From NCBI GenBank assembly GCA_004195025.1, contig SGBB01000001.1, positions 1-64,000 on the forward strand: a stretch of DNA of 64,000 nucleotides, written 5' to 3'. The position numbers and the translations under genes are program-made. Every line of letters begins with the position of its first letter. The first letter of the stretch is position 1. This stretch comes from Candidatus Acidulidesulfobacter diazotrophicus. GTDB lineage: Bacteria; SZUA-79; Acidulodesulfobacterales; Acidulodesulfobacteraceae. Of the stretch, positions 1 through 64,000 are shown one piece after another. The notes below the pieces were generated by a model. That model was not told where the DNA came from. It saw only the letters and a program-made list of their open reading frames with translations, and ran no database searches.

Positions 1-2
1 CT

Positions 3-143
3 ATGAATTTTGCAGAGGTGAAACTTGAAGAAGAAAAATTCTATATTAAGACTAAAGTTAATGAATTATCCAATAAAATACTAAAAGTATTATCTATAAA
101 ACCGCTTAAAAATATAATTCCCGTTCAAGAAGCCTTGCTATAA
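3..143 (+). CDS. C-terminal part of an unidentified protein, cut by the window edge
   Basis: The frame is open from the first bases and ends with TAA, giving 46 visible residues (MNFAEVKLEEEKF... to ...PVQEALL). It is rich in Lys and Glu and has no membrane segment or motif I recognise. Because the window begins two bases before the ATG, this may be the end of a longer gene rather than a small complete one. No ribosome-binding site can be judged. I do not assign a function. Confidence 0.3.
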   Translation: MNFAEVKLEEEKFYIKTKVNELSNKILKVLSIKPLKNIIPVQEALL

Positions 144-248
144 ATAATCTTATCCTGATTAATCAATTTATTATAAGTTAAGAAAATGTAGTAGGAAGAT
201 TGCACTTTTTTAAAATATAAATATTGTATTTTAGCGGCTTTGAGCTGT

Positions 249-404
249 ATGAGGTGTCAAAGTCAGGATAATTTGTATAAAAATCAACTAACAGAGCTTT
301 CTATGGGAACTTCCGGCGATTTCTCCGCCGCAATTGAAGAAGGCGCCACGATAATAAGATTGGGTACCGTTATTTTCGGGGAAAGAATCTATGCCTATAA
401 ATAA
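249..404 (+). pseudogene. 3' remnant of a YggS/PROSC-type PLP-binding protein gene
   Basis: The last 38 codons of this frame read [20 protein letters not shown] and continue to [15 protein letters not shown] before TAA. This matches the conserved C-terminus of the YggS family (PLP homeostasis), which typically reads LSMGMSxDFxxAIxxGxTxVRIGxxIFG. The frame is open only back to a TAG near 196, and residues before LTELS show no resemblance to the family. The first roughly 180 residues, including the PLP-binding lysine region, are absent. I read it as a decayed or partly duplicated gene end. The stretch 405-548 after it is A+T-rich and I see nothing in it. Confidence 0.6.
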
Positions 405-548
405 TTATTATATTTATTATATAATAATATAATCAAATTTTTATGTATAACTCAAAACTTAATCCTTCCATAGAAACTATCAATGGTATTTCAATAATAA
501 GCAATACTGGATGACTAAATATAGTACTAAATATATTATTAAAAATAT

Positions 549-2405
549 TTAAATCTCTATCCTCATCAGTATGCCATGAATTTTCTCAGGCGGAAGATTA
601 TAAAATCTCACAAAAGAAGGAGATAATTTTTTTATTATGGCAAATATTTTCCATATAACATTATTGCTTATTACTTCTTCTATGCCGTAAAATATAACTT
701 TTTCATTTACATTATAATTGCGCAGAATATTCTCAATATTTAATATTTCAAGATATCCCGCTTTAATAATGAAATGTTTTAGGCCCTGCGCAACGCTGCT
801 TTCAAACCTGCTATCTATGCCATACGGGGTATTTTTTGTATGAATTGAAACTATTATATTGTCTTCATATATTATATTGTTTTCAAAAAATGTTTTGGTT
901 ATATAATAAGGTATTTGACTTATATCTTTCGCAAAAAATAAAGCCGATCCTTTAATTTTTGGCATACTTTTATATAACTCATTGTATTTCTTAAGAAATT
1001 TATCAATATCCGTTAGCTTATACGCTTTATATAATTTTTCCTGCCCTTTGGTATATATTAAAATTATTAAGAATGGGACTACTGCTATAAGAAGAGCGAC
1101 ATAGCCGCCTTTTAACGTTTTAAACAAGATATTAGATGTAAAAAAAGAAGCATCTATAAATATTATAAATATAGCAGATATAAATGATATAAATTTGCGT
1201 TCATGATAAAAATATATGCTTATCATTATGCCTGTAAACGTCATAGTCCCGCTGACCGCAAGACCGTACGCCATAGCTATGTTGTCCGATGTTCTGAATA
1301 TGACCATTATTAAAACAACGCAAATAAATAAAAACCAGTTTGCAATATTTATATAAATTTGCGATTGAAGTTTATTCGAAGTATATTGAACTTTTAAAAG
1401 CGGCAGAATTCTCGTCGTAATTCCCTGATAAATAATGGAAAATATACCGCTTATCACAGCCTGCGATGCTATAACGGTGGCTATTATGCTTAAAAATAAA
1501 AATGGGATATATAATAAGTGGGATTCTTCATATATCATTTGAAAAAATACATTGCTTGACTTTAAATGATTTACCATAAAAGAACCTTGTCCTATGTAGC
1601 TTAGCACTAACGTGCCGAATACAAAATACCACGCCTTTCTTATAGGGTCCCTGCCGATATGCCCCATATCCGCATACAATGCTTCACCTCCGGTAGCAGA
1701 CAAAATAACATCGGATAGCACAAATAAACTTATAAGACCATGTCCTACAATATTTTTTACATTCATATTAAAATGAAATATAAAAACCATAGCATAATAT
1801 GGATTTATTGCTTTTAAAATAACAGGGTTGTAATATATTGATATAAATCCCGTAATTCCTAGCGTAATAAACCATACGAACATTATAGGACCAAAGGTTT
1901 TTGCTACTTTATCGGTTCCTTTATGCTGAAACCAGAATAGAAATATTGCTATAATAACCGATATAAAAACTATAAGGGCCGTCGACGTCATTTTAAAAGC
2001 AGGAATTAAAGTAATACCTTCCACGGCGCTTAATATACTTATTGCTGGAGTTATTACGCTGTCCCCTATTAATAAAGACAAGGCAATATAAGAAATTATG
2101 GTAATAAACGCCATCTCTCTTGCAGATTTTACGACTTTTCTCAATACGTCTCGTAATATAATAGTTCCGCCTTCGTTATTTTCGCTGATATTCATGGCAA
2201 ACCAGACATACTGAACGGAGACTATTATTATTAAAGTCCATATAATAAGGGATATTACGCCTAATATATTAAAAACGGTCGGTCTTAGATATGCGAATAT
2301 AACTGCTAAAGTGTAGATAGGGCTTGTCCCGATATCTCCGAAAACAAGACCTAATGCTTTTATGGGATTGCTTTCACAAAAATTTTTTAAACCTGCAGAT
2401 TTCAA
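549..2405 (-). CDS. kup: Kup-type potassium uptake protein
   Basis: Inner-membrane K+ transporter of the KUP/HAK/KT family, probably a K+/H+ symporter. The 618-residue length is near the usual 620-630. The family signature GDIGTSPIYTL sits at residues 23-33, followed by GDSVITPAISILSAVEGI near 113-130 and GGEALYADMGHIG near 240. About 12 hydrophobic segments fill residues 15-450, and a soluble C-terminal part follows. The start codon is TTG: an in-frame TAA lies three codons upstream, and no ATG or GTG occurs before the signature. No clear Shine-Dalgarno sequence precedes it, so expression may be modest. The next gene upstream is a separate amino acid permease on the same strand, about 200 bases away. 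Confidence 0.93.
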   Translation of the reverse strand: MKSAGLKNFCESNPIKALGLVFGDIGTSPIYTLAVIFAYLRPTVFNILGVISLIIWTLIIIVSVQYVWFAMNISENNEGGTIILRDVLRKVVKSAREMAFITIISYIALSLLIGDSVITPAISILSAVEGITLIPAFKMTSTALIVFISVIIAIFLFWFQHKGTDKVAKTFGPIMFVWFITLGITGFISIYYNPVILKAINPYYAMVFIFHFNMNVKNIVGHGLISLFVLSDVILSATGGEALYADMGHIGRDPIRKAWYFVFGTLVLSYIGQGSFMVNHLKSSNVFFQMIYEESHLLYIPFLFLSIIATVIASQAVISGIFSIIYQGITTRILPLLKVQYTSNKLQSQIYINIANWFLFICVVLIMVIFRTSDNIAMAYGLAVSGTMTFTGIMISIYFYHERKFISFISAIFIIFIDASFFTSNILFKTLKGGYVALLIAVVPFLIILIYTKGQEKLYKAYKLTDIDKFLKKYNELYKSMPKIKGSALFFAKDISQIPYYITKTFFENNIIYEDNIIVSIHTKNTPYGIDSRFESSVAQGLKHFIIKAGYLEILNIENILRNYNVNEKVIFYGIEEVISNNVIWKIFAIIKKLSPSFVRFYNLPPEKIHGILMRIEI

Positions 2406-2606
2406 TTTTTTTTATTTAATTTTTAATTATTTGTATTATTTTTTATAATTATTATTTGATACTTTTTAATATTTAGATATCAAAAAAGAAGTATCTATAA
2501 AATATTATAAATACATTTGATATTTTTTTCTTGCTTTTATATTATTGATGATTATTGCGTCTATTCTTAAGATTAATTAATTTTAATTTTAATTTTAATT
2601 TTAGCT

Positions 2607-4157
2607 TTAACTTTCGCTTTCGCATCCTTCTTCTTCTACTATATTAACAGTTACGCTCACTTTAGCCAGAGTTTCTTTTTTGTATTTTTTTAAATACATT
2701 ATATAAATTATCACAATACATATAAAGATAATAGATGCAACGCTTGCCTGAAAAATAGGAAACAGCGGCGGAATAACAGATTCATATAAAACAAACATAA
2801 ATATTAGCGTAGCTAAACCGGGCATAATATAATGCTCAATAGGGTGAATGATTTTTTTTAAAAGACCGTTATGCTTTTCTTTCAATCTTTTATACAAGAC
2901 CATAATTGAAGTATTTAATAAAAAATGCGTTATTATCAAACCATATAGCGCAATTGTAGTTAAAAACACAAATGCTTCAGTCAATCCTTTCTGTAATTTC
3001 GGATTTGCGGCTGAAACTGAAAATATCCTGCTAAAACCTATGCCTTCTATATGAAGCATAATAAAACCGGTTACTATTGCAGTAATAGAAGCCATGGCGC
3101 CGATAAGCAGCAAAGATTTATAAGGCGTCTTATATTTCTTATGAATAGCCGAAAAAAAATCAGGCAGTATATGATCTCTTGACATTGCAAAATAAACCCT
3201 CCCTGCATTAGATTGCATTGCTACCGAATCTGAAAATGCCGAATTTAAAGCAACTAAAGCAAGCATTAAACCCCCTGCAATACCGGTATAAAAAGTCGCG
3301 ACTAAAATACCGGGTATAGGACTTTGAGAAAAGCTAACCATATTATTAACTCCCCAGCCTACCACGAGAGAATAGGAAACTTCGGTTAAAACTCCGCCTG
3401 TTATTAACAGTCCGATAACTAAAGCTTTAGTTATAGCCTTGTGGGATTTTACTTCTTCGCCTAAAGGCGCAGAACCGCCGTATCCGATAAAACTGGTTAT
3501 AGCAAAAATCATACCAAGACCGACGGAGGAAATAGGACCTCCGTTAGGATCAAAATAGTTTTTATAATTCGGCCATGCAAAAGGGTTAAATACATTCAGG
3601 GTATTATCAGGAGCTTTTATAATGATTATTAAAGATAAAACAAGTAAAAATATAATTTCAAATAAAGCCGCCGCCTTTATATATTTCATCTGGACTTTTA
3701 AGCCTAATATTGCGAGCATAATGGGAACTATAATAAATATTAAAATTAACGGCATCCATAGCCACCCTGCTATATTGATATTAAAAAAATACTTCAGGGC
3801 GCCCGGCAAAACGACGCCTCCTATATAAGTGGGTATCGCTGCAGTGCTTGCCACCTGATACATAATATACAGAAAACCCGTTAAAACCGCAGGAGACGGT
3901 CCGTATGCGGTTGCAACATAGCCATAATAACCTCCTGCGCTTGCATGTTTTTTTGATAAATGATACAAGGTATTAACTTCCAGATACATAACTGCCATTG
4001 CAAGAAGGAATGAAAGGGGCGTTAAAGCATAAGCATAAATTGAAGCTGCCGTCATAAAAGCAACGGTATCGCATGCAGGAGCCATAGCCGCAATTTCCTG
4101 AGCAACAGCGCCTAAAGTCCCAATATTTCCCCGTTCCAATCTTGTTTGATTTTCCAT
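2607..4157 (-). CDS. APC-superfamily amino acid permease
   Basis: Integral membrane transporter of the amino acid-polyamine-organocation superfamily. The 516-residue protein opens with a short cytoplasmic segment (LERGNIGTLGAVAQEIAAMAP), in which the Gly- and Ala-rich first helix is typical of the family. About 12-13 hydrophobic segments follow. A helix-breaking segment near 215-235 reads GLGMIFAITSFIGYGGSAPL, followed by GEEVKSH, the conserved FxGxExxxxLGEE-type region of APC carriers. Substrate cannot be told from sequence. The C-terminus is short and acidic. It lies 25 bases downstream of polA on the same strand, so read-through from polA is possible. A TTTTAA run overlaps the 3' end region. 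Confidence 0.85.
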   Translation of the reverse strand: MENQTRLERGNIGTLGAVAQEIAAMAPACDTVAFMTAASIYAYALTPLSFLLAMAVMYLEVNTLYHLSKKHASAGGYYGYVATAYGPSPAVLTGFLYIMYQVASTAAIPTYIGGVVLPGALKYFFNINIAGWLWMPLILIFIIVPIMLAILGLKVQMKYIKAAALFEIIFLLVLSLIIIIKAPDNTLNVFNPFAWPNYKNYFDPNGGPISSVGLGMIFAITSFIGYGGSAPLGEEVKSHKAITKALVIGLLITGGVLTEVSYSLVVGWGVNNMVSFSQSPIPGILVATFYTGIAGGLMLALVALNSAFSDSVAMQSNAGRVYFAMSRDHILPDFFSAIHKKYKTPYKSLLLIGAMASITAIVTGFIMLHIEGIGFSRIFSVSAANPKLQKGLTEAFVFLTTIALYGLIITHFLLNTSIMVLYKRLKEKHNGLLKKIIHPIEHYIMPGLATLIFMFVLYESVIPPLFPIFQASVASIIFICIVIIYIMYLKKYKKETLAKVSVTVNIVEEEGCESES

Positions 4158-4182
4158 TATATATATCTATAATTATTATTAA

Positions 4183-7100
4183 TTAATGAGCTTCGTCCCA
4201 ATTTTTGCCTTTGCCTATATTTACGGCTAACGGAACATCGCTTAGCAGACTTTTATCCGTCATTTTAGTTATGATTATGCTTTCAATAAGTTCTACTTCG
4301 TTAATTTCCGCTTCAAATATAAGTTCATCATGTATCTGGAGTATCATATTAGTTTTCAGCCGCCTCGTTTTAAGCTCGTTATTAATATTAATCATTGCAA
4401 TCTTGATAATATCGGCGGCAGTTCCTTGAATAGGGGCGTTAATAGCAGCTCTTTCGGCAAAAGAAGAAACATTTTTTATAGAGGAATTTATATCTTTAAT
4501 GTAGCATCTTCTTCCGATAGATGTTTTAACATATCCGTTGTTTTTAGCTTCTTGTACTATGTTTTTCATATAATTTTTTATAGCATAATGTTTTGCAAAA
4601 AATGAATTTATGTATGTTTTTGCTTCTTCCTGCGTTATATTTAATTCTTTTGATAATCCGTAAGGGCTCATACCGTAAATTATTCCGAAATTAATTACTT
4701 TTGCCCTTCTTCTCAAATCTGCATCTATTTTTGAAGGTTCAATTCCGAAAATTTCTAAAGCCGTCTTTAAATGTATGTCTTCATTATTCCTAAAGCTTTC
4801 AATTAAAGAAGAATCTTTTGAAATTGAAGCCATAACTCGTAAATCTATCTGCGAATAGTCGGCGCAAATTAATAACTTGGCAGGAGGGGCTATAAAAGCC
4901 TGCCGAATTTTTTTTCCTTCAATACCCGAAATAGGAATATTTTGAAGATTAGGGTCCTGGCTTGAAAGTCTTCCCGTAGAAGTTTTTATCTGACTAAAAG
5001 AAGTATGAACCCTGCTATTTTTATCTAATTTCTTCAAAAGAACGTCCGTAAAAGATGTCTTGAGTTTGATTTTATTTCTGTATGAAATTATGCTGTCTAA
5101 AAATAACAGATAATTTTTATATAAGTCGTATTCTTTATTGTCATTACTATTATCGCTATCGCTATTTTTATAATTCATTAAAAGAGATGCGGTCTCTATT
5201 TCATTTTTTAATTTTAAAAGCACCTCTATATCAGTGCTGTTTTTTTTAATCCTTTTAAATTTTAACCCGTCAAACATAATTTCGCTTAATTGTTTAGGGG
5301 AATTTATATTAAATTCTTTTCCTGCAATTTTGCATATTATAGCCGCCATTTTTTGCGCTTCAAGTTCAAACTCGGCGGACAAAGCAAATAATTTATCTTT
5401 ATCTACCATAAAACCGGCATCTTCAATATCGGCAAGGATAATAGCAAGCGGCATATCTATTTCAAAAAATATTTTTTTTAGTTCGTTTTCTTTTTCTAAT
5501 TCTTTAAGCTGGCAGCGATAAATAAAATATGATAAAAAAGCTTTATTGTCGCTATATTTTTTAACATTATATTCTTCCGACTTAATATTAATATTTCTAT
5601 CGTCCGTATTTTCTTTATTATTTGAAATGATTCGGCTTAATTCGTCGAATTTGCCTAAAAATTCATTATATAAATCGTCAAAAGTGTGATTATGGATTAT
5701 TGGATTTAACAGATAAGAAGCTATACCGATATCAAAAAATCGGTTATTCAGCTCAACTCCGTAAGGCTTTAAATATCTGCGGATAGAATTTATATCGCAT
5801 CCTATTTTTTTTATAGTCGCGTCGGCTAATTCTGTAATAATATGTTCGTTTTTTAAAAAATATTCTAATTTAACACAAATATATCCGTCTTTTTTTGAAA
5901 ACAAATGCACATAGTCCGATGTTTTGTCTACATCGTCAAACAAACCGCCGTCATCATCATTATTTTTTGATTTTAATGATCTTATATTTTTTACGGCATT
6001 ATTTGCGCTGCCTGCATAATCAATATAAATTGAAAGCTCGTTTTCGCCGGGTACGGATAATTCGGCGAAATGATATTCATTTTTGCTATTATCGGAGAAT
6101 TTAGATTTATCAATATCTTTTTTATCTTCGTCTTTATAGTCTTTATATTTACTATGGATATCATGGTCTGTATTTATTCCTGCGATATTATTATTTAAAT
6201 ATTCCGTATTTTCTAATTTAAGTTTTTTTATCAAAGAATGAAATTCAAATTCTTTGAATATTTTATAAAGCTCGCCGTTATTTGGCCGTTCTAAAGCAAA
6301 ATCTTCCAAATTTTCAAATTTTTTATTTTCTTTATAGATAAAAGATATTTTATATAAATTATTGTGAAAATTAGAAGAGCGGTCAAAATCCAAATTTAAA
6401 TTCTGAGAATTTTCCGGATTAAAACCTGAATTAACATCATAATTTTCTGCGGCATTTAATAATATTTGCGGAGTAAAATATGATTTCTCTAATGACAGAT
6501 CTTTATAAAAAGAAGCTAATGCTAAAGAATTATAAGCGTCTTCTTTGTGAGATATAAGCAATTCTTTCATTTTTGACTGCTTTATCGAATCTAAACTGCT
6601 ATATATGCCGTCTAAACTGCCGTAAGATTTTATTAAACTCAATGCTGTTTTTTCGCCTATTCCTTTAATACCCGGTATATTATCCGATGCATCGCCCATA
6701 AGCGCAAGAATATATTTATATTCTTCGGACTTAATACCGTATTCGTTTTCAAATATTTCCTGAGTTATAACGATATCTTTCTGGGCATCATATATACAAA
6801 CATTAGAAGATAGCAGCTGTTTAAGGTCTTTATCGCTTGTTACTATGCAAATTGTTTTATTTGATTTTGAAAATTTCTCTGATATCAAAGCTATTAAATC
6901 ATCAGCTTCGTATCCTTCTAGTTTAAAGGTTTTAAAACCAAGCAAATTGGATATTAGAGTGATATAATCAACCTGCTTGACTAAATCTTCCGGCATTTCT
7001 ATTCTATGAGCCTTGTATTCTTTATATACTTCTTTTCTGAAACTTTTTCTGGAATCAAATAAACATGCGCCGTATTTTATATTAAATTTTGTTTTAAGTT

Positions 7101-7248
7101 TAATAAGCATACGGGTATACCCGAGAACCGCTCCTGTGGGAAACCCTTTAGAATTAACAAGCGGAGGCAATGCGTAAAAAGCTCTGTAAAAATATGAACT
7201 GGAATCTATAAGAAAAATATCGCTTTTTATATTAAGCGTTTTTACCAT
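4183..7248 (-). CDS. polA: DNA polymerase I
   Basis: Replication and repair polymerase that removes RNA primers and fills gaps. The N-terminal 5'-3' exonuclease begins IFLIDSSSYFYRAFYALPPL and runs to about residue 290. A central 3'-5' exonuclease-like domain lies near 400-590, and the polymerase domain fills the C-terminal 400 residues. Polymerase motif A (ADYSQIDLRVMASIS), motif B (RRRAKVINFGIIYG) and motif C (QIHDELIFE) are intact. The proofreading motif that should read DxE reads IDYAGS, so proofreading is probably lost, as in several other bacterial Pol I proteins. Long Asn/Asp/Lys-rich stretches interrupt the linker. I chose ATG 7248 over a TTG at 7293 because family members begin a few residues before the LIDxSSxxYRAF motif. 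Confidence 0.95.
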   Translation of the reverse strand: MVKTLNIKSDIFLIDSSSYFYRAFYALPPLVNSKGFPTGAVLGYTRMLIKLKTKFNIKYGACLFDSRKSFRKEVYKEYKAHRIEMPEDLVKQVDYITLISNLLGFKTFKLEGYEADDLIALISEKFSKSNKTICIVTSDKDLKQLLSSNVCIYDAQKDIVITQEIFENEYGIKSEEYKYILALMGDASDNIPGIKGIGEKTALSLIKSYGSLDGIYSSLDSIKQSKMKELLISHKEDAYNSLALASFYKDLSLEKSYFTPQILLNAAENYDVNSGFNPENSQNLNLDFDRSSNFHNNLYKISFIYKENKKFENLEDFALERPNNGELYKIFKEFEFHSLIKKLKLENTEYLNNNIAGINTDHDIHSKYKDYKDEDKKDIDKSKFSDNSKNEYHFAELSVPGENELSIYIDYAGSANNAVKNIRSLKSKNNDDDGGLFDDVDKTSDYVHLFSKKDGYICVKLEYFLKNEHIITELADATIKKIGCDINSIRRYLKPYGVELNNRFFDIGIASYLLNPIIHNHTFDDLYNEFLGKFDELSRIISNNKENTDDRNINIKSEEYNVKKYSDNKAFLSYFIYRCQLKELEKENELKKIFFEIDMPLAIILADIEDAGFMVDKDKLFALSAEFELEAQKMAAIICKIAGKEFNINSPKQLSEIMFDGLKFKRIKKNSTDIEVLLKLKNEIETASLLMNYKNSDSDNSNDNKEYDLYKNYLLFLDSIISYRNKIKLKTSFTDVLLKKLDKNSRVHTSFSQIKTSTGRLSSQDPNLQNIPISGIEGKKIRQAFIAPPAKLLICADYSQIDLRVMASISKDSSLIESFRNNEDIHLKTALEIFGIEPSKIDADLRRRAKVINFGIIYGMSPYGLSKELNITQEEAKTYINSFFAKHYAIKNYMKNIVQEAKNNGYVKTSIGRRCYIKDINSSIKNVSSFAERAAINAPIQGTAADIIKIAMININNELKTRRLKTNMILQIHDELIFEAEINEVELIESIIITKMTDKSLLSDVPLAVNIGKGKNWDEAH

Positions 7249-7443
7249 TAAAAAAACCGCAATAATAAATGAAGATACTTTAATCAAATTCAACTTACTA
7301 TTTATATATTAATTAATATAATAATAAGTTGACGGCGAACAAGCATTTGTCCGCAATATTGACATTCAGCCTAAGCCTATTGTATATAGATATATTATAT
7401 TATATAATATAATATAATATAATTTAAATTATAGTGTATAATG

Positions 7444-7890
7444 TCACTCTACATTCTGCACTTTCGAATTATCTTCCTTCTGTTTAACATCAACTACTTT
7501 TGTAAAAGCTAATCTATCGCCTATTCTTTCTCCTATCGGATTAGTTATAATATAATATATTTCAATACCGTATATAAAAAGTCCTGCCGTAAACATTAAA
7601 AACATACCGAACAAAGGTATAAATGCAAACGCAAGGACTACAGCCAAAAACATATTTCTTATAATTGAATCTTTGAACTCAATTTTTTTTTCGTCAGATG
7701 CCGTTACGACTTTAAGTCCGATTAATTTTTTTCCGAGGCTCTGCCCGTTAAAAAAACCGTCGCCAATAAGCAAATATAAAAGACCTGCCATTAAACCGTA
7801 AGGATAAAATATTTCGCTGAAAAAACCGACTATCAGCAAATCAACGGCTTTTGCTATAAATCTGTTAAGTTTGTTTGCAATTTGTTCCAT
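7444..7890 (-). CDS. RDD-family small membrane protein
   Basis: A 148-residue membrane protein of the RDD family. The N-terminal segment NKLNRFIAKAVDLLIVGFF carries the family's Arg...Asp pattern in the first helix. The central part GDGFFNGQSLGKKLIGLKVV matches the conserved NGQTLGKKLxGLKVV block between the helices. A further hydrophobic hairpin spans about residues 78-118, and the tail is charged. The molecular role of most RDD proteins is unknown; transport has been suggested for some. It follows ahbD on the same strand with a 7-bp tandem array between them, which gives no functional link by itself. Confidence 0.8.
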   Translation of the reverse strand: MEQIANKLNRFIAKAVDLLIVGFFSEIFYPYGLMAGLLYLLIGDGFFNGQSLGKKLIGLKVVTASDEKKIEFKDSIIRNMFLAVVLAFAFIPLFGMFLMFTAGLFIYGIEIYYIITNPIGERIGDRLAFTKVVDVKQKEDNSKVQNVE

Positions 7891-7930
7891 TATCTGATAT
7901 TAAAAAGTTTAAATAAATTGAACATTTAAT

Positions 7931-8005
7931 TTATTATTTATTATTTATTATTTATTATTTATTATTTATTATTTATTATTTATTATTTATTATTTATTAT
8001 TTATT
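7931..8005. repeat. 7-bp tandem array (TTATTAT) running into the ahbD stop codon
   Basis: Ten perfect copies of TTATTAT plus a partial copy. The array lies in the ahbD-RDD spacer. The TAA stop of ahbD (7997-7999) and its last codons are inside the array, so changes in copy number could alter the ahbD 3' end only marginally. This looks like a slippage product. Confidence 0.95.
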
Positions 8006-9196
8006 TTGGATTAATGACGGTTCGTAAATGCAATATGGTTCCTCAGCCAAATAATCTCCCGTTTCATAATAGGCTCTCGCCCTGCATCCTTCACAGACTT
8101 TTTTATATTCGCATATGCCGCATTTTCCTTTTAATAAGCTTAAATCCCGTAAATTTGCAAACACTTCGGAGGATTCCCAAATTTTTTTAGCAGACTCTTT
8201 AAGAACATTTCCTGCAAGTGCGGGAAGATAGCCGCATGGCTGCACATCTCCTTTTCTTGAAATAAACATAACGGAACTCCCTGCAAGACAGCCTCTCGTT
8301 ACTGCCGCCATGCCATGCGTTTTAGGAGAAATAGAGATACCTTCGTCTTTAGCCCTTTTATGCATTATTCTAAAGTAATGCGGAGCGCAAGTTGCTTTTA
8401 GTTCAAGCTTATCTTTAAATTCCATTGTTTTATCGTAAAACCATGATAGTATATCTTCATATTTTTGTTTATCTAACATTTGCGTATCTGCGATTTGTAC
8501 GCCGCATCCGACAGGCACAAGCATAAAAATATGAAGTGCTTTTAAATTATTTTCTAAAACAAGTTTAAGTATATCTTTAACTTCGTCTTGATTATGTTTA
8601 GCAATAGTCGTGTTAACCTGAACTTCCATACCTTCATTCTGCAAATTTTTAATTCCGTCAAAAGCTGCGTCAAATGACCCCGGTATCATTCTAAAAGAAT
8701 CATGAGTCTGGGCGTTTGAGCCGTCTAAACTTATAGCCACTCTTTTTATTCCGCATTCTTTAATTCTTATTGCGGTTTCTTTGTCAATCAGAGTTCCGTT
8801 AGTAGCCAGCGCAACTCTGAGTCCTTTATTTGATGCGTAAGAAGCAATTTCAAAAATATCCTGTCTATATAGGGGTTCGCCGCCGGTTAATATTAAAATA
8901 GGGTTTGAAAAACTGCATAAATTATCTATCACGGCAAAACACTCTTCTGTTGACAGCTCATCCTTCTGCCTTTCTTCCTGAGCTTCCGCTCTGCAATGAA
9001 TACACTTAAGATTGCATCTTGCCGTAAGTTCCCAAAAAACTAATCTTAATTCATTTTTTTTGCCTGCCGTACCCGCCATTGACCCTAATATTGACGCATC
9101 AGGCATTACTCCGGGCATGCCGTGAGGATGTCCTGCGCCTTTATCTTTTGTATCCGCTGTTTCCGCATTATTATTTTGATTATTATTGTTAATCAT
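7997..9196 (-). CDS. ahbD: AhbD, radical SAM heme b synthase of the siroheme-dependent pathway
   Basis: Catalyses the last step of alternative heme synthesis: oxidative decarboxylation of two propionate side chains of Fe-coproporphyrin III to heme b. With the start used here it has 399 residues. The radical-SAM cluster motif is CNLKCIHC at about 61-68, and the glycine motif GGEPLY follows. Near the C-terminus CxxC-rich segments (CGICEYKKVCEGC) mark the SPASM-type auxiliary cluster. A His/Gly/Met-rich leader (HPHGMPGVMPD) is typical of AhbD. The frame extends upstream to 9283, but those 29 codons translate a mobile-element-like repeat (FRLCGMTLRDFKN), while ATG 9196 has AGGA ten bases upstream. 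AhbC lies directly upstream on the same strand. Confidence 0.9.
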   Translation of the reverse strand: MINNNNQNNNAETADTKDKGAGHPHGMPGVMPDASILGSMAGTAGKKNELRLVFWELTARCNLKCIHCRAEAQEERQKDELSTEECFAVIDNLCSFSNPILILTGGEPLYRQDIFEIASYASNKGLRVALATNGTLIDKETAIRIKECGIKRVAISLDGSNAQTHDSFRMIPGSFDAAFDGIKNLQNEGMEVQVNTTIAKHNQDEVKDILKLVLENNLKALHIFMLVPVGCGVQIADTQMLDKQKYEDILSWFYDKTMEFKDKLELKATCAPHYFRIMHKRAKDEGISISPKTHGMAAVTRGCLAGSSVMFISRKGDVQPCGYLPALAGNVLKESAKKIWESSEVFANLRDLSLLKGKCGICEYKKVCEGCRARAYYETGDYLAEEPYCIYEPSLIQNK

Positions 9197-9206
9197 AAAT
9201 TTATAA

Positions 9207-9210
9207 TCCT
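9207..9210 (-). promoter_or_regulatory. Shine-Dalgarno sequence (AGGA) supporting the short ahbD start
   Basis: On the minus strand AGGA lies ten bases before ATG 9196. It sits just outside the inverted-repeat element at 9220-9311. This is the main reason, with the repeat-derived sequence of the longer form, for choosing the shorter start. Confidence 0.55.
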
Positions 9211-9219
9211 GATTTATAC

Positions 9220-9311
9220 TCCCAAAATTGACGGGTGAATTTTTAAAATCCCTCAAAGTCATTCCGCATAAGCGAAAATCCATAATAAGTTTTCTATAGT
9301 CAATTTTAGGA
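9220..9311. repeat. MITE-like element, 92 bp, 13-bp terminal inverted repeats
   Basis: The left end TCCCAAAATTGAC (9220-9232) is the reverse complement of the right end GTCAATTTTAGGA (9299-9311) with one mismatch. The interior resembles 16915-16985 over about 70 bases (AAAATCCCTC, GTCATT, TTTTCTATAG). Read on the minus strand it translates to the SRLRGND-like peptide common to such short repeats in many genomes. It fills the ahbC-ahbD spacer. Confidence 0.75.
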
Positions 9312-9453
9312 TACTTATATTATTGTTTATTTTTTTATTTATGTTATTGTCATACACCTATATTGATATTGATTTATACTGATTTTTTTATATAATTTAT
9401 AATTTGTTTGCAGCCGCTGCCTGCCATTGCGTTACATATGCTATTTACGGTAT

Positions 9454-10641
9454 TTACAATCCTATTTCTTCGTCAGTCAGATAACATGCGGGGTCAGGAG
9501 ACCACAAATCTCCGGAAGCAGCTTCCGATCTAACTCTGAAATTGCCGTTGCATACATCAAGCCATTTGCACTTTGCGCATCTTCCTTTAACATATTCTTT
9601 TTTATTTTTTAACTGTTTCATCAAAGGATTTGAAACAGTATCCGACCAAATCTCACTAAATTTTCTTTCTTTTACGTTGCCGAACGAATAATGTCTCCAG
9701 AATTGGTCTGCGTAAACTTCTCCGTCCCAGCTGACCGAACCTATTCCTACGCCGGAGCTGTTTCCTCCGTTCATTTTAAGCAGTTCCATAACGTTACCTG
9801 CCAATTCCGTCTGTCCTTCTTTTAATAATTTTAAATAAATATAAGGTCCGTCCGCATGATTATCTACAGTTAAAACTTCCTTTGCGTTGTCTTTCGAATA
9901 TATTTCTTTTGTAAGCTCAAGAATAGTATCCACTGTTTGCCTTGCTTCTTCATGCGTAAGGTCTTCTTCCATAAGTTTTGTGCCTCTTCCGGCATAAACA
10001 AGGTGATAAAAACAAACTCTCGGGATATTTTCTTCTTCCAAAAGTTTAAAAATTCCGGGTATTTCCTGAGCATTTCTTTTATTTATAGTAAATCTTAAAC
10101 CGACTTTAATTCCTGCTTCTTTGGCATAATTTATTCCATTTATGGCTTCGGCGAAAGCCCCTTTTTTTCCTCTGAATTTGTCATGAACTTCCGAAAGCCC
10201 GTCAAGACTTATTCCTACATAAGACAATCCAACCTGTTTAAGCTCTTGAGCAAGTTCCCTTGTAATTAAAGTTCCGTTTGTAGATATTACGGCTCTCATT
10301 CCTTTAGATTTTGCATAGAATGCAAGATCAAGAAAATGAGGGTGCATTAAAGGTTCGCCGCCTGAAAAAAGCATAACGGGGGATCCGAAAGAAGATACGT
10401 CGTCTATAAAAGCTTTTCCTTCTTCTAATGTCAATTCATTATTATATTGAAGATTTTTGGACTGCGAATAGCAATGTATGCAGTTTAAATTACAAGTTTT
10501 AGTCATATTCCATACTATAACAGGTTTTTTATCTTCTGAAAATTGCAAAAGATGAGACGGCAAGTTCTGCGACATTCGTCCATATCGTAACGCATCGGAA
10601 GCATGTACTCCGCCGCAATACAGTTTTGAAATTCCTATCAT
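9454..10641 (-). CDS. ahbC: AhbC, 12,18-didecarboxysiroheme deacetylase (radical SAM)
   Basis: Removes the two acetate side chains of didecarboxysiroheme to give Fe-coproporphyrin III, the substrate of AhbD. The 395-residue protein begins MIGISKLYCGGVHASDALRY, a start characteristic of AhbC. The radical-SAM motif CNLNCIHC is at residues 50-57, followed by the glycine motif GGEPLMH. Near the C-terminus CAKCKWLDVCNGN and a later Cys (DPACYL) form the SPASM-type auxiliary cluster site. It is related to NirJ of heme d1 synthesis. The adjacent AhbD and absence of heme d1 genes in the window favour AhbC. It follows the CobA-HemD fusion by 45 bases on the same strand, so co-transcription is likely. 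Confidence 0.92.
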   Translation of the reverse strand: MIGISKLYCGGVHASDALRYGRMSQNLPSHLLQFSEDKKPVIVWNMTKTCNLNCIHCYSQSKNLQYNNELTLEEGKAFIDDVSSFGSPVMLFSGGEPLMHPHFLDLAFYAKSKGMRAVISTNGTLITRELAQELKQVGLSYVGISLDGLSEVHDKFRGKKGAFAEAINGINYAKEAGIKVGLRFTINKRNAQEIPGIFKLLEEENIPRVCFYHLVYAGRGTKLMEEDLTHEEARQTVDTILELTKEIYSKDNAKEVLTVDNHADGPYIYLKLLKEGQTELAGNVMELLKMNGGNSSGVGIGSVSWDGEVYADQFWRHYSFGNVKERKFSEIWSDTVSNPLMKQLKNKKEYVKGRCAKCKWLDVCNGNFRVRSEAASGDLWSPDPACYLTDEEIGL

Positions 10642-10686
10642 TTTATTTATTTAACCTCGCTTACTTATTTTAATTTATTAATTTTA

Positions 10687-12285
10687 TTAAAATTTTTCAC
10701 TATAAAAACTTACTATTCCTTCAACGAAAGAATTAATATTCACATCTTTAGATATTATATCAGATTTTATACCAAACCTGAAAGCATATTCGGCTGTCTT
10801 CTTTCCTATTGAAGCAAAATGAATGCCTACTGAACCATCCGAATTAGATTTAAGTATTTTATCCAATAAACCTTTCTGCGCCGCCTCAATACATTTTATA
10901 AAATTTTCAACGGTTGAATAGCTTGTAAACGTTATAAGATTTACGGGGGGATTGCCTGTATTAAAATTTTTAAATAAATTTTTTGTCTTCTCTATAGATG
11001 TCTGAGGCAAAACAGTTTCGTACACAGGAAGATTATTTAAAACAGCTCCGTTAGAAACAATGTATTCAGGCAATTCGCTATTTATTTTTAAAGCCTGCGG
11101 AAATAGAAATTTTTTTCCTTTAATATTTATTTTATTGTTTAAAAATTCTAATTCTTTTACAATTCCGCCCTGAGAAAATATTTCAGGCGACGAAGGGGAA
11201 ATATCGGCTATAATACCGTATTTTTTTAATTCTGCGGATGTTGCCGAACCTACTGAAATAATTTTACAATTGTTCAATATTCTTAAATCCTTATTTTGTG
11301 AAAATATTCTTTCAAAATATCCTTCTACGGCATTTGCGCTTGTAAAAATTAAGAAATCATAATAATCAATTTCTTCTATTGACTTCAAAATTGCAGCTTC
11401 GTCAATATTTTCACTTTTTTTTATTATTTCAATCAAAGGAAGTTCTATTGTTTCTGCGCCGTATTTTTTTAAATCGGCAGACAATACGGAAGATTTTCCG
11501 GTAGAACGGGTGATTAGCGCTTTAACGCCGTTCAACGGTCTTTTCTCAAACCATTTTATCTTTTGCCTTAAGCGGACTACATCTCCTACAATCAATATTA
11601 AAGGACTTTTTAAACCTTCACTGCGCACTTCTTCTTCAATACTTTTAAGTGTTCCGACGGCAACTTTTTGATTTGCCGTTGTTCCTTCCTGAATAACGGC
11701 AGCGGGAGTATTTTCATTTTTTCCCGCATTTACCATTTCATTAATAATATTGGCAAGATTTTTATATCCCATTAAAACAACAATAGTAGAAGCTCCGGTT
11801 ATTTTATCCCAGTTTATACTTGTTTCTTCTTTATGCTCTCCTTCATGCCCCGTGACTATAGCAACGGTTGAAGAATAATCTCTGTGCGTTAAAGGAATAC
11901 CTGCATAGGCTGGAACGGCAAAAGAAGACGAAATGCCGGGTATAATTTCAAAGTCTATTCCTTCTTCATATAATTTTTCGGCTTCTTCCCCGCCTCTTCC
12001 GTATAAAAAGGGGTCTCCTCCTTTAAGTCTTACGACTGTTTTGTTTTCTTTTGCTTTTTGCGCCAGCAATTCGTTTATAGAATACTGGGGAAGAGTATGA
12101 TTTGAAGACCGCTTGCCCGCATATATTATTTCACAGTCTTTTCGCGCATATTTTAAAAGGTCGTTGGAAATAAGACTATCATAAACTATAACATCTGCTT
12201 CACCTATAACTCTTTTTGCTTTCAAAGTTAAAAGTTCGGGGTCCCCCGGTCCTGCTCCTGTAAGATAAACTAAAGGTTTACTCAT
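10687..12285 (-). CDS. Fused uroporphyrinogen-III C-methyltransferase (CobA) and uroporphyrinogen-III synthase (HemD)
   Basis: A bifunctional enzyme of 532 residues. Residues 1 to about 240 are the SAM uroporphyrinogen methyltransferase, with LTGAGPGDPELLTLKA at the N-terminus and VVRLKGGDPFLYGRGGEE and IIPGISSSFAVPAYAGIPLT further on. Residues about 250-532 are HemD, which cyclises hydroxymethylbilane to uroporphyrinogen III (KALITRSTGKSS start, FLIFTSANAVEGYF core). Together the domains convert hydroxymethylbilane to precorrin-2. Such fusions are known in several anaerobes. The gene lies between hemC, which makes its substrate, and ahbC. A hexanucleotide array separates it from hemC. Confidence 0.93.
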   Translation of the reverse strand: MSKPLVYLTGAGPGDPELLTLKAKRVIGEADVIVYDSLISNDLLKYARKDCEIIYAGKRSSNHTLPQYSINELLAQKAKENKTVVRLKGGDPFLYGRGGEEAEKLYEEGIDFEIIPGISSSFAVPAYAGIPLTHRDYSSTVAIVTGHEGEHKEETSINWDKITGASTIVVLMGYKNLANIINEMVNAGKNENTPAAVIQEGTTANQKVAVGTLKSIEEEVRSEGLKSPLILIVGDVVRLRQKIKWFEKRPLNGVKALITRSTGKSSVLSADLKKYGAETIELPLIEIIKKSENIDEAAILKSIEEIDYYDFLIFTSANAVEGYFERIFSQNKDLRILNNCKIISVGSATSAELKKYGIIADISPSSPEIFSQGGIVKELEFLNNKINIKGKKFLFPQALKINSELPEYIVSNGAVLNNLPVYETVLPQTSIEKTKNLFKNFNTGNPPVNLITFTSYSTVENFIKCIEAAQKGLLDKILKSNSDGSVGIHFASIGKKTAEYAFRFGIKSDIISKDVNINSFVEGIVSFYSEKF

Positions 12286-12354
12286 ATAAAATTTTTCCTT
12301 ATCTTATATTGATCGTATTCATTATTGTTATTATTGTTATTTATATTACTTTTT

Positions 12355-12425
12355 ATTGCTATTGCTATTGCTATTGCTATTGCTATTGCTATTGCTATTG
12401 CTATTGCTATTGCTATTGCTATTGC
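12355..12425. repeat. 6-bp tandem array (ATTGCT), about 11.8 copies
   Basis: Perfect head-to-tail copies of ATTGCT fill much of the spacer between hemC and the cobA-hemD fusion, about 70 bases upstream of the fusion's start codon. In the tetrapyrrole transcript the array would be in the intercistronic region. A plus-strand frame through it encodes alternating Tyr-Cys and is not a gene. Confidence 0.97.
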
Positions 12426-12475
12426 AGTTTATGTTCCCATGCTATTATATTTTTTTGTTATTATTTTCGTTATTT

Positions 12476-13555
12476 TTATTTATTTTTAGATAAAATTTCC
12501 GCACCACCCTTTTCTATAATAATTTGAGCGAGTTTTTTGCCTAATTCTTTATATTCCGATTTGCTTCCTTTAATTTGTTCTTCTAAATATTGCCCGTCAA
12601 TATTAGAAACAAATCCTTTAATATTTATTTCAATTTCATTATTAAGACTGCTATCGGCATCAAAATATGAATAAACGCCGACAGGCGAAGCACACCCGCA
12701 ATCTAATATTTTAATAAACTGCCTCTCGGCATAAGTTGAAACAAAGGTGTTTTCATCGTTAATAAATTGCAAAATTGCGTCTAAACCTTGATTTTCTTTT
12801 GCAAATTCAATTGCTATCACTCCCTGTCCGCATTGGGGGATAAAAACAAACGGGTCAAGATAGAAATCAATCAAATGCTCAAGACCTAATCTTATCAATC
12901 CGCTTGATGAAAGTATAATTGCATCAAAAAAACCATTTTTCACTTTTTGAATTCTTGTGTCAATATTGCCTCTTAACGGCTCAAAAATTAAGTCATCTCT
13001 TAATCTCTGCATAAGAATTCTTCGTCTTAAGCTTGATGTTCCGATTATTGAATGAGGCTTAAGCAAACCGACGACATCAACAAATGAAGCCACCTTTTTT
13101 TTTGTATCTATATTATTATTTATATGATTGTTTGCAAGCTCTGAATTTAAATTTACGCGGGTTGTTTTACCGCTAAATTGGTCTATTGCGGATTCATTTT
13201 TTAATATTATACAATCTCGGGGATCATCTCTTTTCAGTACGCATCCAATCGTCAATTCATCGGGTATAACCTGAGGCACGTCTTTTAAACTGTGAACCGC
13301 GATATCTATTTCGCCTGCAAGCAAAGCTTCTTCAATTTCTTTTACAAATAAACCTTTACCGCCGAAAGAGCTCAGAGAAGCATGCATAATTTTATCGCCG
13401 GATGTTTTAATAGTGATAATTTCTACATCAGCGTCTATATTTTGTTCTTTAAAAACATTTAAAAGTTTGTCTTTAACGGTATTTGCCTGATAAAGTGCGA
13501 GTTTACTGCCGCGCGTGCCCAATTTTACGATATACTTACTATTATTTAATTGCAT
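12476..13555 (-). CDS. hemC: Porphobilinogen deaminase (hydroxymethylbilane synthase)
   Basis: Condenses four porphobilinogen molecules to hydroxymethylbilane in the cytoplasm. The N-terminus carries LGTRGSKLALYQANTV, the middle carries VHSLKDVP and SSLRRRILMQRLR, and the dipyrromethane cofactor attaches at the Cys of LDCGCASPVG (about residue 288). At 359 residues it is about 45 longer than usual. The excess is a low-complexity insertion near 120-168 (for example NSELANNHINNNIDTKKK) just before the GTSSLRR motif. All recognised active-site residues are kept, so it should be functional. It is 36 bases downstream of hemA and upstream of the cobA-hemD fusion. Confidence 0.95.
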   Translation of the reverse strand: MQLNNSKYIVKLGTRGSKLALYQANTVKDKLLNVFKEQNIDADVEIITIKTSGDKIMHASLSSFGGKGLFVKEIEEALLAGEIDIAVHSLKDVPQVIPDELTIGCVLKRDDPRDCIILKNESAIDQFSGKTTRVNLNSELANNHINNNIDTKKKVASFVDVVGLLKPHSIIGTSSLRRRILMQRLRDDLIFEPLRGNIDTRIQKVKNGFFDAIILSSSGLIRLGLEHLIDFYLDPFVFIPQCGQGVIAIEFAKENQGLDAILQFINDENTFVSTYAERQFIKILDCGCASPVGVYSYFDADSSLNNEIEINIKGFVSNIDGQYLEEQIKGSKSEYKELGKKLAQIIIEKGGAEILSKNK

Positions 13556-13591
13556 AATTTTATTATTGTACTTTATTATTGTTTTGTTATT

Positions 13592-15064
13592 TCATTTAAC
13601 TTTTTTATTATTTAATTGAATAATTTTATTATTATAATAATCATGTTTTTCGTTGTTATTGGTACTGTCGCTGCCGTCATTACTATAATCTCCGCAGTTC
13701 AATATTTCTTTTTTAGTTTCTTTGTTTTCCTTATATACGCTGCCGATATTTAAATCTAAATCAAAAAGTATTTTGACTGCCTCCATGAGATTTAAACCGT
13801 TGAAATCAATCTCCGATCTTTTAATTTTAGTAATAGGCTCGTGAAGAATTTTATTTGTAATAGAATTTGCTATTGCTTCTATATTTTCATCTTTATTGTT
13901 AATATATTTGCGCAATTCGGTAAAAAGAATATCATTGACTTTGCTTCTTAGATTTACAATTATCGGGACGGCGTTCAGAGAATTTTTCCAGTCCATGAAG
14001 TCTTTTGCTTCTTCTTCTGTTATCTTTTCCGCAAAATCTGCCTCCTGTTGTCTTACATCAATATTATTTTCAATAATTTTGCCGATATCGTCAATATCAA
14101 AAAGATATACATTGGAAATTTTATTTATTTCAGGGTCAATATTGCGCGGAACCGATATATCTATTAAAAAAATAGGTTTTTGTTTTCGCATTTTAATAAT
14201 AGGCTGAATATCTTCGTACTTTATGACATACGTTTCAGCGCCGGTAGAACATAATACTATATCGGCTACCGTTAATATTTTATAATATTCGTTAAAGTCA
14301 ATAATTGTTTTAGAATCATATCCGTCAAGTTCTTCCGCAAGTTTAACGGCTTTTTCTTTTGTCCTGTTTGTAATAAATATTTCGCTAACTCCTTGTTTTA
14401 TGAAATGTTTAGCTGCAATTTTACCCATCTCTCCCGTTCCAAGCAGTAAAACCTTTTTATTGCTTATATCGTTAAATATTTTTTTGGCAAGTTCTACTGC
14501 CGCATAACTTATTGAAACAGGCGCAGCTGCTATTTTTGTCTCTGTCCTTACCCTTTTAGCGCAGTAAAAAGCTTTATGAAAAAGCTTATTTAAAATTAAG
14601 CCTGTATTTTTAAATTCGCAGGCTTCGTTATATGACTCTTTTATCTGGCCTAAAATTTGCGGTTCGCCTATTATCATGGAATCTAAACTTGATGTAACGA
14701 TAAAAAAATGCCTTACTGCTTCAAAATTTTTATATATATAAAACATACTCTGTAATTCTTCATTTTCAAAATTATTACCGAATAAATACCTAAGTATAAT
14801 ATTTTTTATAATTAAGGCATAATCCGTATTTTTATTACCGTTGTTAGGACTACCCGATACTGCAAATATAAATTCAGCTCTATTGCATGTAGAAATTATC
14901 GCCGATTCTTGAATTAGCTGTTTTCCTGTTTCTTCATTAAACAATTGTTTAATATCAAAAATAAATTTACTCCTTAATTCTTTTGTAAGAATTTTCTTAG
15001 ACACTTCTTCTCTGTGAAATATGTCTGACGATTTATGGTTTAAACCTGTAATAATAATTTCCAT
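13592..15064 (-). CDS. hemA: Glutamyl-tRNA reductase
   Basis: Reduces glutamyl-tRNA(Glu) to glutamate-1-semialdehyde with NADPH, the first committed step of the C5 tetrapyrrole pathway. The catalytic Cys is in ISTCNRAEF (Cys60). GEPQILGQIKESY follows, then the NADPH-binding LLGTGEMGKIAAKHF and the segment STGAETYV. A helical dimerisation domain occupies the rest. At 490 residues it is longer than the usual 420-450, with an Asn-rich C-terminal tail (DYSNDGSDSTNNNEKHDYYN). The HemX/CcsA-like membrane protein is immediately upstream and hemC downstream. This order recalls the hemAX gene pair of Bacillus, where HemX affects HemA levels. Confidence 0.95.
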   Translation of the reverse strand: MEIIITGLNHKSSDIFHREEVSKKILTKELRSKFIFDIKQLFNEETGKQLIQESAIISTCNRAEFIFAVSGSPNNGNKNTDYALIIKNIILRYLFGNNFENEELQSMFYIYKNFEAVRHFFIVTSSLDSMIIGEPQILGQIKESYNEACEFKNTGLILNKLFHKAFYCAKRVRTETKIAAAPVSISYAAVELAKKIFNDISNKKVLLLGTGEMGKIAAKHFIKQGVSEIFITNRTKEKAVKLAEELDGYDSKTIIDFNEYYKILTVADIVLCSTGAETYVIKYEDIQPIIKMRKQKPIFLIDISVPRNIDPEINKISNVYLFDIDDIGKIIENNIDVRQQEADFAEKITEEEAKDFMDWKNSLNAVPIIVNLRSKVNDILFTELRKYINNKDENIEAIANSITNKILHEPITKIKRSEIDFNGLNLMEAVKILFDLDLNIGSVYKENKETKKEILNCGDYSNDGSDSTNNNEKHDYYNNKIIQLNNKKVK

Positions 15065-15221
15065 TTTAATTTATTATAAGATACTATTATAAATAATGTT
15101 ATATTTATTTAAATAATTTTATATGTTTAGAATTTTTTAGTTTTTTTATTTTTATTATGCTTTTAATTTATTAATTTATATAAATATTTAATGAACTATT
15201 TTTTTTATTTTAATTTGCAGT

Positions 15222-16106
15222 CTATTTAAAACCATGAAACTCCGGGAACAGATAAAAAGAAAAACCTACTGCTAATAAAATCATAATAAAGCCTGCTATG
15301 CTTAGCAAAGCTGCTTTATTGCCTCTTAAACCTTTTGCAACGCGTTCATGCAATAAAAATGCGTATATAAGCCATGTAATAAATGAAATAATTTCAATAG
15401 GTTTAACGAACGACATAGATTGAAATAAAGCGCTTGAAAGATATATGCCTATAACAATGCCCGCGGTTAAGGCGGGAAATCCCAATTTTAAACACTGATA
15501 ATTCATATTATCCAATAATTCTAAGTTATATCCATTCCCTAAATTAAAATAATTAAAATTTTTGCGAATATTAAATAATCTGGCTTTAGTATTGCTGCTT
15601 TTATTATTGCTATTATTGACGATTTTTAAGTTTTTTTTAAGTTTTAGCTTTCTTTCCTGAAATATATATATTAAAGATAAAATAAATGCAAGCGTGAACA
15701 GTGAATCGCCGGCTAATATAAGAACAATATGCGCTATTAAAAGCCATGAATCTACTCTTAATATAGCGGTAATATCTGCGGAAGGAGCAAAATATGATAT
15801 TAGTAATCCTGCAATGACTAAAGGAGTCGCATAAATAACAATATATTTTGCTTTATATAAAAGTTCAAAAAGAATAATGATAAGCATCAGTATCCATGAA
15901 TTAAGAAAAATCATCAGGTCAATCGGTATAATCATAGTAAAATGATATTTATCTAAACCTATAAAAACAATTGCGCTCTGGATAATAAAAGCCGAATATA
16001 TAAAAAAAATAAAAGATTTATACGGATTATCTTTTTTGAAATAAAGAACCGCATAAGATAAAACGTATAATGTAAGCGGAATAAAATAATAATTTTTAAA
16101 AATCAT
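15222..16106 (-). CDS. HemX/CcsA-like cytochrome c assembly-type membrane protein
   Basis: A 294-residue polytopic protein with about eight hydrophobic segments, of the CcmC/CcsA/HemX superfamily. Recognisable features are the segment ILRVDSWLLIAHIVLILAGD near 115-135 and FVKPIEIISFITWLIYAFLL followed by HERVAKGLRGNKAALLSIAG near the end, which parallel HemX proteins encoded beside hemA. CcsA proteins handle heme for cytochrome c maturation; HemX of Bacillus lowers HemA. Which role applies here cannot be told. A polar loop rich in Asn and Lys lies near 155-195. Its ATG overlaps the stop of the upstream precorrin-2 dehydrogenase gene (TAATG), so the two are translationally coupled. Confidence 0.82.
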   Translation of the reverse strand: MIFKNYYFIPLTLYVLSYAVLYFKKDNPYKSFIFFIYSAFIIQSAIVFIGLDKYHFTMIIPIDLMIFLNSWILMLIIILFELLYKAKYIVIYATPLVIAGLLISYFAPSADITAILRVDSWLLIAHIVLILAGDSLFTLAFILSLIYIFQERKLKLKKNLKIVNNSNNKSSNTKARLFNIRKNFNYFNLGNGYNLELLDNMNYQCLKLGFPALTAGIVIGIYLSSALFQSMSFVKPIEIISFITWLIYAFLLHERVAKGLRGNKAALLSIAGFIMILLAVGFSFYLFPEFHGFK

Positions 16107-16753
16107 TAACGGACTTCCTCAAGAAAATTGCTTAAAAATAAACTGATATCATTATATTTTTTTTCCTTCACTAATTCAAAAAGTTCTGAGGAAAGAAGTT
16201 TGTCAAATATTTCTTGATTTTTTTTTTGCGGTAAATTCTTCTTTTTTACTTCTTTTCTTACTAAACCTAAAATTTTTACAAAAACAGTATATTCTTCTCC
16301 GTATATTTTTTCTAAACCTTCCCTTATCTTTCTTGCAAACAAAGGGCTGAATCCTCCGGTAAATATTGCAATGTCAAATTCTCCTCTTGATACTAAGGCA
16401 GGAAGCGTAAACGTGCATAAATCCGGTTTGTCAGCCACATTTATTAAAATATTTTTTTGAATGCATCTTTTATATAGCTCTTCTTCCGTCTTTGTATTTT
16501 CATCGGTAGGCGAAATAGCACAAAAAACTGCAAAAAAACCTTCTTCGTCACCAATTTCATATATTCTTTTAACCCATTTAATTTTTGATTTTTTTGCTAT
16601 GGTGTCAATATCACCTATGATTTCAGGAGAAATAACGGTAATTTCAGCACCTTTTTCAATAAGCCGCTCTATTTTTCTTGATGCGACATTACCTCCTCCG
16701 ACGACAAGCACTTTTTTATCAAAAATATTTAAACCAATCGGATAATATTTCAT
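16106..16753 (-). CDS. Precorrin-2 dehydrogenase (siroheme synthase N-terminal type)
   Basis: A 215-residue NAD-dependent enzyme that oxidises precorrin-2 to sirohydrochlorin. The Rossmann motif VVGGGNVASRKIERLIEKGA lies near residues 16-35, followed by ITVISPE. The segment NVADKPDLCTFTLPALVSRG is the family motif near 110-130, and FTGGFSPLFARKIRE follows. It resembles Met8p and the N-terminal half of CysG; the ferrochelatase function cannot be assumed. It is the first gene of the tetrapyrrole block and overlaps the HemX/CcsA-like gene. The product feeds the siroheme branch that AhbA/B, AhbC and AhbD continue to heme. Confidence 0.92.
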   Translation of the reverse strand: MKYYPIGLNIFDKKVLVVGGGNVASRKIERLIEKGAEITVISPEIIGDIDTIAKKSKIKWVKRIYEIGDEEGFFAVFCAISPTDENTKTEEELYKRCIQKNILINVADKPDLCTFTLPALVSRGEFDIAIFTGGFSPLFARKIREGLEKIYGEEYTVFVKILGLVRKEVKKKNLPQKKNQEIFDKLLSSELFELVKEKKYNDISLFLSNFLEEVR

Positions 16754-16822
16754 AAAATAATTGTAATATGTTTTTTATTAATACATTAATACATTAATGT
16801 ATTGTAGATTTATTATAATATT

Positions 16823-16985
16823 TCAAATTTGCCGTTAGGATTGTCAAATATATCGCAATTTAAGGAATATTAGATTCCTGCTTCCTTCGGAATAACTGCA
16901 TATAACTGGCAAACTTTTAAAATCCCTCAATGTCATTACCGCGTATGCGGGGATCCGGAATAAAATTTTCTATAGGCAATTTTGA
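16823..16985. repeat. MITE-like element, about 163 bp, in the 16754-17082 gap
   Basis: The ends TCAAATTTGCC (16823-16833) and GGCAATTTTGA (16975-16985) are inverted repeats with one mismatch. The inside contains the divergent inverted pair GGAATAAC (about 16889) and GTCATTACC (about 16932). The right half matches the 9220-9311 element closely. The rest of the gap (16754-16822 and 16986-17082) is A+T-rich spacer with no feature that I can see. Confidence 0.7.
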
Positions 16986-17082
16986 GTATATCTATGCCGC
17001 TTTTTTTAATATCTATTCTATACTATTCTTATAATTAATATTTATTTAATTTATTTATACTTTATTGCATTCAGCTTTAATC

Positions 17083-17649
17083 CTATTCACTGAAAATTTC
17101 CGCCGAAAATATATAAATATCCGCATTTTCTTTATAGGCATCATTAGGCAGTCCTGCTTTTTGAGATACTGCTTCCAAAAATTGTGTTTTATTCATATGA
17201 TATTCGGTTGCCACTTGAGGCAGTAAAACACCATGATATGGTCCTTTCATTATATACAAGCCATGTTTTCCTATTGTAATTTCATCAAAACTGCTAATTT
17301 TTTCTAAAGGACTTAAAACCGATATTTCTATACTAATATTATTAATTTCCAAAGAATCAAGGGGTCTGAATCTTGGGTCGTTAAATGCCGCTTCGTATGC
17401 CATTTTATATATATTAGTATAAATAGGTACATTTGAAACAAAGTTTCCTATGCATCCTCTTAATTGTTCACCGTTTGTCTTTAAAGTTACAAACACGCCC
17501 GCTTTTTTCTTTAAGTTATCAGTCAAAGAGACTGCGAGCTCCTCGGAATTTAAATAATTATCTTTTTTTCCGCTCAAAGAATCTTCAATAGATTTTCTGG
17601 CAATTTTTATTAACAGTTTTTTCTCATTCTCAGTTAAATTGTATTCCAT
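17083..17649 (-). CDS. AMMECR1-domain protein
   Basis: A 188-residue cytoplasmic protein of the AMMECR1 family, conserved from bacteria to humans and without a settled biochemical function. The signature LRGCIG sits at about residues 63-68 after GVFVTLKTNGEQ. AYEAAFNDPRFRPL follows, and HGVLLPQVATEYHM marks the C-terminal part. In many bacteria the protein is part of the AmmeMemoRadiSam set with a Memo-like protein and a radical SAM protein. Those partners are not seen next to it here. Downstream is the MITE-like gap and then the tetrapyrrole block on the same strand. Confidence 0.88.
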   Translation of the reverse strand: MEYNLTENEKKLLIKIARKSIEDSLSGKKDNYLNSEELAVSLTDNLKKKAGVFVTLKTNGEQLRGCIGNFVSNVPIYTNIYKMAYEAAFNDPRFRPLDSLEINNISIEISVLSPLEKISSFDEITIGKHGLYIMKGPYHGVLLPQVATEYHMNKTQFLEAVSQKAGLPNDAYKENADIYIFSAEIFSE

Positions 17650-17665
17650 TTATATTCGCCTTTTT

Positions 17666-17695
17666 TATTAAATTATTAAATTATTAAATTATTAA
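17666..17695. repeat. 8-bp tandem array (TTATTAAA)
   Basis: Nearly four copies of TTATTAAA lie just upstream of the AMMECR1 gene start. They occupy the short spacer to the OsmC gene and could fall in the 5' leader. Confidence 0.8.
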
Positions 17696-17720
17696 TATTA
17701 TTAATAATAATAAATTTATA

Positions 17721-18149
17721 TTACACAATATTATACGAATATTCTATATCAGCAGCTTTTTGGAGCATTGCCCAAACACTGCAGTATTTATCTTTTGAAA
17801 GCGAAATTGCTCTTTTAATTGCATCTTCGTCTATATTAACCCCTTTAAAATTATATATAATGTTAATTTTGGTAAAAACCATGGGGTGTGATGACGCTCT
17901 CTGTCCTTTGACAATTACATCATAAGATTCAATTATCTGTTTTTTTTTGCTTAGAATTGAAATAATATCCATAGAACTGCACCCTGCTAAGCCGATAAGA
18001 AGCAGCTCTGTAGGTTTTATGCCTTCATCGTTTCCGCCTACTTCTTTTGATGTGTCTAAAATGATTTTATAATCAGGATTAGATGAAGAGTATCCCTCAA
18101 ATCGTAAATTTTTTATATGATTAAGTTTGATTTCCATTGTATTTGGCAT
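17721..18149 (-). CDS. OsmC/Ohr-family protein
   Basis: A 142-residue OsmC-fold protein. The central segment GGNDEGIKPTELLLIGLAGC followed by SSMDIISILSKKKQ contains the Cys that in this family acts as the peroxidatic thiol, with an Arg/Lys-containing helix after it. Family members reduce organic hydroperoxides. The single clear Cys in the first motif and the second Cys in KDKYCSVWAMLQKAADIEYS near 117-136 match the two-Cys arrangement of OsmC/YhfA proteins. It is a likely antioxidant protein, though many YhfA-type members lack a tested substrate. AGAGGT-like sequence (AGAGG) precedes the ATG by about nine bases. Confidence 0.85.
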   Translation of the reverse strand: MPNTMEIKLNHIKNLRFEGYSSSNPDYKIILDTSKEVGGNDEGIKPTELLLIGLAGCSSMDIISILSKKKQIIESYDVIVKGQRASSHPMVFTKINIIYNFKGVNIDEDAIKRAISLSKDKYCSVWAMLQKAADIEYSYNIV

Positions 18150-18280
18150 AATAACTTACCTCTGTTTATTAATTAAATTTTTTTTATTTTTTATATTTAT
18201 ATATTTTGTTTGTATAAAATTTCATAAATAAACATAAATAAAATTGATAAAAAAATTATTATTTGTTTAAAATTTTTTCA

Positions 18281-19321
18281 TTAATCAAATTCATTTTTTA
18301 TATCTCTTTGAATAAGCATTTTTATAGCATCTTGCAGCTTTAAACCTTCATAAAGCACTAAATAGACAATTTCGGTTATAGGCATATAAATATTTTTTTG
18401 TTTTGCCAATATATGTACCGATTTAGTAGTCGTAACACCTTCGGCAATCATTTTCATACCGTTTACTATTGAATCAAGGCTCATTCCCTGTGCAATCTTT
18501 AATCCTACCGTCTTATTTCTGCTTAAATCGGATGTAGAAGTTAAAATTAAATCTCCTATCCCTGATAAACCGGCAAAAGTTTGCCTGTCGGCGCCCATAG
18601 CTTCACCGAACCTGGTAATCTCCGCAATGCCGCGGGTTATTAGAGCAGCTCTGGCATTATAGCCTAATTTTAACCCGTCCGATATACCCGACGCAATAGC
18701 TATAATATTTTTAAGCGCTCCGCCGAGTTCTAAACCTATTACATCATTTAAAGTATATATACGGAAATTTTGATTATTTTTAAAAAATTCTTTAACGCCT
18801 GCTAGTACGAAATTATTAAAAGAAGCTATGCAAACAGCCGTAGGAAGACCGACTGCTACCTCTGCCGCAAAACTTGGTCCGCTTAACATAGCATATCTTT
18901 CAAGCATTCGCTTTCCGAAAACATCCGAAAATACTTTATGCGACAGCTCTAAAGTATCAAGCCCGACTCCTTTTGCAGTATTAATAAAAATATAATCGTT
19001 AAAATTAAATTGAGCATCATATCGTTTAATTTCTTCAAGAATACTTTTTAAAGCTATTGACGGAACAACTAAAAATATTATATTTGCATTTTTAAAAACA
19101 GGTTCAAAGCTGTCTTCAATAATAATATTTTCTTTTAAAACTATTCCAGGCAGATAATCATGGTTTTGCCTGCATTGTTTTAATTTTTTGGCGAACTCGG
19201 TATTCCTGCATTTTAGATAAACTTTATCCGTATATTTGGAAAAATTCACCGCCAATGCAGTCCCGAAACTCCCCGCACCTATAATTCCAGGCACAAAATC
19301 TGCATTATTATTCTTTTCCAT
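18281..19321 (-). CDS. gpsA: NAD(P)H-dependent glycerol-3-phosphate dehydrogenase
   Basis: Reduces dihydroxyacetone phosphate to sn-glycerol 3-phosphate for phospholipid synthesis. The Rossmann fold begins GIIGAGSFGTALAVNFS near residue 12. FLVVPSIALK, NTAKGVGLDTLELS and MLSGPSFAAEVAVGLPTAV follow in family order, and the catalytic Lys lies in GGALKNIIAIASGISDGL. SGIGDLILTSTSDLSRN near 253-270 completes the C-terminal domain. Length (346) is normal. It is downstream of gyrA on the same strand with a 58-base gap, so shared transcription is possible but unproven. Confidence 0.95.
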   Translation of the reverse strand: MEKNNNADFVPGIIGAGSFGTALAVNFSKYTDKVYLKCRNTEFAKKLKQCRQNHDYLPGIVLKENIIIEDSFEPVFKNANIIFLVVPSIALKSILEEIKRYDAQFNFNDYIFINTAKGVGLDTLELSHKVFSDVFGKRMLERYAMLSGPSFAAEVAVGLPTAVCIASFNNFVLAGVKEFFKNNQNFRIYTLNDVIGLELGGALKNIIAIASGISDGLKLGYNARAALITRGIAEITRFGEAMGADRQTFAGLSGIGDLILTSTSDLSRNKTVGLKIAQGMSLDSIVNGMKMIAEGVTTTKSVHILAKQKNIYMPITEIVYLVLYEGLKLQDAIKMLIQRDIKNEFD

Positions 19322-19379
19322 AAAGCATATTTAGAATTAATTATATAAAATAAAAGGATTAAAGTTAATATATTAAATA

Positions 19380-21821
19380 TTAATCTGTGATTTCTTCTTC
19401 TCCTTCGTTGGATGCCAATACCGCAATAGCGTTAGAAACTTTTTCTCCTTCGCTGAGTCCGATGAGCCTTACACCCATTGTATTCCTTCCTATGCTGCGA
19501 AGATTGGACGCTTTAATTCTTATAATTCTTCCCGAAGAAGTTATTAAAATTATATCATTATTTTCTTTTACTTTTAAAACAGCTACGACATTGCCGTTTC
19601 TGTTTCCTGTTTTAATAGCTATCAGACCGCTTCCGCCTCTTTTTTGCTTGCGGAACTCCGTCATAGTCGTTTTTTTGCCGTATCCGTTTTCTGTAATGCC
19701 AACAAGAAAATCATCTTTTGAAGTCAAAATGTCCATAGAAACTACTTCGTCGCCTTTTAGAAGTTTTATTCCTCTTACGCCCATCGCGCCTCTTGCGAGA
19801 AGTCTATAATCGTTAATATCGGAACAGATTGATTTTCCAAATTTTGTCGCTATTGTTATTAATGTGTCATTTAAGGAGTTATCAACAATCTTAACGTTTA
19901 TGACTTCATCTCCTTCCCTCAGTTTTACGGCTATCAATCCGCCTTTTCTTACATTTGCAAAATTAATTAAGGACGTTTTTATGATTTGTCCTTTTTTTGT
20001 TGCAACAACTAAGGAATAACCTTCATTAAAGTTTTCGGCCGGCACAAAAAATGATATTTTTTCATTTTCTCTTAAATTAAGAAGATTCACTATAGGTTTG
20101 CCTTTTGACTGTTTTTGCGTTTCCGGAATATTATAAACTTTAAGTTTATATGCTATACCTAAGTTAGTTAAAAATAATATACTGTCATGAGCCATCGCGC
20201 AAAAAGAATCCGTCACAAAATCATCTTCTTTCGATTTTATGCCTATATGTCCGCGTCCTCCTCTGTGCTGAGATTGAAAAGAATCAAGTTTGGTTCTTTT
20301 TATGTAGCCGCTTCCCGTCATCATAACAATCATTTCGTCATTAGGAATAAAATCTATTTCATTTACTTCCGTTTCTTCAACAACTATTTCGGTTTTTCTT
20401 GCATCTCCAAATTTTTCTTTTATAAAAATAAGCTCGTCTTTTATAATTTTTGCAATAAGGCTCTCATTAGCTAATATTTCTTTTAATTTATTAACTTTAT
20501 TTAATATTTCTTCATATTCTTTTATAAGCTGTTCTCTTTCTAGATTGGTTATTTTTTCAAGTTTCATATCAAGAATAGCCTGGGCTTGAATTTCCGAAAA
20601 GATGTATTTTTTAATAAGAGCAGCTTTGGCTTCTTTCGGAGAAGCGGACATTTTAATTAATTCAATAACTTCGTCTATATTTTGAGCCGCTATTCTTAGA
20701 GCTTCCAATATATGAAGTCTTGCCTGCGCCTTTTTTAATTCAAATAATGTTCTTTTGACTACCACCTCTTTTCTAAAATCAATAAAATATGAAAGCACTG
20801 ATTTTAAATTAAGCACTTTCGGCTGATTGTTTACTATCGCAAGCATAATTACCCCGAATGTTTCTTCTAGCTGCGTATGCGAAAAAAGTTTATTCATCAA
20901 AATAGTTTCGTTCGCATCTCTTTTAAGTTCAATTACGACTCTAAGCCCTTCTCTGTCCGATTCATCGCGAAGATCGGATATCCCTTCTATTTTCTTTTCT
21001 CTGACAAGTTCGGCAATTTTTTCAAGTATTTTGGCTTTATTAACCATATATGGAACTTCGGTTATAATTATTTTATCTTTTTCGGTATGATATTTAGCTC
21101 TTACTTTAACAATACCCCTTCCAGTATTAAAATAGTTTATTATGCCGGAATAGCCGTAAACTATGCCGCCAGTTGGAAAATCAGGTCCTTTCATAAATTC
21201 CATAAGATCATTTATTAAACAATCAGGGTTATCCATAAAATAAAGCAAAGCGTCAATAGTTTCGCTTAAATTATGGGGCGGTATATTTGAAGCCATGCCT
21301 ACCGCAATTCCCGAAGATCCGTTAATAAGCAGATTAGGGAATTTAGCGGGCAACACTGTGGGTTCTTTTAATGAACCGTCATAGTTTGGAATAAAATCAA
21401 CCGTTTCATTGTCTATATCGTCAAGCATAAAAGAAGAAAGTCTAGTCATTCTAATTTCGGTATATCGCATTGCGGCAGGAGGATCTCCGTCTATAGAACC
21501 AAAATTGCCCTGTCCGTCAACTAACGGATATCTTAATGAAATATCCTGCGCCATTCTGACGATAGAGTCATAAACTGCCGAGTCTCCGTGCGGATGATAT
21601 TTACCTATAACATCTCCGACTATTCTTGCGGATTTTTTGTACGGTTTATTGTAGTCATTGCCTATTTCATTCATAGCAAATAAAATTCTCCTATGAACAG
21701 GCTTTAATCCGTCTTTAATTTCAGGCAGCGCTCTTCCTATAATAACGCTCATAGCATAATCAAGATAAGACTGCCTCATTTCGTCTTCTATGTTAATATT
21801 GATAATATTTTTCTGCTCCAT
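19380..21821 (-). CDS. gyrA: DNA gyrase subunit A
   Basis: Breakage-reunion subunit of gyrase. The active Tyr is in [10 protein letters not shown] (Tyr120). The region of quinolone contact reads [18 protein letters not shown], with Ser81 and Asp85 where E. coli has Ser83 and Asp87, the drug-sensitive residues. The C-terminal beta-pinwheel (about 500-800) has the GyrA-box-like QHRGGRG, which argues for GyrA over ParC. Length 813 is typical. GGAGG lies 13 bases before the ATG. gyrB is not in the window. It is transcribed with gpsA downstream on the same strand. Confidence 0.95.
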
Positions 21822-21910
21822 CTACAGCTTTAACCTCCGATTGATTTATAATAATATATAATTTTAATATATGTATATACTATGTAATATAATATATTTA
21901 TTTTTAAAAA

Positions 21911-22981
21911 TTATCCTCCTATTTTATTCATATAAGTATTATCTTCTATAATGTTAATATGTCCGCTGCAATTATTTGCGCCTCTTTTATTATTAAATAA
22001 ATGGGTTTGACGTTTTTTTTGCAGCAAATTTAACAAATAATTGTAAATATCTTCATTATTTACACTGTTATTTAAAATTTTTTTAATGTCATATTCTTCA
22101 TCGTAAAAAAGGCAAAGCCGCAATTTGCCGGACGCGGTTAATCTAAGTCTATTGCAATCATTGCAGAAATGCTCGGATAACGGGCTTATAAAACCTATTA
22201 CAGCCTTATTATTTTTATTATTTGAAAAATAATATTCTTTACTTACGGAAGAATCGCTAATCTTATTAGATTCAAAATCTTTATATTCCGCCTTAATTTT
22301 TTCCGTGAGTTCTTTAGTCGTAATCGTCCGGCTTATATTTTGCCCTATAGGCATATATTCAATAAATCTTAAATTAAGTTCGTTTTCTATCGCAAAACTT
22401 ATAAAATTCATCAGTTCATTGTCGTTAGTGCCGCGTATAAGCACGGTGTTTATTTTAATAGGATGAAAACCTGCAGCCTTTGCAGCGCTTATGCCTTTAA
22501 GCACGGCATCAAGATTGCCGCCGCGGGTTATCTTGCTGAAAGTTTCATTATTTAATGAGTCTAGACTTATGTTTATTCTTTTAAGACCTGCATTATATAA
22601 ATCTTGCGCATACTTATCAAGCAATATGCCGTTAGTCGTCATAGATATATCTTTTATGCCGCTAATGCTGCTCAAATTTTTAATAAAATTGATCATTCCT
22701 TTTCTGACAAGAGGTTCTCCGCCGGTTATTCTTATTTTATTAACGCCATGACTTGCCAGTATATTGACAAATTTTAAAATTTCTTCATAGGACAGCATTT
22801 CGTTATGTTCAATCAGTTTCACTCCATCTTCCGGCATGCAGTATACGCATCTTAAGTTGCACCTGTCGGTCAGCGAAATTCTTAAATAAGTAATTTGTCT
22901 GCCAAACCCGTCAATCAAAAAATTATCTGGCAGGCTATTTTCAGTTTTGCTATTAATTTTTTTATTATTAATAATATCCAA
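21911..22981 (-). CDS. moaA: GTP 3',8-cyclase, molybdenum cofactor synthesis
   Basis: Radical SAM enzyme that rearranges GTP in the first step of molybdopterin synthesis. The N-terminal cluster motif is CNLRCVYC at residues 41-48 after FGRQITYLRISLTDR. The second cluster is bound by HFCNDCNRLRLTASGKLRLC. The C-terminus is KIGG, and the terminal Gly-Gly is required in MoaA. The first codon is TTG at 22981; an alternative TTG at 22918 just before IDGFGRQ would match the usual family start, and neither has a clear Shine-Dalgarno sequence. Asn/Lys-rich stretches lie near the C-terminus. Its presence implies molybdo- or tungstoenzymes, none of which is in the window. Confidence 0.92.
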   Translation of the reverse strand: MDIINNKKINSKTENSLPDNFLIDGFGRQITYLRISLTDRCNLRCVYCMPEDGVKLIEHNEMLSYEEILKFVNILASHGVNKIRITGGEPLVRKGMINFIKNLSSISGIKDISMTTNGILLDKYAQDLYNAGLKRINISLDSLNNETFSKITRGGNLDAVLKGISAAKAAGFHPIKINTVLIRGTNDNELMNFISFAIENELNLRFIEYMPIGQNISRTITTKELTEKIKAEYKDFESNKISDSSVSKEYYFSNNKNNKAVIGFISPLSEHFCNDCNRLRLTASGKLRLCLFYDEEYDIKKILNNSVNNEDIYNYLLNLLQKKRQTHLFNNKRGANNCSGHINIIEDNTYMNKIGG

Positions 22982-23080
22982 TTTGTTTTATTTATCTATA
23001 TTTAATTTAATTATTTAATTTATTATTGTTTTATTTATTTATATTTATTATCTTTCAAACTTAGCAGAAATTCTTAATTA

Positions 23081-25468
23081 TTAAGGCATCTCGAAAAAAG
23101 ACTGGGGATTTAATATTTTTTTTACTTTTGTCGTTGATTTCGGTTCTGTCCCTGCAATATAAGGCATTAAAACAGGGTCTTGATAGCTTGAATCAGCAAG
23201 CAATCCCGTATGCGGATTTATTTCGGCAAAAACAATCCCTGAAGGTATCTTAAACGGTTTAGGCGGAAAAATCATTAAAGCTTTTGACATATAAGCATTC
23301 CATATAGGCGCTGCTGTTATGGCTCCAACCATAAATCTTCCCATAGAATGAAAATCATCCAAGCCCGTCCATACGCCTGTAACCAAAGAAGAAGTATATC
23401 CGACAAACACTCCGTCTCTATACTGGCTGGAAGAGCCTGTTTTCCCCGCTACGTAAGGAGTGATATTTCTTATTTTTGATATTGTAACGCCTGTTCCGTT
23501 TGTAATTACGCGTTCAAGCATGTTTGTCAGAACAAAAGCGACTTTAGGAGATAAAACTTGTTTACATTCAGGTTTCTTATAATATAAAATTTTGCCTTGA
23601 GGGGTTAATATTTTTATTATAAAAATAGGTTTACATTCAACGCCGCTATTTGCAAATGCTGTATATCCGTCAACCAAATCAATAAGTCTTACGCTTGATG
23701 AGCCTAATGCCATGGTGAGATTATGCACAAGATGATGAAAACCCATCTTTGAGGCTAAAGCCGTAACTTTATTGATACCGACTTTATCTAAAAGTTTCAC
23801 TGCTATTACATCTATGGAATGTGCAAGTCCTATCAAAAGAGTCGTGGGTCCTGTAAATCTTCTTGAAAAGTTATGGGGCTTGTAATATTTTCCCGGAACG
23901 CCCGTGGGATAAATTACCGGCGTGTTATTTATAATTGAAGAAGGGGTATACCCCTGCGTTAAAGCTTCCGCATAAACAAAAGGTTTAAATGCCGAACCCG
24001 TTTGTCGTTTAGAATAAAGAGCTCTATTAAATTCGGTATCTTTATAGCTATAGCCTCCGACCATTGCCTTAACATAGCCGTTATGGGGGTCTATTGATAC
24101 TAAAGCCCCTTCTATCACATCTTTTTCTTCGAGAGAAAATACAGGAATATGATGTTTATTAAAACCGTCAAACTTTACAAGAATCTCGTATCCCGGTTTT
24201 AATGCCTGTCTTACATTGCTGATTGTTCTATAAGCAAAATAAACATAGCGTTGAAATTTAGATGCCCATCTCATATTGTTTACAGGTATAATACCCCGGT
24301 ATTTTCCGACAGACACATAGGCGGTTTGTCCATTTTTTGACGTCCCTGTAACAAATCCTTTATATTTATAGCCTGTATAAAGACCTTTTATATTATTTTT
24401 TTCTCTTTTTAATGCCCGTTCCATTTGAGAATATGAAAGAACTTTTAACGGACCTGTATAGCCGTATTCATGCGATAATACCGTTAAATGGGTTTTAACC
24501 GCTTTATCGGCATACTCCTGAGCTCTGGCGCTTAAAGCTGAATAAATTTTTAATCCGCCTTCTTTGTAAATCCGCTTGCCGTATTTAGCAATTATTAATT
24601 GCTTTATTAAAGCGACGTAATAAGGCGCAACTCCGTTATACTTAAAATAATCGTTTAATACAATCGGCGTATTATAGGCTTGGATAGCCTGATGTTTAGT
24701 GATAAAACCGTTTTTATACATCTGGTTCAAAACATATTTTTGACGTCTTTTAGCATCTTTAAAATGAACAAAAGGATCTAAAAAGGAAGGCGCCTGCGGC
24801 AATCCGCCTAATATAGCCGCTTCGGCTAAATTAAGCTTCCAAACAGGTTTACCAAAATAGCTCAGGGATGCAGCTTCTACCCCATAAGAACCGTTACCTA
24901 AATAAATCTGATTTAAATATACGTCTAAAATATCGTTTTTTGATAAATGATCCGCTACGCGATAGGCAAGTATAGCTTCTCTTAATTTCCATATATAAGT
25001 CCTTTGATAAGGAACAAGAATAGTCTTCGCAACCTGTTGAGTAATGGTGGAACCGCCTTCCACGATATGTCCCGACATTAAATTTACGACAAAAGCTCTT
25101 AAGATTGCTTTAAAATCTAAAGGTCCTTGATTGTAAAAATTTTTATCTTCCGCAGCCAAAAAAGCCTCTCTTACCTGAACGGGTATATCCGAAAAAGGCA
25201 CCACTTCTCTGTTGACAGGACCTATATATCCTGCTAATTTCCCTGTTGCCGAATATACATAGTTAACCTGCTGCGGACGATAATCTTTTAAAGATGTGAT
25301 ATTGGGGACTGTTGAAGCAAGCAAAAAATATAATATAGCCACTATGGCAATAGGCGCTATTATAATTATAGATACCGTAATTAAAATTATTTTAAGTAAA
25401 CTTTTCTTTTTTCTTTTTTTTTTGTTTTCAGTTTCTTTTTTTGTATTATTTCTATTTCCGTTATTCAT
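23081..25468 (-). CDS. Class A penicillin-binding protein (PBP1A-like)
   Basis: Bifunctional peptidoglycan glycosyltransferase and transpeptidase, anchored by one N-terminal transmembrane helix (about 25-50). The GT51 domain has AAEDKNFYNQGP, EGGSTITQQVAKTIL and LNQIYLGNGSYGVEAAS. An oligosaccharide-binding-like region follows from about 310. The transpeptidase domain has SAFK as the Ser-x-x-Lys motif (in RQTGSAFKPF), SSS as a Ser-x-Asn-like motif and KTGSSS as the KTG motif. The 795-residue length is typical. Directly upstream on the same strand (gap 167 bases) is an LpoA-like lipoprotein candidate. Confidence 0.93.
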   Translation of the reverse strand: MNNGNRNNTKKETENKKKRKKKSLLKIILITVSIIIIAPIAIVAILYFLLASTVPNITSLKDYRPQQVNYVYSATGKLAGYIGPVNREVVPFSDIPVQVREAFLAAEDKNFYNQGPLDFKAILRAFVVNLMSGHIVEGGSTITQQVAKTILVPYQRTYIWKLREAILAYRVADHLSKNDILDVYLNQIYLGNGSYGVEAASLSYFGKPVWKLNLAEAAILGGLPQAPSFLDPFVHFKDAKRRQKYVLNQMYKNGFITKHQAIQAYNTPIVLNDYFKYNGVAPYYVALIKQLIIAKYGKRIYKEGGLKIYSALSARAQEYADKAVKTHLTVLSHEYGYTGPLKVLSYSQMERALKREKNNIKGLYTGYKYKGFVTGTSKNGQTAYVSVGKYRGIIPVNNMRWASKFQRYVYFAYRTISNVRQALKPGYEILVKFDGFNKHHIPVFSLEEKDVIEGALVSIDPHNGYVKAMVGGYSYKDTEFNRALYSKRQTGSAFKPFVYAEALTQGYTPSSIINNTPVIYPTGVPGKYYKPHNFSRRFTGPTTLLIGLAHSIDVIAVKLLDKVGINKVTALASKMGFHHLVHNLTMALGSSSVRLIDLVDGYTAFANSGVECKPIFIIKILTPQGKILYYKKPECKQVLSPKVAFVLTNMLERVITNGTGVTISKIRNITPYVAGKTGSSSQYRDGVFVGYTSSLVTGVWTGLDDFHSMGRFMVGAITAAPIWNAYMSKALMIFPPKPFKIPSGIVFAEINPHTGLLADSSYQDPVLMPYIAGTEPKSTTKVKKILNPQSFFEMP

Positions 25469-25635
25469 AATTAAAATTTCCTGCTAAATAATATATGTTG
25501 TCGTTTAAATTATCTATCATTTATGCCTTAATAAATAAATATATCTCGTATTTTTCTATGTATCTTTGAAATACTTGAAATACTATGAAATAAGATAAAA
25601 CATATAATCGGTAATTAAATTAAATAGATTTAAAA

Positions 25636-27051
25636 TTAATTAAAAGGGCTCTTTAGTATATATATTTTATTATTCTTCAATTGAAAAAGATAAAGCCCCT
25701 TTATAAAATCTCTGCCGCGAATATGGCTAATACCGCATACTCCTTTAAAAGATTTAAATTTTAATAAACTGCGGTATAATAATTGTCTGTTATTATTAAT
25801 GCCGCCGTTAGCCTGTATGCTATTTTTTATGCTTTCATGAGCATTACTGCCGCCGTGCATCATAATCGACTTTATTACGATATTGCCCATATCATATCCT
25901 TCAGCCGACAATATGTTGGGTTTTTCATTATAATAATTCTTATAATATTTTACGAAATTTTTAACGAACTTATTCCTGCTGTCAGGGAAAAATCCGCCTG
26001 GGTAAACTATCCCATGCATATAAAAACTATATTTATTTAAAAACTTTTTATTATCTATCTGACTTAACCCAAAAAGTTTTATACCCGTAATATTGTAATA
26101 AGCAAGCTGAGTTAATATTAATTTTAATTTTCCGGTAGACCCGATTAAAAAAAGACCTTCAAAAGGGATATACGGTTTTGCTTTTGTAATACCATGCATG
26201 AGATCATAAGGAGTAACCCCTAATTGATTTTCCTCTGCTTTTGTCATATGCCCATGCCCCATATCTTGAAACCTTACGAGTAAATTAAAATTATAAAAAA
26301 AATCAACCGTATGCCTTTCGTAAGCAGTTTCGTCAACAATATTTATCCCTAATTTACTTCCCATAGCGTTTATATATTGAATTGTTTTTTGACCGTATGC
26401 ATTATCCGGATAAATAACCGATATTTTATCTATTCCTTTAGTTTCGGCATATTGTAAGTCTGCAGAAACTTCATTTTTTACCGTCATTCCGTAATGAAAT
26501 AAATACGGAGATTTATACTTTGAAAAATTTAAAGGGGCGGGAGTAAAAACAGGAATTTTATATATTGATGAATATTTTGAAAAATAAGCAATCTGATTAA
26601 CAAATAAAGGACCGATAATTGCGCTGATATTTTTTTTATCAATGCTTTTAAATAAATTTTTAATGAAACCTCTGCCGGCATTAAAAGGAAGACTTACGAC
26701 AATAAATTTTATATTCGCTTTTTTATTTTTTTGTATAGAAAAAAGAATTCCGTCTAAAAATTGTTTTCCGAAATATTTATACCGCCCGTTTGTAGGAACA
26801 ATAACAGCAATATTAACCGAATTATTTTTAATTTCCGGTTTTTTATTTTTATTATCTGCGTTTTTTATGCCTGTATTATTTGATAGACTTGCGCCATAGC
26901 CGTAGCATCCGCTAAAATTATTGAAACCTGAAATCAAGATTAAAAAACTGCTTACGGCTATAATAATAACTAAAAACAAAATGTTTTTATAATTATAATT
27001 GTCATAAATATCAAAAAAGCCGTATTTTAAATTACGATTAAAATCTTTCAT
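25636..27051 (-). CDS. Putative LpoA-like penicillin-binding protein activator (periplasmic binding-protein fold)
   Basis: A 471-residue protein with an N-terminal hydrophobic segment (about 24-44) ending SGFNNFSGC, a possible lipobox (the -3 position is Phe, not the usual Leu). The body resembles type I periplasmic binding proteins (NIAVIVPTNGRYKYFGKQFL at the start, then ISAIIGPLFVNQIAYFSK, then YPDNAYGQKTIQYINAMG). LpoA-type activators of PBP1A have this fold in their C-terminal domain. The adjacency to the PBP1A gene on the same strand supports that role, but a lone amino acid binding protein remains possible because no ABC transporter genes adjoin it. Confidence 0.6.
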   Translation of the reverse strand: MKDFNRNLKYGFFDIYDNYNYKNILFLVIIIAVSSFLILISGFNNFSGCYGYGASLSNNTGIKNADNKNKKPEIKNNSVNIAVIVPTNGRYKYFGKQFLDGILFSIQKNKKANIKFIVVSLPFNAGRGFIKNLFKSIDKKNISAIIGPLFVNQIAYFSKYSSIYKIPVFTPAPLNFSKYKSPYLFHYGMTVKNEVSADLQYAETKGIDKISVIYPDNAYGQKTIQYINAMGSKLGINIVDETAYERHTVDFFYNFNLLVRFQDMGHGHMTKAEENQLGVTPYDLMHGITKAKPYIPFEGLFLIGSTGKLKLILTQLAYYNITGIKLFGLSQIDNKKFLNKYSFYMHGIVYPGGFFPDSRNKFVKNFVKYYKNYYNEKPNILSAEGYDMGNIVIKSIMMHGGSNAHESIKNSIQANGGINNNRQLLYRSLLKFKSFKGVCGISHIRGRDFIKGLYLFQLKNNKIYILKSPFN

Positions 27052-27247
27052 TAAAAATTAATTATCGTTATAATATTATAAAAATTAAATATTAATATTG
27101 TAATATTTATTATATAGCTAAATAATTCTAAGAAATAATACATAAAATAAATCTTATAATTATTTAATAACTGCTATCTGTCGTTAAGAAATAACCTATT
27201 GTTTATTCTTATTATATTATCATATAATAAAAAATATTTAAAGCAAT

Positions 27248-28597
27248 ATGAAAAATCAATCAGTTCAAACAGGCGAAAATATTTATTTAGGTAATGATTT
27301 AATCAAACTGCTGTATTTTTATCACAGGATTTTCTTGCAATTTAAAAACATAAAGCAAAGCGCTGTGAAAAAAATATTTAGAAAAATTATTAAATTATAC
27401 ATAACCGATAATAATAGCAATAATAATTGCAATTATTATAGCGATATTGCGGAAATTTTGGAAAATATAGCATTAGAAACATATAAAGTTGATAAGAATA
27501 TTTTTGACAAATCTAAAAAAATTGCGGAAAACGAAAGTAATATCTTAGACAAATTCAATATTATACCTTTTTTGAATATTTATAACGATAGTCTGCCCAG
27601 TTTTCTTTATTATAATAATATTAATAAAAAAGAAGCCTTCGAAAAAGCCGCTGCTTTAGCCTGTAATATAAATCATATAAGTAAAAAAATAAATAATATA
27701 TACTCGAACAATGAATATTTTGATGGATATAATATGGGCAGCAATATAACAAATAACGATATAAATAACAATAATAAATTTATATTTATTACATCTTCAA
27801 GATATAAAGATGCCGGCATATTCAGATTAAATGACTATTTAAGTAACTGCTTGAGCGGGTATTCAATCAGCTGCAGCTTTAATAAATTTAACGAAAGTAT
27901 AAATACTTCATATTTTATAGGGACGGCAAGCGAATCAGAAAATAATTTGATAAAAAATTATGATAAAGTTTTCAAAGATAAAAATAAAATTATATTAGCG
28001 CCTCATTATCCTATGATTCATTTTTTAAAAAATTACTCCCAATACTCAGATTTTTCAGCTATTTCGGCAACAGATCCTTTTGAAACAAATTTTAAATATT
28101 GTTATATTTACAGGAACAATCTAATATTAAATATCTCATCGGAAATGATTGTGCTGTATTTATCAAAAAAAAGTTCATTAAATAATCTAATTAAAAAATT
28201 TGAAAATTTAAATAAAAATGTTAATATCATAGAAAAGTTTATTGAAAAAAATCAAATTGCCGACGACAATAATAATGCAGATACAATAAATATAAAAGAT
28301 GACGATGTAATAAATACCATCGATCCCGATATATATATAATAGACAAAAATGAAAATATAAATAAATTACAGTATATTGAAAAAGCAATATTAAGTTTTT
28401 TAGCTTATAATTATAAAAAAAACAACAATATCAATATAACTGCCGACGATATAATTAATAATCTAATAAAAATTGTTCAAAAAATAAATAAAAATGATAC
28501 GAATCAAATTAAAAAAATTATTCTTCAATCAATCTCTTTAATGGAAATTAAAGGGCTAATAAAAAGGGAAATTTCAGGGGTAATAAAAAAAATATGA
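27248..28597 (+). CDS. Highly divergent DprA/Smf-like protein
   Basis: DprA normally loads RecA onto incoming single-stranded DNA. The pieces of the family are present in order but worn: IIPFLNIYNDSLPSFLYY at about 105-122 (family: YPxxLxxIxDxPxxLyxxG), FIFITSSRYKDAG at 178-190 (family: AIVGxR), NKIILAPHYP at 246-255, YIYRNNLILNISSEM at 286-300 (family: FPxRNRIIaGLS), KKSSLNNLIKKFEN at 307-320, and a winged-helix-like end LMEIKGLIKREISG at 431-444. The SGxAxGID signature is absent; the equivalent reads SCSFNKFNES. Its TGA overlaps the topA ATG (ATGA), and dprA-topA is a conserved neighbour pair. The protein is Asn-rich and could be inactive in DNA processing. Confidence 0.7.
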   Translation: MKNQSVQTGENIYLGNDLIKLLYFYHRIFLQFKNIKQSAVKKIFRKIIKLYITDNNSNNNCNYYSDIAEILENIALETYKVDKNIFDKSKKIAENESNILDKFNIIPFLNIYNDSLPSFLYYNNINKKEAFEKAAALACNINHISKKINNIYSNNEYFDGYNMGSNITNNDINNNNKFIFITSSRYKDAGIFRLNDYLSNCLSGYSISCSFNKFNESINTSYFIGTASESENNLIKNYDKVFKDKNKIILAPHYPMIHFLKNYSQYSDFSAISATDPFETNFKYCYIYRNNLILNISSEMIVLYLSKKSSLNNLIKKFENLNKNVNIIEKFIEKNQIADDNNNADTINIKDDDVINTIDPDIYIIDKNENINKLQYIEKAILSFLAYNYKKNNNINITADDIINNLIKIVQKINKNDTNQIKKIILQSISLMEIKGLIKREISGVIKKI

Positions 28598-31062
28598 AAA
28601 ATTTAGTTATAGTAGAATCTCCGTCAAAAGCTAATACGATAAATAAATATCTCGGTAAAGACTATTCGGTAAAAGCTACGATGGGACATATAAAAGATTT
28701 GCCGAAAAGCAAAATAGGCGTTGATGTTAAACATGGATTTGAACCGTTTTACGAAATTATAAAAGGCAAAGAAAAAGTTACCGAAGAAATAAAAAAATAT
28801 GCTAAAACCGCCGATACCGTTTTTCTGGCGGCAGACCCCGATAGAGAAGGGGAAGCAATAGCATGGAACGTAAAAGAAATTATAGATACTATAAAAGGCA
28901 AAAAGCCTGAAGTAAAAAGAGTTCTTTTTAATGAGATAACAAAAGATGCTATTCAAGAAGCCATTAAAAACCCGATAGACCTTAATAAATATATGTTCGA
29001 ATCGCAAAAAACAAGAAGAATATTAGACAGATTAGTCGGTTATAATTTAAGTCCTTTTTTATGGAAAAAAGTCGGGAGAGGACTTTCTGCAGGAAGAGTT
29101 CAATCTGTTACATTATATTTAATAGTAGAAAGAGAAAAAGAAATTAATAATTTTGTAAAAGAAGAATATTGGACGCTGTCAGCCGATTTTTTAATTAAAA
29201 ACAATTCAGGAGATTCATTCACTATTACTTCGGAACTTGCGAAAATAAACAGGAAAGATCCTGTAATAAAAAATGCCTCCGAAGCTGAAAACATTAAAAC
29301 TTCATTATTAAATATAGCAGAATATAAAATTTATAATATCGGCAAAAAATCCGTTAAAAGAAATGCTCCGCCTCCTTTAATTACAAGCACATTACAACAA
29401 GAAGCTTTTAAAACAATCAGATTCTCAGTTAAAAAAACAATGAGCACCGCCCAAAAACTTTATGAAGGAATTGATTTAGGCAAGGTAGAGAATGCCGGCA
29501 GCGGTCCATTAGGTCTTACCGGTCTTATAACTTATATGAGAACGGATTCCATCAGAATATCCGATGTTGCCTCTAAAGCTGCAAAAGATTTTATTACTAA
29601 AGAATTCGGGGAAGATTTTGCCAAAAGCGGCACTGCAATTGTTTCAAAAAAACAAAAAACAAAAAAAATTCAAGATGCCCACGAAGCAATAAGACCATCA
29701 AATGTTTTTTTGACGCCCGAAAAGATAAAAAATTATTTATCTACGGATGAATACAGACTTTATAATTTAATATGGACATTTTTTGTTGCCTCACAAATGT
29801 CTCAAAGTATTTTTGACCAGTATAATATAACAATAAGCGGCAATGAGGGCATCGTCAAAAATAACATAGCCGAAAACACCGGCAAAACCGATAGCATTAA
29901 AAAAAATAAAAATAAAAAGGGAAATAAAACGGACGCAGATAATAATACAGAAAATATTGAAGAAAATGAGTATTTATTTAAAACTACCGAAAGCATTCTT
30001 AAATTTGAAGGATACTTAAAAGCTCTTAATAAATTATATGAACATCCAAAAGAAAAATCGGAACAGGATATTAATAGCAATTTAAATTTAAATGCAGACA
30101 ATAGCGAAAAAAATGTTAATGAAAGCAAAAATAAAGAAGATAATAAAAAAAATAAAGGATTGAACTCCAAATATATTTTAAAAATATTTGAAGTTTTAAA
30201 AGAAAATGACCCTGCTTTTATTCAAGATTTAGATCTTACGCAGCATTTTACTATGCCGCCTCCGAGATACACTGAGGCTACTCTTGTTAAAGCATTAGAT
30301 GAAAACGGCGTCGGCAGACCGTCTACTTATCAGACAATTATATCAAACATTAAAAATAAAGATTACGTTGAAATGGAAACGGAAACAAGCTCTATAGCCA
30401 GATTTAAACCTACTGAACTTGGAATTGCGGTATCCGATATTTTAAAAGAAGGATTTCCCGATATTTTAGATATTAAATTTACGGCAAATATGGAAAATAA
30501 ACTTGATGAAATAGAAAAAGGGACTTTAGATAAAAATACATTGCTTGGAGAATTTTACGATAAGCTTGTTGAAAGATTAGAAAGTGCAGGAAAAAATATT
30601 AAAGATATAAAAGGTACGTCTACACCTACCGATATAATTTGCGATAAATGCGGAAAACCTATGGTGATAAAATTCGGCAGATTCGGAAAATTTCTTGCCT
30701 GCAGCGGATATCCCGAATGTAAAAATACCAGAGAGCTTTCTTCAATTTCTGAAAATAATACGGCTAACTCCGGCGATGCGGTAAATCCGGAGCAGCAAAT
30801 AGTCGAATCTACTATAATTTGCGATAAATGCGGAAAACCTATGGTGCTTAAATCAGGCAGATTTGGAAAATTTCTTGCCTGCAGCGGATATCCTGAATGT
30901 AAAAATACAAAACCTATACCCCTGAAATCTAATATACCGTGCCCAAATGAATGCGGAGGCTATCTTGTTATAAAAAAAACAAAAAAGGGGAGAAAATTTT
31001 ACGGTTGTTCAAATTATCCAAAATGCGATTATATAACATGGACATTACCAAAATCTGAATAA
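28594..31062 (+). CDS. topA: DNA topoisomerase I
   Basis: Type IA topoisomerase that relaxes negative supercoils. The Toprim domain starts NLVIVESPSKANTINKYLG and has DPDREGEAIAWNV near residue 80. The active Tyr is in TYMRTDSIRIS at Tyr314. A low-complexity Lys/Asn/Asp-rich section (roughly 430-525) splits the later core. The C-terminus has three zinc-ribbon-like repeats: two nearly identical ones (CDKCGKPMVIK... and CDKCGKPMVLK..., each ending CSGYPECKN) and a third with CPNECGGY and CSNYPKC. The two copies also repeat at DNA level with a 180-base period (30633-30729 and 30813-30909), so duplication looks recent. It overlaps the divergent dprA by four bases. Confidence 0.96.
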   Translation: MKNLVIVESPSKANTINKYLGKDYSVKATMGHIKDLPKSKIGVDVKHGFEPFYEIIKGKEKVTEEIKKYAKTADTVFLAADPDREGEAIAWNVKEIIDTIKGKKPEVKRVLFNEITKDAIQEAIKNPIDLNKYMFESQKTRRILDRLVGYNLSPFLWKKVGRGLSAGRVQSVTLYLIVEREKEINNFVKEEYWTLSADFLIKNNSGDSFTITSELAKINRKDPVIKNASEAENIKTSLLNIAEYKIYNIGKKSVKRNAPPPLITSTLQQEAFKTIRFSVKKTMSTAQKLYEGIDLGKVENAGSGPLGLTGLITYMRTDSIRISDVASKAAKDFITKEFGEDFAKSGTAIVSKKQKTKKIQDAHEAIRPSNVFLTPEKIKNYLSTDEYRLYNLIWTFFVASQMSQSIFDQYNITISGNEGIVKNNIAENTGKTDSIKKNKNKKGNKTDADNNTENIEENEYLFKTTESILKFEGYLKALNKLYEHPKEKSEQDINSNLNLNADNSEKNVNESKNKEDNKKNKGLNSKYILKIFEVLKENDPAFIQDLDLTQHFTMPPPRYTEATLVKALDENGVGRPSTYQTIISNIKNKDYVEMETETSSIARFKPTELGIAVSDILKEGFPDILDIKFTANMENKLDEIEKGTLDKNTLLGEFYDKLVERLESAGKNIKDIKGTSTPTDIICDKCGKPMVIKFGRFGKFLACSGYPECKNTRELSSISENNTANSGDAVNPEQQIVESTIICDKCGKPMVLKSGRFGKFLACSGYPECKNTKPIPLKSNIPCPNECGGYLVIKKTKKGRKFYGCSNYPKCDYITWTLPKSE

Positions 31063-31167
31063 TTATAATTTATAATATGCTCATTTTTATTTATGATGAA
31101 ATACAATATAAAATATTAGTCTTATAATAAAACAATAAAATATTTAATTACTATTTGGAGGTTTACA

Positions 31168-31989
31168 ATGTTTAGCCGGCTGAGGGACATTTCTATTAAA
31201 ACTAAAATCATCGTTCCTCTTATCGTATTAATTTTAATTCCTATTATTTTAATTTCTTACATTTCATTTAATCTTCAAAAACAGCTCACAATTTCTTTAA
31301 CTAAACATGATGCCGAAGTCACGGCTAAAACTGCTCTTTCTACTCTTAATACTATGATGCTCACCAAAACAATTCAACATACATCATATAGAAAAACATT
31401 AATAAAAATATACAAAAGGATAAAAGGAATAAAAGGTTTCCAAGTTATAAGGGGGAATCTTGTGAATGAACAATTTGGAGCTGGACTTAATGAGGAAAAG
31501 CCTGATTCTAATTTTGACAGAGCAATTCTTTCTTCAGGCGTTCCTATCACTAAAGAAATATATAAAAATGACCGTCCGACATATTTAATGGTCGGTATTC
31601 CTTTTGTAGCAAAAACTGATTCCAGAGGGATTAATTGTCTTGCTTGTCACACAAATGCGGTTAGCGGCAATGTTTTAGGCGGAATAAAAATAATTTATTC
31701 TTTAAAAACATTAAATACTGCCCAATCATATTTTATTAAATATTCAATAATCATAGCTTTAATTTCTATTATATTAATTATTATAATTCTTTATCTAATA
31801 ATAAAAAGCGCTATTATTAATCCTATTTTAAAATTATCAAAAGCTGCCGATAATATATCTAAAGGAAATTTTAATGAAGAAATCCCTTTTACTAGAAATG
31901 ATGAAATCGGAAAATTATCCGACTCATTTAGCAGAATGAAGATAAGTTTAAAAAAAGCTATAGAAATACTTAAAGGAAAGCAGCAATAA
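31168..31989 (+). CDS. Heme-c-binding periplasmic sensor with HAMP domain and no output domain
   Basis: A 273-residue inner-membrane protein. A first transmembrane helix lies near 13-33 (IIVPLIVLILIPIILISYIS), a periplasmic region spans about 34-190, and a second helix lies near 190-213. A HAMP domain follows (NPILKLSKAADNISKGNFNE near 217-236). The periplasmic region has one CLACH heme-c motif (Cys157, Cys160, His161), like the heme-binding sensor domains of some chemoreceptors and kinases (DUF3365/Tll0287-like). The protein stops after HAMP with a short coil, so there is no kinase, MCP or cyclase domain, and none follows on the strand. GGAGG precedes the ATG. It may be a partner for an output protein elsewhere, or a truncated gene. 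Confidence 0.82.
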   Translation: MFSRLRDISIKTKIIVPLIVLILIPIILISYISFNLQKQLTISLTKHDAEVTAKTALSTLNTMMLTKTIQHTSYRKTLIKIYKRIKGIKGFQVIRGNLVNEQFGAGLNEEKPDSNFDRAILSSGVPITKEIYKNDRPTYLMVGIPFVAKTDSRGINCLACHTNAVSGNVLGGIKIIYSLKTLNTAQSYFIKYSIIIALISIILIIIILYLIIKSAIINPILKLSKAADNISKGNFNEEIPFTRNDEIGKLSDSFSRMKISLKKAIEILKGKQQ

Positions 31990-32018
31990 TCACAAATACA
32001 AATGTAAAAATATATAAA

Positions 32019-32612
32019 TTATATTAAATGATATTTTTTTAAAAGAGGGATTAAATTTTCTATGCATAATCCCTCAACATTTTTGTAAGACCCAGAATAT
32101 GATTCCACAATACCTTTAGAATCTTGAATGCCATATGCTCCCGCTTTATCAAAAGGTTTACATTGATTTATATAATTATATATTTCTTCATAAGATAAGT
32201 TCTTTATTTTAACCTCGGTTTTATCATAAGACGATTCGTATATTTGCCTATTTTTATTAATTAGCGCAATGCCTGTATACACATTATGAATATTACCGGA
32301 AAGCATATTAATCATATTGAAAGCATTTCTTGCATCAGTAGGCTTGCCTAAAGATGCAAGAAATGAGTTTAAAGCATTAAACATAACTATAGTATCAGAA
32401 CCTATAATGAAATCATCGGGGTAATAGTTTTCAATACTTTTAGCTTTATCAAGCGCAATATTTTTTACAAATTCGCAAGGTTCAGTGCCGCTTGAATATT
32501 CAGGTTCATTGATAATTTTATGTTCTTTAGAAATAAAATTAATTTTATATTCTTTTAAAATGTCTATTCTGCGAGGCGAAGACGACGCTAAAATTATACG
32601 CGGCTTAATCAT
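32019..32612 (-). CDS. maf: Maf-family nucleoside triphosphate pyrophosphatase
   Basis: Hydrolyses non-canonical or excess nucleoside triphosphates (dTTP/UTP and modified bases). The 197-residue protein starts PRIILASSSPRRIDILKEY, the Maf signature. IIGSDTIVMF follows with the catalytic Asp near 70. DKAGAYGIQDSKGIV and YSGSYKNVEGLCIENLIPLL complete the fold. The gene converges with the heme sensor gene, 29 bases apart, and is only two bases downstream of proC, so the two are probably one transcript. Length is normal. Which of the Maf subfamilies (dTTPase or other) applies is not resolved. Confidence 0.93.
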   Translation of the reverse strand: MIKPRIILASSSPRRIDILKEYKINFISKEHKIINEPEYSSGTEPCEFVKNIALDKAKSIENYYPDDFIIGSDTIVMFNALNSFLASLGKPTDARNAFNMINMLSGNIHNVYTGIALINKNRQIYESSYDKTEVKIKNLSYEEIYNYINQCKPFDKAGAYGIQDSKGIVESYSGSYKNVEGLCIENLIPLLKKYHLI

Positions 32613-32614
32613 TT

Positions 32615-33589
32615 TTAATTTCCAAGTTCCTTGGAACGCAAATAGGCTGCATTAACGGCGGAATCTATAACATATTTAATTCTGCCTTCTTCAAGCTTGC
32701 TTAGACCGTATGCCGTGGTGCCTCCTGGTGAAGTCACCAAATCCTTAAGGTCTTTAGTTGAGTATTTGCTAAATTCTTCGGAATTTAAAAGCTCTCCTGA
32801 TCCTGCCAGCGTTTGTATAGATAGAATAGACGCAATATGTCTGGGCAGTCCAAGTTTAACGGCCGCTTCAATAAAACCTTCGGCAATTAAAAAGAAATAT
32901 GCGGGACCGCTTCCGCTTACGGCGGTCACTGCATCAAAATATTTTTCTTCAAGGACTAAAACTTTTGAAGACATTTCAAGAATATTTTTTACTTTATTGT
33001 AGTCTTCTTCTTTGACGGCATTATTATAGCAAACAGCACTCATACCTTTTCCTGCAAGCGAATTTATATTAGGCATAATTCTGATAATTTTAGGATCATA
33101 TTTGCCGCGGAATTTTTCATGAAATACTCCGTCAATCGCTTCTATCCTTACGCCGCCTGCTATAGAAACAAAAATAATATCTTTAATTGTCTTGTTTGCA
33201 GCATTATTAGAATTATCATTATTATTATCGTCGTCGACAATATCATCTAATATATTTATTGATGGGCCTGCCTTTTTTATATTATCAGGGTTATCCGCGT
33301 TGCTAAAGACTTCATTATACATACGTATAATAGCATCCGCCGCTATGTTTAAAACATCTGCAACCATATTAGGCTTGACTGCTATAAAAACAATATCCGC
33401 ATTTTCGACTACTTCGCCTACGCTGTTTAAAATTGCAGTGTTAAAGCTGCCTTTCATAAACTCCTGCCTTTCTAATGACGGATCATATATAAATATATCG
33501 GCATCTTTTATATTTTTATTATTCATTATTCCCTTTATTAAGCCGAATGCCATATTTCCTGCCCCGATAAATCCGATTTTGAACCCCAT
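32615..33589 (-). CDS. proC: Pyrroline-5-carboxylate reductase
   Basis: Last step of proline synthesis, NADPH-dependent. The Rossmann motif is IGFIGAGNMAFGLIKG near residues 5-20, and FIAVKPNMVADVL follows. VSGSGPAYFFLIAEGFIEAA and LVTSPGGTTAYGLSKLEEG mark the C-terminal helical domain. At 324 residues it is about 50 longer than usual. The excess is an Asn/Asp-rich insertion near 92-137 (DDIVDDDNNNDNSNNAANKT) between the two Rossmann halves. AGGAG precedes the ATG by ten bases. Maf follows two bases downstream. Confidence 0.94.
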   Translation of the reverse strand: MGFKIGFIGAGNMAFGLIKGIMNNKNIKDADIFIYDPSLERQEFMKGSFNTAILNSVGEVVENADIVFIAVKPNMVADVLNIAADAIIRMYNEVFSNADNPDNIKKAGPSINILDDIVDDDNNNDNSNNAANKTIKDIIFVSIAGGVRIEAIDGVFHEKFRGKYDPKIIRIMPNINSLAGKGMSAVCYNNAVKEEDYNKVKNILEMSSKVLVLEEKYFDAVTAVSGSGPAYFFLIAEGFIEAAVKLGLPRHIASILSIQTLAGSGELLNSEEFSKYSTKDLKDLVTSPGGTTAYGLSKLEEGRIKYVIDSAVNAAYLRSKELGN

Positions 33590-33681
33590 AATATTAATTT
33601 CTCCTTTTTGCTTTAGTTTGTAATTTACAATTATTAAAAAATTTTATTTATTTTAAAATTTAATGTATTTTAATTTTATTA

Positions 33682-35097
33682 TTAATAGCAAATAAAATAA
33701 TCCAGCATTTCGGAAGCCATTTTTTTATATGAATATTTATTTGCCAGGGCTAAAGATTTTTTCTTTAAATCATTTCTCAAATTTTCGTCGGTAAGCACTT
33801 TTTTAATTGAATCTGCTATGTCTTCAATATTAAAAGGGTCTACAAAAAGAGCTGCATCTTTAAATACCTCCGGAAGCGCACCTGCGTTAGCAAGTATTAA
33901 AGGTGCGCCGCAAACCGCGGCTTCCAGAGGAGCGAAACCGAAACCTTCGCTTATCGAAATAAATGTAAACGCTTTAGCATTTTCATAATAAATTTTGGCT
34001 TCTTCATCGGAAATATTTGAAAGCTGAATAATATCTCCTATATTTTCTTTTTTTATAAATTCGTCAATAAAATCATATTTTTTAAATCTTGAACCTATCA
34101 ATACAAGTTTTAAATTTTGGAAATTTTCGCATAATTCATAAGCATTGCCGATTGGCGTATTTTTATAACTATCTTTATTATCATTAGCATTATTGACTTT
34201 ATTGTTTATATCAAATTGATTATTTTTATGATTTTGCGGAATATCTTTTATTAATTTAAAAGCTTTAATTAAATTTAATATATTTTTATGTTTTTTTCTG
34301 TTTCCAAGATAAAGTATATAAGGAAAGGAAATATTTTGTTTTAGCCTATCCGGCAGTTTATTGTCAAAATTAAATTTTTTTTTATATGATTTATATTTAT
34401 ATTCAGCGTTTCCTGTGTCTTCTGCGCCATTGATTTCTTTAATCGCATAAGTTATATTTTTGTCTGCATGGCTACTAAAAAATAAACTATATCCCGGATA
34501 TATAACTTTAATTTTATTTTGAAGATTTAATCCGCCGATATTGCTAAACATATTTATTATATCATTTTTAACATAATTAGAAACGGTTATCGCTTTTTTA
34601 GTTTTTTTTAAAACTCTTTTTAAAACAAATTTTCCGACGGCTGTTTTAAATTTTCCTGTATCCGTATAATTATAAAATTTATAAAAAGTTAAATCATGCA
34701 CTGTAACTATTGAATTTTTTGGTATATAAAATATTGAAATATTATAATGCGGGAAAAAAAACAGGTCTATTTTTTTTCTGTAATATAATAATATAAAAAA
34801 AAGGGAAAACTGTTCTTTAAAAGAATATTTTTTTGATGTATTGTTTATTACGATAAATTTATCCTCCGGCAAATCATTTGAGGATATAAATTGATTGATT
34901 TTATTTTTATCTCCCAGCAAATAAAATTTTAGATTAATTTCATTTTTTGCGTTAATTTTATTATTTTCGTTATTTGTATTATTCTTTAAAACATTAAGTA
35001 TAAATTCTCGTTGATATCTGCCTATGCCGGCATAAAACATAAGTCTTGCATCAATAAAAATTTTATACGGTTTATTATCAGATTTTAAAGTTTTCAT
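33682..35097 (-). CDS. Glycosyltransferase, GT4 (GT-B) family
   Basis: A 471-residue GT-B fold enzyme. The N-terminal part begins KIFIDARLMFYAGIGRYQRE, and a middle block has NRKKHKNILNLIKAFKLI. The GT4 donor-binding region reads SISEGFGFAPLEAAVCGAPL followed by ILANAGALPEVFKDAALFVD, with the catalytic Glu pattern EGFGFAPLE. It is probably a mannosyl- or rhamnosyl-type transferase of envelope polysaccharide synthesis, but donor and acceptor cannot be read. Low-complexity Asn/Lys-rich inserts (for example NNTNNENNKINAKNEIN near 40-57 and 290-310) lengthen it. It stands alone, divergent from the fumarase genes. Confidence 0.85.
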   Translation of the reverse strand: MKTLKSDNKPYKIFIDARLMFYAGIGRYQREFILNVLKNNTNNENNKINAKNEINLKFYLLGDKNKINQFISSNDLPEDKFIVINNTSKKYSFKEQFSLFFILLYYRKKIDLFFFPHYNISIFYIPKNSIVTVHDLTFYKFYNYTDTGKFKTAVGKFVLKRVLKKTKKAITVSNYVKNDIINMFSNIGGLNLQNKIKVIYPGYSLFFSSHADKNITYAIKEINGAEDTGNAEYKYKSYKKKFNFDNKLPDRLKQNISFPYILYLGNRKKHKNILNLIKAFKLIKDIPQNHKNNQFDINNKVNNANDNKDSYKNTPIGNAYELCENFQNLKLVLIGSRFKKYDFIDEFIKKENIGDIIQLSNISDEEAKIYYENAKAFTFISISEGFGFAPLEAAVCGAPLILANAGALPEVFKDAALFVDPFNIEDIADSIKKVLTDENLRNDLKKKSLALANKYSYKKMASEMLDYFICY

Positions 35098-35389
35098 GTG
35101 TCTTCATCTTGTTGTTATTAATATTGTCGTATATATTATATATTATGATTTATATATAATATATTAACTTTAATTCTGCAATAGAAATTTATTTTCTTAA
35201 TTGCGCGATAGGAAATAATTACTTCTATAAAGGTATTTTCTGGATAACGGATAGTAGTTTCTATTATAGGATTGAGATCTAAAATTAAATTAAAATTAAA
35301 AAAATATTTTATTATTTATTTTTTTCTTGAAATTATTTTATAAATGTGTAAAATAATAAGAACATTGATTTTTAAGGATTATTGATAAT

Positions 35390-35455
35390 ATGAAAATAAT
35401 TACATACAATCAAATTTCAAACGCCGTTATAGATTTAATTATAAATTATACATGA
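35390..35455 (+). pseudogene. Truncated first copy of the fumarase alpha gene start (21 codons)
   Basis: Reads MKIITYNQISNAVIDLIINY then Thr and TGA, against MKIITYDQISNAVIDLITHA in the intact gene. It has the same promoter and AAGGA site. It could be translated as a leader peptide or be a silent remnant. Its stop lies 131 bases before the true ATG. Confidence 0.85.
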
Positions 35456-35523
35456 ATCATTCAGTCAGATAAAGGCGATTAATTAATTAAAATTAAAAAA
35501 CTATTTTATTTTTTATTTTTTTC

Positions 35524-35551
35524 TTGAAATTATTTTATAAATGTGTAAAAT
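35524..35551 (+). promoter_or_regulatory. Sigma70-type promoter of fumarase alpha
   Basis: TTGAAA (35524-35529), a 16-base spacer, then TAAAAT (35546-35551). The ATG is at 35587 with AAGGA at 35571-35575. The upstream copy of the same promoter is at 35327-35354, so transcription may start from two places. Confidence 0.65.
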
Positions 35552-35586
35552 AATAAGAACATTGATTTTTAAGGATTATTGATAAT

Positions 35587-36426
35587 ATGAAAATAATTAC
35601 ATACGATCAAATTTCAAACGCTGTTATAGATTTAATTACACATGCGGCTTCCAATCTTCCCGAAGATGTTGCCGAAAGTCTCGGTAATTCTTTAAATATT
35701 GAAATTTCTGAATCAGGAAAGAGTGTTTTAAATAAAATTATTAAAAATGCCGAAATAGCAAAAAATGAAAATAAGCCTCTATGCCAGGATACGGGCTTGG
35801 CTGTTTTTTTTGTAGAGATAGGAAGCGACGTCAAAATAGAAGGCGGAACTATAACCGAAAGCATCAATGAAGGAACTAGAAGAGGTTACGAAGTCGGATA
35901 CCTGAGAAAATCAACATGCGATCCTTTAACTCGAAAAAATATAGGCGACAATACGCCTGCTATAATACATTATGAATTTGTCAGCGGAGATAAATTAAAA
36001 ATATTATATGCGGCTAAAGGCGGCGGCAGCGAAAATATGAGCAGAATAAAAATGATGAAACCTTCCGACGGAATTAAAGGAATTATTGATTTTGCCGTTG
36101 AAACTATGGAAATAGCAGGACCAAATCCGTGTCCGCCTAATATTATCGGTATCGGTATAGGCGGCAACTTTGAAAGGTCTGCCGTAATAGCAAAAAAAGC
36201 GCTTTTTAGAAATATCGGGACAATCAATCATGACAAAGAACTTGCTGAAATTGAAAAAACTATATACAAAAAGGTCAATAATATAGGCACGGGACCTATG
36301 GGATTTGGCGGGGTATGTACGGTTCTTGCAGTACATATAATCAAAGAACCTTGTCATATTGCCAGCATGCCCGTAGCCGTTAATATAGAATGTCATTCTC
36401 ATAGACATACAGAAATTATTTTATAA
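35587..36426 (+). CDS. Class I fumarate hydratase, alpha subunit
   Basis: Iron-sulfur-dependent hydratase subunit converting fumarate and malate, paired with the beta subunit encoded next. The 279-residue protein has the likely cluster Cys at 66 (NKPLCQDTG), 182 (AGPNPCPPNIIGIGIGG) and 269 (AVNIECHSHRH). The block YAAKGGGSENMSRIKMM near 141-156 is typical. Tartrate dehydratase has the same fold, but the neighbouring TCA genes favour fumarase. The gene begins with the segment that is duplicated upstream (35390-35455). The oxygen-sensitive class I enzyme fits an anaerobic cell. Confidence 0.93.
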   Translation: MKIITYDQISNAVIDLITHAASNLPEDVAESLGNSLNIEISESGKSVLNKIIKNAEIAKNENKPLCQDTGLAVFFVEIGSDVKIEGGTITESINEGTRRGYEVGYLRKSTCDPLTRKNIGDNTPAIIHYEFVSGDKLKILYAAKGGGSENMSRIKMMKPSDGIKGIIDFAVETMEIAGPNPCPPNIIGIGIGGNFERSAVIAKKALFRNIGTINHDKELAEIEKTIYKKVNNIGTGPMGFGGVCTVLAVHIIKEPCHIASMPVAVNIECHSHRHTEIIL

Positions 36427-36441
36427 AAAACAACAAACAAA

Positions 36442-37002
36442 ATGGAATTTAAAAAAATCAAGGCTCCTTTAACCGAAGATGTTATTGCGGGGCTCAAAAC
36501 AGGCGACGAAGTATTGATCAGCGGAACTATTTATACGGCAAGAGACGAAGCGCACAGAAGACTTACCGCTCTAATTTTTGAAAACAAACCTTTGCCTTTT
36601 GATATTAAAGGACAAATTATTTATTATGTAGGACCGTCTCCTGCAAAACCAGGTGAAGTTATCGGTTCTGCAGGTCCTACTACAAGCTACCGAATGGATA
36701 AGTATGCTCCGGTTCTCATGGAATACGGACTTAAGGGAATGATAGGCAAAGGTAAAAGATCAATTGAAGTCAAAGATGCCGTCAAAAAATATAAAGCAGT
36801 ATATTTTGGCGCTATCGGGGGAGCGGGCGCTTTAATTGCAAAATCTATTAAATCTTCTAAGGTTATTGCATATGAAGAACTATTATCAGAAGCAATAAGG
36901 GAATTGACGGTTGAAGATTTTCCGGCGGTAGTAGTAAACGATATTTTCGGCGGTGATTTATACGATGAAGGAAAATCAAAATTTGCAGGCAAATTTAAAT
37001 AA
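36442..37002 (+). CDS. Class I fumarate hydratase, beta subunit
   Basis: Partner of the alpha subunit, 186 residues. LTEDVIAGLKTGDEVLISGT leads to IYTARDEAHRRL, and YYVGPSPAKPGEVIGSAGPT is followed by TSYRMDKYAPVLMEYGLKGM. These match the C-terminal domain of single-chain class I fumarases. KGKRSIEVKDAVKKYKAVYF and ALIAKSIKS continue the fold. It lies 15 bases after the alpha gene, so the two are surely one transcript. The 270-base gap that follows contains inverted repeats at about 37110-37160 but no gene. Confidence 0.94.
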   Translation: MEFKKIKAPLTEDVIAGLKTGDEVLISGTIYTARDEAHRRLTALIFENKPLPFDIKGQIIYYVGPSPAKPGEVIGSAGPTTSYRMDKYAPVLMEYGLKGMIGKGKRSIEVKDAVKKYKAVYFGAIGGAGALIAKSIKSSKVIAYEELLSEAIRELTVEDFPAVVVNDIFGGDLYDEGKSKFAGKFK

Positions 37003-37099
37003 CTTTTTTAAAATTTTTTATTAAATTAATAACAACATAATAGTATAAATTATAAAAAATAATAAATTTAAATTTTATCTTTAATTTTTCCATATAAAT

Positions 37100-37170
37100 T
37101 TATTTTCTGGATGACCGTTTAGCTCTCGGTCACGGCTTATAGCCTCGTGAAGTTTCCTATGGAAGTGTTA
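37100..37170. repeat. Hairpin-rich short repeat resembling the MITE family
   Basis: TATTTTCTGGATGACC resembles a segment in 35233-35250. GACCG/CGGTC (about 37112-37133) and a CACGGCT/AGCCTCGTG pair with a bulge (about 37131-37150) form two stem-loops. It could act as a terminator-like structure after the fumarase genes; there is no T-run after it. Low certainty. Confidence 0.4.
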
Positions 37171-37273
37171 ATGTTTATAAATTAATATAATTGTTTGATT
37201 CAGTTTTTAAGCATTTATTTAATTAAATATTTAAATAAATAAATAAATATTAATAATAGGGATTTAATTAATT

Positions 37274-38437
37274 ATGGATATCCATGAATATCAAGCAAAA
37301 GAATTATTGACAAAAAACAATATTAAAATTTTACGCTCAATTTTATGCCATAGCGGAAATGAAGCTTATAATGCGGTAATTAATTTGGGTTCACAGGTAG
37401 TTGCAGTTAAAGCTCAGGTGCATGCAGGCGGAAGAGGCAAGGCGGGCGGGGTTAAAATTGCTAAGACGGCAGATGATGCTAAGTCTATTACCGAGCAAAT
37501 GATAGGAATGACATTAATAACTGCCCAAACAGGCAAAGAAGGTAAGGTCGTCCGTAAAGTGCTCATAGAAGAAGGTGCGGATATCAAAAAAGAATTTTAT
37601 TTATCCATAACTATTGACAGGAAAACTTCTAATATTGCATTTGTAGTTAGTGCAGAAGGAGGAATGGAAATAGAAGAAATATCAAAAAATTCCCCTGGTA
37701 AAATTCTTACGGTTTTAATAAATCATTCGTACGGTATCAAATCATATCATGTTTTAAAAATGTTTTTATTTTTGAATCTTGATAAATCTATATTTAACGA
37801 ATTTAATAATCTCGTCAATTTATTGTATAGCGCATTTTTAGCCGAGGATATGTCAATGCTTGAGATTAATCCTCTTATCTTAACTGGAAGCGGGGGTCTT
37901 ATACCTCTTGATGCAAAAATCGCGCTTGATGACAATGCTGCATTCAGGCATCCTTACTATAACGATTTTATTGACGAAGACGAAGAGGATCCGCTTGAAA
38001 TCAAAGCCAAAAGCGTAGGTCTTAACTATATAAGGCTTGAAGGGAATGTTGGATGTATGGTAAACGGAGCGGGACTTGCTATGGCTACGATGGATACAAT
38101 CAAAGAATTCGGTGCAGCGCCTGCAAATTTTCTTGATGTAGGCGGCACGGCCGACAGCAAAAGAGTAGAAACAGCTTTTAATATTTTATTATCGGATAAA
38201 AACGTAAAAGCTATTTTTATTAATATTTTCGGCGGAATTGTAAAATGTGATATGGTAGCAGACGGCGTAATTACTGCTGCAAAAAATATAGGATTAAAAC
38301 TGCCGGTCGTTATAAGGCTTGAAGGTACTAATGCCGATAAGGCATCTGAGCTGTTAGAAAATTCAGGTTTAAATTTTATTGTTGGAAATAGCCTTGCCGA
38401 CGGCGCTCAAAAAGTGTCAAAGATTGTTAAAGCCTAA
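37274..38437 (+). CDS. sucC: Succinyl-CoA synthetase, beta subunit
   Basis: ATP-grasp subunit converting succinyl-CoA and ADP or GDP to succinate with nucleoside triphosphate. The 387-residue protein begins MDIHEYQAKELLTKNNI and has VAVKAQVHAGGRGKAGGVKI in the ATP-grasp domain. GLNYIRLEGNVGCMVNGAGL and ANFLDVGGTADSKRVETAFN lie in the C-terminal CoA-ligase domain, as do NIFGGIVKCDMVADGVI and VRLEGTNADKASELL. Nucleotide preference is not readable. sucD follows after 204 bases of A+T-rich spacer. Confidence 0.96.
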   Translation: MDIHEYQAKELLTKNNIKILRSILCHSGNEAYNAVINLGSQVVAVKAQVHAGGRGKAGGVKIAKTADDAKSITEQMIGMTLITAQTGKEGKVVRKVLIEEGADIKKEFYLSITIDRKTSNIAFVVSAEGGMEIEEISKNSPGKILTVLINHSYGIKSYHVLKMFLFLNLDKSIFNEFNNLVNLLYSAFLAEDMSMLEINPLILTGSGGLIPLDAKIALDDNAAFRHPYYNDFIDEDEEDPLEIKAKSVGLNYIRLEGNVGCMVNGAGLAMATMDTIKEFGAAPANFLDVGGTADSKRVETAFNILLSDKNVKAIFINIFGGIVKCDMVADGVITAAKNIGLKLPVVIRLEGTNADKASELLENSGLNFIVGNSLADGAQKVSKIVKA

Positions 38438-38641
38438 ATTTTTTTATTTGGCATTAAAGCGATAAAAATTGAATAAAAAATCCGACGGCTAATTTATATA
38501 ATATAAAACATATAAAACGGTAATTTGATTTAATTTTAATAATTAAGTTGAGATACTGAATACTAAATAAATAATAGATAGCTAATAAATATAAATAAAT
38601 AATAAATAATAAATTATTACTGTAAGGCAGGGTATAAATTT

Positions 38642-39514
38642 ATGAGCATTTTAGTTAATAAAGAAACATCGGTTATAGTACAGGGTATCACAGGAAAAGA
38701 AGGTTCTTTTCATGCTTTGAAATGCTTAGAATACGGAACTAAAATTACTGCAGGCGTAACTCCTTTTAAAGGCGGCTCGTTATTTAACAATTCAATTCCG
38801 GTATTTAATACGGTAGAAGAAGCTAAGGTTAATGTTAAAATTGACGCAACCGTTATTTTTGTTCCTGCGGTATTTGCATCTTCAAGCGTTATAGAGGCAA
38901 TAGAATCTGAAATTCCTCTTATCGTCTGCATAACCGAAGGAATACCTACTGTAGATATGATGAATGTTAAAGCGGCATTAAGAGGTTCTAGTTCAATTAT
39001 GATAGGACCTAATTGTCCGGGAATTATTACAGCGGATGAATGCAAAATTGGAATAATGCCCGGTTTTATTCATAAGAAAGGTAAAATTGCGGTATTATCT
39101 CGAAGCGGAACTCTTACGTATGAAGCAGTTAATCAGCTGACAAAAGCAGGGCTGGGAGAAACGACGTGCATCGGGATAGGCGGAGACCCTATAATCGGTT
39201 CTTCTTTTTTAACTTTTTTAAAAATTTTTGAAAACGACCCCGAAACTAAAGGCGTTGTTTTAATCGGCGAAATAGGAGGCACTCAGGAAGAAGAAGCTTC
39301 CGAATATGTAAAAAATTACATGAAAAAGCCCGTAGTCGGGTTTATTGCAGGGAAAACTGCTCCTGAAGGAAAAAGAATGGGGCATGCAGGCGCAATAATT
39401 TCAGGAGGAAAAGGTACCGCTTCGGAAAAATTGAAAATAATGGAAAAAAACGGGATTCATATTGCCGAAAACCCCTCTGTTATTGCTGAAACTATGATAA
39501 AAGCATTAAAATAA
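38642..39514 (+). CDS. sucD: Succinyl-CoA synthetase, alpha subunit
   Basis: CoA-binding subunit with the phosphorylated His. The 290-residue protein begins SILVNKETSVIVQGITGKEG and contains YGTKITAGVTPFKGG. GPNCPGIITADECKIGIMPG follows. The phospho-His is in RMGHAGAIISGGKGTASEK near residue 245. With sucC upstream it interconverts succinate and succinyl-CoA. Next downstream is KorD on the same strand, 41 bases away, linking it to 2-oxoglutarate. AGGCAGGG precedes the ATG at a loose spacing. Confidence 0.96.
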   Translation: MSILVNKETSVIVQGITGKEGSFHALKCLEYGTKITAGVTPFKGGSLFNNSIPVFNTVEEAKVNVKIDATVIFVPAVFASSSVIEAIESEIPLIVCITEGIPTVDMMNVKAALRGSSSIMIGPNCPGIITADECKIGIMPGFIHKKGKIAVLSRSGTLTYEAVNQLTKAGLGETTCIGIGGDPIIGSSFLTFLKIFENDPETKGVVLIGEIGGTQEEEASEYVKNYMKKPVVGFIAGKTAPEGKRMGHAGAIISGGKGTASEKLKIMEKNGIHIAENPSVIAETMIKALK

Positions 39515-39555
39515 ATTTTTTTAATTAATTTTTTAATTAATTTAGGGAGGTATAT

Positions 39556-39900
39556 ATGCCCAATCAGAATAATCAACATAAAACTAACAATAACCCGAGC
39601 TTAAATCAATCCGCAGAAGTAACTATTCCCAACTATAGGGCTTGCAATTCAATCGAAATTGCCGTTAAGCCTGAAAGCAAGCTTAAAATTAAACAATATT
39701 CAGGTATGGGTAAAAAAGAACATGTGCAAATAGACATAGTACTCAACTATTGCAAAGGATGCGAATTATGCGTTGCATTCTGTCCTGAAGAAGTTCTTGC
39801 TATGAACAAAGAAGTTGCGGAAGTGATTGATATTTCCAGATGCACAAAGTGTAATATCTGTGAATATCTTTGTCCGGATTTTTCTATATCTGTAGAATAG
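39556..39900 (+). CDS. korD: 2-oxoglutarate:ferredoxin oxidoreductase delta (ferredoxin-like) subunit
   Basis: A 114-residue electron-transfer subunit with two 4Fe-4S sites: CKGCELCVAFCP near residue 67 and CTKCNICEYLCP near 97. An unusually long N-terminal segment (about 60 residues, Asn- and Ser-rich at first) precedes the clusters. AGGGAGG lies just before the ATG. The gene is the first of korDABC, and korA follows 13 bases after it. It passes electrons between the TPP-bound intermediate and ferredoxin. A stand-alone ferredoxin is unlikely given the position. Confidence 0.88.
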   Translation: MPNQNNQHKTNNNPSLNQSAEVTIPNYRACNSIEIAVKPESKLKIKQYSGMGKKEHVQIDIVLNYCKGCELCVAFCPEEVLAMNKEVAEVIDISRCTKCNICEYLCPDFSISVE

Positions 39901-39913
39901 GAGGAAACACAAT

Positions 39914-41044
39914 ATGAGCGAAAATATTAAATTAATGCAGGGTAATGAAGCTATTGCCGAAGGAGCAATGATTGCAGGATGCGATTTCTTTGCAGGATAT
40001 CCCATAACTCCTTCTTCCGAAGTTTCAGAAATATTAGCGGCAAGACTTACTAAAAAAGGTCATATCGTAATTCAGATGGAAGACGAAATAGCGGCATTAG
40101 GAGCGGTTCTTGGGGCTGCGCTCGGCGGAGCAAAAGCTTTAACGGCTACTTCGGGACCGGGCATGTCCTTAAAATCCGAGCATATAGGCTATGCCTCTAT
40201 GTGTGAAATTCCATGCGTCATAGTTAATGTTATGAGAGGAGGACCATCTACGGGTAATCCCACATTGCCTTCCCAGGCCGACATTATGCAGGCAAAATGG
40301 GGGACTCATGGAGACCATGCTATAATAGCCATTACTCCTTCAAGCGTTAATGAATCTTTTTATGAAACCATAAGAGCTTTAAATCTTGCCGTGAAATACA
40401 GAACTCCCGTATTGATATTAACCGACGAAATTATCGGACATATGAGAGAAAAGGTTATAATACCTGAAAAAGATACTTTGGAAATAATTGACGTAAAATT
40501 GCCGGATGTGCCGCCTTCAGAATACAAACCCTACAATTATAAAAGCGGCAAAGTTACGCCTTTAGCTCCTATGGGAGAAGGCTACCGCTATCATGTAACA
40601 GGGCTCAGCCACGGAGAAACAGGTTTTCCTTCGGCAAAAATGGAAGTGATACAAGATGCGCAAAACTGGCTTATAGATAAGATTTATAATAACATAAAAG
40701 ACATTGAAAAATATGAAGAAACCATGACCGAAGATGCAGATATATTAATAGTAGCTTACGGTTCAGTTTCGCGCTCCGCTAAAGCCGCTTTGTCTATGGC
40801 AAGAGCAGCCGGAATAAAAGCTGGATTGTTTAGACCTATTACAATTTGGCCGTTTCCTGAGGAAAGAATTAAAGAATTATCTAAAAAAATAAAAAAAATA
40901 CTCGTTCCTGAAATGAATATGGGTCAGATAATATTGGAAGTCCAAAGAGCAGCATGCAATAATATTGTAAAAGGACTTAACATTGTCAGCGGAGAACCTA
41001 TAACGCCTGATAAGATATACTTAAAAATTAAAGAAATGATGTAA
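39914..41044 (+). CDS. korA: 2-oxoglutarate:ferredoxin oxidoreductase alpha subunit
   Basis: The 376-residue alpha subunit of a heteromeric 2-oxoacid oxidoreductase. It begins with the FAGYPITPSSEVSEILAARL motif near residues 26-45 and has EDEIAALGAVLGAALGGAKA and TSGPGMSLKSEHIGYASM. Later blocks RGGPSTGNPTLPSQADIMQA and ILTDEIIGHMREKV are typical of KorA. The strict TPP-binding residues lie in KorB. Kor rather than pyruvate oxidoreductase is chosen because SucCD precedes it. RBS AGGAGG precedes the ATG. A hairpin and a tandem array follow before korB. Confidence 0.92.
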   Translation: MSENIKLMQGNEAIAEGAMIAGCDFFAGYPITPSSEVSEILAARLTKKGHIVIQMEDEIAALGAVLGAALGGAKALTATSGPGMSLKSEHIGYASMCEIPCVIVNVMRGGPSTGNPTLPSQADIMQAKWGTHGDHAIIAITPSSVNESFYETIRALNLAVKYRTPVLILTDEIIGHMREKVIIPEKDTLEIIDVKLPDVPPSEYKPYNYKSGKVTPLAPMGEGYRYHVTGLSHGETGFPSAKMEVIQDAQNWLIDKIYNNIKDIEKYEETMTEDADILIVAYGSVSRSAKAALSMARAAGIKAGLFRPITIWPFPEERIKELSKKIKKILVPEMNMGQIILEVQRAACNNIVKGLNIVSGEPITPDKIYLKIKEMM

Positions 41045-41055
41045 TAATTATTTTT

Positions 41056-41086
41056 AACCGCTCCGTCTGCCTCTGCCGGAGCGGTT
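41056..41086. terminator. Hairpin after korA
   Basis: A perfect 10-bp stem AACCGCTCCG (41056-41065) and CGGAGCGGTT (41077-41086) with an 11-base loop, starting 12 bases after the korA stop. No U-run follows on either strand, so classic Rho-independent termination is doubtful; an RNA-stability or attenuating structure is also possible. Confidence 0.5.
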
Positions 41087-41151
41087 ATTGAATAAAAATA
41101 TTGCTGCGACAAAATTTATATGTATTTATATTATTTATAAATTTATAAGCT

Positions 41152-41290
41152 TTAGTTATTTTAATAGTTAGTTATTTTAATAGTTAGTTATTTTAATAGT
41201 TAGTTATTTTAATAGTTAGTTATTTTAATAGTTAGTTATTTTAATAGTTAGTTATTTTAATAGTTAGTTATTTTAATAGTTAGTTATTTA
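41152..41290. repeat. 16-bp tandem array between korA and korB
   Basis: Eight perfect copies of TTAGTTATTTTAATAG plus a partial copy. It fills the middle of the 337-base korA-korB spacer. The rest of that spacer holds the hairpin above and A+T-rich sequence, ending in the korB ribosome-binding site AAGGAGG. Confidence 0.97.
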
Positions 41291-41381
41291 CATTTACATT
41301 ATTATATTTAATCATAGGTCGTTTTATTTATATTTAATTTTATTTAATTTTTTTATTTAATTTATTGTTAAGGAGGCTAAT

Positions 41382-42212
41382 ATGCCTAAAACCACTATTA
41401 AATTTGATTACGATAAATATTTAAGAAAAGATACTCTTCCGCATATATGGTGTCCTGGATGTGGAGACGGAATAATATTAAAATCTCTTTTAAGAGCCAT
41501 AGACAAACTTCAGTATAAAAAAGATGATGTAGTTATAACATCGGGTATAGGGTGCGCTTCAAGACTTCCTGGCTATGTAGACTTTAATACTATTCATACA
41601 ACTCACGGAAGAGCCCTTACTTTTGCGATAGGTATAAAGATGTATAAGCCGAGATTAAAAGTTATTACCGTTTCAGGAGACGGAGATGCTCTTGCAATAG
41701 GGGGCAATCATTTTATACATGCCGCAAGAAGAAACATAGATATGACTCTTATCGTATTTAACAACTATACATACGGAATGACTGGAGGACAATCTTCTCC
41801 GACTCAGCCTTACGGATCTCATGCCACTACGACTCCCTACGGCAGCGTTGAACCTCCTTTTGACACATGCGAACTTGCAAAAGCTGCGGGGGCTACATGG
41901 GTTGCAAGGTCAACTTCCTATCATGCCGTTCAGCTTGAAAAACTGATAGCAGACGCTTTAACCCATAAAGGTTTTTCAGTACTCGAGGTTATAACTAACT
42001 GCCATATATCATACGGAAGAAGAAATAAAATGAAATCTCCCGTTGAAATGATTAAATATCAGAAAGAAAAAGCCGTTCCAAACAGGTCTGCAGTTAATAT
42101 GACACCGGAAGAACTCACTGGAAGATTTAAAACAGGGCTTATCTATGAGAAAAAAGACTCTTTAGAGTTTGTTGAAGAAACTTATAAACAATTAGAATTA
42201 ATTAAACAATAA
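41382..42212 (+). CDS. korB: 2-oxoglutarate:ferredoxin oxidoreductase beta subunit (TPP-binding)
   Basis: The 276-residue catalytic TPP subunit. HIWCPGCGDGIILKSLLRAI is the N-terminal motif with the first cysteines. GDGDALAIGGNHFIHAARRN followed by IDMTLIVFNNYTYGMTGGQS contains the Mg/TPP-binding GDG...N pattern. The C-terminal block VLEVITNCHISYGRRNKMKS is typical of KorB. Strong RBS AAGGAGG precedes the ATG. The 337-base gap from korA is longer than usual for these subunits, yet korC follows 11 bases later. Confidence 0.94.
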   Translation: MPKTTIKFDYDKYLRKDTLPHIWCPGCGDGIILKSLLRAIDKLQYKKDDVVITSGIGCASRLPGYVDFNTIHTTHGRALTFAIGIKMYKPRLKVITVSGDGDALAIGGNHFIHAARRNIDMTLIVFNNYTYGMTGGQSSPTQPYGSHATTTPYGSVEPPFDTCELAKAAGATWVARSTSYHAVQLEKLIADALTHKGFSVLEVITNCHISYGRRNKMKSPVEMIKYQKEKAVPNRSAVNMTPEELTGRFKTGLIYEKKDSLEFVEETYKQLELIKQ

Positions 42213-42223
42213 GGAGAAGGCAA

Positions 42224-42775
42224 ATGGATAATATAACTGAAATAAGATTTGCCGGTTCGGGCGGTCAGGGTTTAATATTAGTAGGAATAATTTTAGCCGA
42301 AGCCGCAGCAATTTATGAAAATAAAAATGCCGTTCAAACTCAGAATTACGGCCCTGAAGCAAGAGGCGGCTCTTCTAAATCGGAAGTTGTAATATCAAAT
42401 GAACCTATTGCTTATCCTAAGGCAACCTCCTTAGATTATATGGTTGCTTTAACTCAGGAGTCTTTTTCTAAATATGCCTGTGATTTAAAAGATACCGGCA
42501 CAATAATAACAGATAAAGAACTCGTGACCGACTTTTCCGCAGCCAAAGGCAAGCTGTATGTTATAGACATGGTAAAATCCGCAAGAGAAGAACTTGGAAA
42601 ATTATTAGGACTTAATGTTATAGCTCTTGGAGCTTTGGTTGAAATATCTGGCGTAGTATCTAAAGATTCTATTGAAAAAGCTCTTATGAAAAGAGTGCCT
42701 AAAGGATTTGAAGATTATAACAAAAAGGCGCTGGAAATTGGCTTTAGATTGGGAAATGAAGCAAAGAAAAATTAA
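42224..42775 (+). CDS. korC: 2-oxoglutarate:ferredoxin oxidoreductase gamma subunit
   Basis: The 183-residue gamma subunit. The family motif EIRFAGSGGQGLILVGIILA begins near residue 5, and QTQNYGPEARGGSSKSEVVI follows. The rest is a Rossmann-like fold with TSLDYMVALTQESFSKYAC and VIALGALVEISGVVSKDSIE. RBS AAGGAG precedes the ATG. The ndk gene follows 33 bases downstream, suggesting one transcript for the four Kor genes plus ndk. Confidence 0.94.
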   Translation: MDNITEIRFAGSGGQGLILVGIILAEAAAIYENKNAVQTQNYGPEARGGSSKSEVVISNEPIAYPKATSLDYMVALTQESFSKYACDLKDTGTIITDKELVTDFSAAKGKLYVIDMVKSAREELGKLLGLNVIALGALVEISGVVSKDSIEKALMKRVPKGFEDYNKKALEIGFRLGNEAKKN

Positions 42776-42808
42776 AAAAATAAAAAGTTTATAAAATGTG
42801 GAGAATAA

Positions 42809-43225
42809 ATGATTGAGCAAACATTATCAATAATTAAACCTGACGGCGTAAAAAAAAATTTAACGGGAAACATTATTCAATTATTTGAAAACAATGGATT
42901 TGAAATTAAAGCAATAAAAAAATTAATTCTTACAAAAGAAGAGGCTGAAGATTTTTATTATGTTCATAAAGAAAGACCGTTTTTTAGAAGTCTTGTTGAT
43001 TTTATGACCGAAGGACCTATAGTGCCAATTGTTTTGTCAAGAGAAAATGCTATTTTAAAAAATCGTGAAATTATGGGTGCGACTAATCCTAAAGATGCCG
43101 CTGAAGGAACAATAAGAAAAATGTATGCGGAAAGCATTGAAAGGAACATAGTTCACGGCTCAGATTCTTTAGAATCCGCAAAATTTGAAGTTTCATTTTT
43201 CTTCAATTATTTTGATATAATTTAA
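42809..43225 (+). CDS. ndk: Nucleoside diphosphate kinase
   Basis: Transfers gamma-phosphate among nucleotides through a phospho-His. The 138-residue protein begins [36 protein letters not shown] follows, then [20 protein letters not shown]. The active His lies in [20 protein letters not shown]. Length and motifs are standard. Its position behind SucCD/Kor suits interconversion of ATP and GTP from substrate-level phosphorylation, though the link is not required. GGAG precedes the ATG. Confidence 0.96.
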
Positions 43226-43279
43226 ATGATTGCCTTAATGGTGAATTATGAAATAATATAATTTTCTATTGCGGAATTA

Positions 43280-43453
43280 GCCCGAAATTGCCAATAGAAA
43301 ATTATTTTCTGATTTTTTCTCCTTTGCACACGCAGGAATGACTTTGCGGGTATTTAGCTTTTCACCATGATAGCGTCATTCCTGCGAAAGATAGAATCTA
43401 TTGTTCCATATAACTTTAAAGCTATTTTAAAGATTTATATCGGCAATTTTGAG
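43280..43453. repeat. MITE-like element, about 174 bp, in the 43226-43655 gap
   Basis: The ends CCCGAAATTGCC (43281-43292) and GGCAATTTTGAG (43442-43453) are inverted repeats with two mismatches. Inside is a perfect 12-bp inverted pair CGCAGGAATGAC (43331-43342) and GTCATTCCTGCG (43375-43386). This is the most complete copy of the family. From 43454 to 43655 I see only A+T-rich sequence before the glycogen phosphorylase RBS. Confidence 0.8.
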
Positions 43454-43655
43454 TATTAAATATTTGTCTTGATATAATTTAAATTATTGATTATCCTATA
43501 TATACTATATATAATGGTTAATTATATTATATTTATATATAGATGACACAGGTATAATAATATATTATTCTAATAATTATTTCATACATATCATATCAAG
43601 TTTAATATTTAATATAACATTAAGATTAAATTAATGAATTTTTAATGGAGAAAAA

Positions 43656-46163
43656 ATGCTTCAACATTTTTCTACCAGAGTTTTACCTGCAGGTCTTGAA
43701 TTTTTAGCAGAATTATCATTTGATCTTAGATGGACATATAATCACAGAGCCGATGAACTTTTTAAAGCACTTGATCCTTACCTTTGGGAATTAACACATA
43801 ATCCTTATCTTATAATTGAAACCGTATCATTGGACCATTGTAATAATCTTGCAAAAGATGAAACTTTTATCAATAATCTTAACAATATTAAAGAGGAGTG
43901 GATGAAATTTGATTCCTCCACCACATGGTTTGCAAAAAATTATCCGGACACAAAAATTAAAAATATTGCTTATTTTAGTATGGAATTTGGCATAGATGAA
44001 TCTTTGCCTCTTTATGCGGGGGGTCTTGGAATTCTGGCAGGAGATTATCTTAAAACTGCAGAAGATTTAGGTGTTCCCGTAATTGGAATAGGTTTGTTAT
44101 ATCAAAAGGGCTATTTTCATCAAATTGTCGATAGCTCAGGAATGCAAAACGAAGTTTATCCCTACAACGACCCTCATTCATTACCGATTGCTCCTCTCAG
44201 AGGCAATTCAGGTGAATGGCTCAGAATCGCTCTTACTCTTCCCGAAAGAACTATTACTCTTAGGGTATGGTTTGCAAAAATAGGTAATACGCAGCTATTT
44301 TTTTTAGATTCGAATGATCCAGTAAATTTACCCATTGATAGAGGTATAACGGGCGACCTTTACGAATCGGGGAAAGAAATAAGACTTATACAGGAAATGA
44401 TCCTCGGTATAGGCGGTTTTAAACTGCTAAAAATATTAAAAATAGATTTTAATTTATGCCATATGAATGAGGGTCATGCCGCTTTTGTAGTTCTTGAAAG
44501 AATCTACGACTGGATGATAACAAATAATTGCGGAAATTTTTATGAAGCATTGGCTTCAACAAGAGCAGGAAACATTTTTACAACGCATACGCCTATTGCG
44601 GCAGGCTTTGATTTATTTGATCCTTCTCTTATATATCATTATCTGTCTCATTATATTACAAGATGTAATATAACCGTAGAAAATTTTATTAACCTTGGAA
44701 AAAAGAACCCCGGCGCCGATAACAATGAACCTTTTAATATGGCTTATTTAGCCATAAGAGGCAGCAATTTTGTCAATGCGGTCAGTAAAATACATCAATC
44801 GGTCAGTAAAGATTTGTTTTCCGATTTATTCGACAGATGGCCTATTGATGAAATCCCTGTAGATTATATCACAAACGGAATACACACGCCTACATGGATA
44901 TCTGAAGAATCAAACAAATTTTGGACAAAATATTGCGATGGTTTGCCTGAGCATAAAAAATTCTCAACTGAAAATTCAAAATTTATATTAAAAGTTTCAG
45001 ACTCCGATATATGGGATTTTGAAATGAAAAACAGACTTTATATGATTAATGAAATTCAAAAACATATGAATAAAATGCAGGTATGCTGCAACTTAACTCA
45101 AAAACCTTCTTTTCTTGATCCAAATGCATTATATATAGGTCTTGCCCGCAGATTTACCGAATATAAAAGATTAAATTTACTGCTTAACGACAAAAACAGA
45201 TTAAGAAATATTTTAACAAATACTAATTATCCCGTTAGAATTTTAATTGGCGGTAAGGCGCACCCGAGCGATGCTAAAGGAAAAGAGCATATAAAAGAAT
45301 GGATAGAATTCGCATCAGAACCAGAATTAAACGACAAAATTTTCTTTTTGCTTGATTACGATATGGACATTGCCCAAAAACTTACAGGTGGAATAGACCT
45401 TTGGCTTAATTGCATGAAAAGACCGTTGGAAGCCAGCGGCACGAGCGGAATGAAAATACTTTCGAACGGAGGTCTTAATTGCTCAATATTAGACGGCTGG
45501 TGGGGTGAAGCCTACAATGAAAACGTTGGCTGGGCAATCGGAGGAAAGTCTGAAACAGTTCAGTATTTTAATGACAATAAAGCTGATTCGGAAGCGCTTT
45601 ACGGTTTATTAGAAAATACTATTATTCCTGAATTTTTCAACAGGGATAAAAACGGTATTCCTGCAAAATGGGTACAAAAAATCAAACAAAGCATGGCGAC
45701 GCTAACGCCTTCTTTTTCTACTTACAGGATGATGAAAGAATATATTGAAAAAGCTTACATACCTATGTCTGAAAATTATGCGAAACGAAATGAAAACGGC
45801 GGGAAAATCGCTCTTGAAATAGTAGAATGGGGAAATAAATTAAATGAAAATTGGAAAGGAATACATTTTGCAAATCCCTCATTTGAAAAAATTAATACTA
45901 TATATAATGTAAAGTGTACAATTTGGCTCGGCATAATTGAACCTGAAACTGTAAAGGTTCAATTATATACTATATTAAACGGAAAACCGCTCATTACCGA
46001 TATGAAAATAAACAAAAGCATAACGGGGGCAATCAACGGATTTATTTATGAAGCACAAGTTACTGCCGAAGTCCCGCCGAACGATTATACTATAAGAGTT
46101 ATTCCTTATCATCCGGATGCGGTTGCTCCGTTAGAATTTAGTCAAATATTGTGGCAAAAATAA
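43656..46163 (+). CDS. Alpha-glucan (glycogen) phosphorylase
   Basis: Releases glucose-1-phosphate from alpha-glucans. At 835 residues it belongs to the bacterial alpha-glucan phosphorylase group with an extra N-terminal DUF3417-like section (LPAGLEFLAELSFDLRWTYN). Core blocks are IAYFSMEFGIDESLPLYAGG, HMNEGHAAFVVLERIYDW and EIPVDYITNGIHTPTWIS. The PLP Lys is in RPLEASGTSGMKILS (Lys600), and NGGLNCSILDGWWGEAYN follows. The gene indicates a stored polyglucan; no other glycogen genes are near. The PhoB-like regulator follows after 21 bases. Confidence 0.94.
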   Translation: MLQHFSTRVLPAGLEFLAELSFDLRWTYNHRADELFKALDPYLWELTHNPYLIIETVSLDHCNNLAKDETFINNLNNIKEEWMKFDSSTTWFAKNYPDTKIKNIAYFSMEFGIDESLPLYAGGLGILAGDYLKTAEDLGVPVIGIGLLYQKGYFHQIVDSSGMQNEVYPYNDPHSLPIAPLRGNSGEWLRIALTLPERTITLRVWFAKIGNTQLFFLDSNDPVNLPIDRGITGDLYESGKEIRLIQEMILGIGGFKLLKILKIDFNLCHMNEGHAAFVVLERIYDWMITNNCGNFYEALASTRAGNIFTTHTPIAAGFDLFDPSLIYHYLSHYITRCNITVENFINLGKKNPGADNNEPFNMAYLAIRGSNFVNAVSKIHQSVSKDLFSDLFDRWPIDEIPVDYITNGIHTPTWISEESNKFWTKYCDGLPEHKKFSTENSKFILKVSDSDIWDFEMKNRLYMINEIQKHMNKMQVCCNLTQKPSFLDPNALYIGLARRFTEYKRLNLLLNDKNRLRNILTNTNYPVRILIGGKAHPSDAKGKEHIKEWIEFASEPELNDKIFFLLDYDMDIAQKLTGGIDLWLNCMKRPLEASGTSGMKILSNGGLNCSILDGWWGEAYNENVGWAIGGKSETVQYFNDNKADSEALYGLLENTIIPEFFNRDKNGIPAKWVQKIKQSMATLTPSFSTYRMMKEYIEKAYIPMSENYAKRNENGGKIALEIVEWGNKLNENWKGIHFANPSFEKINTIYNVKCTIWLGIIEPETVKVQLYTILNGKPLITDMKINKSITGAINGFIYEAQVTAEVPPNDYTIRVIPYHPDAVAPLEFSQILWQK

Positions 46164-46184
46164 TAATTAATAAATAATCTAATT

Positions 46185-46928
46185 ATGACAAACAATAACA
46201 AAAAAGGGAATATACTCGTAATAGATGATGAGATAGACCTGATAGAATTACTAAAATATAACCTTGCAAAAGACGGATATAACATACAATTTGCCTTAAA
46301 CGGCTATGACGGAATACATTTCGCCGAATTAACAAAACCGGATTTGATTGTACTTGATTTAATGCTGCCGGATTTAACAGGATACGAGGTTTGCAAACGA
46401 ATTAAAGCAAATTATGCAACAAGTTCAATTCCTATTATATTTTTATCGGCTAAGCAGGAAGAAGTTGACAAAATTCTTGGATTTGAAGCAGGCGGGGAAG
46501 ATTATATGACAAAACCTTTTTCTATTAATGAGCTTATTGCAAGAATAAGAGCTATTTTTAAAAGAACATACGCAAACACGATAAATCATTTGCTTGATTC
46601 CGACGGCGGCAAGCCTTCTATGCCAAATGAATTCAATTTTAGAAATATCAATGTCAATGTGTCTAAACATAGCGTAATGGTTAAAAATAAAGAAATAAAA
46701 CTAAGTCCTACCGAATTTAAGCTGCTTGTATTTTTAATGACTTATGCAGGAGAAGTTTTTTCAAGAGAAAAATTATTGGACAATATATGGGGCAGCGATT
46801 CATTTGTAGAGCCAAGGACGGTTGACGTACACATTCGCAGGCTCCGCTCAAATATTGAAATAGATGAAACCGTTAAATTTATAGACACTGTAAGAGGCGC
46901 AGGCTATAGATTTATAAACGAAGATTAA
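46185..46928 (+). CDS. OmpR/PhoB-type response regulator
   Basis: A 247-residue two-component regulator. The receiver domain (about 10-130) has ILVIDDEIDLIELL, the phosphorylated Asp58 in LIVLDLMLPDLTGYEVC, and the Lys of DYMTKPFSINELIARIRAIF. The winged-helix DNA-binding domain (about 155-245) reads EIKLSPTEFKLLVFLMTYAG, and RLRSNIEIDETVKFIDTVRG leads to AGYRF. No histidine kinase gene is adjacent, so its partner is elsewhere. It closely follows the phosphorylase gene, but a regulatory link is only a guess. Its stop is eight bases from the convergent purN stop. Confidence 0.92.
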   Translation: MTNNNKKGNILVIDDEIDLIELLKYNLAKDGYNIQFALNGYDGIHFAELTKPDLIVLDLMLPDLTGYEVCKRIKANYATSSIPIIFLSAKQEEVDKILGFEAGGEDYMTKPFSINELIARIRAIFKRTYANTINHLLDSDGGKPSMPNEFNFRNINVNVSKHSVMVKNKEIKLSPTEFKLLVFLMTYAGEVFSREKLLDNIWGSDSFVEPRTVDVHIRRLRSNIEIDETVKFIDTVRGAGYRFINED

Positions 46929-46936
46929 TTTTATGA

Positions 46937-47566
46937 TTAAAATATTTTTACTCTATTATCTGCAATTTTTAATTTTCCGCATGAAATTAATTCAAGAACT
47001 TTAATATACATTTTATGTTCCAATTTATGAATTTTTTCTTCCAAGGTTTCAATAGTATCGTATTCTTCAATAAAAACCGGTTCTTGAAGTATTATGGGAC
47101 CCGAATCAATTTCAGGTATCACAAAATGTATGGTTACGCCCGTTACTTTTACTCCGTAATCAAAAGCATCTTTGATAGCTTGTGTTCCTTTAAAAGCAGG
47201 CAATAACGAAGGATGAATATTTATTATTTTATTTAAGTTTTTTAAAACGAAATCGTTAGATAATATTTTCATAAAACCTGCAAGGATAATATAATCAATT
47301 TTATATTTATTGATTATTTCAGTTAATCCTTTTTCGAATAAAGTTCTTTCAGCCGCTTTTTTAAAAGGAAGGCAATATAAATTTATATCCGCATACATAT
47401 TTTTGACTTTATCAATTATCGGAGCATCAGGGTTATTGCATACTAATGCTTTAATGCTAATTTTAGATACACTACTATTTGCGCTTGAAAAATTATTTAT
47501 TATATTAATGGCGTTAGAGCCGTTACCTGAAGCAAGTATTATGATATTTTTATGAAAATTTTTCAT
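46937..47566 (-). CDS. purN: Phosphoribosylglycinamide formyltransferase
   Basis: Third step of purine synthesis, formylating GAR with 10-formyl-tetrahydrofolate. The 209-residue protein starts NIIILASGNGSNAINIINNF. The Asn and His of the catalytic motif are in IINIHPSLLPAFKGTQAIKD, and the Asp is in VIPEIDSGPIILQ. The length is normal. It is 18 bases downstream of purM, a common pairing. It converges with the response regulator gene. Confidence 0.96.
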   Translation of the reverse strand: MKNFHKNIIILASGNGSNAINIINNFSSANSSVSKISIKALVCNNPDAPIIDKVKNMYADINLYCLPFKKAAERTLFEKGLTEIINKYKIDYIILAGFMKILSNDFVLKNLNKIINIHPSLLPAFKGTQAIKDAFDYGVKVTGVTIHFVIPEIDSGPIILQEPVFIEEYDTIETLEEKIHKLEHKMYIKVLELISCGKLKIADNRVKIF

Positions 47567-47584
47567 ATATTTTAAAATTTTAGT

Positions 47585-48682
47585 TTAAATAAATTTTACT
47601 TTAATATTCATAGAAGATTCTATAGGGGAAGATTTAATTATATTTCCGATTTTAAATGATTTATAAAAATTTTGACTAACACCGCCGGTTGAATCTAAAT
47701 TATTAAAATTATTTATAAAATCAATAACTTTATTTTCTTCGTCTTTATTTACGACTATTATCATACCTATCCCGCAATTAAAAACTTTATAAAATTCAGT
47801 TTCTTCAATATTTCCGTTTTCTCTTAATATATTAAAAATCTCGGGGATTTTCCATGAATTTTTATTAATTTCGGCTGCGGCATTATCAGGTATAATTCTT
47901 TTTAAGTTTTCAGGGATGCCTCCTCCTGTAATATGCGCTATACCCTTAATATTTTGTTTTCCTTCGAATTTTTCTACCAATTTATTGATAAGACCAGAAT
48001 ATATAATAGTAGGCTCTAACAAGGCACCTGCAACGGTCGTGCCGTCGCTTAAAAATTTATCGTCAATGGTTAAAGACATCGTATCAAATACTATTTTACG
48101 TGCGAGGGAATACCCGTTTGAATGCAGCCCGCTTGAAGCAATACCTATTACAGAATCTCCTTCTTTGATGTTTGAGCCGTTTATAATTGAATTTTTATCT
48201 ACTATTCCTACGGCAAATCCTGCAAGATCGTACTCGTTATTTTTATAAAAAGAAGGCATCTCCGCCATTTCTCCGCCTATTAGAGAACAGCCTGCAATTT
48301 TGCATCCGGCGGCAATACCTGTTATAATTTCTTTTATAGATTCAGGGTTTAGTTTAGATGTAGAAATATAATCTAAGAAAAAAAGCGGCTCTGCGCCGAG
48401 ACATGCTATGTCGTTAACGCTCATAGCCACGAGATCTAATCCGATAGTATTATGTTTGTTTGCATCAAAAGCAATTTTAAGTTTTGTTCCTACACCGTCA
48501 GTACCTGATACTAAAACAGGTTCCTTATACTTAAAAATTAAATTAGAAAGGGAAAATAAAGAACCGAATGACCCAAAATTATCAACAACTTCATCTCTGA
48601 AAGTACTCTTAACTATATCGGATATTGAATCAACGGCAATTTTTCCTGCCTCTATGTCAACTCCTGCATTTTTATAATCCAT
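47585..48682 (-). CDS. purM: Phosphoribosylformylglycinamidine cyclo-ligase (AIR synthetase)
   Basis: Forms aminoimidazole ribonucleotide in purine synthesis. The 365-residue protein begins YKNAGVDIEAGKIAVDSISD and contains SGTDGVGTKLKIAFDANKHN and GLDLVAMSVNDIACLGAEPL. The segment GCSLIGGEMAEMPSFY and AHITGGGIPENLKRIIP follow. All are standard. purN follows directly downstream. The region upstream of the start carries the 16-bp array described separately, which could lie within the leader. Confidence 0.96.
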   Translation of the reverse strand: MDYKNAGVDIEAGKIAVDSISDIVKSTFRDEVVDNFGSFGSLFSLSNLIFKYKEPVLVSGTDGVGTKLKIAFDANKHNTIGLDLVAMSVNDIACLGAEPLFFLDYISTSKLNPESIKEIITGIAAGCKIAGCSLIGGEMAEMPSFYKNNEYDLAGFAVGIVDKNSIINGSNIKEGDSVIGIASSGLHSNGYSLARKIVFDTMSLTIDDKFLSDGTTVAGALLEPTIIYSGLINKLVEKFEGKQNIKGIAHITGGGIPENLKRIIPDNAAAEINKNSWKIPEIFNILRENGNIEETEFYKVFNCGIGMIIVVNKDEENKVIDFINNFNNLDSTGGVSQNFYKSFKIGNIIKSSPIESSMNIKVKFI

Positions 48683-48716
48683 TATTAACGTCCTTAAATA
48701 AAATTAATTTTACTGA

Positions 48717-48833
48717 AATTTTCTTTTTTATTTATTTTTCTTTTTATTTATTTTTCTTTTTATTTATTTTTCTTTTTATTTATTTTTCTTTTTATTTATT
48801 TTTCTTTTTATTTATTTTTCTTTTTATTTATTA
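48717..48833. repeat. 16-bp tandem array (TTTTTCTTTTTATTTA) upstream of purM
   Basis: About seven copies, with the C of each unit at 48723, 48740, 48756, 48772, 48788, 48804 and 48820; the first interval is 17 bases and the others 16. It sits 34 bases upstream of the purM ATG. The remainder of the 283-base spacer to ftsY is A+T-rich with no further feature. Confidence 0.95.
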
Positions 48834-48965
48834 TTGACTATTGTATTTATTATTACCTTCTGTTATCCATTATTATATTATTATCTATTATTTAAATTTT
48901 TTTAAATTTAATACAAAAATTAAACCATAAAAACAAATTTAAATATATAAAAATTATAAAAATAT

Positions 48966-49877
48966 CTAAAAAATATTATCAACAAACATTTCAGGAGAAA
49001 ACTCCGATATATCGTCTATTTTTTCGCCAGTCCCTATAAATCTGACGGGAAGGTTTAATTTTGAAATAGCATCTATAATTATTCCGCCTTTTGCCGAACC
49101 GTCAAGCTTGGTTATTATTATACCTGAAACATCTATTAATTCCTTAAACTGTTCTATCTGGGCAATAGAATTTTGCCCTAAACTTGCATCAATAACTATA
49201 ATGGTTTCTTGGGGCGAAATTCCTGCGGCTTTAGAAACGGTTCTTTTAATTTTGGCAAGTTCTTCCATTAAATGTTTTTTATTATGAAGTCTTCCCGCCG
49301 TATCTATTATTAAAACATCAAAATCCTTTTCTTTAAGCATTATTGATGCATCGTGTGCTACGGAAGCAGGGTCTTGATTTTCTTTGCCTGTTACCACGGG
49401 AATACCTATTTTTTCTCCCCATATTTCCATCTGTTCTTTGCCTGCCGCCCTGAATGTATCGCAAGCCGCAATTAAAACATTTCTGCCTTCGTTTTTATAA
49501 AAATTGGCGAGTTTTCCTACCGTAGTAGTTTTACCTGCGCCGTTTACTCCGACAATTAAAAATATTGTTTTTTTATTATTAAAATCAATAAGAGGAAAAT
49601 CCTTAGATATTTTGTCTTTAATAACTTTTTTCAAAGCATTTTGAATTTTGTCCTGATTCAATTCTTTTTCTTTTGAAATCATTTTTTTTAAATCTTCTAT
49701 AATTTCATTTGATGTCCCAAAAGAAATATCTGAAGTTATTAAAGCCTCTTCTATCTTTTCTATATAATCATCATCAAGTTTTGAAGAACTAAACACAGAA
49801 TTGATTTTTTCCGAAATACTATTTTTAGTTTTTTTTAATGCCGAACTAAAATTTTTAAATTTATCAAATATTTTCAT
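48966..49877 (-). CDS. ftsY: Signal recognition particle receptor FtsY
   Basis: GTPase that docks SRP-bound ribosomes at the membrane. The 303-residue protein has a short N-terminal part, an SRP54_N-like helical region near 30-95, and the G domain. G1 is GVNGAGKTTTVGKL near 110-123, then CDTFRAAGKEQMEIWG, DTAGRLHNKKHLMEELAKI, and TKLDGSAKGGIIID. The acidic A domain of enterobacterial FtsY is absent, which is usual outside that group. SMC is the next gene upstream on the same strand, a pairing seen in many bacteria. Confidence 0.95.
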   Translation of the reverse strand: MKIFDKFKNFSSALKKTKNSISEKINSVFSSSKLDDDYIEKIEEALITSDISFGTSNEIIEDLKKMISKEKELNQDKIQNALKKVIKDKISKDFPLIDFNNKKTIFLIVGVNGAGKTTTVGKLANFYKNEGRNVLIAACDTFRAAGKEQMEIWGEKIGIPVVTGKENQDPASVAHDASIMLKEKDFDVLIIDTAGRLHNKKHLMEELAKIKRTVSKAAGISPQETIIVIDASLGQNSIAQIEQFKELIDVSGIIITKLDGSAKGGIIIDAISKLNLPVRFIGTGEKIDDISEFSPEMFVDNIF

Positions 49878-50042
49878 TTATGAAAACTCCTAATTAATCC
49901 ACGCTAAATGCTTATATATAAATTAAATTGATGTAATTCATGTCATGGTCATGCATAGTTATAAAAATATATTTGAAATCTTAATGCTTGCAATTGCTGC
50001 AGTCTGCAGTATTAGCTATTAAGAACTTACAAGTCTTTTGGC

Positions 50043-53000
50043 TTAATTCATAGCTACGGAAACCACTTTAGAAATACCGGGTTCTTTTGACGTAATACCA
50101 AAAATATAGTTTCCTATTTCCATAGTTTTCTTATTATGCGTTACTATAATAATCTGGGATGAATTTGAGACTTCTTTTACTAATTTATTAAATCTTGCGT
50201 TGTTTGCATCATCTAACGGAGCGTCAACTTCATCTATAACACAAAACGGACTTTTTTTTACAAGAAAAATAGCAAAAATAAGACTGGCTATAACCAATAC
50301 CTTTTCGCCCTGCGATAAAAGATTCAGTCCTGATAATTTTTTACCTGGTATCTGAACATTTATCTCTATTCCTGAAGTATCTGCAGTATTACTTTTATTA
50401 ATACTTAAATCGGTTATAGTATTATTGTCAGAGAAAAATTTTTCGCCTGCAATATTAACGCCGGCTGATGAACTTTTGCTTCTTACGTTTACTATATCGG
50501 CATGCCCCCCGCCAAATAAAAAATTGAAAAGTTCATTAAATTTTTCTTTAAATTTATTGAGATCTGAATTAAATTTTTCTCTTGAAACGGTATCAAGTTT
50601 TTTTATTATATCTTCCAATGAACTGATTGATTCATTTAAGTCTTTATTTTGCGATGATAAAAAATTTAGCCTGTCTAAAACTTCCGTATATTCATGAGAT
50701 GCGTTCATATTGATATTTCCCGCGCTATCTATTTCATTTTTAAGTTCATTAATCTTTTTTTTAAGCTCCTGGTCGCTTATATTTTGAAATTTATCTTCTT
50801 CTTCATTTTTTTCATTTAATATATTTAAATATTTTTCTTCTTCTTCAGTAAAACCGAAAACATTTAATTCATTAAGCTTTTCTTCAAACATTTTAATATA
50901 AGTTAAAGCGTTGTCTTTTTTCTTTTCAGCTTCATTTTTTTCCCGCTTTAATTTTCCGGAAATTAAAGTTTTTTCTTCAATCGTAATTTTTATTTTTTCT
51001 AAATCAGAATCAAGCTGCTTAATGCTATCGCTAATTTCAATTAGTTTTATATTCAAATTATTAATTTTGTCTTTTTTTAGAAAAATATTTTCATTAATTG
51101 ATTCAATTGTTTTATTTACGTCATTTATTTCATTTTTTATTTTATTATATCTAAAAATTCCATTCTTAATACTTAGTTCAATGTTCCCGATTTCTTTATT
51201 TAAATAGGCTAAATTATTTTCGGCTGAAGATAATTCAATTCTCAGCTTAACTTCCTTTTCTTTTATTTCTTCAAATTCATCTTCCTTAATTATTAATTTT
51301 TTATCAAATTCCTTTTTTTGAATGTTTTGCTCCGACGAAATTACTTCTAAACTATTTAATTCCTGTTTTGATTTTTCCGTATCATCGTCAAGTTTATTCT
51401 TATCGGTAATTATATTTTCTAATTCTTTTTTAATAATATTCAATCTTTCTTTAGACTGTATTATACGGCTACCGATATGTTTTATATCATTCTCTTCCGT
51501 CAGCTTTTGCATTTTTCCGGATTGAATATTATTCTTAATGCTTTCCGTCTCTTTTTTAATTTCTTTTATACTATTTTCTTTAATTAAAATTTCAGATATT
51601 TTTTGATTAATATTATATTCTATTTCTGAAATTTTTACTTTAAATTGCACCAATTTATTTTTATTTAATAAAATATTTTCATTTTCAGCTTTTTTATCCC
51701 TTCCTGCTTTAATAAGCCCTGAAGGTAGAAAAATAGTTCCGTCTTGAGAAATAATATTTATTTTTGGAAAATGACCTTCGTTTTTTATATAAGCAAATAT
51801 TGCATTAGTATTTTCCGTATAATAAAAATTAAAATCTAATTTTTCAATTATAGAATAATTATATATTGAATTAAATTGGGCGGGGTAAGTATCTTTATTT
51901 TCTGCATTATTTACATCATTATTATCTTTGTTATTATCTTTATTTTTATTTTCCTTATATTTTTCCGTAAAATTTATAAATTTCATTTTATCCCTTAGAG
52001 GTAAAAGCCCGAGCCGATTAATTAAATTTTTAATTTCGATGTCTGCATCGTCAATATTATTGACGCCATCAGATTTATTGCCGTTATTATTTAAAACATA
52101 CAATTCCGCCGAACCTGAATCATTTAGGTTTAAATATGCCGCCGCATTTTTTGCATCTTCTATATCTGAAATAAATATAGTTTCCAATTTACAGCCTGCC
52201 GCTTCCCATACTATTTTTTCAAACCCGCCTGAGACTTCTAACATATCCCCTAAACTTCCTGATATGTTAAATTCGTCAGATTTGCTTAAAAGTTTTTTTG
52301 AACCTTCGGAAAAACCTTCATGCTGTTCTAAAAACTCCGCTAATCTTGTTATATGTAATTTTAATTCTATTAATTCTTTTTCATCTCTGTTGTGTGCAAG
52401 TCTTAGTTCTTCGGTTTGTTTTATAATTATATCCAATTCTTCATTTTTTGACCTTAATTTGTTTTCTAATTCATTTAATGTATTCTGTATATCATTTATT
52501 AAATTATTTTTTGAATTAAGTAATTCTTCGTCACCTATAGTTTCCTGATTAATTTTATCAATTAATTGTTCAGAATTTGAAATTCTTGAAAAATACGCCG
52601 TTATATTTTTCTTATTAAACGCTATTTTATTATTTAACATTTGTGATTTCTCAATAGTCGTTAAAATATCATCGTTTAATATTTCAATTTCATTTTTTAT
52701 TTCTTCTATATATTTTCTTTTTTGCTGTATTTCATTGTTTATAAATAACATTTTTTCTTTATTTTTTTTTAAAACAGATACAAATTCTTCTTTTTTATTT
52801 TTTAAATCTTCTAATTTTGAAACATTTCTGCTTTTAAAAGTCTCGCTTTCTTTTAATTCATTTTCCTTCTTAATTTTTTCCGAATTTAACATTGCCGATT
52901 TTTCTTCGGCATATTTTATATCTGAATTTATTCCGGCTATTTCTATAATAAGCTTATTTTTGTTGCCTTCCGCCAATTTAAATTTTTCGTTAAGTTCATC

Positions 53001-53840
53001 AAAATAAGTTTTTTCTTTTATTATTAAATTCTCATTTAAAATTATTTCATTATCAAAATTTTGAATATCCGTATTAAATTTTTCAGCCGTCTTTTTATTT
53101 TCATCAATAGATAAAATAGCTTTATTTCTAGATCTGTCATACAGAACAAATTCGCATAATCTTTTTTCTTCACTGATTTTTTTAAACTTCTCCAAAGCTT
53201 CCGATTGAATTTTTAAAACTTTTTCCTGTTTCTCTACCTCATTATATATATCCTGTATTCTATTTAAATTTGTATTTGTATTTTCTAATTTTCTTAATGC
53301 AACTTTTTTCTGGTTTTTAAATTTTATAATGCCGGAAGCCTCTTCAAAAAGCAGCCTCATCTCTTCAGGCTTATAGTTTAATATAGAACTTATTTTAAGA
53401 GGATCTAAAATAGAATAGAATTTGAATGATATTCCGCTTTCAATAAAAAAATTTGTATAATCCCTATATGATACGATGGTGCCGTTTATCCGGTATTCAC
53501 TTTCTCCGTCTTTATAATGCCTTCTTTCTGCCATAATTTCAGAAAAATCTTTGTATTTGAAATCAATTTCGCCGTCATTTAAAAAGACGCCTTTTGCAAC
53601 TGCAACGGAAGATACATTTTTTGATTTTGAAGCAGAACCGTTAAATATAAGTTCATTCATATTTTTAAGACGCAATTCTTTTAAATTCTGTTCTCCGGCA
53701 ATAAACCTGACGGCATCCACGATATTGCTTTTGCCGCAGCCGTTAGGTCCTACTATAACGCTAATTTTTTCGTCAAATTGTATTCTGACTTTATCTGGAA
53801 AAGTCTTAAATCCGAAAAGTTCAATATGTTTAAGTTTCAT
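50043..53840 (-). CDS. smc: Chromosome partition protein SMC
   Basis: Long coiled-coil ATPase of chromosome condensation, 1265 residues with this start. Walker A is GPNGCGKSN at 31-39 after MKLKHIELFGFKTF. Two coiled-coil arms flank a hinge that starts near 500, with a low-complexity Asn/Lys/Asp-rich stretch near 630-660. The C-terminal head has FLFGGGHADI, a signature segment LSQGEKVLVIAS and Walker B FCVIDEVDAPLDDAN. The signature has Gln where most SMC proteins have the second Gly of LSGGE. A longer frame starts at 53897 but overlaps rsmE, and family members begin at MKLK, so 53840 is used. ScpA and ScpB are not in the window. Confidence 0.95.
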   Translation of the reverse strand: MKLKHIELFGFKTFPDKVRIQFDEKISVIVGPNGCGKSNIVDAVRFIAGEQNLKELRLKNMNELIFNGSASKSKNVSSVAVAKGVFLNDGEIDFKYKDFSEIMAERRHYKDGESEYRINGTIVSYRDYTNFFIESGISFKFYSILDPLKISSILNYKPEEMRLLFEEASGIIKFKNQKKVALRKLENTNTNLNRIQDIYNEVEKQEKVLKIQSEALEKFKKISEEKRLCEFVLYDRSRNKAILSIDENKKTAEKFNTDIQNFDNEIILNENLIIKEKTYFDELNEKFKLAEGNKNKLIIEIAGINSDIKYAEEKSAMLNSEKIKKENELKESETFKSRNVSKLEDLKNKKEEFVSVLKKNKEKMLFINNEIQQKRKYIEEIKNEIEILNDDILTTIEKSQMLNNKIAFNKKNITAYFSRISNSEQLIDKINQETIGDEELLNSKNNLINDIQNTLNELENKLRSKNEELDIIIKQTEELRLAHNRDEKELIELKLHITRLAEFLEQHEGFSEGSKKLLSKSDEFNISGSLGDMLEVSGGFEKIVWEAAGCKLETIFISDIEDAKNAAAYLNLNDSGSAELYVLNNNGNKSDGVNNIDDADIEIKNLINRLGLLPLRDKMKFINFTEKYKENKNKDNNKDNNDVNNAENKDTYPAQFNSIYNYSIIEKLDFNFYYTENTNAIFAYIKNEGHFPKINIISQDGTIFLPSGLIKAGRDKKAENENILLNKNKLVQFKVKISEIEYNINQKISEILIKENSIKEIKKETESIKNNIQSGKMQKLTEENDIKHIGSRIIQSKERLNIIKKELENIITDKNKLDDDTEKSKQELNSLEVISSEQNIQKKEFDKKLIIKEDEFEEIKEKEVKLRIELSSAENNLAYLNKEIGNIELSIKNGIFRYNKIKNEINDVNKTIESINENIFLKKDKINNLNIKLIEISDSIKQLDSDLEKIKITIEEKTLISGKLKREKNEAEKKKDNALTYIKMFEEKLNELNVFGFTEEEEKYLNILNEKNEEEDKFQNISDQELKKKINELKNEIDSAGNINMNASHEYTEVLDRLNFLSSQNKDLNESISSLEDIIKKLDTVSREKFNSDLNKFKEKFNELFNFLFGGGHADIVNVRSKSSSAGVNIAGEKFFSDNNTITDLSINKSNTADTSGIEINVQIPGKKLSGLNLLSQGEKVLVIASLIFAIFLVKKSPFCVIDEVDAPLDDANNARFNKLVKEVSNSSQIIIVTHNKKTMEIGNYIFGITSKEPGISKVVSVAMN

Positions 53841-53877
53841 AATAATTATATTGCATAAATAATCTATTATTTTTATT

Positions 53878-54642
53878 TTACATAAAAAAACAAACAAGCA
53901 CCGAAGCGGAAAATATAGCTGCGCTGAAAGAACTCATTACATAATCTGCTAATTTTATGGGAATAAAAGATTGTTCTTCCGCCAATTTTAATTCTTCATC
54001 GGAAAAATCTCCCTCAGGTCCTATAAACAAAGCAATATTGAAATAATTATTTTGAAACTCATTACTATTTAAATTATTTAATGATAAATGATTTAACAAA
54101 TAATCTTTTAATAATTTATTGGAAGATAAGGCGCCTATAAATTTAATATCAAATTTGACGCATAAAGAAAGCGCTTCTTTAAAATCAATAGGCTGCAGTA
54201 TTTTCGTCATTTTATTTCTGCCTGATAATATCATTGAGGATGCAGAGATTTTTTTCCATCTATCAATTTTGCTTTTAGAATCGGAACTATCTAAATGTCT
54301 TATTGACCTCGAGGTTATTAGCGGATATACTGAATAAATATCAAGCTCGCAAATTTTTGAAAGCATAATATCCATTAAATTTGAAGCAATAATCGGTAAA
54401 AAAAGATGAATTCTGACAGGCTTTTCCGTAAATTTTTCAAAAGACAAAATTTTGACTTTAATGTTTTTTTTTGAAATAGAACTTATAATTCCCGTACATA
54501 ATATCCCTGAGCCGTCGTAAAGTTTTATTTCCGAACCGTTATTTAATCTTAGTGCTTTAACATGATTTAATATTAACGGTAAATCTATTTCTTTGCCTAT
54601 TAATTTATTTGATAAATCATTAACATAAAATCTATTATGCAT
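53878..54642 (-). CDS. RsmE-family protein (16S rRNA U1498 methyltransferase fold), diverged
   Basis: A 254-residue SPOUT-family protein. The start MHNRFYVNDLSN and the N-terminal PUA-like part, then RHLDSSDSKSKIDRWKKISA and FIGPEGDFSDEELKLAEEQ, match RsmE, which methylates U1498 of 16S rRNA. The trefoil-knot motif that should read LGxRxLRxET reads LADYVMSSFSAA, losing both Arg and the Glu. The EQ-containing segment before SxR reads SASSMILSGRN. The fold is clear but the SAM site is altered, so activity is uncertain. It is 37 bases upstream of SMC on the same strand. Confidence 0.8.
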   Translation of the reverse strand: MHNRFYVNDLSNKLIGKEIDLPLILNHVKALRLNNGSEIKLYDGSGILCTGIISSISKKNIKVKILSFEKFTEKPVRIHLFLPIIASNLMDIMLSKICELDIYSVYPLITSRSIRHLDSSDSKSKIDRWKKISASSMILSGRNKMTKILQPIDFKEALSLCVKFDIKFIGALSSNKLLKDYLLNHLSLNNLNSNEFQNNYFNIALFIGPEGDFSDEELKLAEEQSFIPIKLADYVMSSFSAAIFSASVLVCFFM

Positions 54643-54803
54643 TATATAAAATAATTTTTATAATATAATATTTAGACAAGACATGATTACAATAATTGTA
54701 AATTTAATATTTCAATAAATTGTCTAATTATAAAAAGTTAATTATAAATTATATCCGACAATATAAATACTGCGATTAAAATTTAAATAAAATTATTAAT
54801 ATT

Positions 54804-55367
54804 TTAATATTTCATAAATTTAATATAACGCCCTAATAAATCACTATCCTTTTCATTTTCTATAACATTAAAAGAGCTGCTTACAATAATATTCTTGTAA
54901 TCTATAATATCTTTTTTATTAATTTCAAATTTAGGCTCTTTAATTGATAAAATACCGCCATTTTTAAGAACTCTATAAAATTCTTTAACGGCTTTTTCTT
55001 TTTCTTTAATTTCATGAAACGCATAATAAAGAAATATTAAATCAATCTCATTATTCTTAATTGATTTTAAATTAGCCGCATCTTCAGTTTTAAAACTAAC
55101 GTTGCTCAAAAAAGAAAATTTTTTCAATGCTTTATCTATCAATTTTTTCTGAATATCTATTGATATTACGGAGCCGTCAACACCGACCTGTTTTGAAAGA
55201 TAAGGCGTTATAAAACCGTTGGCGGCGCCGACTTCAAGAACTTTCATTCCTGATTTTACGCCCATTAGTTTTATTTTTTTTTCCGGATTTTCAATAAATT
55301 TTCTTGCTGGATTATCTAATATAAATGAAAATATCGGGTTAAATAAAGGAGATGTTTTTAATTTCAT
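54804..55367 (-). CDS. Class I SAM-dependent methyltransferase
   Basis: A 187-residue methyltransferase of the Methyltransf_11/25 type. Motif I is VLEVGAANGFITPYLSKQVG near residues 44-63 with the acidic motif II ISIDIQKKLIDKALKK. AANLKSIKNNEIDLIFLYYA is the post-motif region and FYRVLKNGGILSIKEPKF the later strand. The N-terminus reads LFNPIFSFILDNPARKFIE. Substrate cannot be told; UbiE-like and small-molecule methyltransferases share this pattern. It lies alone between rsmE and the DUF502 gene on the same strand. Confidence 0.85.
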   Translation of the reverse strand: MKLKTSPLFNPIFSFILDNPARKFIENPEKKIKLMGVKSGMKVLEVGAANGFITPYLSKQVGVDGSVISIDIQKKLIDKALKKFSFLSNVSFKTEDAANLKSIKNNEIDLIFLYYAFHEIKEKEKAVKEFYRVLKNGGILSIKEPKFEINKKDIIDYKNIIVSSSFNVIENEKDSDLLGRYIKFMKY

Positions 55368-55382
55368 AAATTTTATTAATCT

Positions 55383-55424
<42 letters not shown>

Positions 55425-55496
55425 ATGTTTTAAATTTATTGTTTTAAATTACAATATTTATAATAATTTAAAATATTATATTTTTAATATTACACC

Positions 55497-56102
55497 TTAT
55501 AACTCAATATAATTTGGGAAAGAAATACCTGCAGACAGTATAATCTGTATGCCGTTTTTAATACTAATATCAGTTTCTATAACATCTTCCTTTTTTGCAA
55601 TCATGCTGAAACCAATGTAAAGATGATTCATAGGTATATATACCACGCAATATGAATTCTTATTTTCTTTTGTTCCGATATTTGTTTCGGAAGTTAAAAA
55701 CCCGTATAAAAACTTGTTATCCTGATATCTGACGAGAACAAATTTTTTAAATGAAGCTTTATCGGAAGAAAATATATCAATCCATTGTTTTGTAGATTGA
55801 TATAAAAGATTTACAAGCGGAATTTTTAAAATTCCTTTTTCAAAAAAACCTATAATATTTTTACCTATTACATTTGCAACAAGAAATCCGACAATAAATA
55901 TAATAATTATAAAAGGTATCAAACCTATATCGGGTATATATACGTGAAAATAATGTTTTATAATTAATGAAAAAGGATTAAATAATATATTTATTTCATC
56001 AAGAAGCCATACAATAACAAATATTATTACTAAAACAGGAATAATTATTGTTAATCCCGCCAGAAACTTTTTTTTTATATTATTGCCAAAAGACGTGCTC
56101 AT
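55497..56102 (-). CDS. DUF502 family membrane protein
   Basis: A 201-residue inner-membrane protein with two hydrophobic segments near 13-32 and 50-75. The first lies in KKKFLAGLTIIIPVLVIIFV and the second in IPDIGLIPFIIIIFIVGFLV. The soluble part has KIPLVNLLYQSTKQWIDIFS, YQDNKFLYGFLTSETN and VYIPMNHLYIGFSMIAKKED, which match DUF502 proteins. No function is established for the family. There is no clear partner gene beside it. Confidence 0.85.
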   Translation of the reverse strand: MSTSFGNNIKKKFLAGLTIIIPVLVIIFVIVWLLDEINILFNPFSLIIKHYFHVYIPDIGLIPFIIIIFIVGFLVANVIGKNIIGFFEKGILKIPLVNLLYQSTKQWIDIFSSDKASFKKFVLVRYQDNKFLYGFLTSETNIGTKENKNSYCVVYIPMNHLYIGFSMIAKKEDVIETDISIKNGIQIILSAGISFPNYIEL

Positions 56103-56439
56103 TAATTTTGATTGTATTTTATATTGATTTATTTTAATTTATTAAATTTATACCGTCATACATTAATTTATGATAAAAAATTTATTTATGAAAGTGCCCG
56201 CAATAAAATTTAATAGCGTATTTATAATAACAAAACGGCAGTATGATAAGATAATTTTTATGCTATATGTTTATTTAATTTCAATATAATTAAATTTTTG
56301 AAATAATTTTATTATATTATATTTTTTATAATTATAATCAAATTAAATATATATAGGCGTATTTTATTAAAATATCTAATAAAAAACGCCTATTTTATTA
56401 TTATTGAACTTTCAAAAATATTGATTGTATAAATTTAAA
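56103..56439. other. Gap between the DUF502 and cytochrome c genes
   Basis: A+T-rich spacer of 337 bases. The only feature seen is the hairpin at 56355-56391 described separately; the rest shows no open frame of note, no promoter of clear quality and no repeat. Confidence 0.6.
56355..56391 (-). terminator. Hairpin downstream of the cytochrome c gene
   Basis: AGGCGT (56355-56360) and ACGCCT (56386-56391) form the base of a stem that continues through A/T pairs around a short loop. It lies 49 bases past the minus-strand stop of the small cytochrome c gene. A U-run follows only weakly, so termination is likely but not certain. Confidence 0.55.
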
Positions 56440-56895
56440 TTACAAAGATTTAATATAAGCTACTAAAGCTCTAAGCTTCCTTCCTCTTACGTGACCTTTT
56501 AATGCCATTCTGTCGCACATTTTAACGCGTTGGACAAGAGTCATATGTGTGTGGTTCATTTTATTCATTGCTGCTAATTTTTGCTTGGCATTCTTTACGG
56601 TCATAATAACCATACCCTTGCCGTGCATATTAATATATGTATCTACACTGTAAACATGGCAGGTAGCGCATGAAAAACCGTTAGAGCCGATAGATTTAGA
56701 ATAAAAAAGTTTTTTACCGTATGCTATAAGTTTTGCTTTTCTGGCAGTCATTTTATGCTGCATATATCTATGATGCATAGTTCCATGCGACGACTCCACA
56801 CTGGGAAGTGTGGAACCTATTGCATTTGCAGAATTTAAAGGCAAATAAATTACTGAAGCAGCTAAAAAAAGAACAAGAACTAAAAATTTCTTCAT
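56440..56895 (-). CDS. Small periplasmic monoheme c-type cytochrome
   Basis: A 151-residue secreted protein. The signal peptide runs to about residue 25 (LPLNSANA, probable cleavage after Ala). One heme-c site, CATCH, lies at 76-80, and a later MCDRMALKGHVRGRKLRALV region could supply an axial Met. A third Cys is at about 117. The mature part is Lys-, Met- and His-rich. I chose ATG 56895 because GGAGG sits five bases before it; the longer frame from ATG 56907 uses the ATG that is part of that ribosome-binding site. Partner oxidoreductases are not nearby. Confidence 0.85.
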   Translation of the reverse strand: MKKFLVLVLFLAASVIYLPLNSANAIGSTLPSVESSHGTMHHRYMQHKMTARKAKLIAYGKKLFYSKSIGSNGFSCATCHVYSVDTYINMHGKGMVIMTVKNAKQKLAAMNKMNHTHMTLVQRVKMCDRMALKGHVRGRKLRALVAYIKSL

Positions 56896-56900
56896 CGTAT

Positions 56901-56905
56901 CCTCC
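56901..56905 (-). promoter_or_regulatory. Shine-Dalgarno GGAGG deciding the cytochrome c start
   Basis: On the minus strand ATGGAGGATACGATGAAG contains GGAGG five bases before the second ATG (56895). The first ATG overlaps this site and cannot be the start it serves. Confidence 0.8.
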
Positions 56906-57074
56906 ATAAATTATTTTAAAATTATATTTATATTACTTTGTATTAATTTATATATTTAAAATAAATTACATACTTTATCTATATAGTTATATTATATCCA
57001 TAAAATTAAATTTTTCAAATTTATATAAATAAATCATAAATACATAAATATTTTTTAAATATAACGGCTTTTAT

Positions 57075-57944
57075 TTATAGGATAAAATAACCTATATCAT
57101 AACAATATTTTTTTAACGCATCTTTCCAATTTCTCAATTCAATCTTATAGTCTAATTTAATTTTGGAGCAATCAAGTCTGCTATCGGCAGGTCTTTTGGC
57201 GGGTCTTACAAATTTATCGGATAAAACAGGAATTATGACGCAATTAGTTCTTTTAAAAACCTTGATAATTTCTGCCGCAAACTCATACCATGAAGCATAA
57301 CCTGCGTTAGTTATATTATATATTCCATTGTTTCCTTTATCGTTAGCAATTATGTCTCTAATTGCAAAAGCAACGTCTTTAGTATACGTAGGTGAACCAA
57401 ACTGGTCATCTACAACCTCTATTGATTTTTTAGTATCTGCCAATTTTAATATCGTGTTAACAAAATTTTTGCCGTTCTTACCATAAAGCCATTCGGTTCT
57501 TAATATAATATAGCTTGCTTTTGAATCTTTAATCGCATTTTCGCCTTTTAATTTTGAAAGACCGTATTCATTGACAGGATTAACATCGTCATTTTCATTG
57601 TAAGGCGCTTTCTTTAGTCCGTTAAAAACATAGTCGGTGCTTATATGAATCAATCTTGCATTAATTTCTTTCGATGCGATTGCAAGATTTAATGCTCCTA
57701 CGTGATTAACTTTATCGGCTTTATCCTTTTCGGTTTCCGCCAGGTCAACATTTGTATATGCGGCGCAGTTTATTATATAATTAGGTTTAAACTTAATCAG
57801 CGCATTCATAACATTGTTTAATTCCGTAATATCAAGATTTATGGAATTAAAATTATGAATTGCAGCATTTTCGTCTTTTAAAACTGCATTGACGTCTATT
57901 CCGAGCATTCCCGTAGAACCTATAATCGCAATAACTTTTTGCAT
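57075..57944 (-). CDS. rmlD: dTDP-4-dehydrorhamnose reductase
   Basis: Last step of dTDP-L-rhamnose synthesis. The 289-residue short-chain dehydrogenase-like protein has IAIIGSTGMLGIDVNAVLKD near residue 5, NCAAYTNVDLAETEKDKADK near 60, and the Tyr-x-x-x-Lys catalytic motif in NPVNEYGLSKLKGE. FGSPTYTKDVAFAIRDII follows. It lies 72 bases downstream of rmlB on the same strand. The usual rmlA and rmlC partners are not in the window. The product feeds O-antigen or other surface polysaccharide. Confidence 0.92.
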   Translation of the reverse strand: MQKVIAIIGSTGMLGIDVNAVLKDENAAIHNFNSINLDITELNNVMNALIKFKPNYIINCAAYTNVDLAETEKDKADKVNHVGALNLAIASKEINARLIHISTDYVFNGLKKAPYNENDDVNPVNEYGLSKLKGENAIKDSKASYIILRTEWLYGKNGKNFVNTILKLADTKKSIEVVDDQFGSPTYTKDVAFAIRDIIANDKGNNGIYNITNAGYASWYEFAAEIIKVFKRTNCVIIPVLSDKFVRPAKRPADSRLDCSKIKLDYKIELRNWKDALKKYCYDIGYFIL

Positions 57945-58016
57945 TTAAATCACCTCATAATTGCCGTAAAATCCCTTCTTTTGCCAACTGCAAGGTTCGC
58001 AAAAAAGCAATAATTT

Positions 58017-59030
58017 TTATTTTCCCCTTTCATACATAATTTTATAATAATTTCTATAATCTCCTGAAATTATTTTTCCCCACCATTTCCTATTTTCTAA
58101 ATACCAATTAATGGTTAAGTCTAATCCCTTATCTAAATTTAATTGGGGATTAAATTCTAGTTCTTTATTAATTTTAGAAAAATCTATGGCATATCTTCTA
58201 TCATGTCCGGCTCTATCTTTAACATATTTAATTAAAGATAGAGGTTTATTTAATTTTTTAAGAATTAAAGAAATAATATCTATATTTTGCATTTCGCTCC
58301 GTCCGCCTATATTGTAAACTTCCCCGAATTCTCCTTTTTCAAGAACGGCAAGTACCCCTTTTACGTGATCGTCCACATATACCCAGTCTCTGATATTTTT
58401 ACCATCGCCGTATAAAGGAATGTCTTTTCCCGTTAATGCATTAATTATAGTCAACGGTATCAGTTTTTCAGGAAACTGGTATTGACCGTAATTATTTGAA
58501 CATCTTGTAATTAAAACGGGCATACCGTAAGTATGAAAAAATGACATTGCAAGCATATCGGCTGATGCTTTTGAAGCAGAATAAGGGCTTCTTGGGGATA
58601 ATGGGGTTTTTTCCGTGAATAAACCTTCTTTCCCCAATGAACCATAAACTTCATCGGTAGAAATCTGAAGAAATTTTTCTATTTTATATTCTAAAGACAA
58701 TTTAAGCAAGTTTAATGTTCCTTCAACATTGGTTTTTATAAATATAGAAGGATTTAAAATTGATCTGTCCACATGGGATTCTGCCGCAAAATTAACAACA
58801 TAATCAATTTTATTTTTTTTAAAAATTTCTGAGAGCTCATCGTTATTTGCTATATCAATTTTATAAAATTTATAATTAATTGTTTTTTCTTCATCTATAT
58901 TATCCGGGTTTGCAGCATAGGTAACACTGTCAATGTTTATAATTTTTATATCTTTTCTATTGCTTGCAACATATTTTATAAAATTTGTTCCTATAAAACC
59001 TAATCCGCCGGTTACAAGATATGTTTTCAT
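58017..59030 (-). CDS. rmlB: dTDP-glucose 4,6-dehydratase
   Basis: Second step of dTDP-rhamnose synthesis. The 337-residue protein has YLVTGGLGFIGTNFIKYVAS at its start, FAAESHVDRSILNPSIFIKT near 80, the Tyr-x-x-x-Lys motif in SPYSASKASADMLAMSF, and NNYGQYQFPEKLIPLTIINA. These distinguish RmlB from other NDP-sugar dehydratases. It stands just upstream of rmlD, and LptD is the next gene upstream on the same strand. Confidence 0.95.
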   Translation of the reverse strand: MKTYLVTGGLGFIGTNFIKYVASNRKDIKIINIDSVTYAANPDNIDEEKTINYKFYKIDIANNDELSEIFKKNKIDYVVNFAAESHVDRSILNPSIFIKTNVEGTLNLLKLSLEYKIEKFLQISTDEVYGSLGKEGLFTEKTPLSPRSPYSASKASADMLAMSFFHTYGMPVLITRCSNNYGQYQFPEKLIPLTIINALTGKDIPLYGDGKNIRDWVYVDDHVKGVLAVLEKGEFGEVYNIGGRSEMQNIDIISLILKKLNKPLSLIKYVKDRAGHDRRYAIDFSKINKELEFNPQLNLDKGLDLTINWYLENRKWWGKIISGDYRNYYKIMYERGK

Positions 59031-59091
59031 AATTTTGAATCCCCAAATACCATTAAATTAAAAATATTAATAATAAAGATATAACTGATAA

Positions 59092-59158
59092 TATAAAATA
59101 AAATAAAATAAAATAAAATTATAAATAAATATAATTCTTAAATAAATATAATTCTTAA
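59092..59158. repeat. 5-bp (AAAAT) array and 17-bp direct repeat
   Basis: AAAAT is repeated about 5.5 times at 59092-59119, then AAATAAATATAATTCTT occurs twice (about 59122-59158). The tract is in the rmlB-lptD spacer. Confidence 0.85.
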
Positions 59159-59249
59159 ATAAAATTTAAGTTCCAAAAAATGTTTAATATTGGTTTCATA
59201 TTGATAGTTAATTATAGTTAATTTTATAATAACGCTTAGTATTATCGCA

Positions 59250-61604
59250 TCAAGGATTAAAAGCATAATTAGGCGTCATTACGCTAACTCCGCTTGCGTT
59301 TGCCCCCGGCGAAATCATATTGCCGAAACCGTAAGTTCCTATTCCTTTAAGCACCAGACCGAATGAAAAAGCCCATTGATGAAAATAAGGCATATTCGTA
59401 TAGCTTGCAACAAACCCGAGACAACCCAGATTATATATTATTCCGATAGAATTTGAAACATCTTTATGAGTTGTAACATCGTAATTTTCTGCCAAGTTCA
59501 GACTGAATCCGTCAATAATATTTAAATTAGCGGCTATACTTGCATACGCCAATGTATTTGTAGGAGCGATTAAAGAAAGACCCTGCGGAAACAATGAAGG
59601 ATTGCCCGAATTAAACATATCCAGCGCCCCCAGGTAGCCTTGAATATCATTAACCGCGGTATATCCAAATCCTAAAGAATCGTTTCTAAAATCAGTTAAT
59701 TGCGTGCCTAAATTATAATTATTAAAAACATAATTATTATCGTCGTAACTCCATGAAGCTATAAAATGAATGTTGCCGAACGGATGATATCTTAGTCTGC
59801 CAATAATATCTGAATTTAAATTATTATAGTTGAAATAATTAACCGGATTAATAAAATTGCCTGAAAATGAATGGTATTGATAAATATTTAATCTAAACAA
59901 ATTTGATATATTAGTTTTTGAATAATTTTCTAAATCCCAGCTAAATCCATATTTAACCGCACTTTGCGGCGGTATATAATCAGTCTGGTCAAATAAAGGA
60001 AGTCCCGATTGATTTACCGGTCTGATTAAATTGTAGTTAACATAAGGTTTTACAAAAGAAATTAATCCGCTGCCGTTTTTATTATTTTTATAATTCTTAA
60101 ATAATGTTGCATTACTTGAAATGCCTGCATAATATACTTCTCTGCTTTTATTTGGATAATTTTCGCTGCTAACTCCCGCATTTTTTATATCATCATAGCC
60201 CGTATATCTGAAACCTGCCGAAGGAGTAATATTTATGCCGCTTAATAATTTAAAAGGCATATATAAATCAGGAAAAATATCTAATCTGTTTGCGCTATAA
60301 TAATTCGCGCTTCTTAAAACATTTAAAGATGAATTAAATTTTAAATATAAAGGTGCAAAATAAAACTTTTTAAGCTCTTCTTCGCCGTTTAGCGAAAGTC
60401 TCGGATATTCGTCAACGGTAGCATAATTCGGAAAAAATAAATTATCTAATCTTAAAAAATTTATTCTCGACGAAAAACTGCCGAAATCTTTTGTCGCTGA
60501 AAAATTAGAAGAAAGCCTATTTTTGGTCATTTGATAGACATTTGTTGAAAAATCTATATAAACAGCAGGGTCGCTTGGAATATTTAAATTTGTCTTGATT
60601 GCTAAACCGTCTATAAAATCTGCATTATGAGAGAGCAGCAAATAACGGGATAAATGCGGGGATAAAGCAAGACTTTTAGGACCGCTTCTTTCGTGAATAT
60701 AAAAACCGTATATAGAGCCGTGCGAAAATTGATTTAAACTATATCTATATTTTAGCGAATTTCCTATCCCGAGATAGCTGTAATAATTTAAATTGTATGT
60801 AAGATCCTGACTTCTTCCAAGGTCAAAATAATAGCCGTCGCCAGCCTGAAAACCGGTAAGACTGCTGTATCCTGCCGTAGGTATTAGCAATCCCGAAGAT
60901 TTTTTTGTTTTAATCGGCATTACCATAAAAGGAAAATATAAAACAGGCACATTATGTATATAAAAAAATGAATTATAAGAAAATGCGTATTGGCCTACGT
61001 ATATATTTGAAAATGAAGAAGATATTTTCCATGACGGCGGGTTTCTTCTGCAAGATGTTAAATAACCGTTTTTAACTTGATAAAATCCTTTTGCTTTATG
61101 TGTAATTTTTTGACCGTATATAAAAATATTTTTTTTTAAATAATGTATATGCGAATCATAAATACTTCCAAATCTATTTTTTAAATATAAGTCTAACTTT
61201 TTAGCTTTAGTAACGCTACCCTTAGAATATGCGATAACGTGACCCGTCGCAACTGCAAACCCTGTTTTATAGAAATATACGACTTTATCTGCATATAAAC
61301 GAAAATGGCGTCTCGTTATTAAAACACTTCCCGTCATAACATATTTATTATCTTTTTTATAATATGTTATTTTATCTGCAGTAATTTTAATCTCTGTTGT
61401 TTTGTTTTTTATTTTTGTTTTGTTCTTTGCTTTGCCCTCTGTTTTATGCATCTTAATCTTGCCGCTTGAGCAGTTTGAAAACACAACTGCGCAGGAATTA
61501 TTAACTTTTAAAATCCCAAAAAAAACAGTAAGAAAAACTAATATCGCTAATATTAATTTTATAGCTTTTAATTTTATAGCTTTTTTATAAAAAAAATTCC
61601 GCAT
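59250..61604 (-). CDS. lptD: LPS-assembly outer membrane protein LptD
   Basis: Outer-membrane barrel that inserts lipopolysaccharide. The 784-residue protein has an N-terminal hydrophobic signal segment (about 15-38), an OstA-like jelly-roll domain (ADKITYYKKDNKYVMTGSVL near 75, YADKVVYFYKTGFAVATGHV near 107) and a long beta-rich barrel with many alternating aromatic segments. The family motif near 210-240 includes FFYIHNVPVLYFPFMVMPIK and SSGLLIPTAGYSSLTGFQAG. It lacks the usual pair of disulfide Cys seen in E. coli, although Cys is present near the N-terminus. The presence of LptD argues for an LPS-bearing outer membrane. Confidence 0.9.
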   Translation of the reverse strand: MRNFFYKKAIKLKAIKLILAILVFLTVFFGILKVNNSCAVVFSNCSSGKIKMHKTEGKAKNKTKIKNKTTEIKITADKITYYKKDNKYVMTGSVLITRRHFRLYADKVVYFYKTGFAVATGHVIAYSKGSVTKAKKLDLYLKNRFGSIYDSHIHYLKKNIFIYGQKITHKAKGFYQVKNGYLTSCRRNPPSWKISSSFSNIYVGQYAFSYNSFFYIHNVPVLYFPFMVMPIKTKKSSGLLIPTAGYSSLTGFQAGDGYYFDLGRSQDLTYNLNYYSYLGIGNSLKYRYSLNQFSHGSIYGFYIHERSGPKSLALSPHLSRYLLLSHNADFIDGLAIKTNLNIPSDPAVYIDFSTNVYQMTKNRLSSNFSATKDFGSFSSRINFLRLDNLFFPNYATVDEYPRLSLNGEEELKKFYFAPLYLKFNSSLNVLRSANYYSANRLDIFPDLYMPFKLLSGINITPSAGFRYTGYDDIKNAGVSSENYPNKSREVYYAGISSNATLFKNYKNNKNGSGLISFVKPYVNYNLIRPVNQSGLPLFDQTDYIPPQSAVKYGFSWDLENYSKTNISNLFRLNIYQYHSFSGNFINPVNYFNYNNLNSDIIGRLRYHPFGNIHFIASWSYDDNNYVFNNYNLGTQLTDFRNDSLGFGYTAVNDIQGYLGALDMFNSGNPSLFPQGLSLIAPTNTLAYASIAANLNIIDGFSLNLAENYDVTTHKDVSNSIGIIYNLGCLGFVASYTNMPYFHQWAFSFGLVLKGIGTYGFGNMISPGANASGVSVMTPNYAFNP

Positions 61605-61638
61605 AATTTAAATTTAAATATAATTAATATAGCTTTTA

Positions 61639-62952
61639 TTAATTTATTTTTTTAAAATCACCTAAAAGATATAGTGAGCCGCAAATCACAATAATTTCAT
61701 TTTTATTATTATTTGAATATATACGGAATGCTTTATCTATAGCTTCTTTAATATTTTTTACTGCATAAGAATTATTAAAATATTTTAAATTGTCCGAATA
61801 TTCTTGCAGTAATTTAGAATCCATAGACCTTTCATTGTTAACATTTGTAAATATTATATCCGCCTTATAAGTTACCCTATCCATCTTCGACAATCGCCGG
61901 AGCATCGTCTTATAATCTTTATCTTTCATGACTCCAAATATAAATATATAATTACAATTTTTATAAATATTCTTTAAAGATATAATTAAATTCTTTATTC
62001 CGTCCGGATTATGCGCCCCGTCAAGAACTATAGTTTTATCTTTTACATGTATTATTTCAAATCTTCCTTCATTCTTAAAATAAGATATTCCTTTTCTAAC
62101 CGACTCTTCAGATAAATTTTTATTAATTTTATCTTTATAATATTTAAATAAAATTTCAATTGATAGCAAAGCTATAGCTAAGTTGTATTTATGATACGAC
62201 GCAAAAGAAGGAAATAAAATATTTTCAAATGAACTATATAATCCGTAATAGTTATATATATTCTTTATATGCGTTATTTTAATAAAGTTTGTCGAAAAAT
62301 ACAAAGCATTCTTTTTAATTGCTTCATTTATCAGAATCTCTCTTACGGCTGTTTTTCTCTCGCCTGTTATCATAATAGAATTTTCTTTAATAATACCTGC
62401 TTTATCAAGAGCTATTTTTTTATATGAATTACCGAGAATTTCAGAATGATCTATAGATATGTTTGTAATTATTGACATCAACGGCTTTTCAATAACATTG
62501 GTGGCATCTAACATTCCGCCGAGACCTGCTTCTATAACGGCAATATCAACATTTTTTTCTTTAAAATATTTAAAACAAATAGCAGTGGTCAATTCAAAAA
62601 AACTGCATTTAAGTCCGCTTGCTAAAAAATAATTCTTTAGACCGTCTAAATCCGCATCGCTTATCTGCTCATCATTAACGATTATTCTTTCATTAAATCT
62701 TAAAAGATGAGGCGAAGTATATATTCCTGCAATTAAACCATGCGATTTAATAATTTCATAAATAATACGGCTTACCGAACCTTTTCCGTTAGTGCCCGTT
62801 ATATGAATAAAATTAATATATTTCTGCGGGTTGCCTGCGTAATTTAATAAATATTCAATGCTGCCGAGACCGAAATTCATTTTAAAACCTTGTTTTTGAT
62901 ATAATTTTTCAACCGAATCAAGATTATTTCTAAGCGCATTTTCTTTGAACAT
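61639..62952 (-). CDS. folC: Folylpolyglutamate synthase / dihydrofolate synthase
   Basis: Adds glutamate to folates (and to dihydropteroate). The Mur-ligase-like 437-residue protein has the ATP-binding P-loop HITGTNGKGSVSRIIYEII, SPHLLRFNERI, EAGLGGMLDATNVIEKP and SIDHSEILGNSYKKIALDKA leading to GII. LDGAHNPDGIKNLIISL is in the C-terminal domain. It is downstream of accD, a gene order seen in many bacteria. The spacer between them has one end of the MITE-like family (63022-63034). Confidence 0.94.
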   Translation of the reverse strand: MFKENALRNNLDSVEKLYQKQGFKMNFGLGSIEYLLNYAGNPQKYINFIHITGTNGKGSVSRIIYEIIKSHGLIAGIYTSPHLLRFNERIIVNDEQISDADLDGLKNYFLASGLKCSFFELTTAICFKYFKEKNVDIAVIEAGLGGMLDATNVIEKPLMSIITNISIDHSEILGNSYKKIALDKAGIIKENSIMITGERKTAVREILINEAIKKNALYFSTNFIKITHIKNIYNYYGLYSSFENILFPSFASYHKYNLAIALLSIEILFKYYKDKINKNLSEESVRKGISYFKNEGRFEIIHVKDKTIVLDGAHNPDGIKNLIISLKNIYKNCNYIFIFGVMKDKDYKTMLRRLSKMDRVTYKADIIFTNVNNERSMDSKLLQEYSDNLKYFNNSYAVKNIKEAIDKAFRIYSNNNKNEIIVICGSLYLLGDFKKIN

Positions 62953-63021
62953 TTATTGTTTAACAATTTAATTTCTTTAATAATTTAAATTTAATATGGG
63001 GATAACCATTGCTATATTGTT

Positions 63022-63056
63022 ACCCAAAATTGCCGATATAAAATTTATTTTTGTGA
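63022..63056. repeat. Solo half of the MITE-like family
   Basis: ACCCAAAATTGCCGATATAA and the following A/T-rich bases resemble one end of the elements at 16823-16985 and 43280-43453. No second end was found within the spacer. Confidence 0.5.
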
Positions 63057-63091
63057 TTTAAGGTATTTATATATTTTTTAATTAATAAAAT

Positions 63092-63952
63092 TTAATCATT
63101 AATTAATAAATTTAAAAGATTTTTAATGGTGTTTTTTATATCCTTTCTTTCTACTATCATATCTATCATACCGTGTTCCAAAAGATATTCCGCTCTTTGA
63201 AAGCCTTCGGGGAGATTTTGATGTATAGTTTTTTCAATTACTCTTGGACCTGCAAATCCTATTAGGGCTTTAGGCTCGGCTATCATAATATCTCCTATGC
63301 TTGCAAAACTTGCCGAAACTCCTCCGGTGGTAGGATCCGTTAAAACGGATATATAAGGGAGTCTTGTTTTCTCATATTCTGAAATTACTGCAATAGTTCT
63401 AGCCATCTGCATCAATGAAAAAATACCTTCCTGCATTCTGGCGCCGCCTGAAGATGTGAATATTATAACTGGCAGCTTTTTCTCAATAGCATACTCAAAT
63501 GTCTTCGTTATTTTTTCTCCGACGACCCTCCCCATAGAGCCGCCCATAAAATTGAAATCAAAAATAACGGATGCCGCTTCTATCTTTTCTATTAAACCGT
63601 ATCCTGCAACGGCTGCATCAGACAATCCGGTTTTTTCATAGTCTTCTTTTAATCTGTCTTTATACTTTTTTGTGTCTTTAAAATCAAGAATATCCGTAGG
63701 CTTTAAATCATCGAACAAACGTACAAAACTGCCTTCGTCAAAAATTATTTTAATTCTGTTTTCAGAATTTATTCTAAAATGATAATTACATTTAGGGCAT
63801 ACCTCAAGGTTTCTTTCAAGCTCTTTCTTGTAAATTATTTCGCTGCATCCGGGACATTTAACCCATAAACCTTCAGGAATACCTGCGGGTTTGCCTGCAT
63901 CCTTTTTGTCTTTTTTGTCTTTATTATTATTTTTTAATCTAAATAAATGCAT
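63092..63952 (-). CDS. accD: Acetyl-CoA carboxylase carboxyltransferase beta subunit
   Basis: Transfers carboxybiotin's carboxyl group to acetyl-CoA in fatty acid synthesis. The 286-residue protein has an N-terminal zinc ribbon ([20 protein letters not shown] then CPKC) near residues 34-57. [20 protein letters not shown] and [20 protein letters not shown] are the carboxyltransferase blocks. Length and order are standard. It lies upstream of folC on the same strand. The last 48 bases of the window beyond it show nothing recognisable. AccA, AccB and AccC are not in the window. Confidence 0.96.
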
Positions 63953-64000
63953 ATATGCTATAAAATATATATTATATTATATTATTTATGTTGCAGATTG

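Follow-up and report, generated by a model that had tools for sequence, protein, structure and literature searches.

DprA/Smf occurs in most bacteria, non-competent ones included. The reference proteins are represented by the families PF02481, PF17782 and TIGR00732 and by structures from S. pneumoniae (3uqz), R. palustris (3maj) and H. pylori (4ljk and 5mll). According to work cited in PMC9769556, DprA carries two signatures of single-stranded DNA (ssDNA) binding, motif 1 (G-S/T/A-R) and motif 2 (F/L/Y-x-x-R-N/D). In the D. radiodurans protein, residues H284 and L293 belong to the dimer contact and residues I287 and D277 to the RecA contact (PMC9769556). The genes dprA and topA are co-localised in 14 of 24 phyla (PMC5817196), a widely kept pair, as an earlier reading of the present DNA, made from its letters and hereafter called the sequence-only reading, had stated. 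DprA homologues also serve as antitoxins, in shosTA, syrTA and rqlHI (PMC9122126, PMC4670107).

The gene described here lies in the window, the whole stretch of 64,000 nucleotides that was analysed, with the following features.

27248..28597, + strand: diverged, topA-linked DprA-like protein of 449 aa (ORF, profile homology, AF2/Foldseek, relatives)
27248..27616, + strand: N-terminal helical region and first strand pair, residues 1–123 (AF2)
27794..27802, + strand: equivalent of ssDNA motif 1, S-S-R, residues 183–185 (S183, S184 and R185 invariant in 26 of 26 proteins)
27920..27952, + strand: remnant of the SGxAxGIDxxAH loop, residues 225–235, GTxSEAExxFI in the topA-linked family (hhalign column matching)
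28094..28117, + strand: K283 and ssDNA motif 2, Y-I-Y-R-N, residues 286–290 (R289 and N290 invariant)
28244..28363, + strand: Asn-rich linker of low confidence (pLDDT ~26–42), residues 333–372, at the place of the canonical GxNxLIxxGA block
28364..28594, + strand: C-terminal winged-helix domain, residues 373–449 (Pfam DprA_WH in relatives; AF2)
28594..31062, + strand: topA, DNA topoisomerase I, overlapping the dprA-like stop (ORF beginning MKNLVIVESPSKANTINKYLG; same neighbour in relatives)

The frame opens with ATG, is intact throughout and stops inside the start codon of topA, giving the overlap of four bases (ATGA, 28594–28597) that had been read from the sequence. The landmarks named in the same reading are there: FITSSR at residues 180–185, the YPxxLxxI-like text (YPMIHFL) at 254–260, which the profile alignment places against the ‘GxGxxxxYPxxN’ region, and YIYRN, with the RN of the RNR motif, at 286–290, ahead of a real winged-helix end. 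Asparagine makes up 16.3% of the protein, the highest share among the 39 window ORFs of at least 200 aa (mean 7.5%, s.d. 2.7%), and the gene has 22.7% G+C in a window of 30.5%. This asparagine excess, picked out earlier as well, is confined to one genus, whose seven members reach 13–17% and have longer linkers; other genera have 5.5–10%. In the window the gene is flanked by topA and by a divergent gene of periplasmic-binding-protein-like type, and neither is a phosphoribosyltransferase (PRTase). The divergent gene (25636–27051, − strand) matches Pfam Peripla_BP_6 and LppC (LpoA-like). Downstream of topA, 31168–31989 (+ strand) encodes a HAMP protein whose sensor part contains a haem-binding CxxCH motif (NCLACHT).

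Searched alone, the window protein has no match in Pfam at E-values up to 10, none in PADLOC, ShosA and PsyrA included, and no relevant match among PDB sequences (phmmer); its NCBIfam matches are noise, and so are hits to NusB and eIF5. Because none of the annotation libraries used here recognises the gene, its identity as a DprA was tested via its relatives. The curated cut-offs of PF02481 and TIGR00732 are not passed: the window protein does not match either, and the best relatives reach 0.014 and 0.026. The Pfam winged-helix family DprA_WH (PF17782) matches 5 of 20 family members, with a best E-value of 2e-6. Against 12 aligned canonical DprA proteins, all taken from other genomes, the alignment of the topA-linked family gives a full-length colinear hhalign match (92.4%, 5e-7), and a second family alignment gives probabilities of 93–97%, the E-values overall spanning 5e-7 to 2.5e-10. 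The score is 58.1, against a maximum of 22.4 (local score) over 60 column- or block-shuffled controls. The topA-linked and ShosA-type families do not match each other in hhalign, probably because the ShosA-type alignment is shallow (Neff 1.8).

Predicted structures agree with the profiles. The AF2 models made for the window protein and for a compact 335-aa relative (pLDDT 68.8 and 75.4, respectively) both have DprA or ShosA as their top PDB matches in Foldseek, with probability 1.00 (3maj, 6.8e-7; 8zva, 4.1e-6; also 3uqz and 5mll), and ShosA 8zva is the best match for the window protein. The TM-scores of the best matches are modest (0.33–0.43 by query length), as low-confidence linkers and movement between domains would lead one to expect. 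The modelled N-terminal region (helices 16–30, 37–54, 63–78 and 83–102, pLDDT mostly >80) would lie where DprA has its SAM-like part, its own SAM identity being putative; the winged-helix domain comprises helices 374–391, 399–413 and 418–434 and two strands. The profile and structure searches proposed in the sequence-only reading thus yielded no confident non-DprA fold, and its assignment stands: the topA-linked protein is a true DprA homologue, over both the Rossmann core and the winged helix.

The family keeps some DprA motifs and has lost others. Motif 1 reads SSR in all 26 aligned topA-linked proteins, so that the arginine is invariant and the glycine of the canonical form is replaced. Motif 2, [FLY]xxRN, is intact in every one of them (as YIYRN in the window protein and as FALRN in the majority of other genera), and K283, the lysine three residues ahead of it, is kept in 24 of 26. 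The SGxAxGID loop is absent from the window protein and from the whole alignment (0/26, as is the looser pattern SGxxxGxD) but present in 12/12 canonical DprA proteins and 13/13 ShosA-type proteins of the same phylum. In the profile alignment, the family's GTxSEAExxFI falls on GIDxxAHxxAL, with only the second glycine (G225, invariant in 26/26) and mostly the alanine surviving. The loss of SGxAxGID, on which the sequence-only reading had placed its emphasis, is therefore real, but in the work cited in PMC9769556 the ssDNA-binding signature consists of motifs 1 and 2, of which motif 2 is intact and motif 1 keeps its arginine.

That reading also missed a second loss. The GxxxLIxxGA pattern that follows the last Rossmann strand in 10 of 12 canonical DprA proteins occurs in none of the 26 topA-linked ones; in the AF2 model of the window protein, the low-confidence Asn-rich linker takes the place of this GxNxLIxxGA block. 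The spacing between the arginines of motif 1 and motif 2 is 95 residues in both D. radiodurans DprA and locus L025, and by this equal spacing we infer that H284, L293, I287 and D277 would fall in or beside the lost block. Another segment might re-create the lost dimer block.

Of the phylum's 30 genomes, 26 have a relative, the remnant in one of them, G007, included; the 30 genomes all belong to one family and come from metagenome bins. Three of the four genomes without a relative have no topA match and the fourth only a distant one, so the locus is probably absent from these assemblies. Relatives adjoin topA in nearly the whole phylum, many with the same four-base overlap and several (the g4 genomes and G010) with gaps of ~30 to 190 bases. 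Three genomes (G023, G024 and G043) have the topA-linked gene in two copies on different contigs, probably because the bin mixes strains. Two conserved peptides derived from the family, scanned against 84,980 species genomes, gave 21 loci, all in genomes of the same phylum; more distant cases elsewhere could escape such a scan. At 15 unrelated dprA loci, topA lies within the short flank in two. Given the dprA–topA pairing across 14 of 24 phyla, the simplest history is that of an inherited dprA.

The topA-linked frame shows significant purifying selection, although its evolution is several times faster than that of the neighbouring genes. Within the genus, pairwise dN/dS is 0.27–0.53, below neutral, but higher than for a second DprA of the same genomes (0.05–0.12); for topA it is at most 0.13 (first 190 codons). 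In a spectrum-matched neutral simulation, in which the observed substitutions were re-placed at random, amino-acid changes amount to 0.60–0.78 of the neutral expectation in topA-linked pairs. In each of 11 comparisons of whole proteins, drawn from three genera, at most 1 of 1,000 simulations reaches the observed value; for four pairs, 0 of 2,000 do. Neutrality would place 3 to 8 stops in each close pair; none is seen. The Rossmann and winged-helix regions are each constrained in most pairs, and the linker is mostly unconstrained, near neutral. In G007, which belongs to another genus, the gene is a pseudogene remnant (L105, ~1140–1500) with fragments in different frames upstream of topA, one like GLSSEAEIKFI and one winged-helix-like. 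A gene similar to the divergent neighbour at window 25636–27051 (− strand) appears to be present at that place in G007 too. Purifying selection elsewhere together with the G007 remnant indicates a gene maintained in most of the lineage and dispensable in one branch. The divergence is not private decay, since relatives across the phylum have intact frames and amino-acid change is below neutral; the genus of G007 is the one with only a pseudogene. The choice offered in the sequence-only reading between a repurposed and a decaying DprA is not a clean one, given purifying selection in three genera, yet fast evolution and the G007 pseudogene.

Two properties of the lineage lay beyond the view of the sequence-only reading: it has no detectable ComEC, and it has a second, SGLAxGID-bearing DprA of ShosA type. 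A profile search for ComEC (PF03772) is negative in all 30 genomes of the phylum and positive in 10 of 14 control genomes. Matches to TIGR00361 in 27 of the 30 are not ComEC, being short, outside the channel part and at 16–27 bits, against a cut-off of 190. RecR is present in 30 of 30 genomes and RecO in 29, so other RecA mediators exist in the lineage. The second DprA is found in 29 of 30 genomes (19 of 19 good ones). The copy in the window's own genome (G000:C9:4741-5718) has GQR, SGLAxGID and LxARD and is without a winged helix; it matches PADLOC ShosA with 202 bits. The PRTase gene just upstream matches ShosT (6.4e-18), its relatives in 28 of 30 genomes have coordinates adjoining the second DprA, and pheT follows in most genomes. 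The full locus (L107, 1650–5721, on G000:C9), with equivalents in most genomes, comprises a divergent UvrD-like helicase, the ShosT-like PRTase, the ShosA-type DprA and pheT. It resembles a split RqlHI/PsyrTA, systems made up of a helicase-PRTase and a DprA, placed in the core genome rather than in a mobile defence island. The only SGxAxGID-bearing DprA found in the lineage is thus of the antitoxin type, at a fixed chromosomal place.

We put at somewhat better than even the chance that the topA-linked gene is a vertically inherited dprA that was freed from RecA loading, slimmed and left under weakened purifying selection with a minor DNA-binding role. The ancestral topA-linked dprA would have been passed on vertically in a phylum without detectable ComEC, and hence with no known route for transforming DNA, and would have been released from loading RecA onto such DNA as it came in. 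The SGxAxGID loop and the post-Rossmann block aligned with the DprA–DprA and DprA–RecA contacts could then have been lost, and the two ssDNA-contact motifs, the Rossmann core and the winged helix kept. The two losses fit a release from RecA loading, and the retained motif arginines and winged helix fit continued DNA binding. Judging by these conserved residues, the protein probably still binds DNA, perhaps alone, as a monomer, or with another partner. Its chromosomal role would be minor, useful and not essential, which would account for both the weakened purifying selection and the one loss. A more specific version, possible although we consider it doubtful, is that the ComEC-less lineage made the gene a DNA-binding accessory without the dimer and RecA surface, which might for instance serve topoisomerase I or ssDNA metabolism as a co-translated cofactor, and that the ShosA-type protein took over the SGxAxGID-dependent function. 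Evolution has here separated the parts of DprA, removing the RecA/dimer block and SGxAxGID but sparing the winged helix, the motifs that contact DNA and the place beside topA, and this separation makes the role of DprA beyond transformation testable.

The high dN/dS relative to neighbours and the G007 pseudogene also fit slow decay, the main rival to an inherited and slimmed dprA, in which a gene with no useful role left persists as a long-lived near-pseudogene with the genera at different stages. The near-neutral linker with its asparagine expansions points the same way, as does the frameshifted G007 remnant, reduced to loop-region and winged-helix pieces. We nevertheless regard slow decay as rather unlikely, because frames stay open down to ~30% identity across 26 genomes, the stops expected under neutrality are missing, the Rossmann and winged-helix regions are separately under purifying selection in most pairs and the invariant residues coincide with the DNA-contact motifs of DprA.

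A repurposed protein acting as partner or competitor of the ShosA-type DprA (antitoxin-like) or of its PRTase partner, so that two half-DprAs divide the former functions between them, is an improbable alternative. It draws on the complementary losses (the ShosA-type protein keeps SGxAxGID and has no winged helix, the topA-linked one the reverse), on the near-universal presence of both types in the phylum and on 8zva being the best PDB match of the window model; yet G007, with its dead topA-linked gene, still has the ShosA-type one, and the two families fail to match by profile. It is very improbable that translational coupling through the ATGA overlap keeps the frame and the protein itself is unimportant. 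The overlap recurs in many relatives, but coupling alone is disfavoured by the several relatives with a gap before topA; it would also leave R185, R289, N290 and the winged-helix core unpreserved, and G007 retains topA although the frame upstream of it is broken. An inherited dprA with a reduced role remains the reading we prefer.

Compared with the reference DprA/Smf proteins, the topA-linked protein shares the order of domains (N-terminal helices, Rossmann core, winged helix), the motif-1 arginine, motif 2 and the topA-side locus, and differs in lacking SGxAxGID and GxNxLIxxGA, in its SSR form of motif 1 and in scoring below the curated cut-offs. With the DprA-like antitoxins ShosA and RqlI (PsyrA) it shares the fold, as seen against the ShosA structure 8zva; proteins of that type adjoin a PRTase toxin, and the lineage's own copy keeps SGLAxGID, whereas the topA-linked gene has neither. 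The N. meningitidis DprA is reported with its functional residues conserved, unlike the protein described here (PMC5817196). With the dprA–topA operons, such as dprA-smg-topA of N. meningitidis and the fusion of M. xanthus (PMC5817196), the present locus has in common the co-localisation and a likely co-transcription.
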